64,000 nucleotides of DNA. It comes from Vicingaceae bacterium. Its GTDB lineage: Bacteria > Bacteroidota > Bacteroidia > Flavobacteriales_E > Vicingaceae. Position numbers and translations under genes: made by a program. The notes below the pieces were generated by a model. That model saw only the letters and a program-made list of their open reading frames with translations, did no database searches and was not told the origin of the DNA. Location: NCBI GenBank assembly GCA_018402765.1, contig JAGYIE010000002.1, positions 124,001-188,000 on the forward strand, given 5' to 3'. Shown here one piece after another: positions 1 to 64,000 of this stretch. The first letter of the stretch is position 1, and each line of letters opens with the position of its first letter.

Positions 1-1243
1 TATCCAAAATGTGCTGCAAACGATTCAAAATCCTGATCCAAATGGAGAAATTAAAGCGCTTTTAAGAACAAACTTACTTACTAGGATACAAAAACAGCCT
101 GAAAAAACAATCTTCTCAGAGCTATTGATTTGGCAATACATCCAAGAAAAAAACTTCAAAGGGGCACTTGTACAAGCAAAAGCAATTGACAAGAGATTGA
201 ATGAGAATGGAACGCGTATTTTTTCTCTTGGTCGTTTAGCGCTAAGCAATGAGGAATACGATGTCGCGATAAATTGCTACAAATACATCATAGAGAAAGG
301 GCGTAACAATATTTATTACAATGGTGCAAGAATCAGCTTAGTAAATGCTATCAAAGAAAAAATCGTTCACACTGAAAACTACACCATAATAGAATTACAA
401 GAAGTAAATAACAGCTATAAAGAATCATTAAAAGAACTAGGTAAAAATAGAAGGACTGTAGAATTAATGAATAGTTATGGTCACTTTTTAGCATTCTATT
501 TAGATAGCTTAGAAGCAGCGACCCAACTCTTAAACGAGGCTATAGAATTGCAAGGTGCACCTCGAGAAATGGTTGCAGAAGGTAAAATAGAACTCGCCGA
601 CGTATTACTTATTCAAGGAGAAATTTGGGATGCTTCTCTACTCTACTCTCAAGTAGAAAAAGAGTTTAAATATGATGAAATAGGAGAACGAGCAAAATTT
701 AAAAATGCTAAAATATCGTATTACACGGGAGACTTTTTATGGAGTCAGGCACAATTAAACGCGCTAAAGGGCTCTACATCTAAACTTATATCTAATGATG
801 CCATCGAGTTATCATTATTAATAACAGACAACATTGGTTTAGATAGCATTTCTGACCCTTTAGAGATGTATGCTAGGGCAGAGCTACTGTTGTTTCAGAA
901 CAAACCAGATGAGGCCAAAAATGTGTTGGATTCTATACCACAATTCTTCCCTACTTCTTCATTAAACGACGAGCTTTTATATCTAAACTATAGTTTAAAC
1001 TATAAAAAAAGAGATTATGAAAATGCAGCGAAGAGTTTACGCAAACTCATTAGCACATATCCAACAGATATTTTAGGTGATGATGCTCACTTCTATTTAG
1101 GAAAGATTCTAGAAGAGAAACTTGACCAACCTGAAGAAGCAATGGAATTATACAAACTAATATTAACGAATTACAGCAATAGTATTCATGTAGTCGAAGC
1201 AAGAAAACGATTTAGGTTGCTTAGAGGAGATACTTTAAATTAG
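1..1243 (+). CDS. TPR-repeat protein, 5' end cut off by window edge
   Basis: The reading frame is open from the first bases of the window, so the first GTG at 11 is probably internal and the N-terminus lies outside. The visible 410 residues are almost wholly alpha-helical, with several degenerate tetratricopeptide repeats; the clearest are near the C-terminus, where the chain reads as paired helices ending in a DAHFYLGKILEE-type TPR helix. TPR arrays are protein-interaction scaffolds, and no enzyme motif is visible. It ends 6 bases before a DUF4286 gene that leads into rsmA, so it is probably the upstream part of that operon. A specific function cannot be assigned. Identification as a TPR protein is firm. 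Confidence 0.85.
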   Translation, partial: IQNVLQTIQNPDPNGEIKALLRTNLLTRIQKQPEKTIFSELLIWQYIQEKNFKGALVQAKAIDKRLNENGTRIFSLGRLALSNEEYDVAINCYKYIIEKGRNNIYYNGARISLVNAIKEKIVHTENYTIIELQEVNNSYKESLKELGKNRRTVELMNSYGHFLAFYLDSLEAATQLLNEAIELQGAPREMVAEGKIELADVLLIQGEIWDASLLYSQVEKEFKYDEIGERAKFKNAKISYYTGDFLWSQAQLNALKGSTSKLISNDAIELSLLITDNIGLDSISDPLEMYARAELLLFQNKPDEAKNVLDSIPQFFPTSSLNDELLYLNYSLNYKKRDYENAAKSLRKLISTYPTDILGDDAHFYLGKILEEKLDQPEEAMELYKLILTNYSNSIHVVEARKRFRLLRGDTLN

Positions 1244-1249
1244 AATCAA

Positions 1250-1555
1250 ATGATTATATATAGTGTAACAGTAAGTATAGACAAAGGAGTTCATGAGGAT
1301 TGGTTGGTATGGATGAAGGAATCACATATTCCTGATGTAATGAAGACCGGATATTTTACAGAGAACCTAATCACAAAAGTACTCACAACCTCAGAGGATG
1401 AAGTTGGGATTACCTACAACATCCAGTACCATTGCCCTAGTATGACAGACCTAGAAGAATACCAGCGTGATCATGCACCTGCTCTACAAAAAGAACATAC
1501 AGAACGATATAAAGATAAATTTGTAGCCTTTAGAAGTTTACTCGAAAAAGTATAA
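1250..1555 (+). CDS. DUF4286 family small protein
   Basis: This 101-residue protein begins MIIYSVTVSID and has the length and character of the DUF4286 family, which has an alpha/beta ferredoxin-like look. A WxxWMKxxHIPD stretch near residues 19-30 and the HAPALQ segment near the C-terminus are typical. It has no signal peptide or membrane segment, so it is presumably cytoplasmic. It sits 6 bases after the TPR gene and 1 base before the rsmA start, so the three are almost certainly co-transcribed and possibly translationally coupled. The family has no established biochemical role that I know of. Its attachment to rsmA hints at a link to ribosome maturation, but that is inference only. Confidence 0.85.
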   Translation: MIIYSVTVSIDKGVHEDWLVWMKESHIPDVMKTGYFTENLITKVLTTSEDEVGITYNIQYHCPSMTDLEEYQRDHAPALQKEHTERYKDKFVAFRSLLEKV

Positions 1556-1556
1556 G

Positions 1557-2336
1557 TTGAAATTAGTAAAAGCCAAAAAGCACCTCGGTCAGCATTTTTT
1601 AATAGATGAAAGTATTGCATCAAATACAGTAGATGCTCTACAAATGACCGAACAATACAATAAAGTAATTGAAGTAGGTCCAGGGATGGGTGTGCTTACT
1701 AAATACTTGGTTAAACGGAAGGACCTTGAAACTTATATCATTGATATTGACGGAGAATCTATTAAATTTCTTTTGCAAAATTTTGAAGAGTTAGATGACT
1801 CTAGAATTATCGAAGGGGACTTTTTAAAATACGATTTGACACAAATTTTTGGACAAGAAAATTTTGCTATTGTAGGTAACTTCCCGTACAATATTTCTTC
1901 TCAGATTCTATTTAAAGCCTATGATAATCGGGATAAAGTAATTGAGGTAGTCGGTATGTTTCAGAAAGAGGTGGCAGAACGAATTGCTGCACCTCCGGGC
2001 TCTAAAACATACGGGATACTTAGTGTGCTGCTTCAAGCATTTTACGATATCGAATATTTATTTACGGTAGAGCCCGAGGTTTTTGATCCGCCGCCAAAGG
2101 TCAAATCAGGAGTAATTAGGCTACAACGAAATAATGTAAAGTCCTTAGATGTAGATGAAAAGCGCTTTAAATCAATCGTTAAAATTGCATTTGGTCAGCG
2201 CAGAAAAACGTTGAGAAACTCATTAAAACAGTTTATCAATGAGAAGCCTGAGATAAAAGAGAATGTAATCTTTAATGAAAGGCCAGAGCAGCTTTCTGTT
2301 GCTCAATTCATCGAAATTGTAAAATTATTGGATTAA
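1557..2336 (+). CDS. rsmA: 16S rRNA (adenine1518/1519-N6)-dimethyltransferase
   Basis: RsmA (KsgA) dimethylates two adjacent adenines in the 3' terminal hairpin of 16S rRNA late in 30S assembly, using S-adenosylmethionine. The N-terminal KKHLGQHFL signature, the SAM-binding GPGMGVLT loop (residues 41-48) and the catalytic NFPYNIS motif (from residue 108) are all present. The length of 259 residues is normal for the family. The start is TTG at 1557, one base after the stop of the DUF4286 gene; no ATG lies between it and the conserved KKHLGQ motif, so TTG is very likely genuine. Such a start is suited to translational coupling and modest expression. The gene is intact, with no unusual features. 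Confidence 0.97.
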   Translation: MKLVKAKKHLGQHFLIDESIASNTVDALQMTEQYNKVIEVGPGMGVLTKYLVKRKDLETYIIDIDGESIKFLLQNFEELDDSRIIEGDFLKYDLTQIFGQENFAIVGNFPYNISSQILFKAYDNRDKVIEVVGMFQKEVAERIAAPPGSKTYGILSVLLQAFYDIEYLFTVEPEVFDPPPKVKSGVIRLQRNNVKSLDVDEKRFKSIVKIAFGQRRKTLRNSLKQFINEKPEIKENVIFNERPEQLSVAQFIEIVKLLD

Positions 2337-2424
2337 TGCCTGTTGAGATAAGCTGATAAATCGATAGTTTTTGAGGTCATAAGAATCTTAGAATAACATT
2401 AATTTATTTACCTCATAACCCTTA

Positions 2425-2434
2425 TTAAGGCCTA
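2425..2434. promoter_or_regulatory. TTAAGGCCTA element before mgtE
   Basis: The 134-base gap between rsmA and mgtE holds this near-palindromic 10-mer about 37 bases before the mgtE start. The identical 10-mer occurs upstream of purH at 15116-15125. No good TAnnTTTG box is visible here; TAAATTCG further on is only a partial match. The rest of the gap is AT-rich without an evident terminator. Its role as an operator is speculation. Confidence 0.25.
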
Positions 2435-2470
2435 AAGTTGTAAATTCGTCATCTACAAATTGATTGGCTC

Positions 2471-3829
2471 ATGCAATTTGAACTAACAAAAGAGTATTTA
2501 AACGCACTAAGAGAAAGCTTAGACACCGGACTAGAGACACCAATTTTGCAAGAAGTTAGTGTACTCCACCCGGCGGATATTGCCGAAATTTTAGATGAGC
2601 TAACCATAGAACAAGCGTCTTTACTTTACAAATATATTGGCAAAGAAAAGTCTGCCGATATTCTTATTGAACTAGATGAAGATGTTAGAGAGCGATACCT
2701 AGACTCTCTCGGTGCGAAAGAAATTGCCGAGACCTTTATTGAAAATATGGATTCAGATGATGCTGCCGATATTATGGCAGAACTTTCTGATAAAGTAAAA
2801 GAAGAGGTAATCTCACACATTCAAGATGAAGAACAGGCGAGTGACATTGTAGACCTTCTGAGTTATCCAGAAGATTCTGCAGGTGGACTTATGGCTAAAG
2901 AGCTTATTCAGGTAAATGTGAATTGGAGCATGCTGAAGTGCGTAAAAGAAATGCGCAAACAAGCAGAAGACATTGAAAATGTATACTCGATTTATGTAGT
3001 TGATAATCAAAATCGATTAATTGGAACACTCTCCTTAAAAAAACTCCTTTTAGCACCAAGTACAGCCAAAGTTGAAGACGTTTATTTTAAAGATGTCTTG
3101 GCTGTGAAAGCATATGAAAAGTCAGAAGAAGTTGCGAATATTATGGAAAAGTATGACCTTGTTGTACTTCCTGTAGTAGATGAACTTTACAGATTAATGG
3201 GAAGAATTACTATTGATGATGTGGTAGATGTGATTCGAGAGGAAGCAGACAAAGATTATCAAATGGCTTCAGGTTTGACTCAAACTGCAGAATCGAGCGA
3301 TCGGGTTTGGTCCCTTTCAAAAGCACGAATTCCTTGGTTGGTGATTGGGTTGTTTGGTGGTGTTTTAGGTTCATTAGTCATAGAAAATTACGAAGGCCAA
3401 ATTCAAATTCATCCTGAAATGGCCATTTTCATTCCTTTAATCGCCGCTATGGGCGGAAATGCGGGTGTGCAATCATCAGCAATAGTCGTACAAGGATTAG
3501 CCAACAAAACAATGGGATTTGATTCTATTTTCTCTAGATTATTCAAAGAATTCTCAGTAGGATTATTAAACGGTGTATTGGTTTCATCATTAATATTTGG
3601 CTATAACTTATTATTCTCAGACTCATGGGCACTTAGCCTAACAGTTAGTATTTCGTTAATTACAGCAGTAGTTTTTGCGACCCTTTTAGGTACGGCAGTC
3701 CCACTAGTTTTAGATAAATATAAAGTAGATCCTGCACTAGCTACAGGTCCGTTTATCACCACATTGAATGACATTATTGGTCTTTTTATCTACTTTGGAG
3801 TTGGGCGATTATTGTATAATTATTTCTAA
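2471..3829 (+). CDS. mgtE: MgtE-family magnesium transporter
   Basis: This is a Mg2+-gated Mg2+ channel/transporter of the inner membrane, 452 residues long as usual. The N-terminal cytosolic helical-repeat domain covers about residues 1-130 (HPADIAEILDEL and DDAADIMAEL repeats). Two CBS domains follow to about residue 260, then a C-terminal membrane domain of about five helices from residue 288. The membrane domain keeps the GGNAGVQSSA motif and the conserved Asp in TLNDIIGLFIYF, which lines the pore in the characterised Thermus MgtE. The cytosolic N and CBS domains are known to close the pore when Mg2+ binds. The gene follows rsmA after a 134-base gap and precedes a dehydrogenase by 2 bases, so it probably has its own promoter. 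Confidence 0.95.
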   Translation: MQFELTKEYLNALRESLDTGLETPILQEVSVLHPADIAEILDELTIEQASLLYKYIGKEKSADILIELDEDVRERYLDSLGAKEIAETFIENMDSDDAADIMAELSDKVKEEVISHIQDEEQASDIVDLLSYPEDSAGGLMAKELIQVNVNWSMLKCVKEMRKQAEDIENVYSIYVVDNQNRLIGTLSLKKLLLAPSTAKVEDVYFKDVLAVKAYEKSEEVANIMEKYDLVVLPVVDELYRLMGRITIDDVVDVIREEADKDYQMASGLTQTAESSDRVWSLSKARIPWLVIGLFGGVLGSLVIENYEGQIQIHPEMAIFIPLIAAMGGNAGVQSSAIVVQGLANKTMGFDSIFSRLFKEFSVGLLNGVLVSSLIFGYNLLFSDSWALSLTVSISLITAVVFATLLGTAVPLVLDKYKVDPALATGPFITTLNDIIGLFIYFGVGRLLYNYF

Positions 3830-3831
3830 CC

Positions 3832-4773
3832 ATGTCTCGAAAAGTAATTTTCATTGATTCTGTACATCTTATTTTAAAAGACCGATTAGAAGAAATGGGG
3901 TTCCAATGTGATTGGAAAATTGATTTAAATCGTCAGGAGATTGAGGAGATTATTGATCAATATGAGGGAGCAGTAATCAGAAGCAAGTTCAAATTTGATG
4001 CAGATATACTTCACAAAAGCAGTCACTTAAAATGGATTGCACGTTCCGGCGCAGGAATGGAAAACATCGATTTAGATACCGCAAAAAGCCTAAACATTCA
4101 GTGTTTTAATTCCCCTGAAGGCAATAGAGATGCCGTAGCTGAACATTGTATCGGAATGTTGTTGAGTCTATTCAATCACCTATCCAGAGGAGATCAGGAA
4201 GTGCGACAAGGCTTGTGGTTGAGGGAGAAAAACCGCGGAATTGAACTCAAAGGAAAAACAGTTGGGTTGATAGGTTTCGGATTTATGGGTCAAGCATTCG
4301 CTCAACGACTGCAAAGTTTTGGAGTAACTATTTTAGCGCATGACAAATACAAAACGGGATTTGGAAGTGATTTAGTAAAAGAAGCGACCTTGAAAGACCT
4401 TCAAGAAGAATCGGATGTAATCAGCATTCACCTGCCATACACCGAAGAAACGCACTATTATGTTGATGAGCAATTTATAGCCAATTGTCAAAAACCATTT
4501 TACCTCATCAATACCGCTCGCGGAAAATGCTTGGACACCTCAGCGTTGGTAAAAGGAATCAATGCTCAAAAAGTTTTAGGAGCTTGTTTAGATGTCTCCG
4601 AATTTGAAAGTATTTCCTTTGAAAACCTCAACAAAGATCAGCTTCCTCAAGCATTTCAGGATTTAATTGCTTCCGACAAAGTTATTCTTTCTCCTCATGT
4701 GGCCGGCTGGACGGTTGAATCTTATGAGAAATTATCGAGTTTTTTGGCAGAGAAAATATTAGGTAATTGTTAA
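3832..4773 (+). CDS. D-isomer 2-hydroxyacid dehydrogenase
   Basis: This is an NAD-dependent dehydrogenase of the D-2-hydroxyacid family (phosphoglycerate/glycerate dehydrogenase type), 313 residues. The Rossmann GLIGFGFMG motif is at about residues 145-153. The expected catalytic set is present: Arg in NTARG (about 230), an acidic residue in LDVSEFES (about 257-259) and His in LSPHVAGW (about 289). It lacks the C-terminal ACT domain of long SerA forms. It starts 2 bases after mgtE, so it is probably co-transcribed. It could be the 3-phosphoglycerate dehydrogenase of serine synthesis or a glyoxylate/hydroxypyruvate reductase; the sequence alone does not decide. It converges with the aspartate kinase gene. 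Confidence 0.88.
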   Translation: MSRKVIFIDSVHLILKDRLEEMGFQCDWKIDLNRQEIEEIIDQYEGAVIRSKFKFDADILHKSSHLKWIARSGAGMENIDLDTAKSLNIQCFNSPEGNRDAVAEHCIGMLLSLFNHLSRGDQEVRQGLWLREKNRGIELKGKTVGLIGFGFMGQAFAQRLQSFGVTILAHDKYKTGFGSDLVKEATLKDLQEESDVISIHLPYTEETHYYVDEQFIANCQKPFYLINTARGKCLDTSALVKGINAQKVLGACLDVSEFESISFENLNKDQLPQAFQDLIASDKVILSPHVAGWTVESYEKLSSFLAEKILGNC

Positions 4774-4820
4774 TTATCAATGGTTAATTGATGTATTCAG
4801 CAAACCACATTAACAATTAC
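4763..4820. terminator. AT-rich convergent inverted repeat
   Basis: GTAATTGTTAAT at 4763-4774 and ATTAACAATTAC at 4809-4820 form a perfect 12-base inverted repeat that spans the stop codons of both convergent genes. The 34-base loop holds a second perfect hairpin, ATCAAT-N5-ATTGAT, at 4776-4792. GC content is very low and there is no clean U-tract, so termination strength is doubtful. The symmetry and convergent position make a shared terminator the simplest reading. Confidence 0.4.
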
Positions 4821-6085
4821 TTCACCACAAACCTCGCAGTCTGTCTACTCTTTTGCTCTACATAAATAGTTTTACCATTTAGAAGTTTAGAAAGTGTTTC
4901 CTCATCATAATGACGAACTGTTAGCAACAGTAACTCATCATTGAAATATACCTTATAGTCAGCTTTCAATTCTTCAATAAGTTGGTCAATTTTCTGTTTT
5001 TGATTATCTACACAAACAGAAAAACTAAGCGCTGAATTCTGCATCAGATTCACAGCGACTTTATGCTTTGCAAAGCAGCCAAAAATCTGACTTAAGTTCT
5101 CCTCAGCTATAAACGAATAATCTCTAGGCGAGATAGAAATTAATCTTTGATTCGTTTTAAAGATATAAGATGGAATCAACGAGTCTTTTGAAGAGTTTTC
5201 ATTAATTATACTTCCTTCTTCTTCAGGGTTTAAGAATGACTTTACAAGCAATGGAATTTGCTTATTTTGTAATGGCTTAATCGTTTTTGGATGAATAACT
5301 GTTGCGCCGTAATACGCTAGTTCTACTGCTTCATGGTAAGAAATATTGTTGAGTTTTACAGTATCTTCAAACCATTTTGGATCAGCATTGAGCATGCCAG
5401 GAACATCCTTCCATATCGTTAGAGAATCTGCATCTGTTAGATTAGCCAGAATTCCTCCTGTAAAATCAGAGCCTTCTCTTCCTAAAGTAGAATTAAAATT
5501 TTCTGAAGTGGACCCTACAAAACCCTGAGTAACCATCAATTTATTAGCACTATCAGCGAAATAAGGTTTTAAATAGCGATTTACATTCTCAGCAGAAACC
5601 ACCCAATCTACTTTTGCATTTCTATAGGTGTTGTCGGTTCTAATTAAATCGCGCACATCTTGCAATTTATTAGTCAACCCGACATGCTTTAGATAGGCTG
5701 AAACAATGGTGGCAGAAATCCATTCGCCAACAGCAACCATTTGATCGTACTCAAAATCGTACTCCCGCATTTGTTCTTCTTCCAGTTGCCACTCTATTTC
5801 AACAAACGTATTGTGAATTTCTTGGAAAATTGGATGACGGGTATCTTCAAATAGCTCCTTTAAGATATCAAAATGAAAGTGTTTTACTACTTCTAAAAGA
5901 GTCATAGCATTTTCTCGTCCATGAAAATAAGCATCTAACAACTCTTCCAAAGCATTGGTGGTTTTGCCCATCGCGGAAACCACCACTATAATTTGCTCTT
6001 CCGGGTAACGCTCTAAAATAGTTGCTACGTTTTTTACTGCAGCGGCATCTTTTACTGATGCTCCTCCAAACTTAAATACCTTCAT
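4817..6085 (-). CDS. Aspartate kinase
   Basis: This enzyme phosphorylates L-aspartate, the first step toward lysine/diaminopimelate, threonine and methionine. The N-terminal KFGGASV motif (residues 5-11) and the catalytic core with GREGSDFTGG and DPKWFEDT fit the amino-acid kinase fold. The C-terminal third (from about residue 310) looks like a tandem ACT-type regulatory region, the usual site of feedback control. The 422-residue length fits a monofunctional enzyme without homoserine dehydrogenase. It follows directly on the SSAT-like acetyltransferase gene with no bases between the two. Which amino acid feeds back on it cannot be read from the sequence. Confidence 0.93.
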   Translation of the reverse strand: MKVFKFGGASVKDAAAVKNVATILERYPEEQIIVVVSAMGKTTNALEELLDAYFHGRENAMTLLEVVKHFHFDILKELFEDTRHPIFQEIHNTFVEIEWQLEEEQMREYDFEYDQMVAVGEWISATIVSAYLKHVGLTNKLQDVRDLIRTDNTYRNAKVDWVVSAENVNRYLKPYFADSANKLMVTQGFVGSTSENFNSTLGREGSDFTGGILANLTDADSLTIWKDVPGMLNADPKWFEDTVKLNNISYHEAVELAYYGATVIHPKTIKPLQNKQIPLLVKSFLNPEEEGSIINENSSKDSLIPSYIFKTNQRLISISPRDYSFIAEENLSQIFGCFAKHKVAVNLMQNSALSFSVCVDNQKQKIDQLIEELKADYKVYFNDELLLLTVRHYDEETLSKLLNGKTIYVEQKSRQTARFVVK

Positions 6086-6565
6086 TTATTTCAATTTCTT
6101 TGATAATTCGTGTAGTTGCTCTTTTCTAAACTTGGCATTAAACCATTCTCCATCTAATTCAGCTGCATATTTTTTATAAAATCCAATTGCCGGCTCATTC
6201 CAATCCAAAACCTGCCACTCCATCCTACCAGAGTTCAGATTAGCTGATATTCGTATCAATTCTTCAAAAAGCAATTTTCCGGCACCCACACCTCTATACT
6301 TTTCAGTCACAATCAAGTCTTCTAAATATATACACTTACCCTTCCAAGTAGAATATTTGGTATAATACAATGCCATACCAATTATTTTATCATCTGACTC
6401 GGCAATTAATAACTTGTAAATAGCATTAGGACCAAACCCATCCTCGGTCAATTCTTCTAATGTAACTTCTACCTGATCAGCAGCATTTTCGTAAACAGCT
6501 AATTCATAAATTAGTTGAAGTACATCGGGACAATCACTTCTTTTACCTTCTCTTATGGTTACCAT
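6086..6565 (-). CDS. GNAT acetyltransferase, SSAT/thialysine-acetyltransferase-like
   Basis: This is a GCN5-related N-acetyltransferase of about 159 residues. The start MVTIREGKRSD resembles eukaryotic spermidine/spermine and thialysine acetyltransferases, as do the acidic EELTEDGFG stretch, the acetyl-CoA loop RGVGAGK and the C-terminal VLDWNEPAIGFYKK. I chose the ATG at 6565 because the family alignment begins there; the upstream ATG at 6586 would add seven unlikely residues. By analogy the substrate is a small amine or diamine such as thialysine, but this is not proven. It lies directly upstream of the aspartate kinase and is divergent from fbp. Confidence 0.85.
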   Translation of the reverse strand: MVTIREGKRSDCPDVLQLIYELAVYENAADQVEVTLEELTEDGFGPNAIYKLLIAESDDKIIGMALYYTKYSTWKGKCIYLEDLIVTEKYRGVGAGKLLFEELIRISANLNSGRMEWQVLDWNEPAIGFYKKYAAELDGEWFNAKFRKEQLHELSKKLK

Positions 6566-6682
6566 TATATAATTGCTTTGCAGCAAAGGTAAATTTTAGG
6601 AGTTAAAAACCCTACAGTTTGAAGGATAGACTTCCAAATTGCTTTCATTTTGCGATATTTGCAAAAATTTAAAGGCAATACC

Positions 6683-7678
6683 ATGAGTGGAGTTAAAACA
6701 TTGAGCGAATTTATTATAGAAAGACAAGATGACTTTCCATATGCAACCGGTGAATTAACTCGCTTATTAAATGATATTGTTATTGCCACTAAAATCATCA
6801 ACCGAGAGGTGAATAAAGCAGGTTTAGTAAATATTATTGGAGCCACTGAATCTGAAAACATTCAAGGCGAAACGCAGCAAAAACTTGACGTAATGGCCGA
6901 TAATCAATTTATCTCAGCTTTACAGAATGGTGGTGAAGCTTGTGGTTTAGCCTCTGAAGAAAATGACCACGAATTAATTTTTAAAAGCGACTTTGCAAAA
7001 AAAGGCAATTATGTAGTAGCATTTGACCCATTAGATGGCTCTTCTAATATTGATGTGAATGTTTCTATTGGAACGATATTTTCAATTTTCAGAAGAAAAA
7101 GCAAAGTTGGCGAGGAAGCAAACCTACAAGATTTCTTGCAGAAAGGAGATGAGCAAGTAGCTGCAGGATATATTGTTTATGGTTCTTCTACTATGCTAGT
7201 TTATACCACAGGAAACGGGGTAAATGGATTTACTTTAGATCCGTCAATCGGTGAGTTTTGTTTATCTCATCCGAATATGAAAATTAAAGAGGATGGTAAA
7301 ATTTACTCGTTGAACGAAGGGAATTACCCTTTCTTTTCTCAAGGTGTTCGTGATTATATTGAATACTGTAAAGAAGATGACAAAGAAACAAATCGCCCAT
7401 TTTCAGCACGATACATTGGCTCAATGGTAGCCGACTTTCACCGAAACTTGATAAAAGGCGGTATTTTTATCTATCCAGAAACAACGAAAGCCCCAAACGG
7501 TAAACTAAGAATCTTATACGAATGCAATCCAATGGCTTTTATTATGGAGCAGGCTGGCGGAGCTGCCACCACAGGTAAGCAGCGTATCATGGATGTGGAA
7601 TTAACTGAATTGCATCAGCGTGTCCCATGTATTATGGGATCTAAAAAGATGGTAGAGAAAATGTTGACGTTTTTGTAG
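6683..7678 (+). CDS. fbp: Class 1 fructose-1,6-bisphosphatase
   Basis: This enzyme hydrolyses fructose-1,6-bisphosphate to fructose-6-phosphate in gluconeogenesis. The metal-binding [11 protein letters not shown] motif (residues 114-124) identifies class 1. Other conserved stretches are the [11 protein letters not shown] substrate loop and the C-terminal [15 protein letters not shown]. The length from the chosen ATG at 6683 is 331 residues, normal for the family. The upstream ATG-like frame at 6650 would add 11 residues that overlap the likely promoter (a near-match TATTTG just before), so I prefer 6683. The gene is divergent from the acetyltransferase/aspartate kinase pair and appears monocistronic. 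Confidence 0.96.
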
Positions 7679-7756
7679 TAAGTTATTTAGAATACTCTAA
7701 TAAATACTTAGTCAAACCCAAAAAAAATAGTTTGCGTTAAGCTTAAATCTTCCTAT

Positions 7757-7786
7757 TTGAATCTCCCAACAATTCCATTAATTTAG
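7757..7786 (+). promoter_or_regulatory. Candidate promoter for the membrane/TPR gene
   Basis: TTG at 7757-7759 is followed after 19 bases by TAATTTAG at 7779-7786, one mismatch from the Bacteroidota -7 pattern TAnnTTTG. The start codon follows only 4 bases later, so transcripts would have almost no leader. Confidence 0.4.
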
Positions 7787-7790
7787 AGGA

Positions 7791-9530
7791 ATGGTTTTAA
7801 TTGAAAAAAGGTCTACAGCTGCATTTCTTGTATTCATCGCGATAATAGCTTTGGGTGCGTATTGGAGTTCATTTTCAAATGCTTTTACCCACTTTGATGA
7901 CCAAATACAAATAACTGAAAACTCAGATATCGTAAAGATGAACTGGGATAAGTTAAAAACAATATTTAGTTCCACTTATGTAGGAATGTATCAACCAATA
8001 AGTACACTAATCTACGGTTTACTAATTGGATTTTTCGGAATAAAACCTGCAGTTTTTCACGTATTTAGCTTCTTACTGCATTTACTTAATGGCTGGCTTG
8101 TATTTCTGTTGCTCAAACAGCTCATCAAAAAAGAACTTTACATCATTCCGTTAGTGGGTTTATTTGTTTTACACCCCATGCAAGTAGAATCAGTTAGTTG
8201 GGCATCTGCTACGTCTAACATTATTTTTACCTCGTTTTACCTGACCGCTATTCTTAGTTTTTTAAAAAATCCGAAACGCACCTTCGATCCTGCTGCGTTT
8301 AGTTGGTTCATACTCGCCTGCCTGAGCAAGGCCACAGCCATTAGTTTGCCTGTTGTTTTACTGGCTTACCTGGTGGTGATAAGAAAGAAAAGTTGGATCA
8401 CTAGCTTTGTGCAATTGCTTCCGTATTTTTTGATTTCCCTTTTAATAGGAACAATCACCATTATGAGTCGTGAGAGTGCTGAACACATGACCAATTTGGC
8501 GTTGAGTTACACCTTGATTGAACGCGGTCTTATCTTCTGTTACACAGTGGTATTTTACCCTTTGCAATACTTATTTCCAATAGAACTTTCTCCTTTTTAC
8601 TCTTTCCCAAATAAAGTAAGTGGCAGTTTTGGTTGGATCTACTATGTCGCACCCTTTATTTTAGCGACCTTAATATACACAGTATACCGTTTTAGAAAAA
8701 ATAAATTAGTGATTTTTGGAGCATTGTTTTATTTAATTACGATTGGTCCTGTACTTCAACTAATACCTGTCGGCAGTCAGGTCGTTACAGACCGATATAT
8801 CTATTTAAGTGGAATAGGTATCTTAATCGCCTTAAGCCCCTTACTCGGATTAATTAAAAATCACAAAGCACTCTTAATTGCGAGTGTTACGTGTTTTTTA
8901 GGTATTGCTATTTATGCCCAACAACGAACCACCGTTTGGCAAAATGATGAAACCATTTGGGGTGATGTGTTAGCAAAGGATGAGTATGTAGCCCAAGCAT
9001 GGAACAATAAAGGAATTATTGCTGAAAAGGAAGGAAAGATTGCTGATGCAGAACGATATTATTCCAGAGCTATTCAGTTAAATGCACAGTATGCTGACCC
9101 CTACACCAATAGGGGTAATATTTATGCTGCGCAAGGCAAATCAGAGGCTGCTTTAAAAGATTTCAATAATGCTTTAAAAATTAAGCCTAACCATGCTGAT
9201 GCATTATTTAATAGAGCAAATGAGTTCATTAAGATTGGGGATTTTAATACTGCATTAGAAGATTTAAATGCTTCTATTGCTATAAAACCTCAACCTGACG
9301 CACTAACGAACAGAGGATTAATATACATACAGACCAAAAAGTGGGGACAAGCTATGGATGATTTAAACGCTAGCATAAAACTTAATCCTAAAAATGCTCA
9401 AGCATTCTATTTAAGAGCATTGGTAAAATACCAAACAGTTGATGCTACTGCAGGTTGTGCCGACTTCCAGCAAGCTGCCAATCTTGGTGACGAGAATGCA
9501 AAGCAAGCATTAGAGCAGTATTGTAGGTAA
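7791..9530 (+). CDS. Polytopic membrane protein with C-terminal TPRs, TMTC/GT-C-like
   Basis: The 579-residue protein has a membrane half (residues about 1-380, roughly 9-11 helices) followed by about four tetratricopeptide repeats (about 395-560). After the first helix comes an Asp pair (D36-D37 in HFDDQIQI), then NWDKL and YQPISTL, and later HPMQVESVSWAS. This pattern resembles animal TMTC O-mannosyltransferases and other GT-C polyprenyl-sugar glycosyltransferases, in which the first external loop carries the catalytic acidic pair. I infer a membrane glycosyltransferase using a lipid-linked sugar on a protein or glycan acceptor. The TPRs would face the periplasm. It is flanked by fbp and mfd, with no obvious functional neighbours. 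Confidence 0.75.
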   Translation: MVLIEKRSTAAFLVFIAIIALGAYWSSFSNAFTHFDDQIQITENSDIVKMNWDKLKTIFSSTYVGMYQPISTLIYGLLIGFFGIKPAVFHVFSFLLHLLNGWLVFLLLKQLIKKELYIIPLVGLFVLHPMQVESVSWASATSNIIFTSFYLTAILSFLKNPKRTFDPAAFSWFILACLSKATAISLPVVLLAYLVVIRKKSWITSFVQLLPYFLISLLIGTITIMSRESAEHMTNLALSYTLIERGLIFCYTVVFYPLQYLFPIELSPFYSFPNKVSGSFGWIYYVAPFILATLIYTVYRFRKNKLVIFGALFYLITIGPVLQLIPVGSQVVTDRYIYLSGIGILIALSPLLGLIKNHKALLIASVTCFLGIAIYAQQRTTVWQNDETIWGDVLAKDEYVAQAWNNKGIIAEKEGKIADAERYYSRAIQLNAQYADPYTNRGNIYAAQGKSEAALKDFNNALKIKPNHADALFNRANEFIKIGDFNTALEDLNASIAIKPQPDALTNRGLIYIQTKKWGQAMDDLNASIKLNPKNAQAFYLRALVKYQTVDATAGCADFQQAANLGDENAKQALEQYCR

Positions 9531-9563
9531 AATAAAAACAATATAACATTAAAAAAGTTAAAC

Positions 9564-9592
9564 TTGCTTACCTATTAGAATACTTAATTTTG
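9564..9592 (+). promoter_or_regulatory. mfd: Bacteroidota-type promoter of mfd
   Basis: TTG at 9564-9566, an 18-base spacer and TAATTTTG at 9585-9592 match the TTG-N17..23-TAnnTTTG consensus exactly. The mfd ATG lies 17 bases further on, leaving a leader of about ten bases. Confidence 0.65.
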
Positions 9593-9609
9593 CTACTTAG
9601 CACAACTGA

Positions 9610-12600
9610 ATGACAAAGACAGAACTTAAAGAATTATTCGTTTCAGCACCAAAGGTTCAAGAAATTGCAAACCGATTAAAAGATTACCCTCAATCTCATA
9701 TCGCATTAAAAAAAGCGTTAGGTTCACTATCCTCATTTTATGCATTTGGAGTAGCGCAAAACTTTCCAATTAATCATTTATTTATTCTCGGAGACAAAGA
9801 GGAAGCTGCTTACTTCTTAAATGATTTAGAGGAAATAGCAGGAGAAGATAAGGTGATTTTCTTTCCAGGATCTTATCGAAAAGCATACGACGTAGAGAAG
9901 ACTGACAATGCAAACATCCAAATGCGTGCTGAAGCATTAAACAAGATTAACAAAAAAGACAGTTCTTATTTGATTATTACCTATCCTGAAGCCATTACAG
10001 AAAAAGTAGTGACCAAAAAGAATTTGATTGACAATACGCTCATAATTCGAAGAAATGATAAGCTAAGTATTGACTTTTTGATAGACATCCTAAACAGTTA
10101 CAGCTTTAATCGGGTAGATTTTGCAGCAGAACCTGGCGATTATTCCATTCGAGGTGGTATTGTAGATATCTATTCATTCTCAAATGAAAACCCCATAAGA
10201 ATAGAGCTTTTTGGCGATGAAGTAGACTCCATCCGAACTTTCGATCCGGGTACTCAACTATCAATTAGCCCAATGGAGTTTGTCTCTATTCTACCAAACG
10301 TGCAAGAAAAGCTTTTGGAAGAAAGCAGGGAGTCTTTTCTATCTTTTATTCATGAAAATACAGTTTTATGGTTCAAAGACTATTTACAAGCAAAAGAGAA
10401 AATCCAAAAAGAATTCGAAAATGCGAGTAATGTATATGAAAACATCGATTCTCCAATCAAACATTTGGAGCCATATGAGCTGTATACTTCAAAGGAAGAT
10501 TTCATATTAGAAAGTAAGCGATTCAACACCATAGAATTTGGAACTGCAGACTATTTTGACATTGATTTAACGGTAACTATAAATGCTGATCCGCAGCCCG
10601 CTTTTAATAAAAACTTTGACTTATTAAGTGAAAACTTAAACCGGAATTCAGAGCGAGGTGTCGACAATCTAATCCTAGCTGCGAGTGCTAAACAAATAGA
10701 ACGACTTTATGCCATCTTTGAAGACATCGGCAAGGAGATCAATATGAAAACGCTCTTAATGAGTGTACAAGAAGGTTTTATTGAGAAAGATTTAAAAGTT
10801 GCTTGCTATACAGATCATCAAATCTTTAATAGATACCATCGATTTAGACTTAAAGAGAGTTTTAGAAAAAAGGATCAGGCAATTACGCTCAAAGAACTGA
10901 ACAATCTACAAGCCGGCGATTACGTTACACACATCGATCATGGAATTGGTCAATTTTCAGGGCTGGAGAAGATAAATGTGAATGGCAAAAAACAAGAAGC
11001 AATTCGAATATTGTATAAAAATGGAGATACACTTTATGTTTCTATACACTCGTTGCATAGAATTGCCAAATTTGTTGGCAAGGATGGAACACCCCCCAAA
11101 ATAGATAAACTAGGAGCCACTGCTTGGGCCAAGCAAAAGCAAAAGACAAAGAGTAAGATTAAAGAGGTTGCTTTTGATTTAATAAAGCTTTATGCAGAAC
11201 GCAGAACCAAAGAAGGATTTCAATTTTCTCCTGACACTTATCTACAAGATGAATTGGAAGCATCGTTTATCTATGAAGATACTCCCGATCAACTAAAGGC
11301 AACCAACGATATCAAAGCGGATATGGAATCGCCTCAGCCAATGGATCGATTAATATGTGGTGATGTAGGATTTGGAAAAACAGAAGTAGCTGTAAGAGCA
11401 GCGTTTAAAGCTGTAGCTGATAGTAAGCAAGTTGCTGTATTAGTGCCAACCACAATTCTTGCATGGCAGCATTACAAAACATTTAAAAATCGACTCAACG
11501 ATTTTCCATGTAAAGTGGATTATATCAATAGATTTAAATCAGTAAAACAGCAAAAAGAAACGCTTCAAAAATTAGCTAATGGTGAAATAGATATTATCAT
11601 AGGGACACATAGATTAGCAGGGAAAGATATAAAATTTAATAATCTAGGTCTACTAATTATTGATGAAGAGCAGAAATTTGGAGTAGGAGTAAAAGATAAG
11701 CTGAAAACTATAAAGGCAAATGTGGATACCTTAACTCTAACAGCTACGCCAATTCCACGGACGCTTCAATTCTCTTTAATGGCAGCCAGAGATTTGTCTG
11801 TAATCAATACACCACCGCCAAATAGACAACCGATTCTAACCGAGGTTCACACCTTTAATGAAGAGTTAATACGAGATGCAATCATCTATGAAGTCAACAG
11901 AAATGGCCAAGTCTTTTTTATCAATAATCGAGTAGAAAACTTGAAGGAAATAGCCGGAATGATTAACCGACTTTGCCCCGATGTAAAAGTATTAACTGCT
12001 CATGGTCAATTAAAAGGTGATGATTTAGAAGACCGAATGATGAGTTTTATTGATGGTGATTTTGATGTGTTGATTGCTACCACAATTATTGAATCAGGAT
12101 TAGATATTCCAAATGCCAACACCATCATTATTAACAATGCCAATAATTTTGGGTTGAGCGATTTACACCAAATGCGCGGACGTGTAGGACGAAGCAATAA
12201 AAAAGCATTTTGCTATTTACTGGCACCTCCTGTTATCGCGTTGAGCAATGATGCCAGAAGGAGACTGCAAGCCTTAGAACAATTCTCAGATTTAGGAAGT
12301 GGTTTCCAAATCGCTATGAAAGATTTAGATATTAGAGGAGCAGGAAACTTATTAGGAGCTGAACAAAGCGGTTTTATTTCAGAAATTGGTTTTGAAATGT
12401 ATAAAAAAATCTTGGATGAGGCCATTCAAGAACTTAAAGACAATGAGTTTAAAGACCTATACCAAGAAGATACAAATGAGGAATATGAATTTGTAAAAGA
12501 CACGATAATAGAAACAGATTTTGAGTTATTAATTCCTGATCAGTACATTACGAATATTTCTGAACGAATAAATTTATATAAAGAGTTGGACAATATCGAT

Positions 12601-12966
12601 ACCGAAGAAAGATTAAGTAAATTCGAAAAACAACTGACCGACCGATTTGGTCCTGTGCCAAAGCAAACCAAAGAATTAATAGAAACTATCCGTTTGAGAT
12701 GGATTACTCAGGAAGTCGGTTTCGAAAAAATCATTTTAAAACAAGGCAAATTTATTGGCTATTTTATCGCTAACGAAGCATCTGCTTATTATCAGTCTGC
12801 TGCATTTACAAGAGTATTAAACTATGTTCAGAAGAACCAAGGAAAAGTAGCACTTAGAGAAAAAAACAAACGGTTATCACTTGTTTTTACGGGCATTAGG
12901 GATATTAAAACAGCAATAAAATCATTATCCCTACTTACCGTTGATAAAAAAATGGAAGTTATATAA
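9610..12966 (+). CDS. mfd: Transcription-repair coupling factor
   Basis: Mfd is a DNA translocase that removes RNA polymerase stalled at lesions and recruits UvrA. The 1118-residue protein shows the full domain order: UvrB-homologous N-terminus with GDYSIRGGIVDIYS near residue 180, the CarD-like RNA polymerase-interaction domain at about 435-500 (GDYVTHIDHGIGQF), and the RecG-like motor. The motor has Walker A GDVGFGKTEV near residue 584, a DEEQ box near 685 and the TATPIPRTLQ motif. A TRCF C-terminal autoinhibitory domain follows. The protein is intact and of normal length. A good promoter lies just upstream, and a small membrane-protein gene follows after 19 bases. Confidence 0.97.
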   Translation: MTKTELKELFVSAPKVQEIANRLKDYPQSHIALKKALGSLSSFYAFGVAQNFPINHLFILGDKEEAAYFLNDLEEIAGEDKVIFFPGSYRKAYDVEKTDNANIQMRAEALNKINKKDSSYLIITYPEAITEKVVTKKNLIDNTLIIRRNDKLSIDFLIDILNSYSFNRVDFAAEPGDYSIRGGIVDIYSFSNENPIRIELFGDEVDSIRTFDPGTQLSISPMEFVSILPNVQEKLLEESRESFLSFIHENTVLWFKDYLQAKEKIQKEFENASNVYENIDSPIKHLEPYELYTSKEDFILESKRFNTIEFGTADYFDIDLTVTINADPQPAFNKNFDLLSENLNRNSERGVDNLILAASAKQIERLYAIFEDIGKEINMKTLLMSVQEGFIEKDLKVACYTDHQIFNRYHRFRLKESFRKKDQAITLKELNNLQAGDYVTHIDHGIGQFSGLEKINVNGKKQEAIRILYKNGDTLYVSIHSLHRIAKFVGKDGTPPKIDKLGATAWAKQKQKTKSKIKEVAFDLIKLYAERRTKEGFQFSPDTYLQDELEASFIYEDTPDQLKATNDIKADMESPQPMDRLICGDVGFGKTEVAVRAAFKAVADSKQVAVLVPTTILAWQHYKTFKNRLNDFPCKVDYINRFKSVKQQKETLQKLANGEIDIIIGTHRLAGKDIKFNNLGLLIIDEEQKFGVGVKDKLKTIKANVDTLTLTATPIPRTLQFSLMAARDLSVINTPPPNRQPILTEVHTFNEELIRDAIIYEVNRNGQVFFINNRVENLKEIAGMINRLCPDVKVLTAHGQLKGDDLEDRMMSFIDGDFDVLIATTIIESGLDIPNANTIIINNANNFGLSDLHQMRGRVGRSNKKAFCYLLAPPVIALSNDARRRLQALEQFSDLGSGFQIAMKDLDIRGAGNLLGAEQSGFISEIGFEMYKKILDEAIQELKDNEFKDLYQEDTNEEYEFVKDTIIETDFELLIPDQYITNISERINLYKELDNIDTEERLSKFEKQLTDRFGPVPKQTKELIETIRLRWITQEVGFEKIILKQGKFIGYFIANEASAYYQSAAFTRVLNYVQKNQGKVALREKNKRLSLVFTGIRDIKTAIKSLSLLTVDKKMEVI

Positions 12967-12985
12967 TTGAAACAAAACACATCGC

Positions 12986-13765
12986 ATGAAAAACCAAAAA
13001 ATAATCGCATTTGTAAATGCTAGCTCATTAGCAATTGCCTTAATTGTAAATTACTTGGCTACTGCTAAACAGATTTTTGGCGTTTCTATGAAAGATCAGT
13101 CAGATAAATATTTCAATTTATTTACGCCTGCCCCTTACGCCTTTTCTATTTGGGGATTTATCTACCTCTTTTTGATTGCTTTTGTTGGATATCAATTTTA
13201 TCAAATTTCGACGAAAAAATATGACAGTTCAATTGGCCAAATTGGCTATTGGTTTGCTATTGCTAACCTCGGGAACGCATTATGGATAGTTGCGTTTATG
13301 AATGATCTAGTTATAGAATCGATGGGAATCATGCTTGTAATTCTTTATTCATTAATAAAAATTACATTAAAAACCAATATGGAAAGATGGCATGCACCGG
13401 CAAAAACAATTGCATTTGTATGGTGGCCTATTAGCTTCTATTTCGGCTGGATTACAGTAGCGACTATAGCTAATGCATCGGCGCTAATGATTTATATTGA
13501 CTATGATGGAAGTCCATTATCTCCAAAAATATGGACCATACTATTGATGGTGACTGCTACCATTATTTATATCACTATGATTTGGAAACGAAGCATGCGC
13601 GAATATTCTCTGGTTGGTGTTTGGGCACTTATCGCAATAGCGGTAAAAAACTGGGATACTGAGCAGTCGATTGCATACACTGCGATTGGTTTATCAATAG
13701 TAATTTTTATCAACTCAAGTATACACAGTTTTCAAAACAGAAAGACTTTACCATTTTTTAAATAG
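12986..13765 (+). CDS. TspO/MBR-related tryptophan-rich membrane protein
   Basis: The 259-residue protein has about seven hydrophobic helices. It carries aromatic motifs typical of tryptophan-rich sensory proteins of the TspO/MBR group: FTPAPYAFSIWGFIYL near residues 46-60, then N-LWI and WWPISFYFGWI further on. Classical TspO has five helices and about 160 residues, so this belongs to the longer bacterial relatives. TspO proteins bind porphyrins or other hydrophobic ligands, but the role of the long form is not known to me. It starts 19 bases after mfd and is probably read through from it. Its 3' end nearly touches the convergent permease gene. Confidence 0.7.
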   Translation: MKNQKIIAFVNASSLAIALIVNYLATAKQIFGVSMKDQSDKYFNLFTPAPYAFSIWGFIYLFLIAFVGYQFYQISTKKYDSSIGQIGYWFAIANLGNALWIVAFMNDLVIESMGIMLVILYSLIKITLKTNMERWHAPAKTIAFVWWPISFYFGWITVATIANASALMIYIDYDGSPLSPKIWTILLMVTATIIYITMIWKRSMREYSLVGVWALIAIAVKNWDTEQSIAYTAIGLSIVIFINSSIHSFQNRKTLPFFK

Positions 13766-13767
13766 CC

Positions 13768-15009
13768 CTACCTTCTTATCGCTTCCACAGGATCCATTCT
13801 TGACGCCCCCCAGGCTGGTATAAATCCTGAAATCAGTCCAATAACAACAGAAATACTAATTCCAAGAATAATGTTTTCAAGAGTTAGAAAAACTTCAAAA
13901 TCTAGGCCATAGGTTAAAATTAACGTGCCTAAAAATATAATAAACAACCCAACTAACCCGCCAACCAGACAAAGGAAGATAGACTCAAACAGAAACTGAA
14001 AAAGAATAAAGAAATTTTTTGCACCAAGTGCTTTTTGTATCCCAATAATGCTAGTCCTCTCTTTTACAGACACAAACATGATATTGGCAATACTAAATCC
14101 TCCAACAATAATGGAGAAGATTCCAATTATACTTCCTGCAATATTTACGATACTAAATAACTCACCAAATCCTTTAGAAAGCATATCCAATTCGTTTAAA
14201 GCAAAGTTATCTTTTTCAACAGGTTTCAGCTTTCGTAATGACCGCATTATGCCTGTTAGCTCATCCATTAACTCAGGGTTGCTGATATGTTCCTTTGCCT
14301 TAACCCTTATCGTTAAACTCATAGATTCGCTGCGCTCATTAAAAAGAGTTCTCGCAAAATTGATAGGGATAATAATTTGATCATCATTGGAATTCCCAAG
14401 CATGCTCTCGCCTTCTTTTTTCACCATACCAACGGCTGTAACATTACGCCCCATAAACTTAAACTGCTTGCCAATAGGATCTAAACCTCCAAAAAGATTC
14501 TTTCCAACATTAGCTCCAATTACTGCTATAGGACTACCGCTATTGGATTCATTTTCTGTAAAATACCTACCCTGTTCAATATTAACCTCAGCAACTTGGT
14601 TATACGCATGAGAAGCCCCAACAAAACGAACATTTTCAAGACTATTACTTTTGTGCTTTAAAGTAACTGAACCTTGTATATTCATTGCAACAGCCTGGGC
14701 ACCTTGTGACATTTTTTTAATGTTTCTAAATTCTTTGATCGTAGGCTGTGGGCGCTGCATATATTCCCACCAAGGTTGATTCCGATCAAAACTCCATGGC
14801 CATTTCTGAACATAAACTACTCTATCTCCTAAAGACGATATGCTGTCCTGAATACTTTTCTCCAAAGCATCTACCATGGTATAAACCGAAATAATTGAGA
14901 ATATTCCAATCGTAACACCAAGAAGCGACAAAAATGTCCGCAACTTATTTGCTACAAGTGCATTTATTGCAAAAGAAAGACTCTCTTTTAGTAGTTTTAA
15001 TAGTAGCAT
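13768..15009 (-). CDS. MacB/FtsX-type ABC transporter permease
   Basis: The 413-residue protein has one N-terminal helix (about 20-45), a large periplasmic MacB-type domain (about 46-285) and three C-terminal FtsX-type helices ending in the ASRMDPVEAIRR signature. The start MLLLKLLKESLSFAINALVANKLRTFLS is typical of MacB-like permeases. Such proteins transmit ATP-driven mechanical force to periplasmic partners in lipoprotein, peptide or macrolide export and in sensing. No cognate ATPase or membrane-fusion gene lies beside it, so the partners are encoded elsewhere. It is transcribed divergently from purH across a 175-base gap. Confidence 0.88.
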   Translation of the reverse strand: MLLLKLLKESLSFAINALVANKLRTFLSLLGVTIGIFSIISVYTMVDALEKSIQDSISSLGDRVVYVQKWPWSFDRNQPWWEYMQRPQPTIKEFRNIKKMSQGAQAVAMNIQGSVTLKHKSNSLENVRFVGASHAYNQVAEVNIEQGRYFTENESNSGSPIAVIGANVGKNLFGGLDPIGKQFKFMGRNVTAVGMVKKEGESMLGNSNDDQIIIPINFARTLFNERSESMSLTIRVKAKEHISNPELMDELTGIMRSLRKLKPVEKDNFALNELDMLSKGFGELFSIVNIAGSIIGIFSIIVGGFSIANIMFVSVKERTSIIGIQKALGAKNFFILFQFLFESIFLCLVGGLVGLFIIFLGTLILTYGLDFEVFLTLENIILGISISVVIGLISGFIPAWGASRMDPVEAIRR

Positions 15010-15115
15010 AATTGCATTTTATAATGGTAAAATTAAACTTCTTTTTTAGCTTCTAACTACCGCTCATCAAATCGTAGTTTTAAACAAAAAAAACTTCTTA
15101 TCAACACCCCACTAT

Positions 15116-15154
15116 TTAAGGCCTAGAGCCTTTGTTTAACCCACCTTAAATTTG
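15116..15154 (+). promoter_or_regulatory. purH: Candidate purH upstream elements
   Basis: The 175-base divergent gap contains TTAAGGCCTA (15116-15125), also seen before mgtE, and a perfect -7 box TAAATTTG (15147-15154), 30 bases before the purH ATG. No TTG lies 17-23 bases before the -7 box, so the -33 part is unclear and another factor may help. The remainder of the gap is AT-rich, and nothing else stands out. Confidence 0.4.
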
Positions 15155-15184
15155 TAAAATTGTGCTTTACTTTCACACGACATC

Positions 15185-16717
15185 ATGAATCAACCAAAGC
15201 GAATAAAAACCGCCTTAATTTCAGTTTTTTACAAAGAAAATCTAGCTCCAATAATTGAGCAACTTCATGCAGATGGAGTGACACTTTTGTCTACAGGTGG
15301 GACAAGGAAGTTTATTGAAGAATTAAACATTCCTTGTCAAGCAGTAGAAGACTTGACTTCTTATCCATCCATTTTGGGTGGAAGAGTTAAAACACTTCAT
15401 CCAAAAGTTTTTGGTGGAATACTAGCAAGAAGAGAAAATGAAAGTGATGAAAAAGAAATTTCTGCATTCAGAATTCCTGAAATTGACTTAGTGATTGTTG
15501 ATTTATATCCATTTGAAGAAACTGTTAAATCAGGTGCTTCCAATAATGATATTATTGAAAAAATAGACATTGGTGGCATTTCTCTAATTAGAGCTGCTGC
15601 TAAAAACTTTAACGATGTTTTAATCGTCAGCTCAAGAGATCAGTATACTGACTTACTTGCTGTGATTCAAAATGGGAAAGGCTCAACAAGTATTGAGGAT
15701 CGAAGAAGATTTGCAGCTCAAGCTTTTCAAATCTCCTCTCACTATGATACCGCCATATTTAATTACTTCAACAAGACAGAAGAAATTGAAGCACTTAAAA
15801 TAAGTGAGAATACCGCTAATAGCTTGCGTTATGGAGAAAATCCTCACCAAAAGGGAACATTTTTTGGAAATATGGATGAACTATTTGATAAGCTTCATGG
15901 AAAAGAGCTTTCTTATAATAACTTACTAGACGTAGATGCAGCAGTTAACCTAATAGGAGAGTTTACAAAAAGCAATCCAACATTTGCTATTTTAAAACAC
16001 AATAATGCATGTGGCATAGCTACTAGATCGACTGTAGCTGAAGCATATGAAGCAGCTTTAGCAGGGGATCCTGTATCAGCATTTGGTGGAATTTTGATAA
16101 CCAATCAAGAAATTGATGAAGCCACGGCAAATGCAATTAACCCTTTATTTTGCGAGGTAGTAATTGCACCTAGTTACAATGAAACTGCTTTATCAATTTT
16201 AAAATCAAAGAAGAACAGAATCATTTTAGTTCAAAAACAAATAGAATTGCCTCGAATGCAATATCGTTCTATCTTAAATGGAGCATTAGTCCAAGATAAG
16301 GACTTAGTTACAGATAAAAAAAGTAACTTTAAAACGGTTACCAACGTTGCTCCAACTGACCAAGAATTAGAAGATTTAGAATTTGCTTCGAAACTTGTAA
16401 AACAAACCAAGTCAAATGCTATCATTTTAGCTAAAAATGGTCAATTATTGGCAGGAGGAACAGGACAAACATCTCGAGTAGATGCACTAAACCAAGCAAT
16501 TAAAAAAGCTAAAGAATTCAATTTTGATTTAAATGGAGCTGTAATGGCATCTGATGCTTTTTTCCCATTTCCTGACTGTGTAGAAATAGCGAAAAAAGCA
16601 GGAATAACAGCAGTTATTCAACCAGGAGGGTCGATTAAAGACGACCTTTCGATTGATTATTGCAACAACAATAACCTTGCGATGGTATTTACCGGAACAA
16701 GACACTTTAAACACTAA
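15185..16717 (+). CDS. purH: Bifunctional AICAR transformylase / IMP cyclohydrolase
   Basis: PurH performs the last two steps of de novo purine synthesis, formylating AICAR with 10-formyl-THF and closing the ring to IMP. The N-terminal MGS-like cyclohydrolase domain (residues about 1-190) carries LLSTGGTRKFIEE and KTLHPKVFGGILAR. The transformylase domain follows with SLRYGENPHQ (near 217) and LKHNNACGIA (near 270), the catalytic Lys-His region. The length of 510 residues is normal. It is followed after 21 bases by mreB, so the rod-shape genes may share its transcript. Confidence 0.97.
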   Translation: MNQPKRIKTALISVFYKENLAPIIEQLHADGVTLLSTGGTRKFIEELNIPCQAVEDLTSYPSILGGRVKTLHPKVFGGILARRENESDEKEISAFRIPEIDLVIVDLYPFEETVKSGASNNDIIEKIDIGGISLIRAAAKNFNDVLIVSSRDQYTDLLAVIQNGKGSTSIEDRRRFAAQAFQISSHYDTAIFNYFNKTEEIEALKISENTANSLRYGENPHQKGTFFGNMDELFDKLHGKELSYNNLLDVDAAVNLIGEFTKSNPTFAILKHNNACGIATRSTVAEAYEAALAGDPVSAFGGILITNQEIDEATANAINPLFCEVVIAPSYNETALSILKSKKNRIILVQKQIELPRMQYRSILNGALVQDKDLVTDKKSNFKTVTNVAPTDQELEDLEFASKLVKQTKSNAIILAKNGQLLAGGTGQTSRVDALNQAIKKAKEFNFDLNGAVMASDAFFPFPDCVEIAKKAGITAVIQPGGSIKDDLSIDYCNNNNLAMVFTGTRHFKH

Positions 16718-16738
16718 CATACTTTTTGAATAAATAAA

Positions 16739-17761
16739 ATGGGATTATTTGATTTTTTCACCCAGGAGATTGCAATTGACCTCGGTACTGCAAACACTTT
16801 AATCATTCACAACGACAAAGTAGTTGTAGATGAACCTTCTATTGTAGCTATGGAACGTAGCACCGGTAAAGTAATCGCTGTAGGAAAGCGAGCAATGCAA
16901 ATGCATGGGAAAACACATGAAGATATCAAAACAATTCGCCCATTAAGAGATGGTGTTATTGCTGATTTCCAAGCTGCTGAGTACATGATTCGGGGCATGA
17001 TAAAAATGATTCATCCAACAAAACGCTACTTTAGCCCTTCACTAAAAATGGTAATTTGCATACCGTCTGGAATTACCGAAGTAGAGAAAAGAGCGGTAAA
17101 AGATTCTGCGGAACATGCAGGTGGGAAAGAAGTATATATGATTCATGAGCCAATGGCCGCTGCAATAGGCATCGGTATTGATGTGCTAGAACCGATGGGA
17201 AACATGATTATTGATATCGGCGGTGGTACATCAGAAATTGCTGTTATCGCACTAGGAGGAATAGTATGTGATAAATCTATACGAGTGGCAGGTGATGACT
17301 TTACAAATGATATAGTTGACTATATGCGACGGCAGCATAACTTATTGATTGGAGAGCGTTCAGCAGAAAAAATTAAGATTGAAGTCGGGTCTGCACTTCC
17401 CGAGTTAGATACACCTCCTGAAGATTATGCAGTTCAAGGTCGTGATCTAATGACAGGTACACCCAAAGAAATCATTGTTAGCTACACCGAAATTGCCCAT
17501 GCGTTAGACAAGTCAATCTCTAAGATTGAGGCTGCAATATTAAATGCACTTGAGATGACTCCTCCAGAACTTTCAGCTGATATCTATAGAACCGGATTAT
17601 ATCTTGCAGGCGGTGGATCACTATTAAGAGGTTTAGATAAGCGAATTTCTATTAAAACAAAACTACCAGTGCATGTTGCAGAGGATCCGTTAAGAGCTGT
17701 AGCTAGAGGCACCGGCATTGCGTTAAAGAATTCAGCAAAACTAACCTTCCTAATTCGTTAA
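16739..17761 (+). CDS. mreB: Rod shape-determining actin homologue MreB
   Basis: MreB is a bacterial actin that forms membrane-bound filaments and guides the elongation peptidoglycan machinery. It shows the actin-fold phosphate loops AIDLGTANTLI near the N-terminus and IDIGGGTSEIAVIA around residue 160. The LAGGGSLLRGLD adenosine motif lies near the C-terminus. The N-terminal MGLFDFFTQE probably helps membrane contact. The length of 340 residues is normal. It opens a five-gene block with mreC, mreD, the PBP2 gene and rodA, the standard elongasome order. Confidence 0.97.
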   Translation: MGLFDFFTQEIAIDLGTANTLIIHNDKVVVDEPSIVAMERSTGKVIAVGKRAMQMHGKTHEDIKTIRPLRDGVIADFQAAEYMIRGMIKMIHPTKRYFSPSLKMVICIPSGITEVEKRAVKDSAEHAGGKEVYMIHEPMAAAIGIGIDVLEPMGNMIIDIGGGTSEIAVIALGGIVCDKSIRVAGDDFTNDIVDYMRRQHNLLIGERSAEKIKIEVGSALPELDTPPEDYAVQGRDLMTGTPKEIIVSYTEIAHALDKSISKIEAAILNALEMTPPELSADIYRTGLYLAGGGSLLRGLDKRISIKTKLPVHVAEDPLRAVARGTGIALKNSAKLTFLIR

Positions 17762-17790
17762 TAATCAATAATTAGTTGTGCACATCTTAA

Positions 17791-18630
17791 ATGCGGAATT
17801 TACTTGGATTTTTAAGTCGTAACTCCTTCTTCCTTTTTTTCTTATTGTTAGAGGGATTCGCTGTGTTATTGCTAATCCAAAATAACCGATTCCAGCGTTC
17901 GGAATTCATCAACTCTTCGAATTCTGCTAGTGGTAGCTTTTACCAAATGGTAAATAATGCAACTAAGTATTTTGATCTTGTTTACATAAATAATCAACTT
18001 TCTAACGAAAATGCTCAATTAAGAAACCACTTAACCACATCGAAAATTGAGATTTTTGGAAAGAATTTTATAATAAACGACACCATTTACCAGCAATCCT
18101 ATACATTCACAGAAGCTACAATAATCAACAATACAGTTAACAAAGCAAATAATTACATTACCCTAAACAAAGGAACGCTAGCAGGAGTGAAAGAAGGGAT
18201 GGGAGTTATTGGTCCGCAAGGAATTATTGGTATAGTTAAGACTGTTTCAACAAGGTTTAGCTCCGTAATGAGTGTACTGCATACTCAATCTATAATCAGT
18301 GCTAAATTAAAAGATCAAAGACATTTTGGTTCCTTGGTCTGGGATAGCAAAGACTATCAATACGGACAACTTATCGACATTCCAAAGCATGTGCAAATAA
18401 TGCTTGGTGATACCATTGTTTCTAGTGGCTTCTCCTCCATTTTTCCAACAGGAATTAGTCTAGCAACTATTACAGAAATAGAAAAACCGGAGGGTAACAA
18501 CTTTTACAACATAACTGTAAAGTTTATCAATGACTTTAAAAAAATAGAAAAGGTTTATGTTGTCAAAAATGTACTAAGAACTGAACAAGATAAGCTAGAG
18601 GAACAAATGGAGGGAGATAAAGATGATTAG
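17791..18630 (+). CDS. mreC: Rod shape-determining protein MreC
   Basis: MreC is a bitopic inner-membrane protein whose periplasmic part activates PBP2 in the elongasome. The sequence has one N-terminal helix (about 12-31), a short coiled-coil stretch rich in Asn/Leu (about 70-95) and the two beta-barrel-like domains (GVIGPQGIIGIV, MLGDTIVSSGFSSIFPTG). The length of 279 residues is normal for Bacteroidota. It lies 29 bases after mreB and overlaps mreD by 8 bases, pointing to coupled translation. Confidence 0.94.
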   Translation: MRNLLGFLSRNSFFLFFLLLEGFAVLLLIQNNRFQRSEFINSSNSASGSFYQMVNNATKYFDLVYINNQLSNENAQLRNHLTTSKIEIFGKNFIINDTIYQQSYTFTEATIINNTVNKANNYITLNKGTLAGVKEGMGVIGPQGIIGIVKTVSTRFSSVMSVLHTQSIISAKLKDQRHFGSLVWDSKDYQYGQLIDIPKHVQIMLGDTIVSSGFSSIFPTGISLATITEIEKPEGNNFYNITVKFINDFKKIEKVYVVKNVLRTEQDKLEEQMEGDKDD

Positions 18631-19141
18631 GCAAATACTAAACTTTACATTATTATTCTTATTCCTAATTGCAATTCAAGTGTTGGTTTTAAACAACATT
18701 CAACTAGGCGGTTACTTAAATCCATACTTATATATCATGTTTATATTAGCTTTACCGTTTAATACCCCAAAATGGCTATTGCTGATTTTAGCATTTGCAT
18801 TAGGTATTGGAGTAGACCTTTTCTCAAGTACAATGGGAATGCATACCATGTCGTTGGTATTTATGGCATTTTTAAGACCTAGTGTTCTAAAGGTTATTGC
18901 ACCTAGAGATGGATACGATACCAATCAAACACCGGGTATCCAGGACTTTGATTTTAGGTGGTATTTAATCTATGTTTCTATCCTAACTTTTGCCCACCAC
19001 TTTGTTCTTTTTTATATTGAAGTATTTAGATTCAGTGATTTCTTTTTTACCTTTTCAAAAGTAATCGTGAGTAGTTTGTTTACAATACTACTGCTACTCA
19101 TAAGTCAATTATTCAATTACAACGCACAAGTAAAACGATGA
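18623..19141 (+). CDS. mreD: Rod shape-determining protein MreD
   Basis: This is a small hydrophobic inner-membrane protein of 172 residues with about five predicted helices. Its position between mreC and the PBP2 gene, its size and its hydrophobic pattern fit MreD, whose sequence is otherwise poorly conserved. It overlaps mreC by 8 bases at its start and the PBP2 gene by 4 bases (ATGA) at its end. MreD is thought to modulate MreC-PBP2 interaction in the elongasome. Identification rests largely on context. Confidence 0.88.
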   Translation: MIRQILNFTLLFLFLIAIQVLVLNNIQLGGYLNPYLYIMFILALPFNTPKWLLLILAFALGIGVDLFSSTMGMHTMSLVFMAFLRPSVLKVIAPRDGYDTNQTPGIQDFDFRWYLIYVSILTFAHHFVLFYIEVFRFSDFFFTFSKVIVSSLFTILLLLISQLFNYNAQVKR

Positions 19142-20967
19142 ATAAACGCGCATTGGAATCTCGTACTTTAGTCATCAGTGTGGTGTTTGTTTTAATGGCT
19201 GTAATTTTTATAATTCGGTTATTCTATGTTCAAGTTTTAAACGATAAATACAAGTTAGATGCTGACAACAACTCAAAAAGAAATATAACCGAATACCCTG
19301 CAAGAGGGTTAATATATGATAGAAATGGTAAGCTTCTAGTTTACAATGAAGCTGCCTATGACTTAATGATTTTACCACGTCAAGTACCGGAAGATTTAGA
19401 TACAAATTCACTCTGTAAATTACTACGCATATCTAAAGACCATTTTATAAAGAAAATAGAGAAAGCTAAAGCATTTTCCTATTATAAATCATCCATCTTT
19501 GAACGCGAATTTTCTTCAGAAGAATACGCACGAATTCAAGAACAATTATATAAATATCCTGGCTTTTTCGTTCAAACAAGAACCTTAAGAAATTATCCAG
19601 AAGGAACAGCTGCTCACGTAATGGGATACATTAGTGAAGTAAATACCGCAGTAATTGAAAAAAATCCATACTATAAACCAGGTGATTACATTGGCAAAAG
19701 TGGAATTGAGCAATCTTACGAGGAGGAATTAAGAGGAAAGAGAGGTCTTCGAGTAGTAATGGTAGATGTTTTCAATAGAGAAAAAGGGAAATTTGCAGAG
19801 GGAATATACGATTCCACTGCTGTCTCAGGAAATGATTTAGAACTCACCATTGATGCAGATCTTCAAAAATATGGCGAGCAACTTATGCAAAATAAGAAAG
19901 GAAGTATCGTTGCTATAGAACCAACTACAGGCGAAGTGCTTGCATTAGTATCAGCGCCGGGTTACGACCCTAACCTACTAGTAGGGAGAGAAAGATCTAA
20001 CAATTACGCATTATTAAATCAAGATGAATTAAAGCCATTATTTAACCGTGCATTGATGGCCAAGTATCCTCCGGGATCTACATTTAAAAGCATCAATGCA
20101 TTAATTGGACTTCAAGAAGGAGTAATAACACCTTCAACTAAGTTTAGCTGCAACAACGGTTACAATTCAGGACGTTTTCACATGGGTTGTCACAGCCATC
20201 CCTCTCCAGTTGATTTAAAGTATTCTATACAGACTTCTTGTAATTCATATTATAGCAATGTATTCAGAACTATTGTTGATCATTACAAAAAAACTGAAAC
20301 AGGATATTCAAAATGGAGAAATTATGTTTTATCATTTGGCTTGGGAACAAAGACAGGTATTGATTTGCCAAATGAATTAAATGGTTTTGTCCCTAACATT
20401 GATTACTACGACCGTTATTACAGAAAAGGCGGCTGGAGTTCTTTGACGATTGTTTCTCTTGCAATTGGTCAAGGAGAGCTCGGCTTTACACCTTTACAGA
20501 TGGCCAATATGGCAACAACAATAGCCAATAGAGGGTATTATATAACACCTCACATTGTAAAAAAAGTTGGAAATAAACGAGTAGAAGTAATCGATACATC
20601 TATTTATAGACATGAGACAGGAATAGCTCCTAAGCACTACGAAGAGGTTGTGGAAGCAATGTACGATGTAGTAGAAAAAGGAACCGGAACCTCTGCTAGA
20701 ATAGATTCTATTCAAGTGTGCGGCAAGACAGGAACTGTTCAGAATCCTCACGGAGAAGATCACTCTACTTTTATTGCATTTGCACCAAAAGACAATCCTC
20801 AAATTGCACTTTCTGTATATGTTGAAAATGGAGTTTGGGGTTCTAGATGGGCTGCACCTATGGCAGGACTGCTAATTGAAAAATACCTAAAAGGTAAAGT
20901 TAAACGAGAAGATATCGAAATAAGAATGCTGGAGGGAAACCTCATTGAAATACCAAAGAAACCTTGA
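19138..20967 (+). CDS. mrdA: Penicillin-binding protein 2 (elongation transpeptidase)
   Basis: This class B PBP cross-links peptidoglycan during cell elongation. An N-terminal membrane anchor (about 10-30) is followed by the pedestal/dimerisation domain (IYDRNGKLLVYNE, SGIEQSYEEELRG). The transpeptidase domain has the catalytic SxxK motif STFK near residue 312, SCN near 365 and KTG near 530. The length of 609 residues is normal. The ATG overlaps the mreD stop as ATGA, and rodA begins on the final bases of this gene, so all are co-translated. Confidence 0.96.
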   Translation: MNKRALESRTLVISVVFVLMAVIFIIRLFYVQVLNDKYKLDADNNSKRNITEYPARGLIYDRNGKLLVYNEAAYDLMILPRQVPEDLDTNSLCKLLRISKDHFIKKIEKAKAFSYYKSSIFEREFSSEEYARIQEQLYKYPGFFVQTRTLRNYPEGTAAHVMGYISEVNTAVIEKNPYYKPGDYIGKSGIEQSYEEELRGKRGLRVVMVDVFNREKGKFAEGIYDSTAVSGNDLELTIDADLQKYGEQLMQNKKGSIVAIEPTTGEVLALVSAPGYDPNLLVGRERSNNYALLNQDELKPLFNRALMAKYPPGSTFKSINALIGLQEGVITPSTKFSCNNGYNSGRFHMGCHSHPSPVDLKYSIQTSCNSYYSNVFRTIVDHYKKTETGYSKWRNYVLSFGLGTKTGIDLPNELNGFVPNIDYYDRYYRKGGWSSLTIVSLAIGQGELGFTPLQMANMATTIANRGYYITPHIVKKVGNKRVEVIDTSIYRHETGIAPKHYEEVVEAMYDVVEKGTGTSARIDSIQVCGKTGTVQNPHGEDHSTFIAFAPKDNPQIALSVYVENGVWGSRWAAPMAGLLIEKYLKGKVKREDIEIRMLEGNLIEIPKKP

Positions 20968-22265
20968 GAAATAGCACCTCCATATTTTATAATCTTGACT
21001 GGTTCACTATTTTCCTTTATCTAATATTAGTATTTGCGGGTTGGTTAAATATTTATGCAGCTGTTTATAACGAGGAATTTCAAAGCATCTTCGATGCAAG
21101 CCAACAATATGGGAAACAACTACTCTGGATAGGCACTTCTATCGTATTAGGCATTATCATTTTATTTATTGATGAACGTTTTTACAATACGTTCGCCTAT
21201 GTAATTTATAGTGTCGTCATATTTCTTTTAGTTCTCGTTTTACTAATTGGAGCTGAAACGAAAGGCGCAACCTCTTGGTTTGCTATTGGCGGATTCAAAA
21301 TTCAACCGTCTGAATTTGCCAAATTTGCAACCAATATAGCGGTGGCAAAGTATTTAAGCACACTCAATATTAAAATAAGTGATCTAAAAACAAAAATAGT
21401 AGCTGCAATACTAATTTTCACTCCAGCAGTCCTCATATTAGCTCAAAATGATACAGGTTCTGCGTTGGTTTATGGTTCATTTATATTGGTGCTCTATCGA
21501 GAAGGGTTATCAGGTAATTTTCTAGTAATTGGTGTAGCTACAGCTTTTTTATTCGTGATGGCATTAATTATGAGAAATGAAATCTTTATCTTCCCTTTTG
21601 ATATACAGCTTGATGGTACGATTTTACTAATCATATTAGTTGGACTAGTGTGTGCACTACTCTGGTACTTAAACCGCAAATCAAAGCAGTTACTTGTTAT
21701 TATGATTGCGGTATTCATTGCAAGTGCAGGATTGATTAAAAGTGTAGATTACATCTTTAACAGTGTTTTAGAGCCACATCAGTCTAAACGAATTAATGTA
21801 ATGCTAGGGTTAGAATCTGATCCAAAAGGAGCAGGATATAACGTTAATCAATCATTGATTGCTATAGGTTCCGGTGGCATTTCAGGCAAAGGATTTTTGG
21901 AAGGAACACAAACGAAATACGATTTTGTACCAGAACAAAGTACAGATTTCATATTCTGTACTATTGGCGAAGAGTGGGGGTTTCTTGGAAGTTTAGTGAT
22001 CATTATATTATTTATCACTTTGCTATTAAGGATAATGTATCTAACGACTAGGCAGCGTTCCGATTTTGCAAGAATATATGGCTATGGTGTTGCGTGTATT
22101 CTATTTTTCCACTTTACAATCAATATTGGAATGACAATTGGCTTAGCCCCTGTAATTGGAATTCCACTCCCTTTTTTCTCGTATGGAGGTAGCTCTCTTT
22201 GGGGCTTTAGTATTCTATTGTTTGTATTCCTAAAGTTAGACTCAGACCGAATGAAGGTATTATAA
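20964..22265 (+). CDS. rodA: SEDS peptidoglycan glycosyltransferase RodA
   Basis: RodA polymerises lipid II into glycan strands together with PBP2. The protein has about ten membrane helices and SEDS motifs: the GGFKIQPSEFAKFA stretch near residue 110, AQNDTGSALV near 157 and a C-terminal GLAPVIGIPLPFFSYGGS. The TTG start at 20964 overlaps the PBP2 stop by four bases, and no ATG lies before the first helix. At 433 residues it is slightly longer than enterobacterial RodA because of a longer central membrane segment. The 3' end is convergent with the NifU-like gene. Confidence 0.95.
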   Translation: MRNSTSIFYNLDWFTIFLYLILVFAGWLNIYAAVYNEEFQSIFDASQQYGKQLLWIGTSIVLGIIILFIDERFYNTFAYVIYSVVIFLLVLVLLIGAETKGATSWFAIGGFKIQPSEFAKFATNIAVAKYLSTLNIKISDLKTKIVAAILIFTPAVLILAQNDTGSALVYGSFILVLYREGLSGNFLVIGVATAFLFVMALIMRNEIFIFPFDIQLDGTILLIILVGLVCALLWYLNRKSKQLLVIMIAVFIASAGLIKSVDYIFNSVLEPHQSKRINVMLGLESDPKGAGYNVNQSLIAIGSGGISGKGFLEGTQTKYDFVPEQSTDFIFCTIGEEWGFLGSLVIIILFITLLLRIMYLTTRQRSDFARIYGYGVACILFFHFTINIGMTIGLAPVIGIPLPFFSYGGSSLWGFSILLFVFLKLDSDRMKVL

Positions 22266-22297
22266 TCTACTAGAAAATACGTTCACAACATCAAAAA

Positions 22298-22552
22298 TTA
22301 AGACTTCACCTCAACCACTGAAACAATCTGAGGAGCTGCTTTTTTAATGGTTTCTTCTACTCCTCCTTTTAATGTCATTGCACTCATGGAACAACTTTGG
22401 CAAGCGCCTATAAACTTTACTTGCACAACGTTCTCATCCGTTATATCTATTAGCTCTATATTGCCTCCATCGGCAATTAAAAAAGGACGCAGCTGCTCAA
22501 TAGCTTGTTCTACTGTTGCTAATAGAGTATTCTTATCTTTAATTAATTCCAT
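22298..22552 (-). CDS. NifU-like Fe-S scaffold/carrier protein
   Basis: This 84-residue protein corresponds to the stand-alone NifU C-terminal domain (NFU type). It has the ADGGNIEL motif and the cluster-binding CQSC pair (C51, C54), which binds a [4Fe-4S] cluster between two subunits in known homologues. It is cytoplasmic. It lies 3 bases downstream of mrp in the same direction, so the two are co-expressed Fe-S assembly or delivery factors. This matters because the Mrp protein here lacks its own cysteine pair. Confidence 0.92.
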   Translation of the reverse strand: MELIKDKNTLLATVEQAIEQLRPFLIADGGNIELIDITDENVVQVKFIGACQSCSMSAMTLKGGVEETIKKAAPQIVSVVEVKS

Positions 22553-22555
22553 AGA

Positions 22556-23638
22556 CTATACTTTAGCAAGTGTTGGTTCTAAGTTAATTTGCGCTTTGAC
22601 ATTTTGAATAAATGACTTTAATGCTAACGCTTGGGGAGTGGTATCTTGAAGCACAGCAGGTCTTCCAACATCTCCCGCTTCACGAATACTCTGTACCAAC
22701 GGCACCTCACCTAAAAAGTTAAACTCCATTCGCTCAGCTAAATCTTTAGCTCCATTTTTTCCGAAAATATAATACTTGTTGTCGGGCAATTCCTCAGGAG
22801 TAAAATAAGCCATGTTCTCTACAACTCCAAGAACAGGGACATTAATTTCAGGCATTTTAAACATTGCCAATGCTTTACGCATATCTACTAAAGCAATTTC
22901 TTGAGGTGTACTCACTACAACAGCACCGGTAAGCGGTATCTGCTGAACTAATGTTAAGTGAACATCACCTGTACCAGGAGGCAAGTCAATAATCATAAAA
23001 TCTAGCTCACCCCAATCAGCATCCTTAAACATTTGAGTCAATGCTTTTGTAGCCATCGGCCCTCTCCATACTACTGCCTGATCAGGAGACGAGAAAAATC
23101 CGATTGAAAGTAATTTTACACCAAAACTCTCAACAGGCTTAATCATTTGCGTTCCGTTTACTTCAACCATTGCAGGCTTCTCATCGCCTACATTAAACAT
23201 GGCAGGTATCGAAGGTCCGTAAATATCTGCATCAACTAGGCCAACTTTATAACCTTCTGCGGCTAATCCTGCAGCTAAATTAGATGAAATAGTAGACTTA
23301 CCTACTCCTCCTTTACCCGAAGCAACTGCTATAATGTGCTTAACACCGGGCAACATGGTTCGATGCTCTGGCTTCCGCTCATGAGCCTTAGGCATAGCAG
23401 TTACATTAGCATCTATTGATATATGATCTCCTAAATGTCGTTTTATCTGATGCTCACATGCTTCCTCTATACGCTTACGATTATGAAGAGCAGGATTGCT
23501 AATTTGTAAATCAAATCGAACTGTATTATTTTGAAATTCAACCTTTGAAACAAGATTTAATTCTACGATATCTTTCTTTAAATCAGGCTCTATCACAAAT
23601 GACAAAGCATGCATTATTTTTTCTAATGTAACTTCCAT
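22556..23638 (-). CDS. Mrp/ApbC P-loop ATPase of Fe-S carrier type
   Basis: The 360-residue protein has an N-terminal MIP18/DUF59 domain (about 1-85) and a MinD-like ATPase domain with deviant Walker A GKGGVGKST (residues 108-116), DADIYGPSIP and DLPPGTGD. Family members load Fe-S clusters onto target proteins. Unusually, the CxxC normally found before the IFG segment is absent: the corresponding stretch reads FTPEELPDNKYYIFG. I see only one cysteine (C61) in the whole chain. A bound cluster would therefore need other ligands or the adjacent NifU-like protein. Confidence 0.92.
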   Translation of the reverse strand: MEVTLEKIMHALSFVIEPDLKKDIVELNLVSKVEFQNNTVRFDLQISNPALHNRKRIEEACEHQIKRHLGDHISIDANVTAMPKAHERKPEHRTMLPGVKHIIAVASGKGGVGKSTISSNLAAGLAAEGYKVGLVDADIYGPSIPAMFNVGDEKPAMVEVNGTQMIKPVESFGVKLLSIGFFSSPDQAVVWRGPMATKALTQMFKDADWGELDFMIIDLPPGTGDVHLTLVQQIPLTGAVVVSTPQEIALVDMRKALAMFKMPEINVPVLGVVENMAYFTPEELPDNKYYIFGKNGAKDLAERMEFNFLGEVPLVQSIREAGDVGRPAVLQDTTPQALALKSFIQNVKAQINLEPTLAKV

Positions 23639-23704
23639 CCTAAAGATTTATTACTGTAAAATTACCAATTATTTAGACTTGTTCTAAATAAGATTATAGC
23701 TTTA

Positions 23705-24058
23705 CTACAATTCAACAATTGGGTCCCAAAAATGGTTTTTAAACCCTTGTATTTGATCATCTATCACCTTGATTCCTTCGGCGGACAACAGATTCTCCAT
23801 AACCTCTGGTGGGTTAAAATGTGCTTTACCCGATAACATTCCATTTCTATTCACTACTCGATGTGCAGGTACAGCCTCAGCTTGGTTATGGGAAGCATTC
23901 ATTGCCCAACCAACCATTCTTGCACCACCTTTCCTACCTAAGTAATTTGCGATAGCCCCATAGGAGGAAACTCTGCCATAGGGAATCAAACGAACTACCT
24001 GATAAACATGGTCAAAAAAGTCTTTATTCTTTTCTGATAGCTTAATCGTTTTAGTCAT
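23705..24058 (-). CDS. Alkyltransferase-like protein (MGMT fold, catalytic Cys replaced)
   Basis: This 117-residue protein consists of only the MGMT/Ogt DNA-binding domain. It has the helix-turn-helix IPYGRVSSYGAIA, the ARMVG arginine-finger region (about 46-51) and PAHRVVNRNG at 64-73. In true O6-alkylguanine transferases the motif is PCHR; here Ala65 replaces the acceptor Cys, the hallmark of alkyltransferase-like (ATL) proteins. ATLs bind alkylated guanine and flag it for nucleotide excision repair. The start overlaps the trmB stop by one base, so it is co-translated with trmB. Confidence 0.9.
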   Translation of the reverse strand: MTKTIKLSEKNKDFFDHVYQVVRLIPYGRVSSYGAIANYLGRKGGARMVGWAMNASHNQAEAVPAHRVVNRNGMLSGKAHFNPPEVMENLLSAEGIKVIDDQIQGFKNHFWDPIVEL

Positions 24059-24747
24059 TAATGCACTTTAAACTTCAAGTAATTAATCTTATACCCTTTG
24101 TCCGAGAATATCTTTTCGTAGTGTGTTTTTATACTCAAAATGTCCTTGGTATATTGATCGTAGTTTTGAACAGCATCTCCATATAAATCGAATGTATGCT
24201 CAAGCAGATCATAACCTCTTTCATTAATCTCATCCAGCGTGAATCTAAAAAAGAATTCACTGTCGGTCTTTAAATGAATTGTGCCACCTTTCTTTAGAAA
24301 CTTTTTATAACGTTCTATAAATAATGGACCCGTTAATCGCTTTTTCTCTTGTCGATCTTTAGGTTGCGGGTCAGGAAATGTTATCCAAATTTCATCCACT
24401 TCATCTGTAGCAAATCCACCTTCGATAAATTCAATTCGGGTTCTAAGAAAAGCAACATTATTGATTCCTTCGTCTTGGGAGGTTTTAGCACCTCTCCACA
24501 TTCTAGCGCCTTTTATATCACAACCAATAAAGTTTTTCTTAGGGAACTTTCTAGCCATCCCTACGCTGTACTCTCCCTTACCGCAGCCTAACTCCAGCAC
24601 TATTGGGTGATCATTCTTGAAAATTTTATCACTCCAATTCCCTTTTGTTAGGTAGTCTTTTCTAAATATTTCTTCCGTTTCTGGTTCGAAAACATTCGGA
24701 AATGTTTTCATCTCTGCGAAGTGGGCTAACTTCTGCTTTCCTGCCAT
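24058..24747 (-). CDS. trmB: tRNA (guanine46-N7)-methyltransferase
   Basis: TrmB places m7G at position 46 of tRNA variable loops, using SAM. The SAM-binding motif is LELGCGKGEYSVGMA (near residue 50). The family-specific ITFPDPQPKDRQEKKRL stretch (about 123-139) and the C-terminal KTHYEKIFSDKG are present. The length of 229 residues is normal. The start is ATG at 24747, 11 bases after the M1 peptidase stop, and its end overlaps the ATL gene start by one base; the three are probably one operon. Confidence 0.96.
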   Translation of the reverse strand: MAGKQKLAHFAEMKTFPNVFEPETEEIFRKDYLTKGNWSDKIFKNDHPIVLELGCGKGEYSVGMARKFPKKNFIGCDIKGARMWRGAKTSQDEGINNVAFLRTRIEFIEGGFATDEVDEIWITFPDPQPKDRQEKKRLTGPLFIERYKKFLKKGGTIHLKTDSEFFFRFTLDEINERGYDLLEHTFDLYGDAVQNYDQYTKDILSIKTHYEKIFSDKGYKINYLKFKVH

Positions 24748-24758
24748 TATCTCTTCTC

Positions 24759-26657
24759 CTAATTTTTATTCCAATCTAACAAATCGTCCATGGTTTGCTG
24801 CGCAACAGCATGATAGTTTGGACGTGCTTTCTCATAAATTCCTCTTGCAGTTATCTTAGAAGGGTCTGCAGCTATCAGCGCTTTGTAAATAGGAGTTAAA
24901 AACTTCCTTCTACCTATTTTTACCAAAAAGTCATTGATGGCAGGCTTGGCAACTTTGTAATTATTGGGGATAACTTTCACAAACCAAGCAGCTAGTATTT
25001 CAGAATTACCAGATTTAATAAACCCAAATGCCTTATCTAACTCTTCCATTTGCTCCATTGACATTTTAGAAGGCAGATTTCTTAAAAAATGAAGCCATTC
25101 GTGAGTGGACCAATTTGCCGAAGCCAAAGATGAAGCGGCAGAACCTTTCTTCCATTTTTGCAATTCCCCTTCTACTTTCTCAAACCTATCCGATTGTATT
25201 TTTGGACAGTTTGCAGGTAATCCAGGTGAATAAATCCACTCATCTAAATTGATAGCAGAAGCCCATTCCTCATTCTTACTTAATAGCTCAGCATTTATAT
25301 AATCAACAAACCCTTCTGTAGTCATTGACTTGAAAGCATATGTATTAAAATAGGTTTTTAAAAACTGATCAAAATTCTCTCTACCTACGGTGTATTCAAT
25401 CAATTTTAAAAAATAGAATCCTTTATCATAAGCAATACTTGTCATGCCTTCATCAGGGTCTTGGCCAGCTAAATCTAATTTCAACTTCGTTTTTGGACTT
25501 TCCATTCCAAAATCATCCAACTCAGCTTGTAAATCTTGATAAGAAATCAATGCAAGCATATTGGCATAATCTGCACCGTATACTTGCTCCATGATTCTAT
25601 TTTCAAAGTATACTGTAAATCCTTCATTCAACCAGAAGTCATTCCAATTGTAATTAGTAACTAAATTTCCTGACCAAGAATGCGCCAATTCATGCGCAAT
25701 TAATGAAGTCAATGACTTATCACCTGCTAATATCGTTGGAGTGGCAAAAGTTAACCTAGGGTTTTCCATTCCACCAAAAGGGAAACTTGGTGGTAAAACC
25801 AATACATCGTAATTACCCCATCTGTATGCGCCATATAATGCTTCAGCGCTATCTACCATTTCTTGCATGTCTTCAAACTCAGCAACAGACTTTGCGAGCA
25901 TACTTGGCTCAGCATAAATTCCAGTATTTCTTCCTACCGATTGGTATTGAATGTTTCCAACGGAAAGCGCTAACAAATAGGAAGGAATCGGATATTCCAT
26001 TTGAAAGTCATAAGTTCCATTAGGCATCGTATCCGTTGGATTATAAGCACTCATCAAAGCCATCATGCTATTAGGCACTTTAACTCTAGCATTGTAAGTA
26101 AACCGTATACCAGGACTGTCTTGGCAAGGAATCCAAGTCCTAGCAAGGATAGCCTGTGATTGCGTAAATAAAAATGGATGTGTTTTGTCTGCAGTTTGTT
26201 CTTTTGTCAACCATTGAAGTGCATCTGACTTTTCGGTTGTTCTATAATAAATCCTAACCACATCGGTTTTTGGTGTAATGTCTACTATTAATTTTTGGCC
26301 AACATACATTACCTCAGGTTCTAACCGAAATGTAGTAAACTCATCATTGTTGCCTATCGTTACATAATCAATCAACAATCCACGAGTATCAAAATATACC
26401 TCCTTCGCGCCTGTTTTGTTTTCTATAGTCCATCGAGCGGTAGCTGATATTCTAGAAGAATCAAAGTCTACATTAGCCGTCCAATCTAGATGCTTAACTA
26501 CAACATCATTGGGTTTTGCATAACTATGAGGGTCCTCTGAAGAAATAGGTGCAATAGTTACTTTAGTTTCCTCACTCATAGATTTGACATTTTTATCTGA
26601 ATTACAAGCCAATAAACTTAATGAAATGGCTAAAATTGATAGTAATTTATGTTTCAT
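24759..26657 (-). CDS. M1-family aminopeptidase lipoprotein, LTA4H-like
   Basis: This zinc aminopeptidase has 632 residues. A lipoprotein signal with lipobox LLAC puts the lipidated Cys at about residue 18, so the enzyme is envelope-anchored. It has the GGMENP exopeptidase motif, zinc ligands in HELAHSW (about 321-327) and the downstream NEGFTVYFE glutamate. The C-terminal part has WIYSPGLP and a helical armadillo-like domain, as in leukotriene A4 hydrolase-type aminopeptidases. It likely trims peptides in the periplasm or at the outer membrane. It leads the trmB/ATL genes and is divergent from a small secreted-protein gene. Confidence 0.93.
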   Translation of the reverse strand: MKHKLLSILAISLSLLACNSDKNVKSMSEETKVTIAPISSEDPHSYAKPNDVVVKHLDWTANVDFDSSRISATARWTIENKTGAKEVYFDTRGLLIDYVTIGNNDEFTTFRLEPEVMYVGQKLIVDITPKTDVVRIYYRTTEKSDALQWLTKEQTADKTHPFLFTQSQAILARTWIPCQDSPGIRFTYNARVKVPNSMMALMSAYNPTDTMPNGTYDFQMEYPIPSYLLALSVGNIQYQSVGRNTGIYAEPSMLAKSVAEFEDMQEMVDSAEALYGAYRWGNYDVLVLPPSFPFGGMENPRLTFATPTILAGDKSLTSLIAHELAHSWSGNLVTNYNWNDFWLNEGFTVYFENRIMEQVYGADYANMLALISYQDLQAELDDFGMESPKTKLKLDLAGQDPDEGMTSIAYDKGFYFLKLIEYTVGRENFDQFLKTYFNTYAFKSMTTEGFVDYINAELLSKNEEWASAINLDEWIYSPGLPANCPKIQSDRFEKVEGELQKWKKGSAASSLASANWSTHEWLHFLRNLPSKMSMEQMEELDKAFGFIKSGNSEILAAWFVKVIPNNYKVAKPAINDFLVKIGRRKFLTPIYKALIAADPSKITARGIYEKARPNYHAVAQQTMDDLLDWNKN

Positions 26658-26698
26658 TGTTTGCTCAATTTATAAGCAGTAAAAATACAAATTCTTCT

Positions 26699-26717
26699 GG
26701 CAACGAAGCTTCTTGCC
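26699..26717. repeat. Imperfect palindrome in divergent gap
   Basis: GGCAACGAAG followed by CTTCTTGCC is an almost perfect palindrome (one unpaired base) centred on GAAGCTTC. It lies about 42 bases before the M1 peptidase start and 100 bases before the small secreted-protein gene. It could be an operator for either gene. Its GGCAA...TTGCC ends recur in the dyad at 32123-32138. Confidence 0.3.
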
Positions 26718-26763
26718 TCTTAACATTGAATTAACTTTCGATTAATACATTGATAATTCTAAA

Positions 26764-26797
26764 TTAACTGTAGGTGAATTTAGTGGTAATACATTTG
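26764..26797 (+). promoter_or_regulatory. Promoter of the small CarboxypepD-reg protein
   Basis: TACATTTG at 26790-26797 matches the -7 consensus TAnnTTTG, and the gene starts 22 bases later. No TTG -33 is present; instead TTAACTGTA (26764-26772) lies 17 bases upstream. The same TTAACTGTA occurs before the next gene's -7 box. Confidence 0.5.
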
Positions 26798-26818
26798 TAA
26801 TATAAATTTAAAGAAAAG

Positions 26819-27130
26819 ATGAGAAACTTATTCTTAGCTACAGTATTGGTATTGGGATGTTCAATTGCTGCAATTACAGGAGGAGCAAAAAATAATACAA
26901 ATTCAACTATCACAGGAAAAGTGATTGATTCAAATAAAGAAGCTGTTGTAGGAGCTTTAATTTCTATCGAAGGAGTAGAACAAAAAGTATACACTGATTT
27001 AGAAGGAAACTTTACTATAAATACCCCAAAAGCAAATGCACTTGTTGTCAGCTTCATTTCTTTTGAAGACGAGAAAGTTCAAATTTTAGAAACAACCAAA
27101 GAGTTAACAGTTGTTTTAGAAGAAAAATAG
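26819..27130 (+). CDS. Small secreted carboxypeptidase-regulatory-like domain protein
   Basis: The 103-residue protein has an N-terminal hydrophobic signal (about 3-20). A weak lipobox-like LVLGC is within it, so secretion or lipidation is possible. One beta-sandwich CarboxypepD_reg-like domain fills the rest: TGKVIDSNKEAVVGALISI, then TDLEGNF and LVVSFISFE. This is the same domain that heads TonB-dependent receptors such as the one encoded at 27.8-30.7 kb, but here it is free-standing with no barrel. The function is unknown; a soluble periplasmic interaction module is an inference. It has its own promoter and is followed by a strong terminator, so it is monocistronic. Confidence 0.8.
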   Translation: MRNLFLATVLVLGCSIAAITGGAKNNTNSTITGKVIDSNKEAVVGALISIEGVEQKVYTDLEGNFTINTPKANALVVSFISFEDEKVQILETTKELTVVLEEK

Positions 27131-27154
27131 AAAACATATAATATTCTTAAAGAG

Positions 27155-27184
27155 CCATAGAAGTTAATTTCTATGGTTTTTTTA
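27155..27184 (+). terminator. Rho-independent terminator
   Basis: CCATAGAA (27155-27162), a 6-base loop and TTCTATGG (27169-27176) are followed by a run of seven T. It ends the transcript of the small secreted protein gene. Confidence 0.85.
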
Positions 27185-27202
27185 TTTTCATCACTTCCAA
27201 TA

Positions 27203-27233
27203 TTAACTGTATGTTAAATTTTCATTACCTTTG
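27203..27233 (+). promoter_or_regulatory. Promoter of the MORN/YwqK-like gene
   Basis: TACCTTTG at 27226-27233 is a perfect -7 box. TTAACTGTA at 27203-27211 lies 14 bases upstream, as in the preceding gene's promoter (17 bases there). The start codon is 23 bases after the -7 box. Confidence 0.5.
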
Positions 27234-27256
27234 TGTAAACGAAAAATTTTGAAGCC

Positions 27257-27718
27257 ATGAAGAGAGCAGCATTTATACTTGGGATTATTCTATTTTCTAT
27301 TGGAAGTAGCTTTGCCCAGAAAGGAATAGAAAAACAAGGAGAGTCTTTTATTTTTGATAACAATCCATACACAGGCGACTATAAGGAGTACTTTGACAAT
27401 GGAAATACAAAGTCCCTATTTACTATAGTAGAAGGCAAATTAAACGGGAGAGTAGTATACTTTTATGAGAATGGCACTAAAAAAGAGCAAGGAGAGTATA
27501 GTAATAACAAAAAAAATGGAAATTGGATTAGATGGTCTGAAGAAGGCAACAAGATAGCTACTGCCACATACAATAATGGCAATAAAGATGGAAAATGGTT
27601 CATCTGGGATGAGAACGGAAAAATGCGCTATCAAATGGTTTATGACAACGGCGAAAAAGTAGATAACTGGTATATGTGGAATGAGAATTCAGAACTTGTT
27701 TCTGAAAAGGTATTTTAA
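27257..27718 (+). CDS. Secreted MORN/YwqK-like repeat protein
   Basis: The 153-residue protein has a clear signal peptide ending near SSFAQ (residue 21). About five consecutive 20-23-residue repeats follow, of the form G-x-W-x-x-W-x-x-x-G-x-x-x-x-x-x-x-Y-x-N-G. These belong to the MORN_2/YwqK repeat group. Many such proteins are annotated as antitoxin-like from Bacillus YwqK, but no toxin gene is adjacent, and secreted Bacteroidota versions have no demonstrated toxin link. A periplasmic or surface beta-meander binding role is plausible. It has its own promoter and a bidirectional terminator. Confidence 0.82.
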   Translation: MKRAAFILGIILFSIGSSFAQKGIEKQGESFIFDNNPYTGDYKEYFDNGNTKSLFTIVEGKLNGRVVYFYENGTKKEQGEYSNNKKNGNWIRWSEEGNKIATATYNNGNKDGKWFIWDENGKMRYQMVYDNGEKVDNWYMWNENSELVSEKVF

Positions 27719-27726
27719 ACTGATAA

Positions 27727-27761
27727 AAAGCGGGTCTTCTTGGCACAGATAGACCCGCTTT
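27727..27761. terminator. Bidirectional terminator
   Basis: AAAGCGGGTCT (27727-27737) and AGACCCGCTTT (27751-27761) form a perfect 11-base stem with a 13-base loop between convergent genes. It is GC-rich with flanking A/T runs, so it can serve the YwqK-like gene (+) and the TonB-dependent receptor (-). Confidence 0.8.
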
Positions 27762-27789
27762 AAAACATACATGCTACAAAGTCAGAAAA

Positions 27790-30672
27790 TTAAAACTTGT
27801 AAGAAAATCCAAGACTAAACATTCTCATTGGGCGTAATCGAGAAAATATTTGGTCATCAGCATTAAAGCTTTTAAATATTTGTTCTTTTTCATCATTCAA
27901 GATATTATTCGCTTGCAATGATAAGTTCATATTTTCTTTTTCACCAAGAACTTTACTTACTCTAAAACTTAAGCTATGAAATGGAACAGAATATACATCT
28001 GTTTTATTTGCAAAACCAACGAAAAGTAGTGTTTGTCCTTGAACATTATAAAAGATACCACTTTCTATTTTCCATTTATCATACTTATGTAACAATCCAA
28101 CGTTAATGATGTAAGGTGCTTGCCCAGCCATTTGTCGCTTCTTAATAACTTCTTCACCTTCACGCGCGCTAATAGCTCTTGATCTTCTCTCAGACTCGGA
28201 TAACGCAATTTGTGAATGAGTAAAGGTAACGTTTGCAGTTAAAAATAAATTCTCTAGCTTAGGTCGTATAAATTCGAAATTCTGACGAAGTTCAAATTCT
28301 GCACCAATAACTTCAGCATCGCCAACATTTCTAGCTTGAAAAGAGCCTTGATCAGATAAAAATTGAACAATTTCTATTGGATTAGAGAACTTCTTGTAAA
28401 AAGCACTCAAAGATATCATTTGACCTTTATCTCTGAAAAATTCCCAACGTAAATCAAGATTCATAATATCGGTTGGTGTCAATTTACCATCCCACAGAGT
28501 ATCAGTAGTAATTCCATCAGATTGAATCTCTGTCAACAAACTACCTATAAATGTTCTACCTGTAATAGGATCTGATATTTCTGCAAACGACATCTCTTTA
28601 AATGAAGGTCGAGCAACTGTCCTTGTTGCAGAAAATCGTAAGTTTTGTTTTTCACTGTAACTATAGATTAGATTTAAAGTTGGAAAAAAATCAATATCAT
28701 CAATAACCTTCTCATCATCTAAGATAATTGTTCTTGTCTGGTTAGATCCTGTGTAAAACTGATCATACTTTTCAATTCGAAGACCAACTATTGCTTTTAA
28801 CAAAGCAGCAACATTAAATTCATTTGAAACATAAGCTCCAAGATGATTCACCCTAGATAAAAACTGATTAGGGTTATTCGGAATAAATAAAGGTTCATAT
28901 CGTACACCGTTAATATTGCTAGACGAAAATAGATTTTCTTCCAAAAATAACTCATTCGGATCTCCTGTAAATACGGTATTTCCAGGATTAATCTGAAAAC
29001 TTTGAATTTCATAATCTCTTTCCTTAAATGTATAGCTACCGCCAAATTTAAATTTAGCTTTATCTCCAAATAGTTTATAATCCTTTATAACATCTATTTT
29101 ACCTGAAACATTATACTCTTCTAAGTAGCGCCAGATTCGCTCTGGCAGGCCAACCTCAGAAGATATGGTCTGGTTGGGAAGTCTAAATCGCAAAAAACGA
29201 ATATCCGGATCAATAATCGAAGACCTAGTTGGTGATAATTTCCAATTTAATTTAAAATTATTTGGAAGATAATAATCTCCTTCAAGTAACAAATTAGAAA
29301 GCATCCTTTCACTATATTCAAGATTATACTGATTTGCTTCAAAATTTGCACCTAAATTGCTATTTTGGAAATTAAAATTACCTGCCTTTTTTTCTCCATT
29401 TTGCAGTTGTAATAAACTTATTTTATGCTTTGAGTTATCTTTTTTAATTGCAACGCCAATTAAACCACCTAGCAACACGTTGTTTGTTCCGAAAGAACCT
29501 ACCTGACGCTCTAAGGGTGTTAATTCAAAGTCAGAAATACTTTGTTGCTTCCCGTATAAGTTAAATTCTGCGTCTTCATAAAACTCAGTGTCGTTTTTAT
29601 AGGTTAAAGCGAAATTATAACCCAAAGTGCTATTCTTTAGTTTTTTCTGATCAGCAAAAGATACACCAAGACTAAAATCCATAGCACTTCTATCGATACT
29701 GGTACCTACAGTAGGGTCAAAACTTCTTAAAATATTTTGAAAATCTTGACCTGCAGGCCCATCTGGACTTCCAATAACATCTGCAAATTGTGGTATTGAC
29801 GTTCTTCTATCAGAAGGAATTTCTCTAGAATAGCTTCCAAGACCAAACAAATCGCCCGTAGTCCCCTTATAAGTAACATAATTATTGTTAAAATGCATGC
29901 CGGGATTATAGCCAATACCCGCGCTCAAATTAAATGTTCTTTCGTCAGGGAAATCAATCAACTCTAGATTAACAACACCACCTGTAAAATCAGCAGACTG
30001 CTCGGCAGTAAAAGATTTTGATACTGAAATATTATTTACAACATTGGTAGGAAAAATATCCATTTGAATCGTATTCCTATCAGGATCAAGGCCTGGAATA
30101 TCTATACCATTTAGCGTTGTCTTTGTGTACCGATCACCCAAACCCCTTACATATATATATTTACCTTCTTGAATAGAAACTCCTGTAACTTTTGTCATTG
30201 CACTTGCAGCATTAGACACTCCACTTTTTTTAATCAAATCTGATGAAATACCATCTATTAAATTAGCGGATTTCTTTTTCATTGTCAACATTGCTGTTTC
30301 TGTATTTCTAACAACAGTGGCCGAAATAACAACTTCGCTCAGCAATTGAGTACTTCCTTGTAGACGTATAGCTCCTAAAAGATTAATATCCCCCGGTTTA
30401 ACCTCTACATTTTCAATTATTAAAGTCGCATAAGATATAAAAGACACCTTTAAATTATAAACTCCAGGATCGACAACTAAATCAAATTTTCCGTCTAAAT
30501 CGGTTGAAACTCCAATTGTTGTACCATCTACAACAACTGATGCACCAATAATTTCTTCTGCATTCATATCATCAATTACGATACCTCTAATTGTGCCGCT
30601 TTGAGCGAATAAAACATAAGCGAATAAAATTAACGCGATTGTAAGCGTTACTCTGACATTGAACATGGTCAT
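27790..30672 (-). CDS. TonB-dependent outer-membrane receptor
   Basis: This is a 22-stranded barrel receptor of about 960 residues. The order is signal peptide (ALILFAYVLFAQ), N-terminal CarboxypepD_reg domain (GTIRGIVID, TDLDGKF), plug domain (MTKVTGVSIQEGKYIYVRGLGDRY) and a long beta-barrel ending in a C-terminal aromatic (FSLGFSYKF). I start at the ATG of 30672 because the longer frame begins with TTG inside a 13-bp hairpin. No SusD partner follows; the upstream partner is a beta-helix lipoprotein, separated by that hairpin. The ligand is unknown. Divergent two-component regulator genes may control the pair. Confidence 0.93.
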   Translation of the reverse strand: MTMFNVRVTLTIALILFAYVLFAQSGTIRGIVIDDMNAEEIIGASVVVDGTTIGVSTDLDGKFDLVVDPGVYNLKVSFISYATLIIENVEVKPGDINLLGAIRLQGSTQLLSEVVISATVVRNTETAMLTMKKKSANLIDGISSDLIKKSGVSNAASAMTKVTGVSIQEGKYIYVRGLGDRYTKTTLNGIDIPGLDPDRNTIQMDIFPTNVVNNISVSKSFTAEQSADFTGGVVNLELIDFPDERTFNLSAGIGYNPGMHFNNNYVTYKGTTGDLFGLGSYSREIPSDRRTSIPQFADVIGSPDGPAGQDFQNILRSFDPTVGTSIDRSAMDFSLGVSFADQKKLKNSTLGYNFALTYKNDTEFYEDAEFNLYGKQQSISDFELTPLERQVGSFGTNNVLLGGLIGVAIKKDNSKHKISLLQLQNGEKKAGNFNFQNSNLGANFEANQYNLEYSERMLSNLLLEGDYYLPNNFKLNWKLSPTRSSIIDPDIRFLRFRLPNQTISSEVGLPERIWRYLEEYNVSGKIDVIKDYKLFGDKAKFKFGGSYTFKERDYEIQSFQINPGNTVFTGDPNELFLEENLFSSSNINGVRYEPLFIPNNPNQFLSRVNHLGAYVSNEFNVAALLKAIVGLRIEKYDQFYTGSNQTRTIILDDEKVIDDIDFFPTLNLIYSYSEKQNLRFSATRTVARPSFKEMSFAEISDPITGRTFIGSLLTEIQSDGITTDTLWDGKLTPTDIMNLDLRWEFFRDKGQMISLSAFYKKFSNPIEIVQFLSDQGSFQARNVGDAEVIGAEFELRQNFEFIRPKLENLFLTANVTFTHSQIALSESERRSRAISAREGEEVIKKRQMAGQAPYIINVGLLHKYDKWKIESGIFYNVQGQTLLFVGFANKTDVYSVPFHSLSFRVSKVLGEKENMNLSLQANNILNDEKEQIFKSFNADDQIFSRLRPMRMFSLGFSYKF

Positions 30673-30685
30673 ACTTTTAAAAATA

Positions 30686-30729
30686 ACTTTAGCCAAGTAT
30701 AAGTATATGAGCTTAAACTTGGCTAAAGT
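30686..30729 (-). terminator. Intercistronic stem-loop between lipoprotein and receptor
   Basis: ACTTTAGCCAAGT and ACTTGGCTAAAGT (read on the minus strand; 30717-30729 and 30686-30698) make a perfect 13-bp stem with an 18-base loop. TATTTTTAAAAG follows and then the receptor ATG. It resembles a leaky terminator or an RNA processing/stability hairpin that would lower receptor output relative to lipoprotein. Confidence 0.65.
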
Positions 30730-30753
30730 AGAAAAAAATAATATTAAATATAT

Positions 30754-32010
30754 TTAGAAATCCAATTGTCCACTAACCGCAGTCCAAGACCAACCAGAGA
30801 ATTGACTCAAGTCAGCTCCTACTGTTTTTGCAGCAAAAGCAACTTCTGATGCATGAGCATCTGTACCACTTTTAAACACACTTGACAGAGTTGTAGATGC
30901 AGGTAGAGTTACCTCAAGATTATTGAAAATAAGTACTCCATTTGTAAAATTGTCAGTTGTATTAGTTGTATTATTTCTATTTGACAAAGAAAAGTCACCT
31001 CTACCGTTGCTTGTTGCAGGCGAAGGAAAACCTGTAAAATAAATGTTTTCGAAAGTGCCTTGTGCACCATCTCTAAAGTCTGCTAATTCAGCAACATTGC
31101 TTCCTTTAATGGTTCCATTTCTTAAAGTATGACCATCTCTAAAAGGACCTTCAGGACCATCAATTTCTAATGCATGGTCTGTATTGCTTCCACAAATAAC
31201 TACAAAGTTATCCATAGTTCCAGCCCATGCTTGGTCAGTATCTAAAGCATCATCACCACTGTTCCAAACAATTGCATTTGTTACACTTACTGTACCACCA
31301 AACCACTCAATTCCATCATCTACATTTGCGATAACTTCAACATTCTCAATAACGGTTCCTGAACCAACTCCACCAAGAGTTAAACCATTAATCTCGTTAC
31401 CTTCACCAATATTCGCACCTCCGTGTCTAATAGAAATGTATCTAATAACACCTGAATTATCATTAGCGATACTTCCGCCATACAATCCATTAGGGTCAGA
31501 TTCAGGAATACCTTCAATATTAGTTTGAGGAATACCTCCACTTAGTGAACAAGGAGCTTTTCCCAAAATAATAACTCCACCCCATAAACCTTGTAATGTT
31601 GGGTCCAAATTTGGAGAAGCAATTTGACCTGATTTAATTTCATCAGCAATAGAAGTAAAAATAATTGGCTCTTGAGCTGTACCATTAGCCATAAGTTTAC
31701 CTCCTCTTGCAATAACTAATGCCGTTGCATTTGCACCTGATCCTGCCTCTCCTTTAATTACAGTACCTGCTTGAATTGTTAAAGTTACTCCATCTACTAC
31801 GGCAACTCTTGAAGCTAATTGATACACTTTATCTTTTGTCCATGTTACATCAGAAGTAATATTACCTGAAATAATTACGTTTCCTGTTGGCGCAGGAGAA
31901 ACTGGCGTTACGTCATCATCATCATCATCACATGATGTTAAAGAGAATGACATTGCAGTAGCAAAGAAAACAGCTACTAGAGCATTTTTTGTTAGTTTTA
32001 AATTTTTCAT
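30754..32010 (-). CDS. Surface lipoprotein with right-handed beta-helix-like repeats
   Basis: The 418-residue precursor has a lipoprotein signal (FSLTSC; lipidated Cys27) followed at once by six Asp residues. An acidic stretch after the Cys resembles Bacteroidota lipoprotein export signals, so surface exposure is likely. The body is rich in short beta-turn repeats (GGKLMANGTAQEPIIFTS, VIENVEVIANVDDGIEWFGGTV, NAIVWNSGDDALDTD) that suggest a parallel beta-helix. No catalytic motif is certain. It is the first gene of a pair with the TonB-dependent receptor and probably captures or presents its ligand. Asp and Asn clusters may bind Ca2+. Confidence 0.8.
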   Translation of the reverse strand: MKNLKLTKNALVAVFFATAMSFSLTSCDDDDDDVTPVSPAPTGNVIISGNITSDVTWTKDKVYQLASRVAVVDGVTLTIQAGTVIKGEAGSGANATALVIARGGKLMANGTAQEPIIFTSIADEIKSGQIASPNLDPTLQGLWGGVIILGKAPCSLSGGIPQTNIEGIPESDPNGLYGGSIANDNSGVIRYISIRHGGANIGEGNEINGLTLGGVGSGTVIENVEVIANVDDGIEWFGGTVSVTNAIVWNSGDDALDTDQAWAGTMDNFVVICGSNTDHALEIDGPEGPFRDGHTLRNGTIKGSNVAELADFRDGAQGTFENIYFTGFPSPATSNGRGDFSLSNRNNTTNTTDNFTNGVLIFNNLEVTLPASTTLSSVFKSGTDAHASEVAFAAKTVGADLSQFSGWSWTAVSGQLDF

Positions 32011-32284
32011 TGTTATTGTTTTAATTATTTAGTTTGCGTTTAAAATTTTACACTGCAAATATGTGACGCTTTTATTATCGCAGCATATATTTGCCGTTAT
32101 TAAAAACTTATGTTAGGTTTAAGGCAATGTTAATTGCCCGCATCTGATACAATATAATAAGGTATGAAACGAGACAAAGCAAAAACAAACAATACGTATA
32201 TATCTAGATTATTTAAACTTAAATTAACATAGACGCTATTTCACTAGTTTAGCTTTGTTTTAATAGTAAACCAACCGAAAAAAG
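32011..32284. promoter_or_regulatory. Divergent regulatory region with dyads
   Basis: This 274-base gap separates the lipoprotein/receptor pair (-) from the response regulator gene (+). It holds GCAAATAT (32055-32062) and ATATTTGC (32087-32094), an inverted repeat with centres 32 bases (three helical turns) apart. There is also a hairpin, GGCAAT-GTTA-ATTGCC (32123-32138), two TGTTA copies 17 bases apart (32111 and 32128), and a perfect -7 box TAGCTTTG (32250-32257) for the + gene. On the minus strand a 7/8 match, CATATTTG, lies near 32056. The layout suits binding by the adjacent response regulator. Confidence 0.5.
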
Positions 32285-32962
32285 ATGAGTGCAGAAAAAA
32301 TACTTTTAGTAGATGACGATCAAGATATCTTAGAATTTATTGGATACAACATAAAGAAAGAAGGCTTTGAAGTGGCCACAGCATCAAATGGAAAGGACGC
32401 TATAGAAGTGGCAAAAAAATTTAAACCAGATCTAATTATCTTAGATGTGATGATGCCAGAAATGGATGGAATGGAAACATGCCACCAAATGCGCAATATG
32501 CCAATGCTCAAAGACACATTAATCGTATTTCTGACAGCACGTGGAGAAGATTATTCTCAGATAGCAGGCTTTGATGCAGGAGCTGATGATTATATTACAA
32601 AACCTGTAAAACCAAGGGTACTCGTAAGTAAAGTTAGAGCTATATTAAGGAGAAAAGGAAGTACACAAAACGATCAATCGGAAATAGAAGCCAATGGAGT
32701 TTCTATTGACAGAGAACGCTACTTGATGAAAAAAGATAATGTAGAGTTCAATCTTCCAAAAAAGGAATTCGAATTATTGGCACTATTGATGTCAAAACCA
32801 GGAAAGGTCTTTACTCGTGAAGTAATATTAGATAGTGTATGGGGAGGAGAGGTAGTCGTTGGAGACAGGACAATTGACGTTCATATTCGTAAATTAAGAG
32901 AAAAATTAGGAGATCAATATATTAAAACTGTAAAAGGAGTTGGCTATAAATTTGAAGTATAA
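32285..32962 (+). CDS. OmpR/PhoB-family response regulator
   Basis: The 225-residue protein has a receiver domain with the acidic pocket VDDDQD, phospho-acceptor Asp54 (IILDVMMPEMDG), Thr in FLTARGE and Lys in YITKPVKP. A winged-helix DNA-binding domain follows (REVILDSVWGGEVVVGDRTIDVHIRKLREKLG region). It is followed after 24 bases by its probable histidine kinase. Similarity to PhoB-type regulators is clear, but the inducing signal, for example phosphate, cannot be read directly. It likely controls the divergent lipoprotein/receptor pair. Confidence 0.93.
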   Translation: MSAEKILLVDDDQDILEFIGYNIKKEGFEVATASNGKDAIEVAKKFKPDLIILDVMMPEMDGMETCHQMRNMPMLKDTLIVFLTARGEDYSQIAGFDAGADDYITKPVKPRVLVSKVRAILRRKGSTQNDQSEIEANGVSIDRERYLMKKDNVEFNLPKKEFELLALLMSKPGKVFTREVILDSVWGGEVVVGDRTIDVHIRKLREKLGDQYIKTVKGVGYKFEV

Positions 32963-32986
32963 CTGCTCTTTTACTACCTTTCTCCT

Positions 32987-34045
32987 ATGAACAATAATAC
33001 CCCAAAAGCTTTAGCTAGCCGCATTGGCTTTTTTGTTGCTGCTATCATCACATTATTGGGTAGCCTCATTATTGGCTTCTCTATCCAATTTATTTGGTGG
33101 ATACCTTTTGTCTTATTTATCATTTCATATGCCACAAGTTACTTTTTCTTTCTATGGGCAGTTTCAAACTTTATTGACCGAAAAATTCGATTAATCTACA
33201 AAACAATTCATAATTTAAAGGTCGGCAGAAAAAAAGGCACCATACTAGAAGATCTTGATGTAGATAAAGATATTTTAACTGAAGTGCGAAAAGATGTAAT
33301 TGAATGGGACTTGCGTAACCGTCAAGAGATTGAACGCCTTACCGATCAAGAAAAATTTAGAAGAGAATTTATAGGTAATGTATCCCACGAATTAAAGACC
33401 CCCTTATTTAGTATTCAAGGGTATATTCTAACCTTACTAGAGGGTGGCTTGGAAGACCCAAAGATAAATGTATCCTACTTGCAAAAAGCGGAAAAAAGTG
33501 TGGATAGAATGATTGATATGGTTAGCGACTTAGACGAAATCGCAAAACTAGAATCCTCACAGTTAAAAGTTATACTATCCACTATTGACATTTATAGCTT
33601 TGTAGATGAGGTAATTGATTCGCTAGAATTTAAAGCGAAAGAGCGTTCGATTAAATTAGTAATTAAAAAATTAGATGATAAGCCTCTTCTTGTAAAGGCA
33701 GACCCTGTCAGAGTTACACAAGTTCTAACTAATCTGATAGTGAACTCTATTTACTACGGTAATGAAGGGGGGAAAACTGAAATTAGATTTTTCGATTTTG
33801 ATGAAAATATTTTAGTCGAAATTGCCGATAACGGAAGAGGTATAGCAGAAGAGCATTTGCCACGTTTGTTTGAACGATTTTATAGAGTTGAAAAAAGTCG
33901 ATCTAGGCACGATGGAGGTTCAGGCCTAGGCTTAGCAATAGTTAAGCATATAATTGAAGCGCATAATCAAACTATCAATGTCAGAAGTAGCATTGATAAA
34001 GGTGCCACATTTTCTTTTACATTAGCTAAAGCTGACAAAAAATAA
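32987..34045 (+). CDS. Membrane sensor histidine kinase
   Basis: The 352-residue kinase has two closely spaced N-terminal helices (about 12-34 and 37-60) with almost no periplasmic loop. A linker and the HisKA domain with phospho-acceptor His134 (NVSHELKTPL) follow, then the HATPase domain with N box (QVLTNLIVNSIYYG), ADNGRGI and GGSGLGLAIVKHI. The lack of an external sensor domain resembles PhoR-type or intramembrane-sensing kinases, which take their input through the membrane or from a partner protein. It partners with the response regulator 24 bases upstream. A weak AT-rich hairpin follows at about 34061-34076. Confidence 0.92.
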   Translation: MNNNTPKALASRIGFFVAAIITLLGSLIIGFSIQFIWWIPFVLFIISYATSYFFFLWAVSNFIDRKIRLIYKTIHNLKVGRKKGTILEDLDVDKDILTEVRKDVIEWDLRNRQEIERLTDQEKFRREFIGNVSHELKTPLFSIQGYILTLLEGGLEDPKINVSYLQKAEKSVDRMIDMVSDLDEIAKLESSQLKVILSTIDIYSFVDEVIDSLEFKAKERSIKLVIKKLDDKPLLVKADPVRVTQVLTNLIVNSIYYGNEGGKTEIRFFDFDENILVEIADNGRGIAEEHLPRLFERFYRVEKSRSRHDGGSGLGLAIVKHIIEAHNQTINVRSSIDKGATFSFTLAKADKK

Positions 34046-34139
34046 AACTTAACTTTCCTTAAAAAGCACACTTTTTTGGTTTTATCATGCAACCATTAAT
34101 GCTTTTATTTCATCTATCTATTGCTTTATTACACTAAAA

Positions 34140-34697
34140 ATGCCTGAGACCTACATGACGGAAGAAGAGATGATAGCGGGTAGTCTTAAACAGGACGAAA
34201 AAGCACAGAAAGCGCTATATAACTCTTTATCTAGAAAGATGATGGGTGTGACGCTGCGCTATTGTACAAGTGTGGACGAAGCACAAGATATACTGCAGGA
34301 CGGGTTTATTAAAGTGTTTAGCAAGTTGAGTTCTTATAATGGTGAAGGAGTATTTGAAGGTTGGGTAAGAAGAATTATTGTCAATACAGCGCTTGATCAC
34401 ATTAGAAAAAGTAAAAATGTGCGATTCCATGTAGATATAAATGAAGTGGATTACTTATTAGCTGATCAGACAATTATTTTGGAGTCTTTGGCGGCAGATG
34501 ATTTACTAAAAGTAATTCAAGAACTACCATTGGGTTACAAAACAGTATTTAACTTATTTGCAATTGAAGGATATTCCCATAAAGAGATAGCGGAGGAACT
34601 AGGAGTAACTGTAAACACTTCAAAATCGCAGTACTCTAGAGCTCGTACATTTTTACAAAAGAAATTAGAAGACATAAATATAACATCAAGTGAATAA
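34140..34697 (+). CDS. ECF-type RNA polymerase sigma factor
   Basis: The 185-residue sigma-70 family factor contains region 2 (about 20-90, including DEAQDILQDGFIKVFSKL and FEGWVRRIIVNTALDHIRK) and region 4 (about 125-180, GYKTVFNLFAIEGYSHKEIAEELG), as in Bacteroidota ECF factors. It lacks region 1 and most of region 3. Its last codons overlap by 8 bases the start of a membrane protein gene that looks like its regulator. The start at 34140 gives MPETYMTEEEMI; an internal Met at residue 6 is an alternative. No clear TAnnTTTG box precedes it. Confidence 0.93.
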   Translation: MPETYMTEEEMIAGSLKQDEKAQKALYNSLSRKMMGVTLRYCTSVDEAQDILQDGFIKVFSKLSSYNGEGVFEGWVRRIIVNTALDHIRKSKNVRFHVDINEVDYLLADQTIILESLAADDLLKVIQELPLGYKTVFNLFAIEGYSHKEIAEELGVTVNTSKSQYSRARTFLQKKLEDINITSSE

Positions 34698-35835
34698 AGA
34701 GAATAAACCCATAGAAGACCTTTTTAAAGATGCCTTCGAGCATTTTGAAAAAACACCGAGCAACAGTGTTTGGTCAGGCATTCAAGCAGAAATAAATGCA
34801 CTTGCAACAGGAGCAGCTGTCGCAGCAAAAAGCGCTATGAGTATTGGTGCTAAGATTGGAATTGCGGTAGCTACCATAGGCGTTATAGCGACTACTTTAT
34901 ACGTTGGCTTCACTAATTCAAATGATGACAATAGAGCAATTACTCAACAAGAAGTAATAACACAGCAAAAAAAGGCCCTTATTCCTGCTGTTGAAGAAGA
35001 AAGTAATTCACCTGAAACTACAAATGACGAGATTAAAAACATAGAAATTCAAAGAAGTGTTAGCACAAATAAAAATCAAGCTAATTCAATAATTGATAAT
35101 TCTAACAATCAAATAAAAGCCTCTTCTTATAAAAACAATCAATCAACAGCTAAAGCTACAGGCAATTCTACAAAAAAGCTAGTAACCCCAACAAATCCAA
35201 TAGCAAACATTGTAGGCAATGTAGTTATTTCAGAAAATAAAGAAATAACTGAACAGCATGAAATAGCAACTAACCAAGTAAATGAAGCTCTGCAAGAAAG
35301 TAAAGAGGAGCATGCAGTGACGGCTTCATTGAAAGCGGAAATTAATGTAAATAAAACAAGTGGGGAGGTTCCATTTCAATTGACCTTTAACACTCTTGAA
35401 GAAGCTGATTCATATACTTGGAAACTTAATGGTTTAACGATTAGTAATAGCAAAAGTAGTTCAATAGAAGTAACTGTAGATGGAACACAGAAGCTAGAGT
35501 TGACGGTATCTAAAGGTAAGGTTTCAGCACAATCAATTCAGATTATAGATGCCAAAAGATCAACATCAATGAAGGTCATTCCAAACATATTTACACCCAA
35601 CCAAGACGGCATGAATGATGTTTTTAGAATAGAAGGTAACTTTGAGCAGCTTTCAGTGAAAATACTTGATCAGAACTATAAAGAATTACACAATTGGACA
35701 GGCGAATATGGCTTCTGGGATGGCTCAAATCCTGATGGAAGCATGGCTCCCAATGGCGTATATTTTTATGTTGGCAGTTACCAAAAAGATGGAAAAAAAG
35801 AAACTATGAAAGGTAGTGTAACGCTGAGGAGATAG
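34690..35835 (+). CDS. Putative membrane anti-sigma factor with PKD-like and T9SS type B-like C-terminal domain
   Basis: This 381-residue protein starts at GTG inside the sigma gene. The cytoplasmic segment (1-50) has the LFKDAFEHFEKTPSNSVWSGI pattern seen in proteins paired with Bacteroidota ECF factors. One membrane helix follows (about 54-74), then a Ser/Asn/Thr-rich linker (about 75-210), a PKD-like beta-sandwich (about 217-288) and a C-terminal domain (297-381) with IPNIFTPNQDGMNDVFRI and NGVYFYVGSY. The last domain is the CHU_C/gliding-motility type used as a T9SS type B signal. No cleavable signal peptide is visible, so the helix probably anchors it in the inner membrane with the sorting-like domain in the periplasm. 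Confidence 0.78.
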   Translation: MNKENKPIEDLFKDAFEHFEKTPSNSVWSGIQAEINALATGAAVAAKSAMSIGAKIGIAVATIGVIATTLYVGFTNSNDDNRAITQQEVITQQKKALIPAVEEESNSPETTNDEIKNIEIQRSVSTNKNQANSIIDNSNNQIKASSYKNNQSTAKATGNSTKKLVTPTNPIANIVGNVVISENKEITEQHEIATNQVNEALQESKEEHAVTASLKAEINVNKTSGEVPFQLTFNTLEEADSYTWKLNGLTISNSKSSSIEVTVDGTQKLELTVSKGKVSAQSIQIIDAKRSTSMKVIPNIFTPNQDGMNDVFRIEGNFEQLSVKILDQNYKELHNWTGEYGFWDGSNPDGSMAPNGVYFYVGSYQKDGKKETMKGSVTLRR

Positions 35836-35839
35836 ATAA

Positions 35840-35885
35840 TCGAATAGCTTTTCCAAAGTTTTAGAACCTTGGAAAAGCCATTCGA
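35840..35885. terminator. Convergent hairpin after the anti-sigma gene
   Basis: TCGAAT, one unpaired base and GCTTTTCCAA (35840-35856) pair with TTGGAAAAGC, one base and ATTCGA (35869-35885), around a 12-base loop. It sits between convergent genes. There is no real U-tract, so it may act with Rho or by RNA processing. Confidence 0.6.
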
Positions 35886-35886
35886 A

Positions 35887-38800
35887 TCAATAATTTAAAT
35901 TAGATCCAAGCCACTTTTCGATGTATTCGTCTGAAGTGGCTTTTCTTTTTGCGTAGTCTTGCACTTGGTCTTTACCTATTTTACCCAACCCAAAATACTT
36001 CGCATGGGGGCTTGCAAAATACAAACCACTAACCGCAGCAGTTGGATACATGGCAAATGATCCGGTTAGTTCGATACCTGTGTATTCTTGGGCATTTAAC
36101 AGTTCAAAAATTAATGGTTTCTCTGTATGATCTGGGCAAGCAGGATAACCTGCAGCTGGACGTATACCGCGATAGGTTTCTTTTATTAACTCTTCATTAC
36201 CCAATGTTTCATCCTTAGCGTATCCCCAAAATTCCCTTCGCACACGCTTATGCAATAATTCTGCAAAAGCTTCTGCCAATCGGTCTGCTAAGGCTTTTAG
36301 CATTATACTACTATAATCATCATGGTCATCCTCAAATCTTTTTACGTGAGGCTCTATTCCTAAGCCTGTAGTAACAGCAAAACCACCAATATAATCTAGC
36401 TTTCCTGATTCTTTAGGTGCTATAAAATCGGCTAGACTTAGGTTAGCTATATTTGATGCTTTCTTATTTTGTTGGCGTAATAAATGAAGAATTTTTATAA
36501 GCTGCCCACTTTCAGGATGATAAACCTCCATATCTTCACCTACTGTATTTGCCGGCCATATTCCATAAACCCCTTTTGCAGTTAACCATTTTTCATCAAT
36601 GATTTGCTTCAACATTTTCTGCGCATCGGCAAATACTTTTTTTGCTTCTTCGCCTACATATTCGTTTTCGAAAATAGCCGGATACTTTCCTTTTAACTCC
36701 CATGTGCTAAAAAATGGTGTCCAATCAATGTATTTTGACAACTCTTCTATCGAATAATCATCAAAAACATGTACGCCTAGTTTCTTGGGCGTATATATTT
36801 CTTCCTTTTCCCAGTCAATCTTAAATTTGTTGGCTTTAGCCTCCTCAAATGGAACATACTCCTTGTGTCCAGTTCTAGAAAGGTGTGCTTCTCTCACCTG
36901 CTCGTACTCAACGTCTAGGTTAGCAATGTATATATCCCTTGCTTTCTTATTGGCGCTCAATAACGTGCTGGCTACGGGTACACTTCTAGAAGCATCCAAT
37001 ACATGTACTACCGGGTGATTATATTTTTGAGCAATCTTAACAGCAGTATGCGCCTTAGAAGTAGTAGCGCCTCCAATTAACAATGGAATATCAAATCCTT
37101 CTCGTTGCATTTCGCTAGCCATATACACCATTTCATCTAATGATGGTGTAATTAGACCTGAAAGTCCAATCATGTCCACTTGATGTTTCCGAGCTTCTTC
37201 CAAAATCTTTTCAGGTGGTACCATTACACCTAAGTCGATTACCTCAAAATTATTACAGGCTAAAACAACGCCTACGATATTTTTACCAATATCGTGAACA
37301 TCCCCTTTTACAGTAGCCATTAGTATTTTGCCGGCATTCTTTTTCTCGCTTCCACCCCTTTTCTTCGCCTCTTCAATAAACGGCAATAAATAAGCGACTG
37401 ACTTTTTCATTACCCGCGCGCTTTTTACCACTTGGGGTAAAAACATTTTTCCAGAGCCGAATAAATCTCCAACTACATTCATACCATCCATCAATGGTCC
37501 TTCAATAACCTCTAATGGCTGATCATACAACAATCTAGCTTCCTCACTATCTTCATCTATAAATTCTACGATTCCTTTTACTAAGGCGTGTGTCAACCGT
37601 TCTTGAACAGGAGCATCTCTCCAAGCCATGTCTCTTACAGCAACTTTGCCGTCTCCTTTTACCGATTCTGCAAACGTGAGTAAGTCATCTGTAGCTTCAG
37701 GACTCTTATTTAACAATACGGCCTCTATCTTTTCTAATAAATCTTTTGGGATATCCTCATACACTTCGATCATTCCTGCATTGACAATCCCCATATCCAA
37801 GCCATGCTTAATGCCATGGTATAAGAATGCTGAATTCATTGCTTCACGAACTACATTATTCCCTCTAAAAGAAAAAGATACATTACTTACACCACCGCTA
37901 ACTAAAGCTCCTGGCAGATTTTCTTTTATCCATTTGGTCGCATTAAAAAAGTCAACTGCATAGTTATTATGCTCCTCTATTCCAGTACCAATCGTTAGAA
38001 TATTCGGATCAAAAATGACATCCTGAGGCGGAAACCCTACTTGCTTTGTAAGAATGTTATACGCACGCTCGCAAATTTGGATTTTCTTCTCAAAGTTATC
38101 CGCTTGACCTTGCTCATCAAAAGCCATTACAATTACAGCAGCTCCATATTTACGAACCAATTGTGCCTGTTTGATGAATTGTTCTTCTCCTTCCTTTAAA
38201 CTAATCGAGTTAACAATTGATTTTCCTTGAGTACACTTTAAACCAGCTTCAATTACAGACCATTTAGAAGAATCAATCATAATTGGGACTCGAGAAATCT
38301 CAGGATCTGATGCAATCATATTGAGAAATGCTGTCATTTCCTCTTCAGAGTCTAGCATCCCTTCATCCATATTGACGTCAATAATTTGAGCTCCACCTTC
38401 TACTTGATCTAATGCAACAGCAAGCGCATCTTCATATCTTTTCTCTTTAATTAGTCGTGCAAACTTTTTAGATCCGGTAACGTTTGTCCGCTCTCCTATA
38501 TTAACAAAATTGGTATTTGAAGTTATTTCCATAGGCTCTAATCCACTATATTGTGGATTAGCAGGCTGTTCTTGAGGAATTCGAGGTGGATGTTTTGCAG
38601 CTATTTCAGCTATTCGGCTTATGTGTTCAGGAGTAGTTCCGCAGCAACCGCCAATAATATTTACAAGCCCATTCTTTATAAAGTCTTCAATAAAACCACC
38701 CATCTGCTCAGGTGATTCGTCATATTCGCCAAAAGCATTTGGTAAACCTGCATTCGGGTGAGCACTTACAAATATATCTGTCTTTTTTCCTACATTAACA

Positions 38801-39558
38801 AGGTAAGGACGCATATCTTTAGCTCCTAGTGCACAATTGAATCCAACTGACAAAAGCGGCATATGTGAAATAGAAATTAAAAACGCTTCTGCAGTTTGTC
38901 CTGATAATGTTCGACCACTTGCATCCGTGATTGTACCAGAAATCATAATTGGTAGCTCTATGTCCCGCTCTTTATAAACACTATCAATCGCAAATAATGC
39001 AGCCTTAGCATTTAGGGTATCTGTAATCGTTTCTATAAGCAGGATATCTGCACCACCATCTATTAAACCTTCAGCTTGCTCTTTAAAAGCCACCACTAAT
39101 TGATCAAAAGTAATCGCTCTGAAACCAGGATTATTTACATCGGGCGACATGGAAGCTAGCTTAGTAGTAGGCCCCATAGAACCTGCAACGAAACGAGGTT
39201 TGTTCGGTTCCTTAAGTGTAAATTCATTAGCTACTTCTTTTGCTATTTTAGCTGATTGGTAATTAATTTGATAGACATGCGCCGCCATCTCATAATCATC
39301 TTGCGCTATACTATTCCCTGAGAATGTATTTGTTTCAATAATATCAGATCCTGCCTCAAAATATGCTGCATGAATCTCTTTAATAATATCAGGCCTGGTT
39401 ATGGAGAGCAAATCATTATTACCCCGTAAAGGCTTATGATGATCTTTAAAGAATTCTCCTCTAAAATCTTCTTCAGTTAATTTATAACGCTGAATCATGG
39501 TGCCCATAGCTCCATCTAAAACCAAAATGCGTTCTCTTAATAGATCTGTTATATTCAT
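35887..39558 (-). CDS. metH: Cobalamin-dependent methionine synthase
   Basis: MetH transfers a methyl group from 5-methyl-THF to homocysteine through cobalamin. The 1223-residue single chain holds all four modules. These are the homocysteine-binding barrel ([10 protein letters not shown] near the start; zinc Cys in GFNCALG and GGCCGT), the pterin-binding barrel ([11 protein letters not shown]), the B12 cap and Rossmann domain ([12 protein letters not shown], with the cobalt-ligand His) and the C-terminal AdoMet reactivation domain ([12 protein letters not shown]). I start at ATG 39558; the open frame extends to a TTG at 39564, but that lies in the terminator U-tract of the riboswitch. A SAM-I riboswitch controls it. 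Confidence 0.97.
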
Positions 39559-39561
39559 AAA

Positions 39562-39722
39562 CAAAAATGCAAAAGCCCTATTAACTATAAGTCAAAAGGG
39601 CTTTTGCATGTATATCTTTTGACTCATCTCTTTTTATAAAAAAAGGAATTAGCACCTTTCTCATATACTGAGGTGGTTGCTAAGGTTTCACAGGGCCTTT
39701 CCCTCCACCTTTCTTGATAAGT
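39562..39722 (-). promoter_or_regulatory. SAM-I (S-box) riboswitch with terminator expression platform
   Basis: On the minus strand the aptamer runs from ACTTATC (39722-39716, P1 5' strand) to GATGAGT (39628-39622, P1 3' strand). Between lie the conserved AAGGTGGAGGGA, GGCCCTGTGAAACC, AGCAACC and AAGGTGCTAATTCC. P3 (CTCA/TGAG) and P4 (U-run/A-run) are visible. The expression platform is a 13-bp terminator stem (39597-39609 with 39567-39579) followed by TTTTTG. A competing 9-bp antiterminator is AGTCAAAAG (39624-39616) with CTTTTGACT (39598-39590). Its first three bases are the end of the P1 3' strand, so SAM binding should release the terminator and switch metH off. Confidence 0.93.
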
Positions 39723-39744
39723 AAACGTAAATTATAAGAACGCT

Positions 39745-40002
39745 TTATGCTGATGCTTGATTATTCTTCTTGTAATGTCTGTACATGAAGAATCCAATAG
39801 TTCCAATTAATAAATAAGGAAATATAATTAAATAGGTAATCCCGTCATTAACACCATTCCCTAAAGAGCTCTCCCCGGACTCTAAATTGCTTTCTAAAAC
39901 TGCTTTACACATACTACATTGCGCCATTGAGGCATCTGCAACAAATAAGAAAGCTATAAAAGTAGCTGATAATAAAAATGATGAATAGAATTTATATTTC
40001 AT
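39745..40002 (-). CDS. Small membrane protein with CxxC, linked to oxidase assembly
   Basis: This is an 85-residue protein with an N-terminal signal or helix (about 8-25, ending in ASMAQ), then a CSMC motif (about 29-32) and a second helix (about 56-74) before a basic tail. I do not recognise a characterised family. It closes the oxidase assembly run after the DUF420 protein, 19 bases downstream. The CxxC on the periplasmic side next to SCO1 suggests a thiol or copper-handling role, which is inference. The metH leader follows without a clear terminator. Confidence 0.72.
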   Translation of the reverse strand: MKYKFYSSFLLSATFIAFLFVADASMAQCSMCKAVLESNLESGESSLGNGVNDGITYLIIFPYLLIGTIGFFMYRHYKKNNQASA

Positions 40003-40021
40003 AAAATCTAGTAATAAGTTT

Positions 40022-40543
40022 TTAATAATAAGGAGAAATCATAAAATAGACAATAACTCCTGTAATTGTCACATACAACCATAATGGCAGAGTCCAACGA
40101 GCAATTTTCTTATGCTTATCAAACTTTTGTGCTAAAGCACGCGATAATGTAATAAGCACTAATGGAACTATTGCTATTGCCAATATGATATGCGTTAATA
40201 AAATAAACAAATAAACATATCGAATGGTTCCTTCTCCACCATAAATTGTTGACTCTGTTGTAGCGTGATATGTAACATAACTCACAAGAAATAACACCGA
40301 AACGCCTACTGCAGAAAGCATTAATTTTTTATGAAGTTCAAAGTTCTTTTGCTTTACTGCCCATCCTGCAGCAATTAATAATACAGTTGCAATAGAATTT
40401 AGGGTTGCATTTACCTTTGGCAAAAAGGAAAAGTAATCAGTAGCAATTGACTCTTTTGGCATTAAATACAAGATAGCGACTACCACAGGAATTAAAATCG
40501 ATACAACAGCAATTAGTGGTTTTAAGTTATAAGTCTTCTCCAT
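40022..40543 (-). CDS. DUF420 family membrane protein
   Basis: The 173-residue integral membrane protein has five hydrophobic helices and conserved His residues in YVTYHATT, HIILAIA and ELHKKLM. These match the DUF420 family (CtaM-like), implicated in maturation of haem-copper oxidase. Its start overlaps the SCO1 stop by one base, so the two are coupled. Context between SCO1 and the CSMC protein supports a role in haem or copper delivery to oxidase. Confidence 0.86.
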   Translation of the reverse strand: MEKTYNLKPLIAVVSILIPVVVAILYLMPKESIATDYFSFLPKVNATLNSIATVLLIAAGWAVKQKNFELHKKLMLSAVGVSVLFLVSYVTYHATTESTIYGGEGTIRYVYLFILLTHIILAIAIVPLVLITLSRALAQKFDKHKKIARWTLPLWLYVTITGVIVYFMISPYY

Positions 40544-41217
40544 TACTTTCTCTTCTTTTTTCTAGGAACATATTTTTCTACCAATAAAATTTCAATAGCA
40601 TCAAATAAGTCATTGGTTTCAGAAGCACTTGTTCCATCAAAGTATCCGCGAATTCTTCCCTTTCCATCAATTAAAATGATGTTTGCAGAATGAAGGAATC
40701 CACCAGGAGCAATGCTATCTTTTTGCGCAGAAACAAAATAACCATTAAATGCAACGTCATAAATCTTGTCCTTATCCCCCGATAGAAAAGTCCACTTATC
40801 TTCCATGGCATGAACTTTCTGGGCGTATTCCTTTAGTACTTCAGGGGTATCGTGCTCAGGGTTGACGGTTATTGATAGCAACTTAAAGTCTTTTCGATCT
40901 CTAAAACGATCTTGAACTTGAAGCATGTTTGTTGCCATTTTAGGACAAATAGTGGGGCATGTTGCGAAAAAAAAACTGGCAACGTAAATATTACTATCTA
41001 AATAGCTATTTGTAAATTCTATTCCATTCTGGTCAGTAAGAACGAAATTGGGTATTTGATGATATAGTGTATCCCCATTAGCATTCACCTCCTTTGGTCC
41101 GTAAATTAAAAGAGGCTTAAAATTATTAGTCCCCGTACTTAATACTAAATAAAGTAACGAGGGAACTAATAAAATTAAAATAAGTATAAGTGCTTTTTTC
41201 CTGTTGGAGTTTTGCAT
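40543..41217 (-). CDS. SCO1/SenC copper chaperone
   Basis: This is a 224-residue thioredoxin-fold protein anchored by an N-terminal helix (about 8-27). The copper-binding CPTICP motif (C87, C91) and the later His (about 176 in GGFLHSAN) form the classical Cys-Cys-His site. SCO proteins deliver Cu or electrons to the CuA site of cytochrome c oxidase subunit II. It lies in a run with the oxidase subunits and DUF420 protein. The family signature is complete. Confidence 0.94.
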   Translation of the reverse strand: MQNSNRKKALILILILLVPSLLYLVLSTGTNNFKPLLIYGPKEVNANGDTLYHQIPNFVLTDQNGIEFTNSYLDSNIYVASFFFATCPTICPKMATNMLQVQDRFRDRKDFKLLSITVNPEHDTPEVLKEYAQKVHAMEDKWTFLSGDKDKIYDVAFNGYFVSAQKDSIAPGGFLHSANIILIDGKGRIRGYFDGTSASETNDLFDAIEILLVEKYVPRKKKRK

Positions 41218-41225
41218 CTGTTTGA

Positions 41226-41591
41226 TTATTCAGCTAAAGGCAAGTAATCAGTTAGATTAAGATGCAGTGCTTCTGTTAGGAATATATATATTGCATAAAT
41301 CGCGAACACAATGAACGGTATTAGAACTACCATTTTAAAGTTTTTTCGCTCACCTCCAAGGTGCATATATGAAGCAACGATGTAGTATGCTTTGACTAAA
41401 GTTAGAACAATGAAGGTCCATTTAACGAATCCCCAAGCTATGCCCATATCTTGCCAAACTAATCCCAAAGTAACCTCAGCAGCTGTAACTGCTAACAATA
41501 CCCAAAAGATTACCCAAATCATTTTTCTTACTTTCTTCCCTTCCTCTTCTGAGTGTTTATGTGCGTATTCCGCAGTTCTATCAAAATCCAT
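41226..41591 (-). CDS. Cytochrome c oxidase subunit IV family protein
   Basis: The 121-residue protein has three predicted helices and the LVKAYYIVASYMHLGGERKN motif characteristic of the prokaryotic COX4/CtaF-type small subunit. It starts 30 bases after the 268-residue subunit III gene and ends 8 bases before SCO1. It stabilises the haem-copper oxidase; no cofactor residues are expected. The N-terminal stretch is charged and cytoplasmic. Confidence 0.88.
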   Translation of the reverse strand: MDFDRTAEYAHKHSEEEGKKVRKMIWVIFWVLLAVTAAEVTLGLVWQDMGIAWGFVKWTFIVLTLVKAYYIVASYMHLGGERKNFKMVVLIPFIVFAIYAIYIFLTEALHLNLTDYLPLAE

Positions 41592-41621
41592 GTTTATTAA
41601 CTATTTAAACGTTACTAGAAA

Positions 41622-42428
41622 TTATACTAAGTAGAAGAATGTAAATACGAATACCCACACTAAATCTACAAAGTGCCAGTACAAACCTACTTTTTCTACC
41701 ATCTCATAGTGGCCTCTCTTTTCATAAGTGCCTTTCAATACATTAACGAAAATTATAAAGTTAATTACTACACCACTAAAAACGTGAGTACCGTGAAAAC
41801 CTGTTATAAAAAAGAAAAAATCAGCAAATAATGGAACCCCATATTCATTAACCGTTAAGTTAGCTCCATATATCTCTGTTCCTTGAGCAATCATAGCAGC
41901 TGCGTCACTTCCTTTAATTGCATCAGCAACTCCGGGAATCATGAATGCATTTTTAGCCTCGTCAACCCATTGAACGATGGTTCCATCAGCCAACTGAAGT
42001 GCTCCTAATTCAGTACCATGAATAAAGTGATACCATTCCCATGCCTGAGAGCCAACGAAGATAAGACCTCCAACAATAGTTAGTGCCATCCAAAGAATCA
42101 CACTATCTCTCTTCATTCGCTGACCTGCCTCTACTGCCAATACCATAGTCACCGAACTCATGATTAATATAAAGGTCATCAAAGCAACATAAAGTAGTGG
42201 ATGATCTCCATGCATGAATGGAAAGTGGGTAAATACATCTTCGGCTACAGGCCAAACATCTTCAAACCGATGACGCATATAACCATAAGCGATGAGAAAT
42301 CCTGTAAATGTAAAAGCATCAGATACAAGGAAAAACCACATCATCATTTTTCCATAACTAATCCCGAATGGCGAGAATCCCCCTCCCCAAGTTTTTTTGT
42401 TGTCTAATGTCTCAGTGCTAGCTGACAT
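41622..42428 (-). CDS. Cytochrome c oxidase subunit III (long form)
   Basis: The 268-residue protein is a haem-copper oxidase subunit III with seven helices. Conserved patterns include GISYGKMMMWFFLVSDAFTF near the N-terminus, FFFITGFHGTHVFSG and the C-terminal GLYWHFVDLVWVFVF. Compared with its neighbour it has a soluble insertion of roughly 60 residues between central helices (from about residue 120). Tandem copies of subunit III are common in Bacteroidota caa3-type clusters. Subunits I and II are not in this window. Confidence 0.93.
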   Translation of the reverse strand: MSASTETLDNKKTWGGGFSPFGISYGKMMMWFFLVSDAFTFTGFLIAYGYMRHRFEDVWPVAEDVFTHFPFMHGDHPLLYVALMTFILIMSSVTMVLAVEAGQRMKRDSVILWMALTIVGGLIFVGSQAWEWYHFIHGTELGALQLADGTIVQWVDEAKNAFMIPGVADAIKGSDAAAMIAQGTEIYGANLTVNEYGVPLFADFFFFITGFHGTHVFSGVVINFIIFVNVLKGTYEKRGHYEMVEKVGLYWHFVDLVWVFVFTFFYLV

Positions 42429-42438
42429 ACTTAAAATT

Positions 42439-43023
42439 TTATACGATATAACTTAAAAACAAAAACAGATACAACCAAACAGCATCTAAGAAATGCCAAT
42501 AGATTGAACATACCTGCAAACCTAATAAATTTTTTGGCTCGTAAGCATTTTTAAAAGACTTAAAAAAGACCACAGACAAAGCTACTAAACCGCCAAAGAG
42601 GTGAAGTAAGTGAACTAATGTAAGAATATATAAAAACGACCCAGAGGCGTTACTTTGACTTCCTGTAAAATATACTTCTCCTTGAGTAAGCTGAGCCCAT
42701 GCCTGAACTTGTGACCAAGTAAATACTAACCCTAAAAACAAGGTAGCCCCTAAAAATATTCTTACGGCATTAAATTTAGACTTCTTCGCAGATTGCAGAG
42801 CCATAAATAAAGTAGCGCTGCTTAATAAAATAACAACAGTGCTAACCCAAAACATAGTTGGCATATAAAATTGAAGCCAAACACCGTCGGCTTTTCTAAC
42901 TATAACTGCTGATGTTAATCCTGCAAAAAGCATAACAATACTAATCATACCCACCCACAATAGTGGCTTCATCACCTTTTGCTTGTGATCCTTATCTTCG
43001 AACGTATTTGTAACTGCCATCAT
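42439..43023 (-). CDS. Cytochrome c oxidase subunit III (short form)
   Basis: The 194-residue haem-copper oxidase subunit III paralogue has five helices. The LVHLLHLFGGLVALSVVFF and LQVCSIYWHFLDAVWLYLF motifs are typical. It lacks the soluble insertion of the downstream 268-residue copy. It lies 3 bases after ctaB and 10 bases before the longer paralogue. The start MMAV offers two adjacent ATG codons. It is a structural subunit that helps maintain proton uptake. Confidence 0.92.
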   Translation of the reverse strand: MMAVTNTFEDKDHKQKVMKPLLWVGMISIVMLFAGLTSAVIVRKADGVWLQFYMPTMFWVSTVVILLSSATLFMALQSAKKSKFNAVRIFLGATLFLGLVFTWSQVQAWAQLTQGEVYFTGSQSNASGSFLYILTLVHLLHLFGGLVALSVVFFKSFKNAYEPKNLLGLQVCSIYWHFLDAVWLYLFLFLSYIV

Positions 43024-43026
43024 TGG

Positions 43027-43920
43027 TTAAATTTTATCAAAATACAACGCGATTAAAACTATTGGAATGTAAACAAATGATGCGAACATTAGTTTTGTAG
43101 CTGATTTCATTTCATTAGTTCTATACAACTTAACAGCAGGAACTAACATAATAACACCCGCAATAGCAATAAAAACTGCAGCAACTAATCCGGCCATCCC
43201 AAACATAATTGGAAGAAAACTAGTGGCTATCATAAATAAGGTGTACACTAAAATTAAAAATGAAGATAGCGAATCTCTTCCATTCGGAGAAGGTAACAAC
43301 CTAAAACCGGCCTTAAGATAATCATCATTAATTTTCCAAGCAATAGCCCAAAAATGAGGGAATTGCCACATAAATTGCAATGCAAATAGAATACCTGGCT
43401 CCAGTCCGAATGTACCTGTAGCTGCTACCCAACCTAACATTGGAGGTATTGCCCCGGGGAACGCCCCAACAAATACTGCCCATGGCGTTATCCTTTTTAA
43501 AGGAGTATAAATCGCAACATAAGAAAACAATGCCAAAACGCCTAAAACGCCTGTTAGTGTATTTAAGTAGAAAAGCATTACAACACCTACAAATCCAGTC
43601 ATTGAAGCAACTAGGAAACCTTCACTAATCGCCATTCTACCTGCTGCAATAGGGCGATCTTTAGTTCTGTCCATGAGCTTATCCAAATCCCTTTCAATTA
43701 TCTGGTTAAACCCGTTAGAAGATCCTGTAACTAAAAATCCACCAACACATAATATAGTTAAGATAGTCCAATCAATAGTGGGCACAGCTAACATATAACC
43801 TAACACAGCAGAAAACACAACTAAAGAGGACAATCGTAATTTTATAAATGCAGCGTAGTCTCCAATCTTAGAAGAAATGGTTGTGGTTTGGATAGCTTCT
43901 TTTTCTGCTGTTAAACTCAT
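43027..43920 (-). CDS. ctaB: Protohaem IX farnesyltransferase (haem O synthase)
   Basis: This UbiA-family prenyltransferase farnesylates haem b to haem o for cytochrome oxidase. The 297-residue protein has about eight to nine helices. The first Asp-rich motif is NGFNQIIERDLDKLMDRT (about 70-87), and PLKRITPWAVFVGAFPGAIPP also fits haem O synthases. I chose ATG 43920 over the upstream ATG 43950: the longer start would lie inside the promoter and a 12-bp palindrome. It heads the oxidase assembly operon. Confidence 0.95.
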   Translation of the reverse strand: MSLTAEKEAIQTTTISSKIGDYAAFIKLRLSSLVVFSAVLGYMLAVPTIDWTILTILCVGGFLVTGSSNGFNQIIERDLDKLMDRTKDRPIAAGRMAISEGFLVASMTGFVGVVMLFYLNTLTGVLGVLALFSYVAIYTPLKRITPWAVFVGAFPGAIPPMLGWVAATGTFGLEPGILFALQFMWQFPHFWAIAWKINDDYLKAGFRLLPSPNGRDSLSSFLILVYTLFMIATSFLPIMFGMAGLVAAVFIAIAGVIMLVPAVKLYRTNEMKSATKLMFASFVYIPIVLIALYFDKI

Positions 43921-43922
43921 AA

Positions 43923-43981
43923 ATGGAATTCCATTCAAATGGAAACACAAAATTAAGAATTATTTCAAGTAAGGAATGCAA
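43923..43981 (-). promoter_or_regulatory. ctaB: ctaB promoter and palindromic leader
   Basis: On the minus strand TTG (43981-43979), a 23-base spacer and TAATTTTG (43955-43948) match the Bacteroidota promoter pattern. The short leader contains the perfect 12-bp palindrome ATGGAATTCCAT (43923-43934), two bases before the start codon. A further TTCCAT half-site can pair instead to give TTCCAT-TTGA-ATGGAA. The region could be an operator or a translational hairpin. Confidence 0.55.
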
Positions 43982-43986
43982 AAGTG

Positions 43987-44013
43987 ACTTATTTAAATCA
44001 AATTCAAATAAGT
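43987..44013 (-). terminator. Weak hairpin after the glycan operon
   Basis: ACTTATTT (43987-43994) and AAATAAGT (44006-44013) form a perfect 8-bp AT-rich stem directly after the stop of the last barrel gene. There is no T-run, so it is only a candidate boundary between the glycan operon and ctaB. Confidence 0.35.
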
Positions 44014-45606
44014 TTATAACGCTCTCGTTCTTCTATGCAGCATGGTTCTAATGCCAAAACTTACCATACTTTCTGAAAATTCAAAAGTCTTACGTCCCCA
44101 ATAGCCAAGAACCAATTCTAGATTAGCTGAATTATTTAATCGATATGCAACATCTATAGTTATTGTTTTAGCAACTAATAATTGTCCTTGCAATATACGA
44201 TTACCGTATTCTTGAAAATAACTGATATTTGATTCATTTAAATTTTCACCGTAATTAAGACCGTTTATGGACATTCCTTGTCTTAAATAAAAAAAGCTAC
44301 CCTCCAAGGTAAATCTATCTTTCGCAAAAGTTAATTGAGCAATCAATTCATTTAAGTTGCTTCCATTTGTATGTGCTAAAGATTGACCAAAATTAGTGTA
44401 AGATTGCACCGCACTGCTATGCGCATAGGTATATGGTCTAATAAGATTGTATTCTAAACGACTTCTCAAATCTCCGCCTGCAATATTCCAATATCCTTTC
44501 CATCCAAATTGAATTCCAAATTTATTAGCCCACCAGCCACTTTCACGGGAGGTATCTGGACTAATTGCTTCTTCTATATCAGCCCTAATTTCCTTTAGAA
44601 GAAACTCATCAAGAAGCAATTGTCCATAAACATACTGATGCTTAAATAATCTCAGCTTTGTATTTAATCCAACCAAAACATTATCAGGAGAGCCAATTGA
44701 AAACTCTACGGGTCTATAAAACAACAAAGGATTTGCATAGTTTATATCGAACCCTCTACGGTATAGGCTATCATCAGTTTGCCAAACGACAGTTTCAAAC
44801 AATCCTATTGAAAACCTTTTAGTTATATTCCAATCCAAGTAATGTGATGCGATATACTTTCCAAGAAAATCTCCTTTTGTGAGATTTACGCTAGCATCAT
44901 TAGGAGAATATATACTGCGATGAAAGGCCCAAATGTTTGTATAGCTAATGTTCCAAAAATTAGTGCTCAATTTAAAATAAGGAGAGTTATTGGCATTGTC
45001 TGAAAGCAATAAACTCCTGTAGCCCTCGCCTATAAATTGCTTACCATTACCAAGCTCAAAATTAAAATGGTTATTTGGAGAATAGGAAAGGTAAGCTTGA
45101 ATAAAATTAAATTGATAGATCCCTCCTTCCTCTTTTTGGATCGTGCCGAGCCCGGGAGAAAAATTCTGCATATGGGAATTTCTTAAGTATGGCAAATCGT
45201 CTTCTAATTGCCTAAAGTAGGTAGCTCCAAATGCTACCTTCTTATGCAGAGTGCCTAAAACATCAATCCCTGCTGCCGCTGAATAAAAAAAACCACCCTC
45301 TCGAGAATTTAAAAAAGTAATTCCTTCAGCATATGGTTGAAAAAAGATAGACTTTCCGTTCCGTCCCTCCTTTTTAAAAAGATTTTGCCTAAAAGCTTGA
45401 TCAATTAGCAATTGATTTATATCCTCTATATTATTGGTTTCATTAAGTCGATAAGGCTGAACAGATGAATGATTTTCCGAGCTCACCAAAATAGCTTTCT
45501 CTACCTTTAATGGAAGCATTCCTATTCTTGAGTTAAGTGGCTGTGAATAAGCGACAAGTATTGAGAAAAGGAAAACAATTATAATTAACTGTTTTTTAAA
45601 CATCAT
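44014..45606 (-). CDS. Wzi/RemB-like outer-membrane barrel protein (copy 1)
   Basis: The 530-residue protein has an N-terminal signal peptide (about 5-21) and a long run of amphipathic beta-strands. Its conserved core FIGEGYRSLLLSDNA (191-205) is shared with the paralogue at 46.7-48.2 kb. It is the signature of capsule-assembly Wzi-like and gliding-motility RemB-like proteins of Bacteroidota. Wzi-type barrels bind nascent polysaccharide at the outer surface. It overlaps the WecA-like gene by four bases and ends a nine-gene operon. A glycan-related surface role is inferred from fold and context. Confidence 0.82.
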   Translation of the reverse strand: MMFKKQLIIIVFLFSILVAYSQPLNSRIGMLPLKVEKAILVSSENHSSVQPYRLNETNNIEDINQLLIDQAFRQNLFKKEGRNGKSIFFQPYAEGITFLNSREGGFFYSAAAGIDVLGTLHKKVAFGATYFRQLEDDLPYLRNSHMQNFSPGLGTIQKEEGGIYQFNFIQAYLSYSPNNHFNFELGNGKQFIGEGYRSLLLSDNANNSPYFKLSTNFWNISYTNIWAFHRSIYSPNDASVNLTKGDFLGKYIASHYLDWNITKRFSIGLFETVVWQTDDSLYRRGFDINYANPLLFYRPVEFSIGSPDNVLVGLNTKLRLFKHQYVYGQLLLDEFLLKEIRADIEEAISPDTSRESGWWANKFGIQFGWKGYWNIAGGDLRSRLEYNLIRPYTYAHSSAVQSYTNFGQSLAHTNGSNLNELIAQLTFAKDRFTLEGSFFYLRQGMSINGLNYGENLNESNISYFQEYGNRILQGQLLVAKTITIDVAYRLNNSANLELVLGYWGRKTFEFSESMVSFGIRTMLHRRTRAL

Positions 45607-46640
45607 ACTTTTTGCTTCTTGATCAATAAAAACAATAAACTACCGAAAGCCACAAAACCAACAATCGCAAAAACTAAACTAGGATTATAACCTGCAAATA
45701 ATACTGGTAATGTTATCATTAAAATATTGAACACATAGATTATCAATGAGGTTTTTGAATGCGAATTCGTCCAAGTTAATAATCGGTGATGAATATGATT
45801 AGAGTCAGCTTCAAAAGGGCTTTTTTTGTTGGCAATCCGATATATAAATATTCTCATAGTATCTAACAGCGGATAAACTAGAACTGTCATTGCAAAGATT
45901 GGTTTAGAAATACTAATAATACCTGTTGGTAGATTTGAAGGCTTAAACTCAATTAATTCTATAGCCAAAAATGCAAGAATCAAACCGATAAATAAGGACC
46001 CAGAATCCCCCATAAATATTGATGCAGGATTAAAATTATACCTCAAAAATCCTAGTAATGCCCCTGCCAAAGAAAAGGACAGAACCGCATAATCATAACA
46101 TCCAGCAATTAAAAACCAAATTCCAAAAGCAGTAGAAGAGATAAAACCAATTCCTCCTGCTAAACCATCAACTCCATCAATTAAGTTAAACGCATTAATA
46201 ATAACAATGAAGGTAAATACAGAAATGGAAATGCTTGCCCACTCGGGCAACTCTCGTATATCAAAAAGACCATAAAGACTCGTTATCTTAACCTCAGCCA
46301 TCAAAACCATAATAAAAGCTACAACCAAGTGCGCCATTAACTTTTTTGCTGCAGAAGTCCCTACGATATCATCTTTAATTCCTACAAAAAACATAATAAT
46401 GATTGCAGGCATGAGGAATTTTAAGAAACCTAAATCGCTATATGGAAAGCAAATGAATGTTGCAAAAACAGTTGCAGCAAAAATCATAATTCCACCCATT
46501 GATGGGGTATTCTGCTTATGCTGCTTTCGAATTTCTGAAGGAACATCAAATAGGTGCTTCATTTTAGCAACCTTAATATATGAAGGAGTAGCTAAAAGCA
46601 CTATAAAAAAAGAAATGATGGTTGCTAACGCAATTTCCAT
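45603..46640 (-). CDS. WecA/MraY-family polyprenyl-phosphate sugar-1-phosphate transferase
   Basis: The 345-residue membrane enzyme has about eleven helices. It has the catalytic acidic motifs VGIKDDIVG and NAFNLIDGVDGLAGG, the MGDSGSLFIG stretch and the HIHHRLL loop that separates WecA/TagO enzymes from MraY. It starts O-antigen, capsule or teichoic-type glycans by moving a HexNAc-1-phosphate onto undecaprenyl phosphate. It sits between two paralogous barrel genes, 24 bases after one and overlapping the other, so it probably primes the glycan those barrels handle. Confidence 0.93.
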   Translation of the reverse strand: MEIALATIISFFIVLLATPSYIKVAKMKHLFDVPSEIRKQHKQNTPSMGGIMIFAATVFATFICFPYSDLGFLKFLMPAIIIMFFVGIKDDIVGTSAAKKLMAHLVVAFIMVLMAEVKITSLYGLFDIRELPEWASISISVFTFIVIINAFNLIDGVDGLAGGIGFISSTAFGIWFLIAGCYDYAVLSFSLAGALLGFLRYNFNPASIFMGDSGSLFIGLILAFLAIELIEFKPSNLPTGIISISKPIFAMTVLVYPLLDTMRIFIYRIANKKSPFEADSNHIHHRLLTWTNSHSKTSLIIYVFNILMITLPVLFAGYNPSLVFAIVGFVAFGSLLFLLIKKQKV

Positions 46641-46664
46641 TTGAAGAATTTATAAACAAAAATA

Positions 46665-48170
46665 TTAAAAATCACGATATCTATTAATCAATGCCGTTTG
46701 GAAGGAAATGTAAATATAGCGGGTATTCTGTGAAAAATCACTTGAGGTTCCCCTTATTTTACCAAATCGCTCAAGCACTCCTAAAGTAAACTGCATATTT
46801 GTAGCAGGGTTTACAACATAACCTACTTCGCCTCTACCTATAATTTGCTCATCACTATTTAAATATGGAAAAGTGTTAAATTTTTTATTGTAAACAACAT
46901 AACTTCCGCCTAATTCAGAAACAAATCGTCCAACTTTAAAGTGCGCTATGGTAAGAATTTCGCTAAACCTTTGACCATAAGGATGTGCAAGAAATTGATT
47001 ATAATGCGTTTGAGAAGCTGACTCAGCGAGCGTACCCACAACATTATTTTTTGATTGATTCCACTCAAACCTCCATAGTAAGCCTTTAATTCCGCTGTAA
47101 GCGGCGCCCACTTGGATTGCAGTACTTTTTAAATCAAATTCACTCATGGTCAGCTGACTATATAACATGACAGCTTCTAGCGGCCTCATCGATAAATTTA
47201 TTCCTTGGGTAGTATGGACTAATGAATCATTTTTTTCGGCAGCAAGACTATTAATTCCAATAATTGGATTTAAGAACATATAATTAGCAGTATTCCTTGG
47301 ACCATCTCCTTGCTTAGCGAGTGCATCAACGAAGACAGAAGATTCAAAAAAGCCAACCCTGATTGATGGAAGCGGATTATACTCCAAATAATGAACGCTC
47401 GCTGTTTTCCTGCTAAAAATACTTTCCGTTTGAGCAAACCCATCGACTCTAACTAGGTCTTGCAGTCCTGCAATCATGGAAAAATAATTTAACTTCCGCT
47501 TAAACAAGTTCAGATGTGCAGATACAAAAGGATAATTAAATGCATTATCTGATAACAACATTGATCGATATCCCTCTCCGATAAAATTTTTATCCTGTCC
47601 AAGAGATATCATAAAATGACTATTTGGAATGTAATTTATCCTTGCTGATGCCATTGCAAAATCATATCCCCCATCCTTAAAGTTCTTTACTCTTCCTTGG
47701 CCGGGCACTACACCAACCTCATCAATAAACCGTTCTAGATAGGAAGAGTAACTTGCTTGATTTTCATAAAAACTTGCTGAAAAGGTAAGCTTACCTTTCC
47801 AGTTTCCTTTTACCTGAAAACCTCTGGTATTTTGAATTAAAGCCTTTTTTTCAATAGCTTCTAAATCTCTTCCACCCTCTAAAACAAATAATGGATCAAT
47901 TGTAACATAAAAGTCAGAAGTATCTATGATGATAAATGGCTCAAAAAACAATTTTCTGGCAACATATGACCGATAAGGTCTTCTAGGTAGTTTTTGATAT
48001 TCAAAGTTGTGAAAATTTGGGACAAGAGGCTTTACCGAGTAGTTTATCAACGAATCTGATTGATACAAATCTCCCATCAACGTGCCGGTAAAGTTTCGAC
48101 TTAAAGGCAATTCTTGAGCAAAACTATATGTTAAAAGGAAGGTAAAGTATAAAGCAGATAATAACTTCAT
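46665..48170 (-). CDS. Wzi/RemB-like outer-membrane barrel protein (copy 2)
   Basis: The 501-residue protein has a signal peptide (about 1-19) and a beta-rich barrel. The core FIGEGYRSMLLSDNA (196-210) is nearly identical to that of the paralogue at 44.0-45.6 kb, while flanking regions are widely diverged, so the two are old duplicates or different subfamily members. It follows fcl by 5 bases. The two copies flank the WecA-like gene. A role in surface polysaccharide attachment or gliding adhesin display is inferred. Confidence 0.82.
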   Translation of the reverse strand: MKLLSALYFTFLLTYSFAQELPLSRNFTGTLMGDLYQSDSLINYSVKPLVPNFHNFEYQKLPRRPYRSYVARKLFFEPFIIIDTSDFYVTIDPLFVLEGGRDLEAIEKKALIQNTRGFQVKGNWKGKLTFSASFYENQASYSSYLERFIDEVGVVPGQGRVKNFKDGGYDFAMASARINYIPNSHFMISLGQDKNFIGEGYRSMLLSDNAFNYPFVSAHLNLFKRKLNYFSMIAGLQDLVRVDGFAQTESIFSRKTASVHYLEYNPLPSIRVGFFESSVFVDALAKQGDGPRNTANYMFLNPIIGINSLAAEKNDSLVHTTQGINLSMRPLEAVMLYSQLTMSEFDLKSTAIQVGAAYSGIKGLLWRFEWNQSKNNVVGTLAESASQTHYNQFLAHPYGQRFSEILTIAHFKVGRFVSELGGSYVVYNKKFNTFPYLNSDEQIIGRGEVGYVVNPATNMQFTLGVLERFGKIRGTSSDFSQNTRYIYISFQTALINRYRDF

Positions 48171-48175
48171 GAAGC

Positions 48176-49111
48176 CTAATCATTAAATTCCATTGTTTTT
48201 ACATCTTCGTATACTTTTTGAATTCCTTCTTCTAATTCTATCGTATACTTCCATCCTGCTCGTTCTAAACGACTAACATCCATTAATTTTCGTGGCGTAC
48301 CGTCAGGCTTAGTAAAATCAAAGGTTATTTTACCTTTAAACCCTGTTACTTTTTGAATCGTTTGGGCTAATTCTAAAATAGAAACATCTTTTCCAGTTCC
48401 AACGTTCATCCATTCTTCACCATCGTAGGACTTCATAAGGAATACACATGCTTCTGCTAAATCGTCTACAAACAAAAACTCACGCATTGGGTTTCCTGAA
48501 CCCCAAACAATGACTTCTTCACAACCGTTAACTTTTGCAGTATGAAACTTGCGCAATAATGCCGGTAATACATGTGAATTATTAAGATCATAGTTGTCAT
48601 TTGGGCCATACAAATTAGTTGGCATAACAGATATAAAGTTACATCCGTACTGCCTTCTGTAAGCTTCGCATAGCTTGATGCCTGCAATCTTAGCTATTGC
48701 ATAAGGCTCGTTGGTCTGTTCCAATTCTCCAGTCAGCAAATACTCTTCCTTCAACGGCTGAGGGGCCATTTTAGGATAAATACATGAAGAGCCAAGAAAT
48801 AATAGTTTCTTTACCTTATATACATATGCAGCATGAATAATATTCGCCTCAATCATTAAGTTCTCGTATAAAAAATCTGCTCTGTAGGTTTTATTTGCTT
48901 GAATTCCTCCCACTTTTGCTGCTGCTAAAAAAACGTAATCAGGAGATTCAGCCGCAAAAAACTCATTAACTGCCGCTTGATTCTTTAGATCTAACTCAGA
49001 AGAAGACCTATAAGAGATATGAGTGTATCCTTCTTTTTTAAGTCGCCTAACAATGGCAGAACCAGCCATTCCACGATGACCGGCAACATATATTTTATCG
49101 CTTTTATTCAT
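48176..49111 (-). CDS. fcl: GDP-L-fucose synthase
   Basis: This NADPH-dependent epimerase-reductase converts GDP-4-keto-6-deoxymannose to GDP-L-fucose. The 311-residue protein has the Rossmann [10 protein letters not shown] motif, the SSCIYP serine region and the catalytic Tyr-Lys pair in YAIAKIAG. I chose the ATG at 49111 because the family begins at [11 protein letters not shown]; the longer frame from 49138 would extend into gmd. It overlaps the gmd end by 8 bases, so the two steps are translationally coupled. Confidence 0.95.
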
Positions 49112-50192
49112 TTGAGTTAACTGCTTTATGTCCACCATCCATTAAATATTTATCTCTTTGGAATAAAGCCATATCAGAAGTCATCATGTCATCAATTAAC
49201 TCATCCAGGTTGTGCTTTGGCTTCCAACCTAAATCTCTTTCAGCCTTAGATGCATCACCAATCAATAAGTCAACCTCTGTTGGTCTAAAATAATTTGGAT
49301 CAACTTCTACTATTATTTCGTTGGTAGATTTGTTTCTACCTTTTTCATTCACTCCTTCTCCTTCCCAAATAACATCTATATCGGCCTTCTTAAATGCTTT
49401 GGTGACAAAATCGCGAACAGTTGTGGTTACATTAGTTGCTAACACATAATCTTGAGCTACTTCTTGCTGCAGCATTAGATACATTCCTTCTACATAATCC
49501 TTAGCATGTCCCCAATCTCTTTTTGCATCAAGGTTTCCTAAATATAATTTTGACTGTAAACCTAATTTAATTCTTGCTGCTGCTCTAGTAATCTTTCTGG
49601 TAACAAAAGTCTCTCCGCGCAAAGGACTTTCATGATTAAATAAGATTCCGTTACAAGCGTACATTCCGTAGGCTTCACGATAATTTTTTACAATCCAAAA
49701 ACCATACAATTTAGCTACCCCATAGGGACTCCTTGGATAAAAAGGGGTGGTCTCTGTTTGAGGAACCTCTTGAACTTTGCCATATAGCTCAGAGGTACTA
49801 GCTTGATAAAAGCGACACTTTTTTTCTAAGCCTAACGTTCGAATAGCTTCCAAAATCCTCAAAGTACCCATTGCATCAACATTTGCTGTATATTCCGGCA
49901 TTTCAAAAGAAACCTTGACATGCGACTGAGCTGCAAGATTATATATCTCTGTAGGCTGAACTTCTTGAATAATTCTAATAATATTAGAAGAATCAGTCAT
50001 ATCTCCATAATGCAATTTAAACTTCACATTCTTTTCATGTAAATCAGTATAAAGGTGGTCGATGCGCTCAGTATTAAACAATGAACTTCTTCGTTTGATA
50101 CCATGAACTTCATATCCTTTACTCAATAATAGCTCAGACAAATAAGCTCCGTCTTGTCCTGTTACTCCTGTTATTAGGGCTACTTTTTTCAT
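49104..50192 (-). CDS. gmd: GDP-mannose 4,6-dehydratase
   Basis: Gmd is the first step from GDP-D-mannose to GDP-L-fucose. The 362-residue SDR protein has [16 protein letters not shown] at the N-terminus, NLAAQSHV, the catalytic Tyr-Lys in SPYGVAKLY and the [16 protein letters not shown] motif typical of the family. It lies 12 bases after cysQ and overlaps fcl. It provides activated fucose for the glycan assembled by the downstream genes. Confidence 0.97.
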
Positions 50193-50204
50193 ATTTTGGT
50201 CGAT

Positions 50205-51017
50205 CTATTTGGTTACTAAGAACCAATTATTTAATAAATTTTCTCTGTTATATTCCATTGACTTTTGGGTAGTTTGGTCAATAACCTGACCGCCCATTGC
50301 ATTTACTATTCCTTGTCCGGCTGCAGTATCCCACTCCATAGTGGGCGCAAATCTAGGATATACGTCAGCTATCCCTTCAGCCACCATGCATAATTTCAAT
50401 GAGCTTCCTTTTGATATAATCTCTATATCCCCAAACTCAACTTTGGCTTCATTTATAAATGCCTCTGTTTCTGGCGACATATGAGATCTACTGCCAACTA
50501 TTGTATATGGACGATCACCTTGGTCTAATGGCAATTCTAATGCAGCTTCAATTAATATTTGTAAGGTGGGGGCACCATCTAGCTCATTATAATTTTCTAT
50601 CTTATAGCTACCTAGCCCTTTCATTCCAAAGTACATAAGATTAGCAACAGGCACATAAATAACACCTAAAATTGGCTGTCCTTCATTAATTAAAGCTATA
50701 TTAACTGTAAACTCTCCATTTCTTTTTACAAACTCTTTAGTTCCATCCAAAGGATCAACAACCCACAGGTTTGCCCAAGATGCTCTTTCCTCAAAAGGGA
50801 TAGATTTACCTTCTTCGCTTAATATCGGAATTTTAGTTTCCATCAATCCATCCATAATGGCTAAATGCGCTCTTTTATCTGCTTGGGTTAAAGGGCTATT
50901 ATCATCCTTTAATTCTACTACAAATTCTGAGTGATAAATATCCATTATTTCCTGACCTCCTTTGTAAGCAGATTTTATTGCTATAAATAGCAGCTCTTTT
51001 ACGTCTTCTACCTTCAT
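50205..51017 (-). CDS. cysQ: 3'(2'),5'-bisphosphate nucleotidase
   Basis: CysQ degrades 3'-phosphoadenosine 5'-phosphate (PAP) left after sulfate transfer from PAPS. The 270-residue inositol-monophosphatase-fold protein has the metal motifs DPLDGTKEF and EWDTAAG and the PLTQADKRAH region. I start at ATG 51017, 10 bases after the truncated aldehyde dehydrogenase; the frame could extend to 51053 by overlapping that gene. With cysC, cysD and cysN on the other side of deoC it completes a PAPS synthesis and recycling set. Confidence 0.93.
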   Translation of the reverse strand: MKVEDVKELLFIAIKSAYKGGQEIMDIYHSEFVVELKDDNSPLTQADKRAHLAIMDGLMETKIPILSEEGKSIPFEERASWANLWVVDPLDGTKEFVKRNGEFTVNIALINEGQPILGVIYVPVANLMYFGMKGLGSYKIENYNELDGAPTLQILIEAALELPLDQGDRPYTIVGSRSHMSPETEAFINEAKVEFGDIEIISKGSSLKLCMVAEGIADVYPRFAPTMEWDTAAGQGIVNAMGGQVIDQTTQKSMEYNRENLLNNWFLVTK

Positions 51018-51027
51018 TATAATATCT

Positions 51028-51912
51028 TTAATATGCTGATTTTGATGCTCCAATTACTTCTATTGGATGCCAAGTTGTTTTTACTTCTTGGTAATCATTA
51101 ATAATATACGGGTGCTCAACATCAGTTAGACTTAAGTCATATTTATACGACCTAACTCGTTTTAAATTATCAATACTTAATTCTCTAATTTGAATCAACT
51201 CCTCTTGAATAGCATCAGAATAGCATAGTGCATTTACATCCATATGCGAGGCCATTTGACTTAACAATTCCGGTTTCTTTCCGGTTAATATATTCACTAC
51301 ACCTCCGGGCAAATCAGAAGCATTTAATACCTCTGCAAATGAAATCGCGCAAAATGGCTTATTTTCTGAAGCTAAAATAACACAAGTATTTCCTCCTGCA
51401 ATTATGGGGGCCATATAACTTACTAACCCTAATAATGAAGATTCTTGGTTGGCGACGATTGCAACAACACCTGTAGGCTCAAGTGCTGAAAAGTTAAAAT
51501 GCGAGCTCGCAACTGGATTCACAGAGCTAAAAATTTGTTGGTATTTATCACACCAACCAGCAAAATAAACCAATCGATCAATCGATAAATTGACTTCCTT
51601 CTCCGCTTCTTTTTTACTACTATCTTGTAGAATTAGCTCTGCAATAAATTGATCTCTTCGGCCTTCTAATACTTCGGCCATTCGATATAGTATTTGACTC
51701 CTATTATAAGCTGTTCTATCACTCCAATCTCCAAATGCCTTTCGAGCTGCAACTACTGCATTTCGAAAATCCTTTCGTGAAGACAAGCAAAAATTACCTA
51801 ATGATGCTTTTTTCGAGTTTATTGGGTTGTAAAACCTTCCTGATTCAGTTCTTGGAAAGCTACCTCCAATATATATTTTATATGTCTTCAAAATATTGAT
51901 TCTTTCACTCAT
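51028..51912 (-). CDS. Truncated aldehyde dehydrogenase-fold protein without catalytic Cys
   Basis: This 294-residue protein aligns with the N-terminal part of aldehyde dehydrogenases (YIGGSFPRTESGRFYNPIN, DLPGGVVNILTG). It has degenerate cofactor motifs, lacks the ELGGK glutamate and QxCCA cysteine, and replaces the catalytic and oligomerisation parts with a short unique tail. The start and spacing are clean (11 bases after the full ALDH), so it looks like a maintained pseudoenzyme, not a decaying gene. Together the two proteins total about 782 residues, like animal ALDH16A1 and bacterial ALDH16, which fuse a full ALDH and a shortened ALDH domain. Confidence 0.85.
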   Translation of the reverse strand: MSERINILKTYKIYIGGSFPRTESGRFYNPINSKKASLGNFCLSSRKDFRNAVVAARKAFGDWSDRTAYNRSQILYRMAEVLEGRRDQFIAELILQDSSKKEAEKEVNLSIDRLVYFAGWCDKYQQIFSSVNPVASSHFNFSALEPTGVVAIVANQESSLLGLVSYMAPIIAGGNTCVILASENKPFCAISFAEVLNASDLPGGVVNILTGKKPELLSQMASHMDVNALCYSDAIQEELIQIRELSIDNLKRVRSYKYDLSLTDVEHPYIINDYQEVKTTWHPIEVIGASKSAY

Positions 51913-51923
51913 GTGTTCAAAAA

Positions 51924-53390
51924 TTAGTCAAATTTCAGATAGGCTGATAATCCATGTATACCCCCTTCTCTTCCAAAACCACTTTCCTTGTAACCTCCAA
52001 AAGGCGAAGTTGGGTCAAATTTATTGTATGTGTTTGCCCAAACCACGCCCGCTCTTAGTCTACTTGTTAAATTAAATATCTTGGACCCTTTATCAGTCCA
52101 AACCCCTGCTGAAAGTCCATAAGGAGTATTGTTAGCTTTTTCAATTACTTCATCAACTGTTCGAAACGTTTGAACTGCTAATACAGGACCAAAGATTTCC
52201 TCTTTAGCTAATCGACTCGATTGAGCAACATCAGAAAATAAAGTCGGTTTAATGAAATAACCTTCTTTAGGTAATTTACAAGAACTTTGAAATAATTCGA
52301 ACCCTTCTCTCTTTCCGAGATCTATATATCCTTGAATCGTTTCCAATTGACTTTTCGAATTAATAGCACCTATATCTGTATTCTTATCCAAAGGATTCCC
52401 AATGATAAGCGTTTCCATTCTATCTTTTAATTTCTTTATAAAAATTTCCTTAATTGACTCTTGCACAAACAAACGAGAACCAGCACAACATACATGTCCT
52501 TGATTGAAATAAATTCCATTAATAATTCCTTCCACGGCTTGATCAATTGGTGCATCCTCAAAAACAATATTTGCAGCTTTTCCCCCCAATTCTAAAGTAA
52601 CTTTCTTCTCTGTTCGTGCAACTGTTTTCTGAATAATTTTTCCAACTTCCGTTGATCCTGTGAAAGCAATTTTATCAATTCCTTTATGACCAACTATCTC
52701 TGCGCCTACTTTACCATCTCCTGTGATGATATTAACTACACCATCAGGCAATCCACTCTCCTGAATCAATTCTGCCAATTTAAGCGCAGTTAAAGATGTT
52801 GTCTCAGCAGGCTTTAATACAACTGTATTTCCACATGCCAATGCCGGAGCTATTTTCCAAGCAGCCATTAATAATGGAAAATTCCAAGGAATAATTTGTC
52901 CAACCACACCTAAAGCTGTCGGCTTTCTATTCGGAAAGGCGTACTCTAATTTATCGGCCCACCCAGCATAATAGAAAAAATGAGCAGCGGCTAAAGGTAT
53001 ATCTATATCTCTTGATTCTCGAATTGGTTTACCTCCGTCTAAAGACTCTATCACGGCGAACTCTCTTGCCTTCTCTTGTATCAAACGAGCAATGCGAAAT
53101 AAATATTTAGCACGCTCCGAAGCCGGCATAACTAACCATACATTATCATATGCATTTCGAGCGGCAATGACCGCTTTCTCTACATCCTTTGAGTTTCCTT
53201 CTGCAATTGATGCTATTTTTTGTTCTGTTGCCGGATTTATACTATCGAAGTATTTTCCAGAGGAAGGTTTCTCAAACTTTCCATCAATAAAATGGTCATA
53301 TTTTTCCTTAATGTCAATATGTGATGCGCTTTCCGGTGCCGCAGCATATTCCCAACTTATTTTTTCTGTCTCAATTTTCTTTTTACTCAT
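51924..53390 (-). CDS. Aldehyde dehydrogenase, catalytic subunit
   Basis: The 488-residue protein is an NAD(P)-dependent aldehyde dehydrogenase with the FTGSTEVGK cofactor loop, the catalytic Glu in LELGGK and Cys in NQGHVCCAGSR, and FGPVLAVQTF near the C-terminus. It lies between deoC (6-base gap) and the truncated ALDH-fold gene (11-base gap). This places it in deoxyribose or nucleoside catabolism, probably oxidising acetaldehyde or a related aldehyde released by DeoC. The substrate is not fixed by sequence alone. Confidence 0.93.
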   Translation of the reverse strand: MSKKKIETEKISWEYAAAPESASHIDIKEKYDHFIDGKFEKPSSGKYFDSINPATEQKIASIAEGNSKDVEKAVIAARNAYDNVWLVMPASERAKYLFRIARLIQEKAREFAVIESLDGGKPIRESRDIDIPLAAAHFFYYAGWADKLEYAFPNRKPTALGVVGQIIPWNFPLLMAAWKIAPALACGNTVVLKPAETTSLTALKLAELIQESGLPDGVVNIITGDGKVGAEIVGHKGIDKIAFTGSTEVGKIIQKTVARTEKKVTLELGGKAANIVFEDAPIDQAVEGIINGIYFNQGHVCCAGSRLFVQESIKEIFIKKLKDRMETLIIGNPLDKNTDIGAINSKSQLETIQGYIDLGKREGFELFQSSCKLPKEGYFIKPTLFSDVAQSSRLAKEEIFGPVLAVQTFRTVDEVIEKANNTPYGLSAGVWTDKGSKIFNLTSRLRAGVVWANTYNKFDPTSPFGGYKESGFGREGGIHGLSAYLKFD

Positions 53391-53396
53391 AGCTAA

Positions 53397-54317
53397 TTAA
53401 TCTATTGAGATATAATCTTTTGATTGATAATTTCCGGTTCGTTGTTTCTCTAACTGTAATAAAACATCATTAGCTAAGCTACTAGCACCAAATCTAAACC
53501 ATTTGTTGCTCAACCAAGCATCCCCTAATATTTCTTTCACCATTACTAAGTAATGAATAGCCAATTTTGAAGTAGAAATACCACCTGCAGGCTTCATACC
53601 AATCATATTTCCCGTCTTATGGTAATAATCTTTTATTGCATAGAGCATTGTCAGCGTAACAGGTATAGATGCAGCTGAACCAATTTTTCCTGTTGAAGTT
53701 TTAATAAAATCTGCCCCAGCATAAATAGCAATATCTGAAGCCCTTCTAACGTCATCAAGCGTGCCAATTTCACCAGTCTCCAATATAACTTTTAGTCGAG
53801 CTTGAGCACCACACAATGCCTTAATTTCTGCAATCTCATCAAACACGAAGTTATATTCTCCTTGATGGTACTTTCCTCTAGAAATAACCATATCTATTTC
53901 ATCTGCACCTTGATCTAGCGCAAATTTAGTGTCATCTAATTTTGTTGATAAAGGCGCTTGTCCTGATGGAAACGCTGTGGAAACAGAGGCGACTTTCACC
54001 CCACTACCTTTTACTGCAGCCTTTGCAATACCGACCATTGATGGATAGACACATACAGCAGCAACAGTTGGTAATCCTGCATACTCATCATGCAAGTGCT
54101 GAGCCTTGTAGCACATCTGATTTACTTTACCTATAGTATCTTTTCCCTCAAGAGTTGTAAGATCTATCATACTAAGCACCATCTTTAAAGCTTGAATTTT
54201 GCTTTCATTCTTGATGCTTCTCGTCTGAAAACGTGTGGCACGCTCAATGATACCAACTTGATCTATTGATGGCGACTTGGTAAAATCAGGAATAATTAAT
54301 GACTTTTTCAACTTCAA
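53397..54317 (-). CDS. deoC: Deoxyribose-phosphate aldolase
   Basis: DeoC cleaves 2-deoxyribose-5-phosphate to glyceraldehyde-3-phosphate and acetaldehyde. The 306-residue class I aldolase has the Schiff-base Lys in FIKTSTGK, the KVILETGEIG strand and the GMKPAGGIST phosphate-binding region. The length is toward the longer deoC subfamily because of an N-terminal extension. It is the first gene of a nine-gene operon and is divergent from cysC across 127 bases. Confidence 0.95.
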   Translation of the reverse strand: MKLKKSLIIPDFTKSPSIDQVGIIERATRFQTRSIKNESKIQALKMVLSMIDLTTLEGKDTIGKVNQMCYKAQHLHDEYAGLPTVAAVCVYPSMVGIAKAAVKGSGVKVASVSTAFPSGQAPLSTKLDDTKFALDQGADEIDMVISRGKYHQGEYNFVFDEIAEIKALCGAQARLKVILETGEIGTLDDVRRASDIAIYAGADFIKTSTGKIGSAASIPVTLTMLYAIKDYYHKTGNMIGMKPAGGISTSKLAIHYLVMVKEILGDAWLSNKWFRFGASSLANDVLLQLEKQRTGNYQSKDYISID

Positions 54318-54428
54318 AATATGCTAATTTTTAAAAAGCCAAAGATAGAAATAATCCTAGAGCTTTCTTAATCACAATGAAGACGATGAGCGCGATAAAA
54401 ACAATCCAATTTAACCTCATTATTTTGT

Positions 54429-54436
54429 TAAATTTG
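54429..54436 (+). promoter_or_regulatory. cysC: -7 box before cysC
   Basis: TAAATTTG matches the TAnnTTTG consensus exactly, 8 bases before the cysC ATG. No TTG lies in the -33 window (about 54403-54411). The rest of the 127-base divergent gap shows no other clear site. Confidence 0.45.
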
Positions 54437-54444
54437 TTTCCTTA

Positions 54445-55053
54445 ATGAAAGATGAAGGAAGAAATATATTCACTGTTTTCGATGAAATCTTAGATCGAAA
54501 AGTAAAAGAAAATTTACTAAACCAGAAAGGAATAGTTGTTTGGATGACGGGGCTTTCGGGATCTGGTAAGACCTCTATAGCGATTGCTTTAGAGCGGCTA
54601 CTGAATCAAAAAGGATTCTTGACTCAAATTTTAGATGGGGACAATTTACGAAGTGGCATTAATAACAACTTGGGATTTTCAGCTTCTGATAGAGCAGAAA
54701 ACATTCGTAGAATTGCAGAAATTAGTAAGCTGTTTCTGAATTGTGGGATTATCACAATTAATTGTTTTGTGAGCCCAACTAAAGAAATTAGAGCTCAAGC
54801 AAAACAAATTATCGGAGCTAATGATTTTATTGAAGTTTTTATAAACACCCCTCTTGAAGTGTGCGAGCAGCGCGATGTTAAGGGTTTGTATGAAAAAGCT
54901 CGTAAGGGAGAGATAAAAGATTTTACAGGAATAGATGCTCCTTTTGAAGCTCCAGAAAATTCATTTATTGATATTAAAACGGCGAACAAAAATCCAGAAG
55001 ATTCCGCTAAAGAATTATATACTAACATTCTATCAAAAATCATAAAGGCATAA
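54445..55053 (+). CDS. cysC: Adenylylsulfate (APS) kinase
   Basis: CysC phosphorylates APS to PAPS, the universal sulfate donor. The 202-residue P-loop kinase has Walker A GLSGSGKTS (residues 36-44), the DGDNLRSGIN substrate motif and FVSPTKEIRAQA. It is followed by cysD after 3 bases. No APS/PAPS reductase or sulfite reductase gene is in the window, so the PAPS may go to sulfation of a glycan or metabolite, or to a reductase encoded elsewhere. Confidence 0.96.
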   Translation: MKDEGRNIFTVFDEILDRKVKENLLNQKGIVVWMTGLSGSGKTSIAIALERLLNQKGFLTQILDGDNLRSGINNNLGFSASDRAENIRRIAEISKLFLNCGIITINCFVSPTKEIRAQAKQIIGANDFIEVFINTPLEVCEQRDVKGLYEKARKGEIKDFTGIDAPFEAPENSFIDIKTANKNPEDSAKELYTNILSKIIKA

Positions 55054-55056
55054 CAA

Positions 55057-55962
55057 ATGCAGGCATATAACTTATCGCATTTAAGCGAATTAGAATCAGA
55101 AGCCATTTACGTTTTACGGGAAGTAGCTGCACAATTTGAAAACCCTGTTCTTCTTTTTTCAGGAGGAAAAGACTCTATAACTTGCGCCCACTTAGCTAGA
55201 AAAGCGTTTTGGCCGGCGAAGATCCCTTTTACATTTATGCACGTAGATACAGGTCATAATTTTCCAGAAACCATCGAATTTAGAGATTATTACCTAAACA
55301 AATTGGGGGTAAACTTAATTGTTTCAAGTGTACAAGATTGTATAAATCAAGGTTTAGTTATCGAAGAGAAAGGATTTAATGCAAGTAGAAACGCACTACA
55401 AACAGTTGCCTTACTAAAAGGAGTAGAAGAAAATAAGTTTGATGCAGCAATTGGCGGAGCTAGAAGAGATGAAGAGAAGGCTAGAGCTAAAGAACGCTTT
55501 TTTTCACACAGAGATGATTTTGGTCAGTGGGATCCAAAAAACCAACGTCCTGAATTATGGAATATTTTTAATGGTAAGAAAAATTTAGGTGAAAGCTTTA
55601 GAATTTTTCCAATTTCTAATTGGACAGAAATGGACATTTGGCAGTATATCTTGAAAGAGAAAATAGAGCTACCAAGCTTGTATTTTTCTCATGAACGCGA
55701 ATGCTTTATTCGTGAAGGTGTAGTAATGTCAACAGGTGAGCATGTGCCGCAAAGACCAGAAGAAGCGACAGCAAAAATGAGTGTCCGATTTAGAACTATT
55801 GGCGATATGACTTGCACAGGGGCTGTATATTCTGATGCAGACTCTTTAGAAAAAATTATAGAAGAAGTTGCTAGTACTAGAGTGACTGAGCGAGGCACTA
55901 GGTCTGATGACAAACGCTCTGAGGCAGCCATGGAGGACCGAAAAAAACAAGGTTACTTCTAA
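55057..55962 (+). CDS. cysD: Sulfate adenylyltransferase subunit 2
   Basis: CysD, with CysN, makes APS from ATP and sulfate. The 301-residue PP-loop ATPase has the pyrophosphate-binding SGGKDS (residues 35-40), FMHVDTGHNFPE and the GGARRDEEKARAKERF signature. The C-terminus MEDRKKQGYF is typical. It is between cysC (3 bases) and cysN (47 bases). Confidence 0.97.
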   Translation: MQAYNLSHLSELESEAIYVLREVAAQFENPVLLFSGGKDSITCAHLARKAFWPAKIPFTFMHVDTGHNFPETIEFRDYYLNKLGVNLIVSSVQDCINQGLVIEEKGFNASRNALQTVALLKGVEENKFDAAIGGARRDEEKARAKERFFSHRDDFGQWDPKNQRPELWNIFNGKKNLGESFRIFPISNWTEMDIWQYILKEKIELPSLYFSHERECFIREGVVMSTGEHVPQRPEEATAKMSVRFRTIGDMTCTGAVYSDADSLEKIIEEVASTRVTERGTRSDDKRSEAAMEDRKKQGYF

Positions 55963-56009
55963 ACTATTTATCTGACCACGTTTTTATAAACGATAGACAA
56001 TAAAATACA

Positions 56010-57278
56010 ATGAATAAAGACCCATATTTAGACATGGAATTATTACGCTTCTCGACTGCAGGGAGTGTAGATGACGGAAAAAGCACTTTAATTGGAAGAA
56101 TGCTTTATGATTCAAAATCTATTTTTGAAGACCAATATGAAGCGATAGAAAAAACAAGTAGAAAAAAAGGTGATGAGCAAGTGAATCTTGCATTACTAAC
56201 AGATGGACTTCGCGCTGAACGTGAACAAGGTATAACTATAGATGTTGCCTACCGCTATTTTGCCACTCCAAAGCGTAAGTTCATTATTGCAGACACGCCG
56301 GGGCACATTCAGTATACCAGAAATATGGTTACAGGCGCATCTACCTCAAATCTATCAATCATTTTAGTTGATGCCAGAAAAGGGATTATTGAGCAGACCT
56401 ACAGACATACATTTATCTCCTCATTATTGGGAATTCCTCATGTGGTCTTCTGCATCAACAAAATGGATCTAGTGGATTATGATGAAACTATATTTTATCA
56501 AATTAAAAAGGATATAGAAGCATTCTCTTCTAAACTTAATGTTAGAGATATTCATTTTATTCCAATTAGTGCATTAAATGGGGACAATGTAGTAAACAAA
56601 TCCACAAAAATGGATTGGTATCAAGGTGGAACGCTACTTTATCTATTAGAAAATATTCATATCGGAAGTGATCATAACCATATTGATTGCCGATTCCCTG
56701 TACAATATGTTATTCGCCCTCAATCTACAGAATTTCCCGATTACAGGGGTTATGCAGGCAGAATTGCCGGTGGTGTATTCAAACCAGGAGACGAAATCGC
56801 CGCATTACCTTCAGGATTTACTTCGAAAATCAAAAGTATTGATACAGCTGATGGAGAATTAAAAGAAGCATTTGCTCCTCAATCTGTAACAATTACACTT
56901 GAAGACGAAATAGACATCAGCAGAGGCGATATGATTGTAAGGATAAATAATCAGCCGAAAGTAAGTCAAGATTTAGATATAATGGTTTGCTGGATGAGCG
57001 ATAAACCCTTAATTAAGGGAGGAAAATATGCATTAATTCACACCACAAATGAAGCTCGATGTATTATTAAAGAGGTAAAGTATAAAGTGAATATAAATAC
57101 CTTACACAGAGAAGAAAGTGACCATAATATTGGCATGAATGATATTGGTCGAATTTCTATACGAACCACAAAACCGTTATTCTTTGACAGCTATCAAAAG
57201 AATAGAAATACCGGTAGTTTAATTCTAATAGATGAAGGTACACATGAAACTGTGGGAGCCTGCATGATTATAGACTAA
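56010..57278 (+). CDS. cysN: Sulfate adenylyltransferase subunit 1 (GTPase)
   Basis: CysN is an EF-Tu-like GTPase that drives APS synthesis by CysD. The 422-residue protein has G1 GSVDDGKST (18-26), G2 EREQGITIDV, G3 DTPGH and G4 NKMD, then two beta-barrel domains. It is not fused to an APS kinase, which is supplied separately by cysC. It ends just before a strong terminator. Confidence 0.97.
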   Translation: MNKDPYLDMELLRFSTAGSVDDGKSTLIGRMLYDSKSIFEDQYEAIEKTSRKKGDEQVNLALLTDGLRAEREQGITIDVAYRYFATPKRKFIIADTPGHIQYTRNMVTGASTSNLSIILVDARKGIIEQTYRHTFISSLLGIPHVVFCINKMDLVDYDETIFYQIKKDIEAFSSKLNVRDIHFIPISALNGDNVVNKSTKMDWYQGGTLLYLLENIHIGSDHNHIDCRFPVQYVIRPQSTEFPDYRGYAGRIAGGVFKPGDEIAALPSGFTSKIKSIDTADGELKEAFAPQSVTITLEDEIDISRGDMIVRINNQPKVSQDLDIMVCWMSDKPLIKGGKYALIHTTNEARCIIKEVKYKVNINTLHREESDHNIGMNDIGRISIRTTKPLFFDSYQKNRNTGSLILIDEGTHETVGACMIID

Positions 57279-57287
57279 ATGTTTTTT

Positions 57288-57324
57288 AAATAGCCGCACC
57301 AAAATTTGAGCGGCTATTTTTTTT
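57288..57324 (+). terminator. Rho-independent terminator after cysN
   Basis: AAATAGCCGC (57288-57297) and GCGGCTATTT (57310-57319) form a perfect 10-bp stem with a 12-base loop, followed by a T-run. It ends the cysC-cysD-cysN transcript, with a weaker chance of serving the convergent tonB gene. Confidence 0.85.
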
Positions 57325-57331
57325 GAAAAAT

Positions 57332-58048
57332 CTATCCCAATTTAATATTTACAGGAATAGTATACCTAACATTTGCCTTTCTTCCCATCTGGACTCCAGG
57401 TGTAAATTTAGGTAGTGCATTTATTACTCTTAACACTTCCCTATCCATTTCTTTAGCTCCTGATATTCCTTTAAGAATCGTGGCATTCCCTATATTTCCC
57501 TTTTTATTGACCACAAATGAAACAAAGACTTTACCACCTTCTCCATGATCTATTACAGATTGTGGAATTTTAATGTTATCACGAATAAAAGCTTGTATAG
57601 CATTTTCTGTGCAAATAACTCTAGAGGCATTATCCATTAAACTGCAATCGCCTAACCCTGGCATAACCTCAACATTAATATGAATCTCACCCTCCTCAAT
57701 TATCTCGGGTGGCATTGAAGTAATAATAATTTCAGGAGGAAGCTCTACAGTCTCTACTTTAGTTGGTTGCATTTTAGTTACAACTATAGTTTTTACCACC
57801 TTTATTTGTTCGATGGTCGGTTTTGGTGGAGCAGGTTTTGGTAAAGGTTTTGCTGATTTAATAATTGTGATTGGAATAATATCATCATCAATGTGATAGA
57901 CCTTAGAATTCTTAACCTCAGGAATGAGTTTTGGTGTTGTGTATTTGAAAGCGACTAATGCCAGAGACAAACTCGTAACAAGTCCAACTTGAAAAAACAT
58001 TCCTCTTTTACGTTCAAGATTTTTTGAAGCACTCTTTTTAATTTCCAT
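57332..58048 (-). CDS. Energy transducer TonB family protein (copy 1)
   Basis: The 238-residue protein has an N-terminal cytoplasmic basic segment, one membrane helix (about 15-35), a short Pro/Lys-rich periplasmic linker and a C-terminal TonB domain (about 150-238, KVFVSFVVNKKGNIG and YTIPVNIKLG). It couples inner-membrane proton motive force to TonB-dependent receptors. It is paralogous to the adjacent 236-residue TonB but has diverged strongly in the linker. A pair of Cys (about residues 134-150) precedes the TonB domain in both copies. Confidence 0.9.
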   Translation of the reverse strand: MEIKKSASKNLERKRGMFFQVGLVTSLSLALVAFKYTTPKLIPEVKNSKVYHIDDDIIPITIIKSAKPLPKPAPPKPTIEQIKVVKTIVVTKMQPTKVETVELPPEIIITSMPPEIIEEGEIHINVEVMPGLGDCSLMDNASRVICTENAIQAFIRDNIKIPQSVIDHGEGGKVFVSFVVNKKGNIGNATILKGISGAKEMDREVLRVINALPKFTPGVQMGRKANVRYTIPVNIKLG

Positions 58049-58178
58049 GACTTTTAATTTTTAAAGATGAATAAATAAAAAGTAAAAGTGCTACATATGT
58101 AAGCTATGGTTGATTAGGTTATATAACGAGACTAATTTAAAACTTATTGCAAAGAACTATAGTTTATATAAAACAAAA

Positions 58179-58206
58179 AGTCCTGCCTAGTAAACCAAGC
58201 AGGACT
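58179..58206 (-). terminator. Rho-independent terminator after tonB copy 2
   Basis: AGTCCTGC (58179-58186) and GCAGGACT (58199-58206) form a perfect 8-bp stem. Reading on the minus strand it is followed by TTTTTGTTTT, so it ends the upstream tonB gene and separates the two paralogues. Confidence 0.85.
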
Positions 58207-58227
58207 ATATCGTAATTCTATAAATTT

Positions 58228-58938
58228 TTATCGAAGTGTAAAGTTAACAGGTATGTTGTATCGCACTTTTGCTTTCTTACCCCTTTGCTCTCCTGGAGTA
58301 AATGTAGGTAAAGCTTCTACAACTCTAACAGCTTCTTTATCCAAGGCTTTTCCTCCTGCAACACCCTTAAGGACTGCAACATCTGAAACTTTTCCTTTCT
58401 GATCGATCACAAAAGTAATAAATACTCTACCAGTGATTCCAGCATCTTTAGCCATTGGTGGGTAAACCGTATTATTAGCTATAAATCTCTGTAACTCAAG
58501 TTGTGTACACGCATCACGTTCAGATTTAGGCTTGTTTTCACAACCAGGATATAGTGGCATGTTCTCAACAATCATAAAAATCTCTGCTTCCTCGATTACT
58601 TCTTCAGGCTGTTCGAAAATCTCTGTATCCATGTCGGCTTCAGAATCCTGAATTTCAGCTTCGTTTTCTATCTCCTTATCATCTTCCACAATTTCCAAAA
58701 TCTCTTGTGGAGGCGGTGGTGGTGGAGGTGGAGGCGGTGGCGGAGTATTTTGCATTGTAATCGGGATAATTTCATCCTCGATATCTGCAGCAGCTAAAGT
58801 TCCAAGGTCTGATACTTCTTCATATGAACGATAGTTAAAAGCAGCCAATACAACTCCTAAAGTAATCACCAAGCCGATTTGAAAAAACAAACCCCGCTTT
58901 TTTTCTAGGTTAACTTTCGGGCTTTTCTTTGGTTCCAT
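58228..58938 (-). CDS. Energy transducer TonB family protein (copy 2)
   Basis: The 236-residue protein has an N-terminal basic segment, a membrane helix (about 17-37), a run of 12 Pro, an acidic Glu/Asp-rich linker and a C-terminal TonB domain (RVFITFVIDQKGKVSDV, ALPTFTPGEQRGKK, YNIPVNFTLR). The Pro run and acidic linker span the periplasm. Its N-terminal motif LEKKRGLFFQIGLV is close to that of copy 1, showing local duplication. It precedes copy 1 on the minus strand with a terminator between, so each probably has its own control. Confidence 0.92.
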   Translation of the reverse strand: MEPKKSPKVNLEKKRGLFFQIGLVITLGVVLAAFNYRSYEEVSDLGTLAAADIEDEIIPITMQNTPPPPPPPPPPPPQEILEIVEDDKEIENEAEIQDSEADMDTEIFEQPEEVIEEAEIFMIVENMPLYPGCENKPKSERDACTQLELQRFIANNTVYPPMAKDAGITGRVFITFVIDQKGKVSDVAVLKGVAGGKALDKEAVRVVEALPTFTPGEQRGKKAKVRYNIPVNFTLR

Positions 58939-58997
58939 AATACTTAATTTACGGGCATAAAAATAGGAAATTTTTACTTACTCCCTTTTTTTACATG

Positions 58998-59384
58998 TTA
59001 ATTATACGTTGTTCTTTTTAAATACTTCTTAAAAATAATATAACTCCCAAAAAGAGCTCCTATTGTATTTGCTAAAAAATCTTCCCACTCTCCTGACCTT
59101 CCTTGAACTAAAAAATGTTGAATCAATTCAAGTAATCCACCATACAGAATAGACCAATAAGCTGCAAATGCTATTTTAGATAAGTTTAGCTGTAACAATT
59201 TATGGTATCCCCAAGAAATTATTATAACCATTAGCGCATAAAACACAAAATGTATAAACTTATCGGCTCCAGGAAACAATGGAATCGAAACTCCTGAGAG
59301 ATTTCGAGTACTTAAAAATAGCACACCGACCATCCATAAGAAAGCCGGTGCAAAATAAACTATTCGTTTTAAATTTTTATGCAA
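58998..59384 (-). CDS. VanZ-family membrane protein
   Basis: The 128-residue protein has four helices (about 8-26, 41-58, 67-90, 100-118) and the [16 protein letters not shown] and LLELIQHF motifs of VanZ-like proteins. The family is named for a teicoplanin-resistance accessory, but the biochemical role is unknown and most members are not linked to antibiotics. It overlaps the gcvH end by 8 bases; the sprA-gcvH-vanZ order is common in Flavobacteriia. Confidence 0.85.
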
Positions 59385-59754
59385 TCTCTGCTTCGTATGC
59401 TTCTGCTGATAGTAAATGGTCTACCTCAGAAGGGTTAGATAATTTAATTTTCACCATCCATCCACTTCCATAAGCGTCATCGTTAACACTTTCCGGCGAA
59501 CCATCTAAGTCCTCATTCATCTCGATTACTTCACCCGATAACGGCATAAATAAGTCGGAAACTGTTTTTACTGCTTCTACTGTTCCAAAAACCTCGCCAT
59601 GACTAAGTGTCTCACCAACTGTTTCAATTTCTACATAAACGATATCACCTAGCTCACTTTGAGCATAGTCAGTAATTCCGACAGTAGCAATATCACCATC
59701 AATTTTAATCCATTCGTGTTCTTTCGTATACTTTAATTCAGAAGGAATATTCAT
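59377..59754 (-). CDS. gcvH: Glycine cleavage system H protein
   Basis: GcvH carries the lipoyl arm that shuttles the aminomethyl group between GcvP, GcvT and GcvL. The 125-residue protein contains the lipoyl-lysine in VEAVKTVSD (Lys63) and the [10 protein letters not shown]-terminal motif. I start at ATG 59754; the frame to 59781 is not part of the family. It is between sprA and vanZ, a conserved arrangement without an obvious functional link. Confidence 0.95.
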
Positions 59755-59798
59755 CTTATATAGTTTTAATTTTTTGTTCAAATTTAGGATTTCATCTC

Positions 59799-62700
59799 CT
59801 ATTGTGAAAGCGTAAAACGCAAACTAATTCCAGCATTTGTATTTGCTGTTGGAAAGGTGGATGAAATATAAGGGGTATTCATAATTCTGTCATAAAAAGC
59901 ACGAATATTTAGTCGTGAACTTAATACATAATCTGCTGTGAATTTTATAGCAAATATACGCTGACCAGCAGTTAGTTCATTCTGATCTTCCACAATTTTC
60001 CGAATAATAGTTCGGTTATTTCTTACAGAAAAATCAGCACGCATATCTAAATCACTCACCCTCTTTTTAGTTGATTTTCCAAATGGGAATGGTACATTCT
60101 TTAATCGATAACCCAATCCAATAACTACTTCTGAACCTTTAACTTCAGTAAGTTGATTATTATTCAAACTTAATGACATATTTCGATCTTTTTTGTATTC
60201 TATTCGAGTTAATAAACTATTGTTCCATGTCATATCAATATTCATTAACGGACTAAATTGTTCGCTAATACTAACAGAGGCAACTTGTCTTTGAGGAATA
60301 AAGTCTCCTTTGGTAAGTCTTCCTTCAGGATTTCCTTCATCAAAAAATGGGTTGGTAGTAAATGAACCAACATTAAATGTAGACCTGTAACGATGACCAA
60401 TTGTAAAGCTTCTAAAATACTTTTTAAAAAAATCTAGCTTAGAAAGACCGTCATAAGTAATGCTCCAGTTTGGAACAGGCAACTTACTTACAAACTCACC
60501 AAGAGAATATGAGCTAGCGCTTGACCCGCTATAAGCAGCGATGAATGAGTTAATCAATACTTCTTGAGACGTACCACTATATCCGTCTGCATAAATCCCT
60601 CCTAATGAATCAGAATAAACAAAAGTAGAATAAGCATTCTCCTCACCTAACCGCTGTGAAATTATACTTCTATTGGCTAAAAACTGATCAAAAGCATCAT
60701 TCTGATAGGTAACTTCATCATCTTTCATGAAAGCAGTTTTCCAACTAATAAAACTCATGCTAAAGCTTCCGTTAACTTGCGTAGGGCCAAAATCATAACC
60801 GGGACCTCCAGAAAGGGTATCATTCCAAATATAATATCTAGAAGTGTTTTCTGAGTAGGTTCGATTAGCCGTTAATTCGACTCGCATATCTTTAACGGGT
60901 TGAAAAGATGCCCTTAAATTAAGATTTTCGGAATAGGTCTTTGAGAAATTTCCAGATATAAAGAGAGATTCTGTTCCTTGCAATGTCCAGCCTTCTCTTA
61001 AAGCTCTCTCAAAATAGTCCGTACCAGGCTCCTGTAGACCAAAAGCAAAACCTACTCCAGGAGCATTAAAATTACCATCAAACCCTAATACATTCATTTC
61101 TCGATTATAATTAGGAAGTATGGTCCCTTCTGTAACGCTATAACTCCCCGAAACTGTTTTCAGGCTCATCGCCAAACGCCCCATGTTATCGAGAATATGT
61201 ATTCTAAAAAAGCTCGGCTCATCTTCTTTGGTTGTATCTTCAATCTCTCCTGTTTCGACTTTTTTACGATACGTTTTATCGGCTAAAGTCAATCGTCCTA
61301 TTTCCTTCTTCTTTTTCTTAGGCTTGCTTAATTCTTTTAAGTAATCAAACTTATTGTATAAAGTTGTCATACTTAAATTCGCATTCAATGCATAGTTTCC
61401 TGAGTTTTTAATGGTTGACCCTAGTGAGTCAGCATCAATATCCCCATTCAGAGCCCAGTTGAAGTTACCTGCATAGGTAGCATTTGCAGAAATCCATTCA
61501 AAATATGGAATCTTTGAAAATGGTAAGGTATAGGTTAGGTTTAGGTTCTGGGTATATTGCGTATTATCACCAAAACGCTGGACATTGTTCCACACCTCAT
61601 CTCTAAATTTACTATATTCGTCTTTAAACTTGCTATCAACACGTCCTTCAGGCTCGCCAATCTGAGCCATATTATTTGCATTAAAATCTAAGATCAAACT
61701 CTTGGTTAAATTATACCGTAAGGAGTAAATTCTATTCCAAGTAAAGGTTTTCTGATAGAATGGATCGAATTCAAAAAAGGAAGTATTGTTTCTAACTTGC
61801 CTTGAATTATATGATCTATTTATTTGTGTTTGAAAAGAATACTGTGTCGGATATAGGTTAAAATTAATGTCCTTTATCAATGTGAATGCTTTTCGTCGCT
61901 TAAAAAATTCTACATTTTTAAACGGCTCTATGGTAAGGGGTTTAGCAGTAAAATTATAATTCAAACCACCTCTATGTGTTTTTCTATTGTCATATTCAGT
62001 ATTGATATCCCTTTTAAACGTTTCTGTGTAGGCATAAGAAACAGCGAAGTTAGAAACATCAAAAGGTGTGGCCACCTCTTTTGTTGTGGACTTTTCTCGC
62101 CTCACATTAGTGAAATTTATACTTCTTGTCTTGGTATAATCGTCCGTTCTTCTTCTAATAGAATCACGGTAATCTTGGGTAAAATCGTCATTATTTACTA
62201 TATCATTTAGCTGCAAATCAGGATCTAATGGGTTGTACTCGGGACGAATAATATTTTCTGACACCCCAAAATACATTGGGATACTAAGCTTTGCCTCTTC
62301 AGGTAATAATTTACCGAGCTCTATGGATGAAGACAAATTATACTGCATACGAGTTTCTCGTTGACGTTCATTCAGTTTTTGTTCCAAACTACCCCACCCA
62401 GGTGTGCTCATTGCTCCCGATAAGGTCACTGCACCAAGATCTGCAATTTGAGCTGTTGCTCTTGCTTGTGCTGCCCAACCTCCTTCATTATCAAAATCAG
62501 AAAGTCGCAGTTCATTTACCCATACCTCGGCGCATTTAGGTAGTCCATCATCATTAAAATTCGTTTCTCCTGTACGTAAATTCTTAACCCCAATCATTAT
62601 TACCTTTACTTCTGCTAGGTTAGGATTACCCTTTATACGAATCGTATTTTTCGTTCCATCAACTTCTGAATAGGGCCTACTAATACTTATACCTGTGGAT

Positions 62701-64000
62701 GGATCTAACATTCTAACATTTCTATTTTTCTTAACCTGTAGAAGTTTATCAAAAGCTAAGTCTATATTATTGTACTCGGGCCAAATACCTTCCTTATTGG
62801 AACTTGTAGTACCATAAGGAGTAACCTGAAGCGGAACCTCATATTCATAATAGTTTTCTTCAAAATCAATTCCTAAACGAAGCACCACTGCAATATCATT
62901 ATTGCTTAGTGCATTCTCATTTCCTGACGCCTCTGCATGAGCATACATTTTCAATCGCTTATACTGGCGAATATCTAAATCTAATGCTCTAAATGCTGAC
63001 CTCGTATAACCATCATTAAGATTACATACATTAAGTACTAAGGATTGCTCGTTAATCTGACGTAAATTGGTAGATCCAAAATCCACTTCTCGCTCAATTC
63101 CCGGAGGGATAGAATAGTTTATAGGCACCCTATTGGAGTTCTCCTCAACATTAACTGCAGAAACACTAAATGTAGTTGTACCCTCTTCATCATTATGTGT
63201 ATCTCCGGGAATCAATTGATCGTTTGAATACTTTCTCCACTCTCCTCTTACAAGCCCAAGCTGCGCAAATCGGACAATAACTCGCTCATCAAAACCTTTA
63301 AGAAACATTCTCATAAACCGAATCGATTTAAAGTCTCGAATGCTACCAACTACCTTGTCTGGTTGTCGAATAGGAATTTTAAACTGATACCATTTAACTT
63401 CTTTTGTTTCCCCATTTACATTTACAGTTCCTGTAAGAACATCGGTTATGTAGTTAGTTCCAACATTTCCTTCTTGCAGGGCTTGAGGTGATAAATTTAC
63501 CTTATATTGATAGTAGGCTTCTGTTCTATCTAAACTAAAATTACCATTAATATCTTCATTATCAGGTAAAGTAGTTGATGATGTAGAAAAGTCTGCACTA
63601 GCAGATTGAGCAGGAGAGTTTCCTTGGGTTCCATTAAATTTCTTGTAGCGGTCTAAAATACTTAGTTCTAAGTTGTCATAATCTGCTCCTCTATAATAAT
63701 GATAATCATCTTTAGATGGATCTGCATTAAAATCATTAAATGCATTTGCATCTAGCACACTTTGCAATTGGTTTAAGTAATCTGTGAAGGCTTGTCTTTC
63801 TTGTCCATTACTTAAACCGTCTAAACCCAAATCCTGATTATTCCTTGCTGCCGGGTTATTGTCAAAAGCATTTATAATGTAGGTCACTGTTGGAATTCTT
63901 CCCCAAATAACACTAGCTGTATTCTGATTTGTTCCATCTGCGGGCAAACCATTTTCAAACATTAATCTACCATCTTTCAATATGTCTTCACTTATACTTC
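59799..64000 (-). CDS. sprA: SprA/Sov type IX secretion translocon, N-terminus beyond window
   Basis: SprA is the very large outer-membrane beta-barrel that forms the T9SS export channel used by gliding adhesins and secreted enzymes. About 1400 C-terminal residues are in the window and the frame stays open to the last base. The visible part contains long repeated beta-hairpin strands, stretches such as [20 protein letters not shown], the [18 protein letters not shown] region and a C-terminal strand ending in FTLSQ. Full proteins are about 2400 residues. Its presence shows that the organism has T9SS, which supports the type B-like domain found at 34.7-35.8 kb. Confidence 0.95.

Follow-up and report, generated by a model that had tools for sequence, protein, structure and literature searches.

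What does a T9SS type B sorting domain do on a membrane protein that is encoded together with an ECF sigma factor? The question is raised by a gene pair in a 64,000-nucleotide stretch of DNA from a Vicingaceae genome of 3.1 Mb; the whole of this stretch was analyzed and is hereafter called the window. The known route that links the T9SS to an ECF sigma factor, by way of PorA, PorXY, and SigP, concerns the components of the T9SS machine itself and not the output of surface proteins. A sigma factor partner that wears the tag of the cargo, together with a presumed promoter before cargo genes, would constitute a direct and testable coupling and suggests a way for the cell to match the production of surface proteins to the export performance of the T9SS.

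Organization of the sigma factor locus

The following features of the locus and its surroundings were located in the window.

34088–34115, forward strand: promoter-like motif TGCAACC-N16-CATCT, presumed autoregulated ECF promoter (exact match; spacing conserved in relatives)
34140–34697, forward strand: ECF sigma factor gene, 185 aa (Sigma70_r2 and Sigma70_r4_2 over the Pfam cut-off; TIGR02937, 89 bits)
34690–35835, forward strand: presumed anti-sigma partner with a T9SS type B sorting domain, 381 aa, GTG start (8-bp overlap with the sigma gene)
35840–35886, unstranded: strong hairpin, probable terminator common to the partner gene and the convergent metH (RNA fold −22.6 kcal/mol, z = −7.2)
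62202–63782, reverse strand: SprA_N domain of the gene for a 2440-aa SprA/Sov T9SS translocon (PF14349, E = 3e-173)

The product of the first gene of the pair gave Pfam scores of 54.3 bits for Sigma70_r2 and 59.8 bits for Sigma70_r4_2, both above the cut-off; with its TIGR02937 match, it is an ECF sigma factor possessing sigma-70 regions 2 and 4 without large extra domains. The initial annotation had placed an overlap of 8 bases between this gene and the next, and the coordinates bear this out, with the GTG start at 34690 and the end of the sigma gene at 34697. A histidine kinase gene lies upstream of the pair, and metH lies downstream on the opposite strand. Because a hairpin follows the stop codon of the partner gene, the locus looks like a two-gene operon. 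No PorP/SprF-type gene directly adjoins this operon in the window, the flanks being the histidine kinase gene and metH. The SprA/Sov translocon gene is located approximately 27 kb from the operon, within the same window.

Domain architecture and topology of the partner protein

The partner protein is divided into five parts.

34690–34824, forward strand: N-terminal segment, residues 1–45, presumed sigma-binding part (alignment; I8, F12, and W28 invariant)
34843–34917, forward strand: single transmembrane helix, residues 52–76 (hydropathy; helix in a low-confidence model)
34918–35334, forward strand: low-complexity, probably disordered tether, residues 77–215 (composition; pLDDT mostly under 30)
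35335–35559, forward strand: PKD-like domain, residues 216–290 (profile match to collagenase PKD in the PDB; strands, pLDDT 50–79)
35578–35832, forward strand: CHU_C/T9SS type B C-terminal sorting domain, residues 297–381 (PF13585, TIGR04131)

This order, namely, a short cytoplasmic-type segment, one helix, a linker, a PKD-like domain, and a CHU_C-like domain, had been proposed by the initial annotation, and all of its parts were confirmed by domain, hydropathy, and profile searches. The C-terminal domain matched CHU_C (PF13585) over residues 297–379 with 54.9 bits (cut-off, 27) and TIGR04131 over residues 297–381 with 42.5 bits (cut-off, 35); the partner thus carries the C-terminal domain of a T9SS type B substrate above the curated cut-offs. 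Apart from CHU_C, residues 1–45 are the most conserved part of the protein in an alignment of relatives. The linker is rich in E, T, S, N, and K across the relatives, and almost no structure was predicted for the tether in a model of the partner, which was made with two sequences and was poor (mean pLDDT, 37.5). Positions 220–284 of the family profile matched PKD domains in the PDB (collagenase); the Pfam search of the window's partner itself returned no PKD match, and the alignment shows that the PKD-like domain is missing from some relatives, for example, L024, L028, and L033. Matches to known anti-sigma families (zinc-binding anti-sigma and FecR) were not found in the partner with Pfam and NCBIfam up to E = 1.

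The partner has one hydrophobic stretch, at about residues 52–76. No hydrophobic stretch was detected in the first 35 residues of 75 relatives, where the top Kyte–Doolittle mean over 12 residues was 1.08, and the presumed cargo proteins described below reached 1.6 to 3.1 within their first 45 residues by the same measure. The claim that the sole hydrophobic segment is an internal helix is therefore upheld. The N-terminal Sec signal peptide of T9SS type B substrates was found neither in the partner nor in the 75 relatives. The helix starts at about residue 47 to 93 in the relatives, and the average net charge is positive before it and negative after it. Hydropathy and charge fit a predicted inner-membrane anchor with a cytoplasmic N-terminus and speak against a cleaved signal peptide, a possibility rejected on the ground that every relative has its helix in an internal position.

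From the helix to the CHU_C domain, the relatives have 124 to 249 residues (median, 171), the PKD domain included. Judging from this length, an extended chain could cross the periplasm. It follows that the CHU_C domain need not remain on display in the periplasm, and it could extend as far as the translocon in the outer membrane or a shuttle at the surface; the internal anchor assumed by the initial annotation stands, but the domain need not be confined to the periplasm, as the tether may cross this compartment.

The sorting domains of these partners mostly differ from many ordinary CHU_C domains in one motif. R-[WYF]-G was present in 7 of the 75 partner CHU_C domains and in 21 of 43 comparison pieces, some of which were PKD pieces. 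With this motif mostly missing, the sorting function may be altered; secretion by way of the partner tag may be partly impaired, or the tag may have become suited to capture without export. Taken further, the loss could mean that the partner is a membrane anti-sigma factor in which CHU_C has been repurposed as a periplasmic binding or folding sensor that no longer engages the T9SS and responds to, for example, a ligand, peptidoglycan, or a misfolded envelope protein. The systematic nature of the R-[WYF]-G loss, the dispensable neighboring PKD domain, and the absence of a Sec signal peptide are all consistent with such a sensor. However, the other CHU_C hallmarks (PNxDGxND, WDG, and GxYxY) are largely retained, CHU_C itself is retained in 75 partners though PKD has been lost in some of them, and the presumed regulon consists of CHU_C cargo, as described below. 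We therefore regard repurposing as unlikely, although not negligible.

Conservation of the gene pair and alternative partner types

When 346 genomes of the class were surveyed with a full-length partner profile, 28 full-length relatives were recovered, and in all 28 the gene immediately upstream, in the same orientation, matched the sigma profile. The initial annotation had proposed searching genomes for proteins that combine an anti-sigma-like N-terminus, a helix, and CHU_C beside ECF genes, and had named relatives lacking a sigma neighbor as evidence against its reading. The search revealed a conserved system, and relatives of the latter kind were absent from the 28 full-length matches in the 346 genomes. 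The gene arrangement is not due to chance, being kept across many genera.

Partner types were assigned by reading the next gene at 93 nonredundant loci of the best-scoring sigma genes. There were 75 CHU_C partners, 14 barrel-type or barrel-like partners, and 4 short partners without a distal domain, in a sample biased toward the CHU_C type, since CHU_C-type loci had supplied the sigma profile. The median gap between the sigma and partner genes at these 93 loci was −1 bp, and the CHU-type rows of the sigma tree covered 12 families. An HMM of the N-terminal region (segment and helix) also matched the N-termini of barrel-type partners (L161, E = 8e-13; L174, 2.5e-12; L168, 1.3e-7; L160, 1.5e-6). 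Several barrel-type partners matched outer-membrane β-barrel families in Pfam. L160, which is encoded in the window's own genome, had no Pfam match and was called barrel-like from a reading of its sequence alone (strand-like C-terminus, ...GINTGIRIRL). SprA was present in all 63 genomes tested and fails to separate CHU-type from barrel-type genomes.

These results bear on the simplest alternative, in which the partner is an ordinary T9SS substrate that loses its internal helix by cleavage, becomes anchored at the surface, and owes its place beside the sigma gene solely to regulation by the sigma factor. Such a protein would be expected to carry a real sorting domain, as the partner does by both curated cut-offs, and other CHU_C genes also seem to be under the control of the sigma factor. 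By contrast, an internal helix starting at residue ~47 to 93 with a hydrophobic N-terminus in no relative, an N-terminal segment that is strongly conserved and common to β-barrel partners, and the constant position next to a sigma gene in the full-length relatives make this alternative very improbable.

A promoter-like motif precedes the sigma gene and T9SS type B cargo genes

The window contains a single exact match to the motif, at 34088–34115, upstream of the sigma gene. Among the 93 loci, the motif was found upstream of the sigma gene in 67, versus 0.45 by shuffling, and the spacer was 16 nucleotides in 66 of these 67 loci. The consensus was KGCAACY-N16-CATCW, that is, [TG]GCAAC[CT]-N16-CATC[AT], with CGTC as a minor form of the −10 element. 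The motif has the form of an autoregulated ECF promoter and is presumed to act as one; related sigma factors could share it. It also permits the sigma regulon to be listed in many genomes.

A strict form, TGCAACY-N16-CATCT, was used to scan 41 genomes, and the matches were classified for 25 genomes of the same family and for G039, which belongs to another family. The same-family genomes contained 12 intergenic matches that were not at sigma genes and lay no more than 130 bp from a gene start. Seven of these 12 genes (L222, L223, L226, L227, L269, L272, and L278) encode CHU_C over the Pfam cut-off, giving a binomial P of about 1e-10 when a base rate of 1.5% is assumed. Two more, L221 and L225, are truncated where their contigs end and share 73% and 67% identity with L222 and L223, respectively; the remaining three encode a secreted protein cut at the end, an envelope-type protein, and a small protein. 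At least seven motif-led genes in the same-family genomes thus encode T9SS type B cargo with signal peptides. Four further motif-led CHU_C genes were found in G039 (L229, L230, L233, and L256), two of them with SprB repeats.

In the window's own genome, the copy preceding the sigma gene was the only strict match located between genes; five other exact matches were discarded because they lie inside ORFs. A weaker copy of 17.4 bits was found 98 bp upstream of a CHU_C gene (C9:227364-230021) in this genome, compared with a best non-sigma score of 14.7 bits in 128,000 window positions. Since the N-terminal part of the encoded protein matches L222 at 3e-40, the same cargo family is motif-led in several genomes. 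The mature parts of this secreted CHU_C family (L242, which is G000 C9:227364-230021; L221–L223; L225–L227; L269; and L272) begin with a sequence like [ST]-H-x-x-G-G-[DE]-[IL], and the family is a candidate for the main target of the sigma factor.

Because the motif stands before both the sigma gene and cargo genes, the sigma factor probably switches on both its own operon and the T9SS type B cargo genes. The link of the sigma pair to the T9SS, which the initial annotation had drawn from the sorting domain, is strengthened by relatives in which the sigma-gene motif also precedes type B cargo genes.

Comparison with known systems

Dma, a dual membrane-spanning anti-sigma factor encoded beside an ECF21 sigma factor, consists of an N-terminal sigma-binding domain, a helix, a long disordered tether, and a C-terminal barrel (PMC13088901). 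The window's pair shares with it an adjacent sigma factor, compared here at the level of the ECF class, as well as an N-terminal segment homologous by HMM to that of barrel-type partners, one helix, a long tether, and a C-terminus directed to the outer membrane. The window's genome and related genomes also encode barrel-type members of this sigma subfamily. The window's partner differs in ending in a T9SS type B sorting domain, often accompanied by PKD, instead of a β-barrel, and in a presumed regulon of T9SS cargo, whereas that of Dma comprises vesiculation and polysaccharide-use genes. As the sorting domain replaces the barrel, the partner is Dma-like in its inner three parts but no Dma by the full definition. 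The dual membrane-spanning layout is thereby widened from β-barrels to a secretion signal.

PorA of Porphyromonas gingivalis carries a T9SS C-terminal domain (CTD) and feeds into PorXY-SigP, which likewise brings a CTD protein to bear on a T9SS-linked ECF sigma factor (PMC7712824). However, PorA is a surface protein with a signal peptide and acts via a two-component system, and SigP controls T9SS components (PMC7712824), whereas the targets found here are cargo and the sorting domain sits on the sigma factor's own membrane partner. The initial annotation was right that this architecture differs from PorX/PorY-SigP, as far as the T9SS-tagged form is concerned, but the form is not isolated, being a variant of the Das/Dma layout (PMC13088901). 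Overall, its interpretation is supported in part: the T9SS link stands, whereas display need not be restricted to the periplasm and the architecture is not isolated.

SM6 ECF-type promoters of Flavobacterium psychrophilum, which have a CGT −10 box and drive T9SS components, likewise connect an ECF sigma factor and an anti-sigma factor with the T9SS in a flavobacterium (PMC9723704); by comparison, the motif of the present loci is GCAACY-N16-CATC, and cargo genes are the targets identified. Type B substrates that use PorP/SprF shuttles have the same C-terminal family, CHU_C/TIGR04131 (PMC12618676, PMC9143113), but the window's partner has no Sec signal peptide, is anchored by an internal helix, is paired with a sigma factor, and belongs to a group of partners in which R-W-G is mostly lost. 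In the open-access papers searched, we found no description of an anti-sigma factor with a T9SS sorting domain.

A proposed cargo-mimicking partner as a sensor of T9SS traffic

The locus is best explained, with somewhat better than even confidence, as a two-gene operon of an ECF sigma factor and a Dma-like membrane anti-sigma factor whose tag reads the T9SS, so that cargo synthesis follows export capacity. The sequence data support the predicted operon, the architecture, the homology to barrel-type partners, the conserved motif, and the occurrence of this motif upstream of type B cargo. From these we infer sigma binding, capture by the T9SS, the direction of the signal, and the release step. 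Under this explanation, the sigma factor would drive its own operon and T9SS type B cargo, and residues 1–45 of the partner, judging from homology and position, would hold the sigma factor at the inner membrane. The tether would run through the periplasm, its distal end bearing the same tag as the cargo of the sigma factor, and the tag would let the T9SS translocon or a PorP/SprF-type shuttle capture it.

Recognition of type B tags falls to specific PorP/SprF-like shuttles, which are probably required at a stoichiometric level, and secretion is limited by their low abundance; it also depends on five conserved motifs within the tag (PMC12618676). With specific shuttles scarce enough to limit secretion, a tethered tag would be well placed to compete for the shuttle or the translocon. 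Capture would depend on the amount of real cargo in transit, and capture or its loss would alter how tightly the sigma factor is held, making cargo synthesis track export capacity. Two directions are compatible with the sequence: capture may pull the tether and release the sigma factor while the T9SS has spare capacity, or the release may come from a loss of capture once there is too much cargo.

The sign of the partner's action also has to be considered. FecR-type partners are a known precedent for positive sigma partners, and the N-terminal segment might activate or stabilize the sigma factor when the T9SS is active. The translational overlap, which suggests near-stoichiometric production of the two proteins, would suit such a role. 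A FecR domain is nevertheless absent from the protein by Pfam, and the closest described layout, that of Dma, is inhibitory (PMC13088901), which makes a positive partner rather improbable. A feedback sensor of T9SS traffic thus remains the best reading, with anti-sigma activity, engagement of the T9SS, and signal direction as its conjectural elements.

A broader proposal is plausible, although we hold it with less than even confidence: the partners may form a class of cargo-imitating anti-sigma factors widespread in Bacteroidota, in which the tethered tag competes with cargo and the sigma factor reads the free T9SS capacity and adjusts transcription. FlgM is a small soluble anti-sigma factor that is fully exported by the flagellar secretion system. 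Like FlgM, the window's partner would be an anti-sigma factor bearing the export signal of a machine whose products its sigma factor controls; unlike FlgM, it is predicted to be membrane-anchored and so could report engagement without leaving the cell. If the proposal is true, the cargo-mimicking anti-sigma factor would be the membrane-tethered counterpart of the FlgM logic for the T9SS.

Variants of the gene pair

The window's genome (G000) has a second, more distant pair of an ECF sigma factor and a helix/PKD/CHU_C protein on contig C11 (L010:3497-4717 and sigma gene 4721-5281, both on the reverse strand), for a total of two CHU-type pairs and one barrel-like pair. On contig C10 of the same genome (C10:481640-489430, L014), three tandem genes of 512 to 521 aa give weak CHU_C matches. 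Short partners that stop after the helix and tether were observed at L170, L175, L176, and L184 and at second sigma loci in L074, L078, L079, and L126; lacking any distal domain, they may represent a third end-type. In family f9 (L142, L146, L148, L149, L151, L153, L154, and L156–L159), the presumed sigma-binding segment, W motif included, occurs as a tandem duplicate before the helix, as in the example NLFQQRFQGHEALVDPGVW ... LFKDRFQGHELPV.
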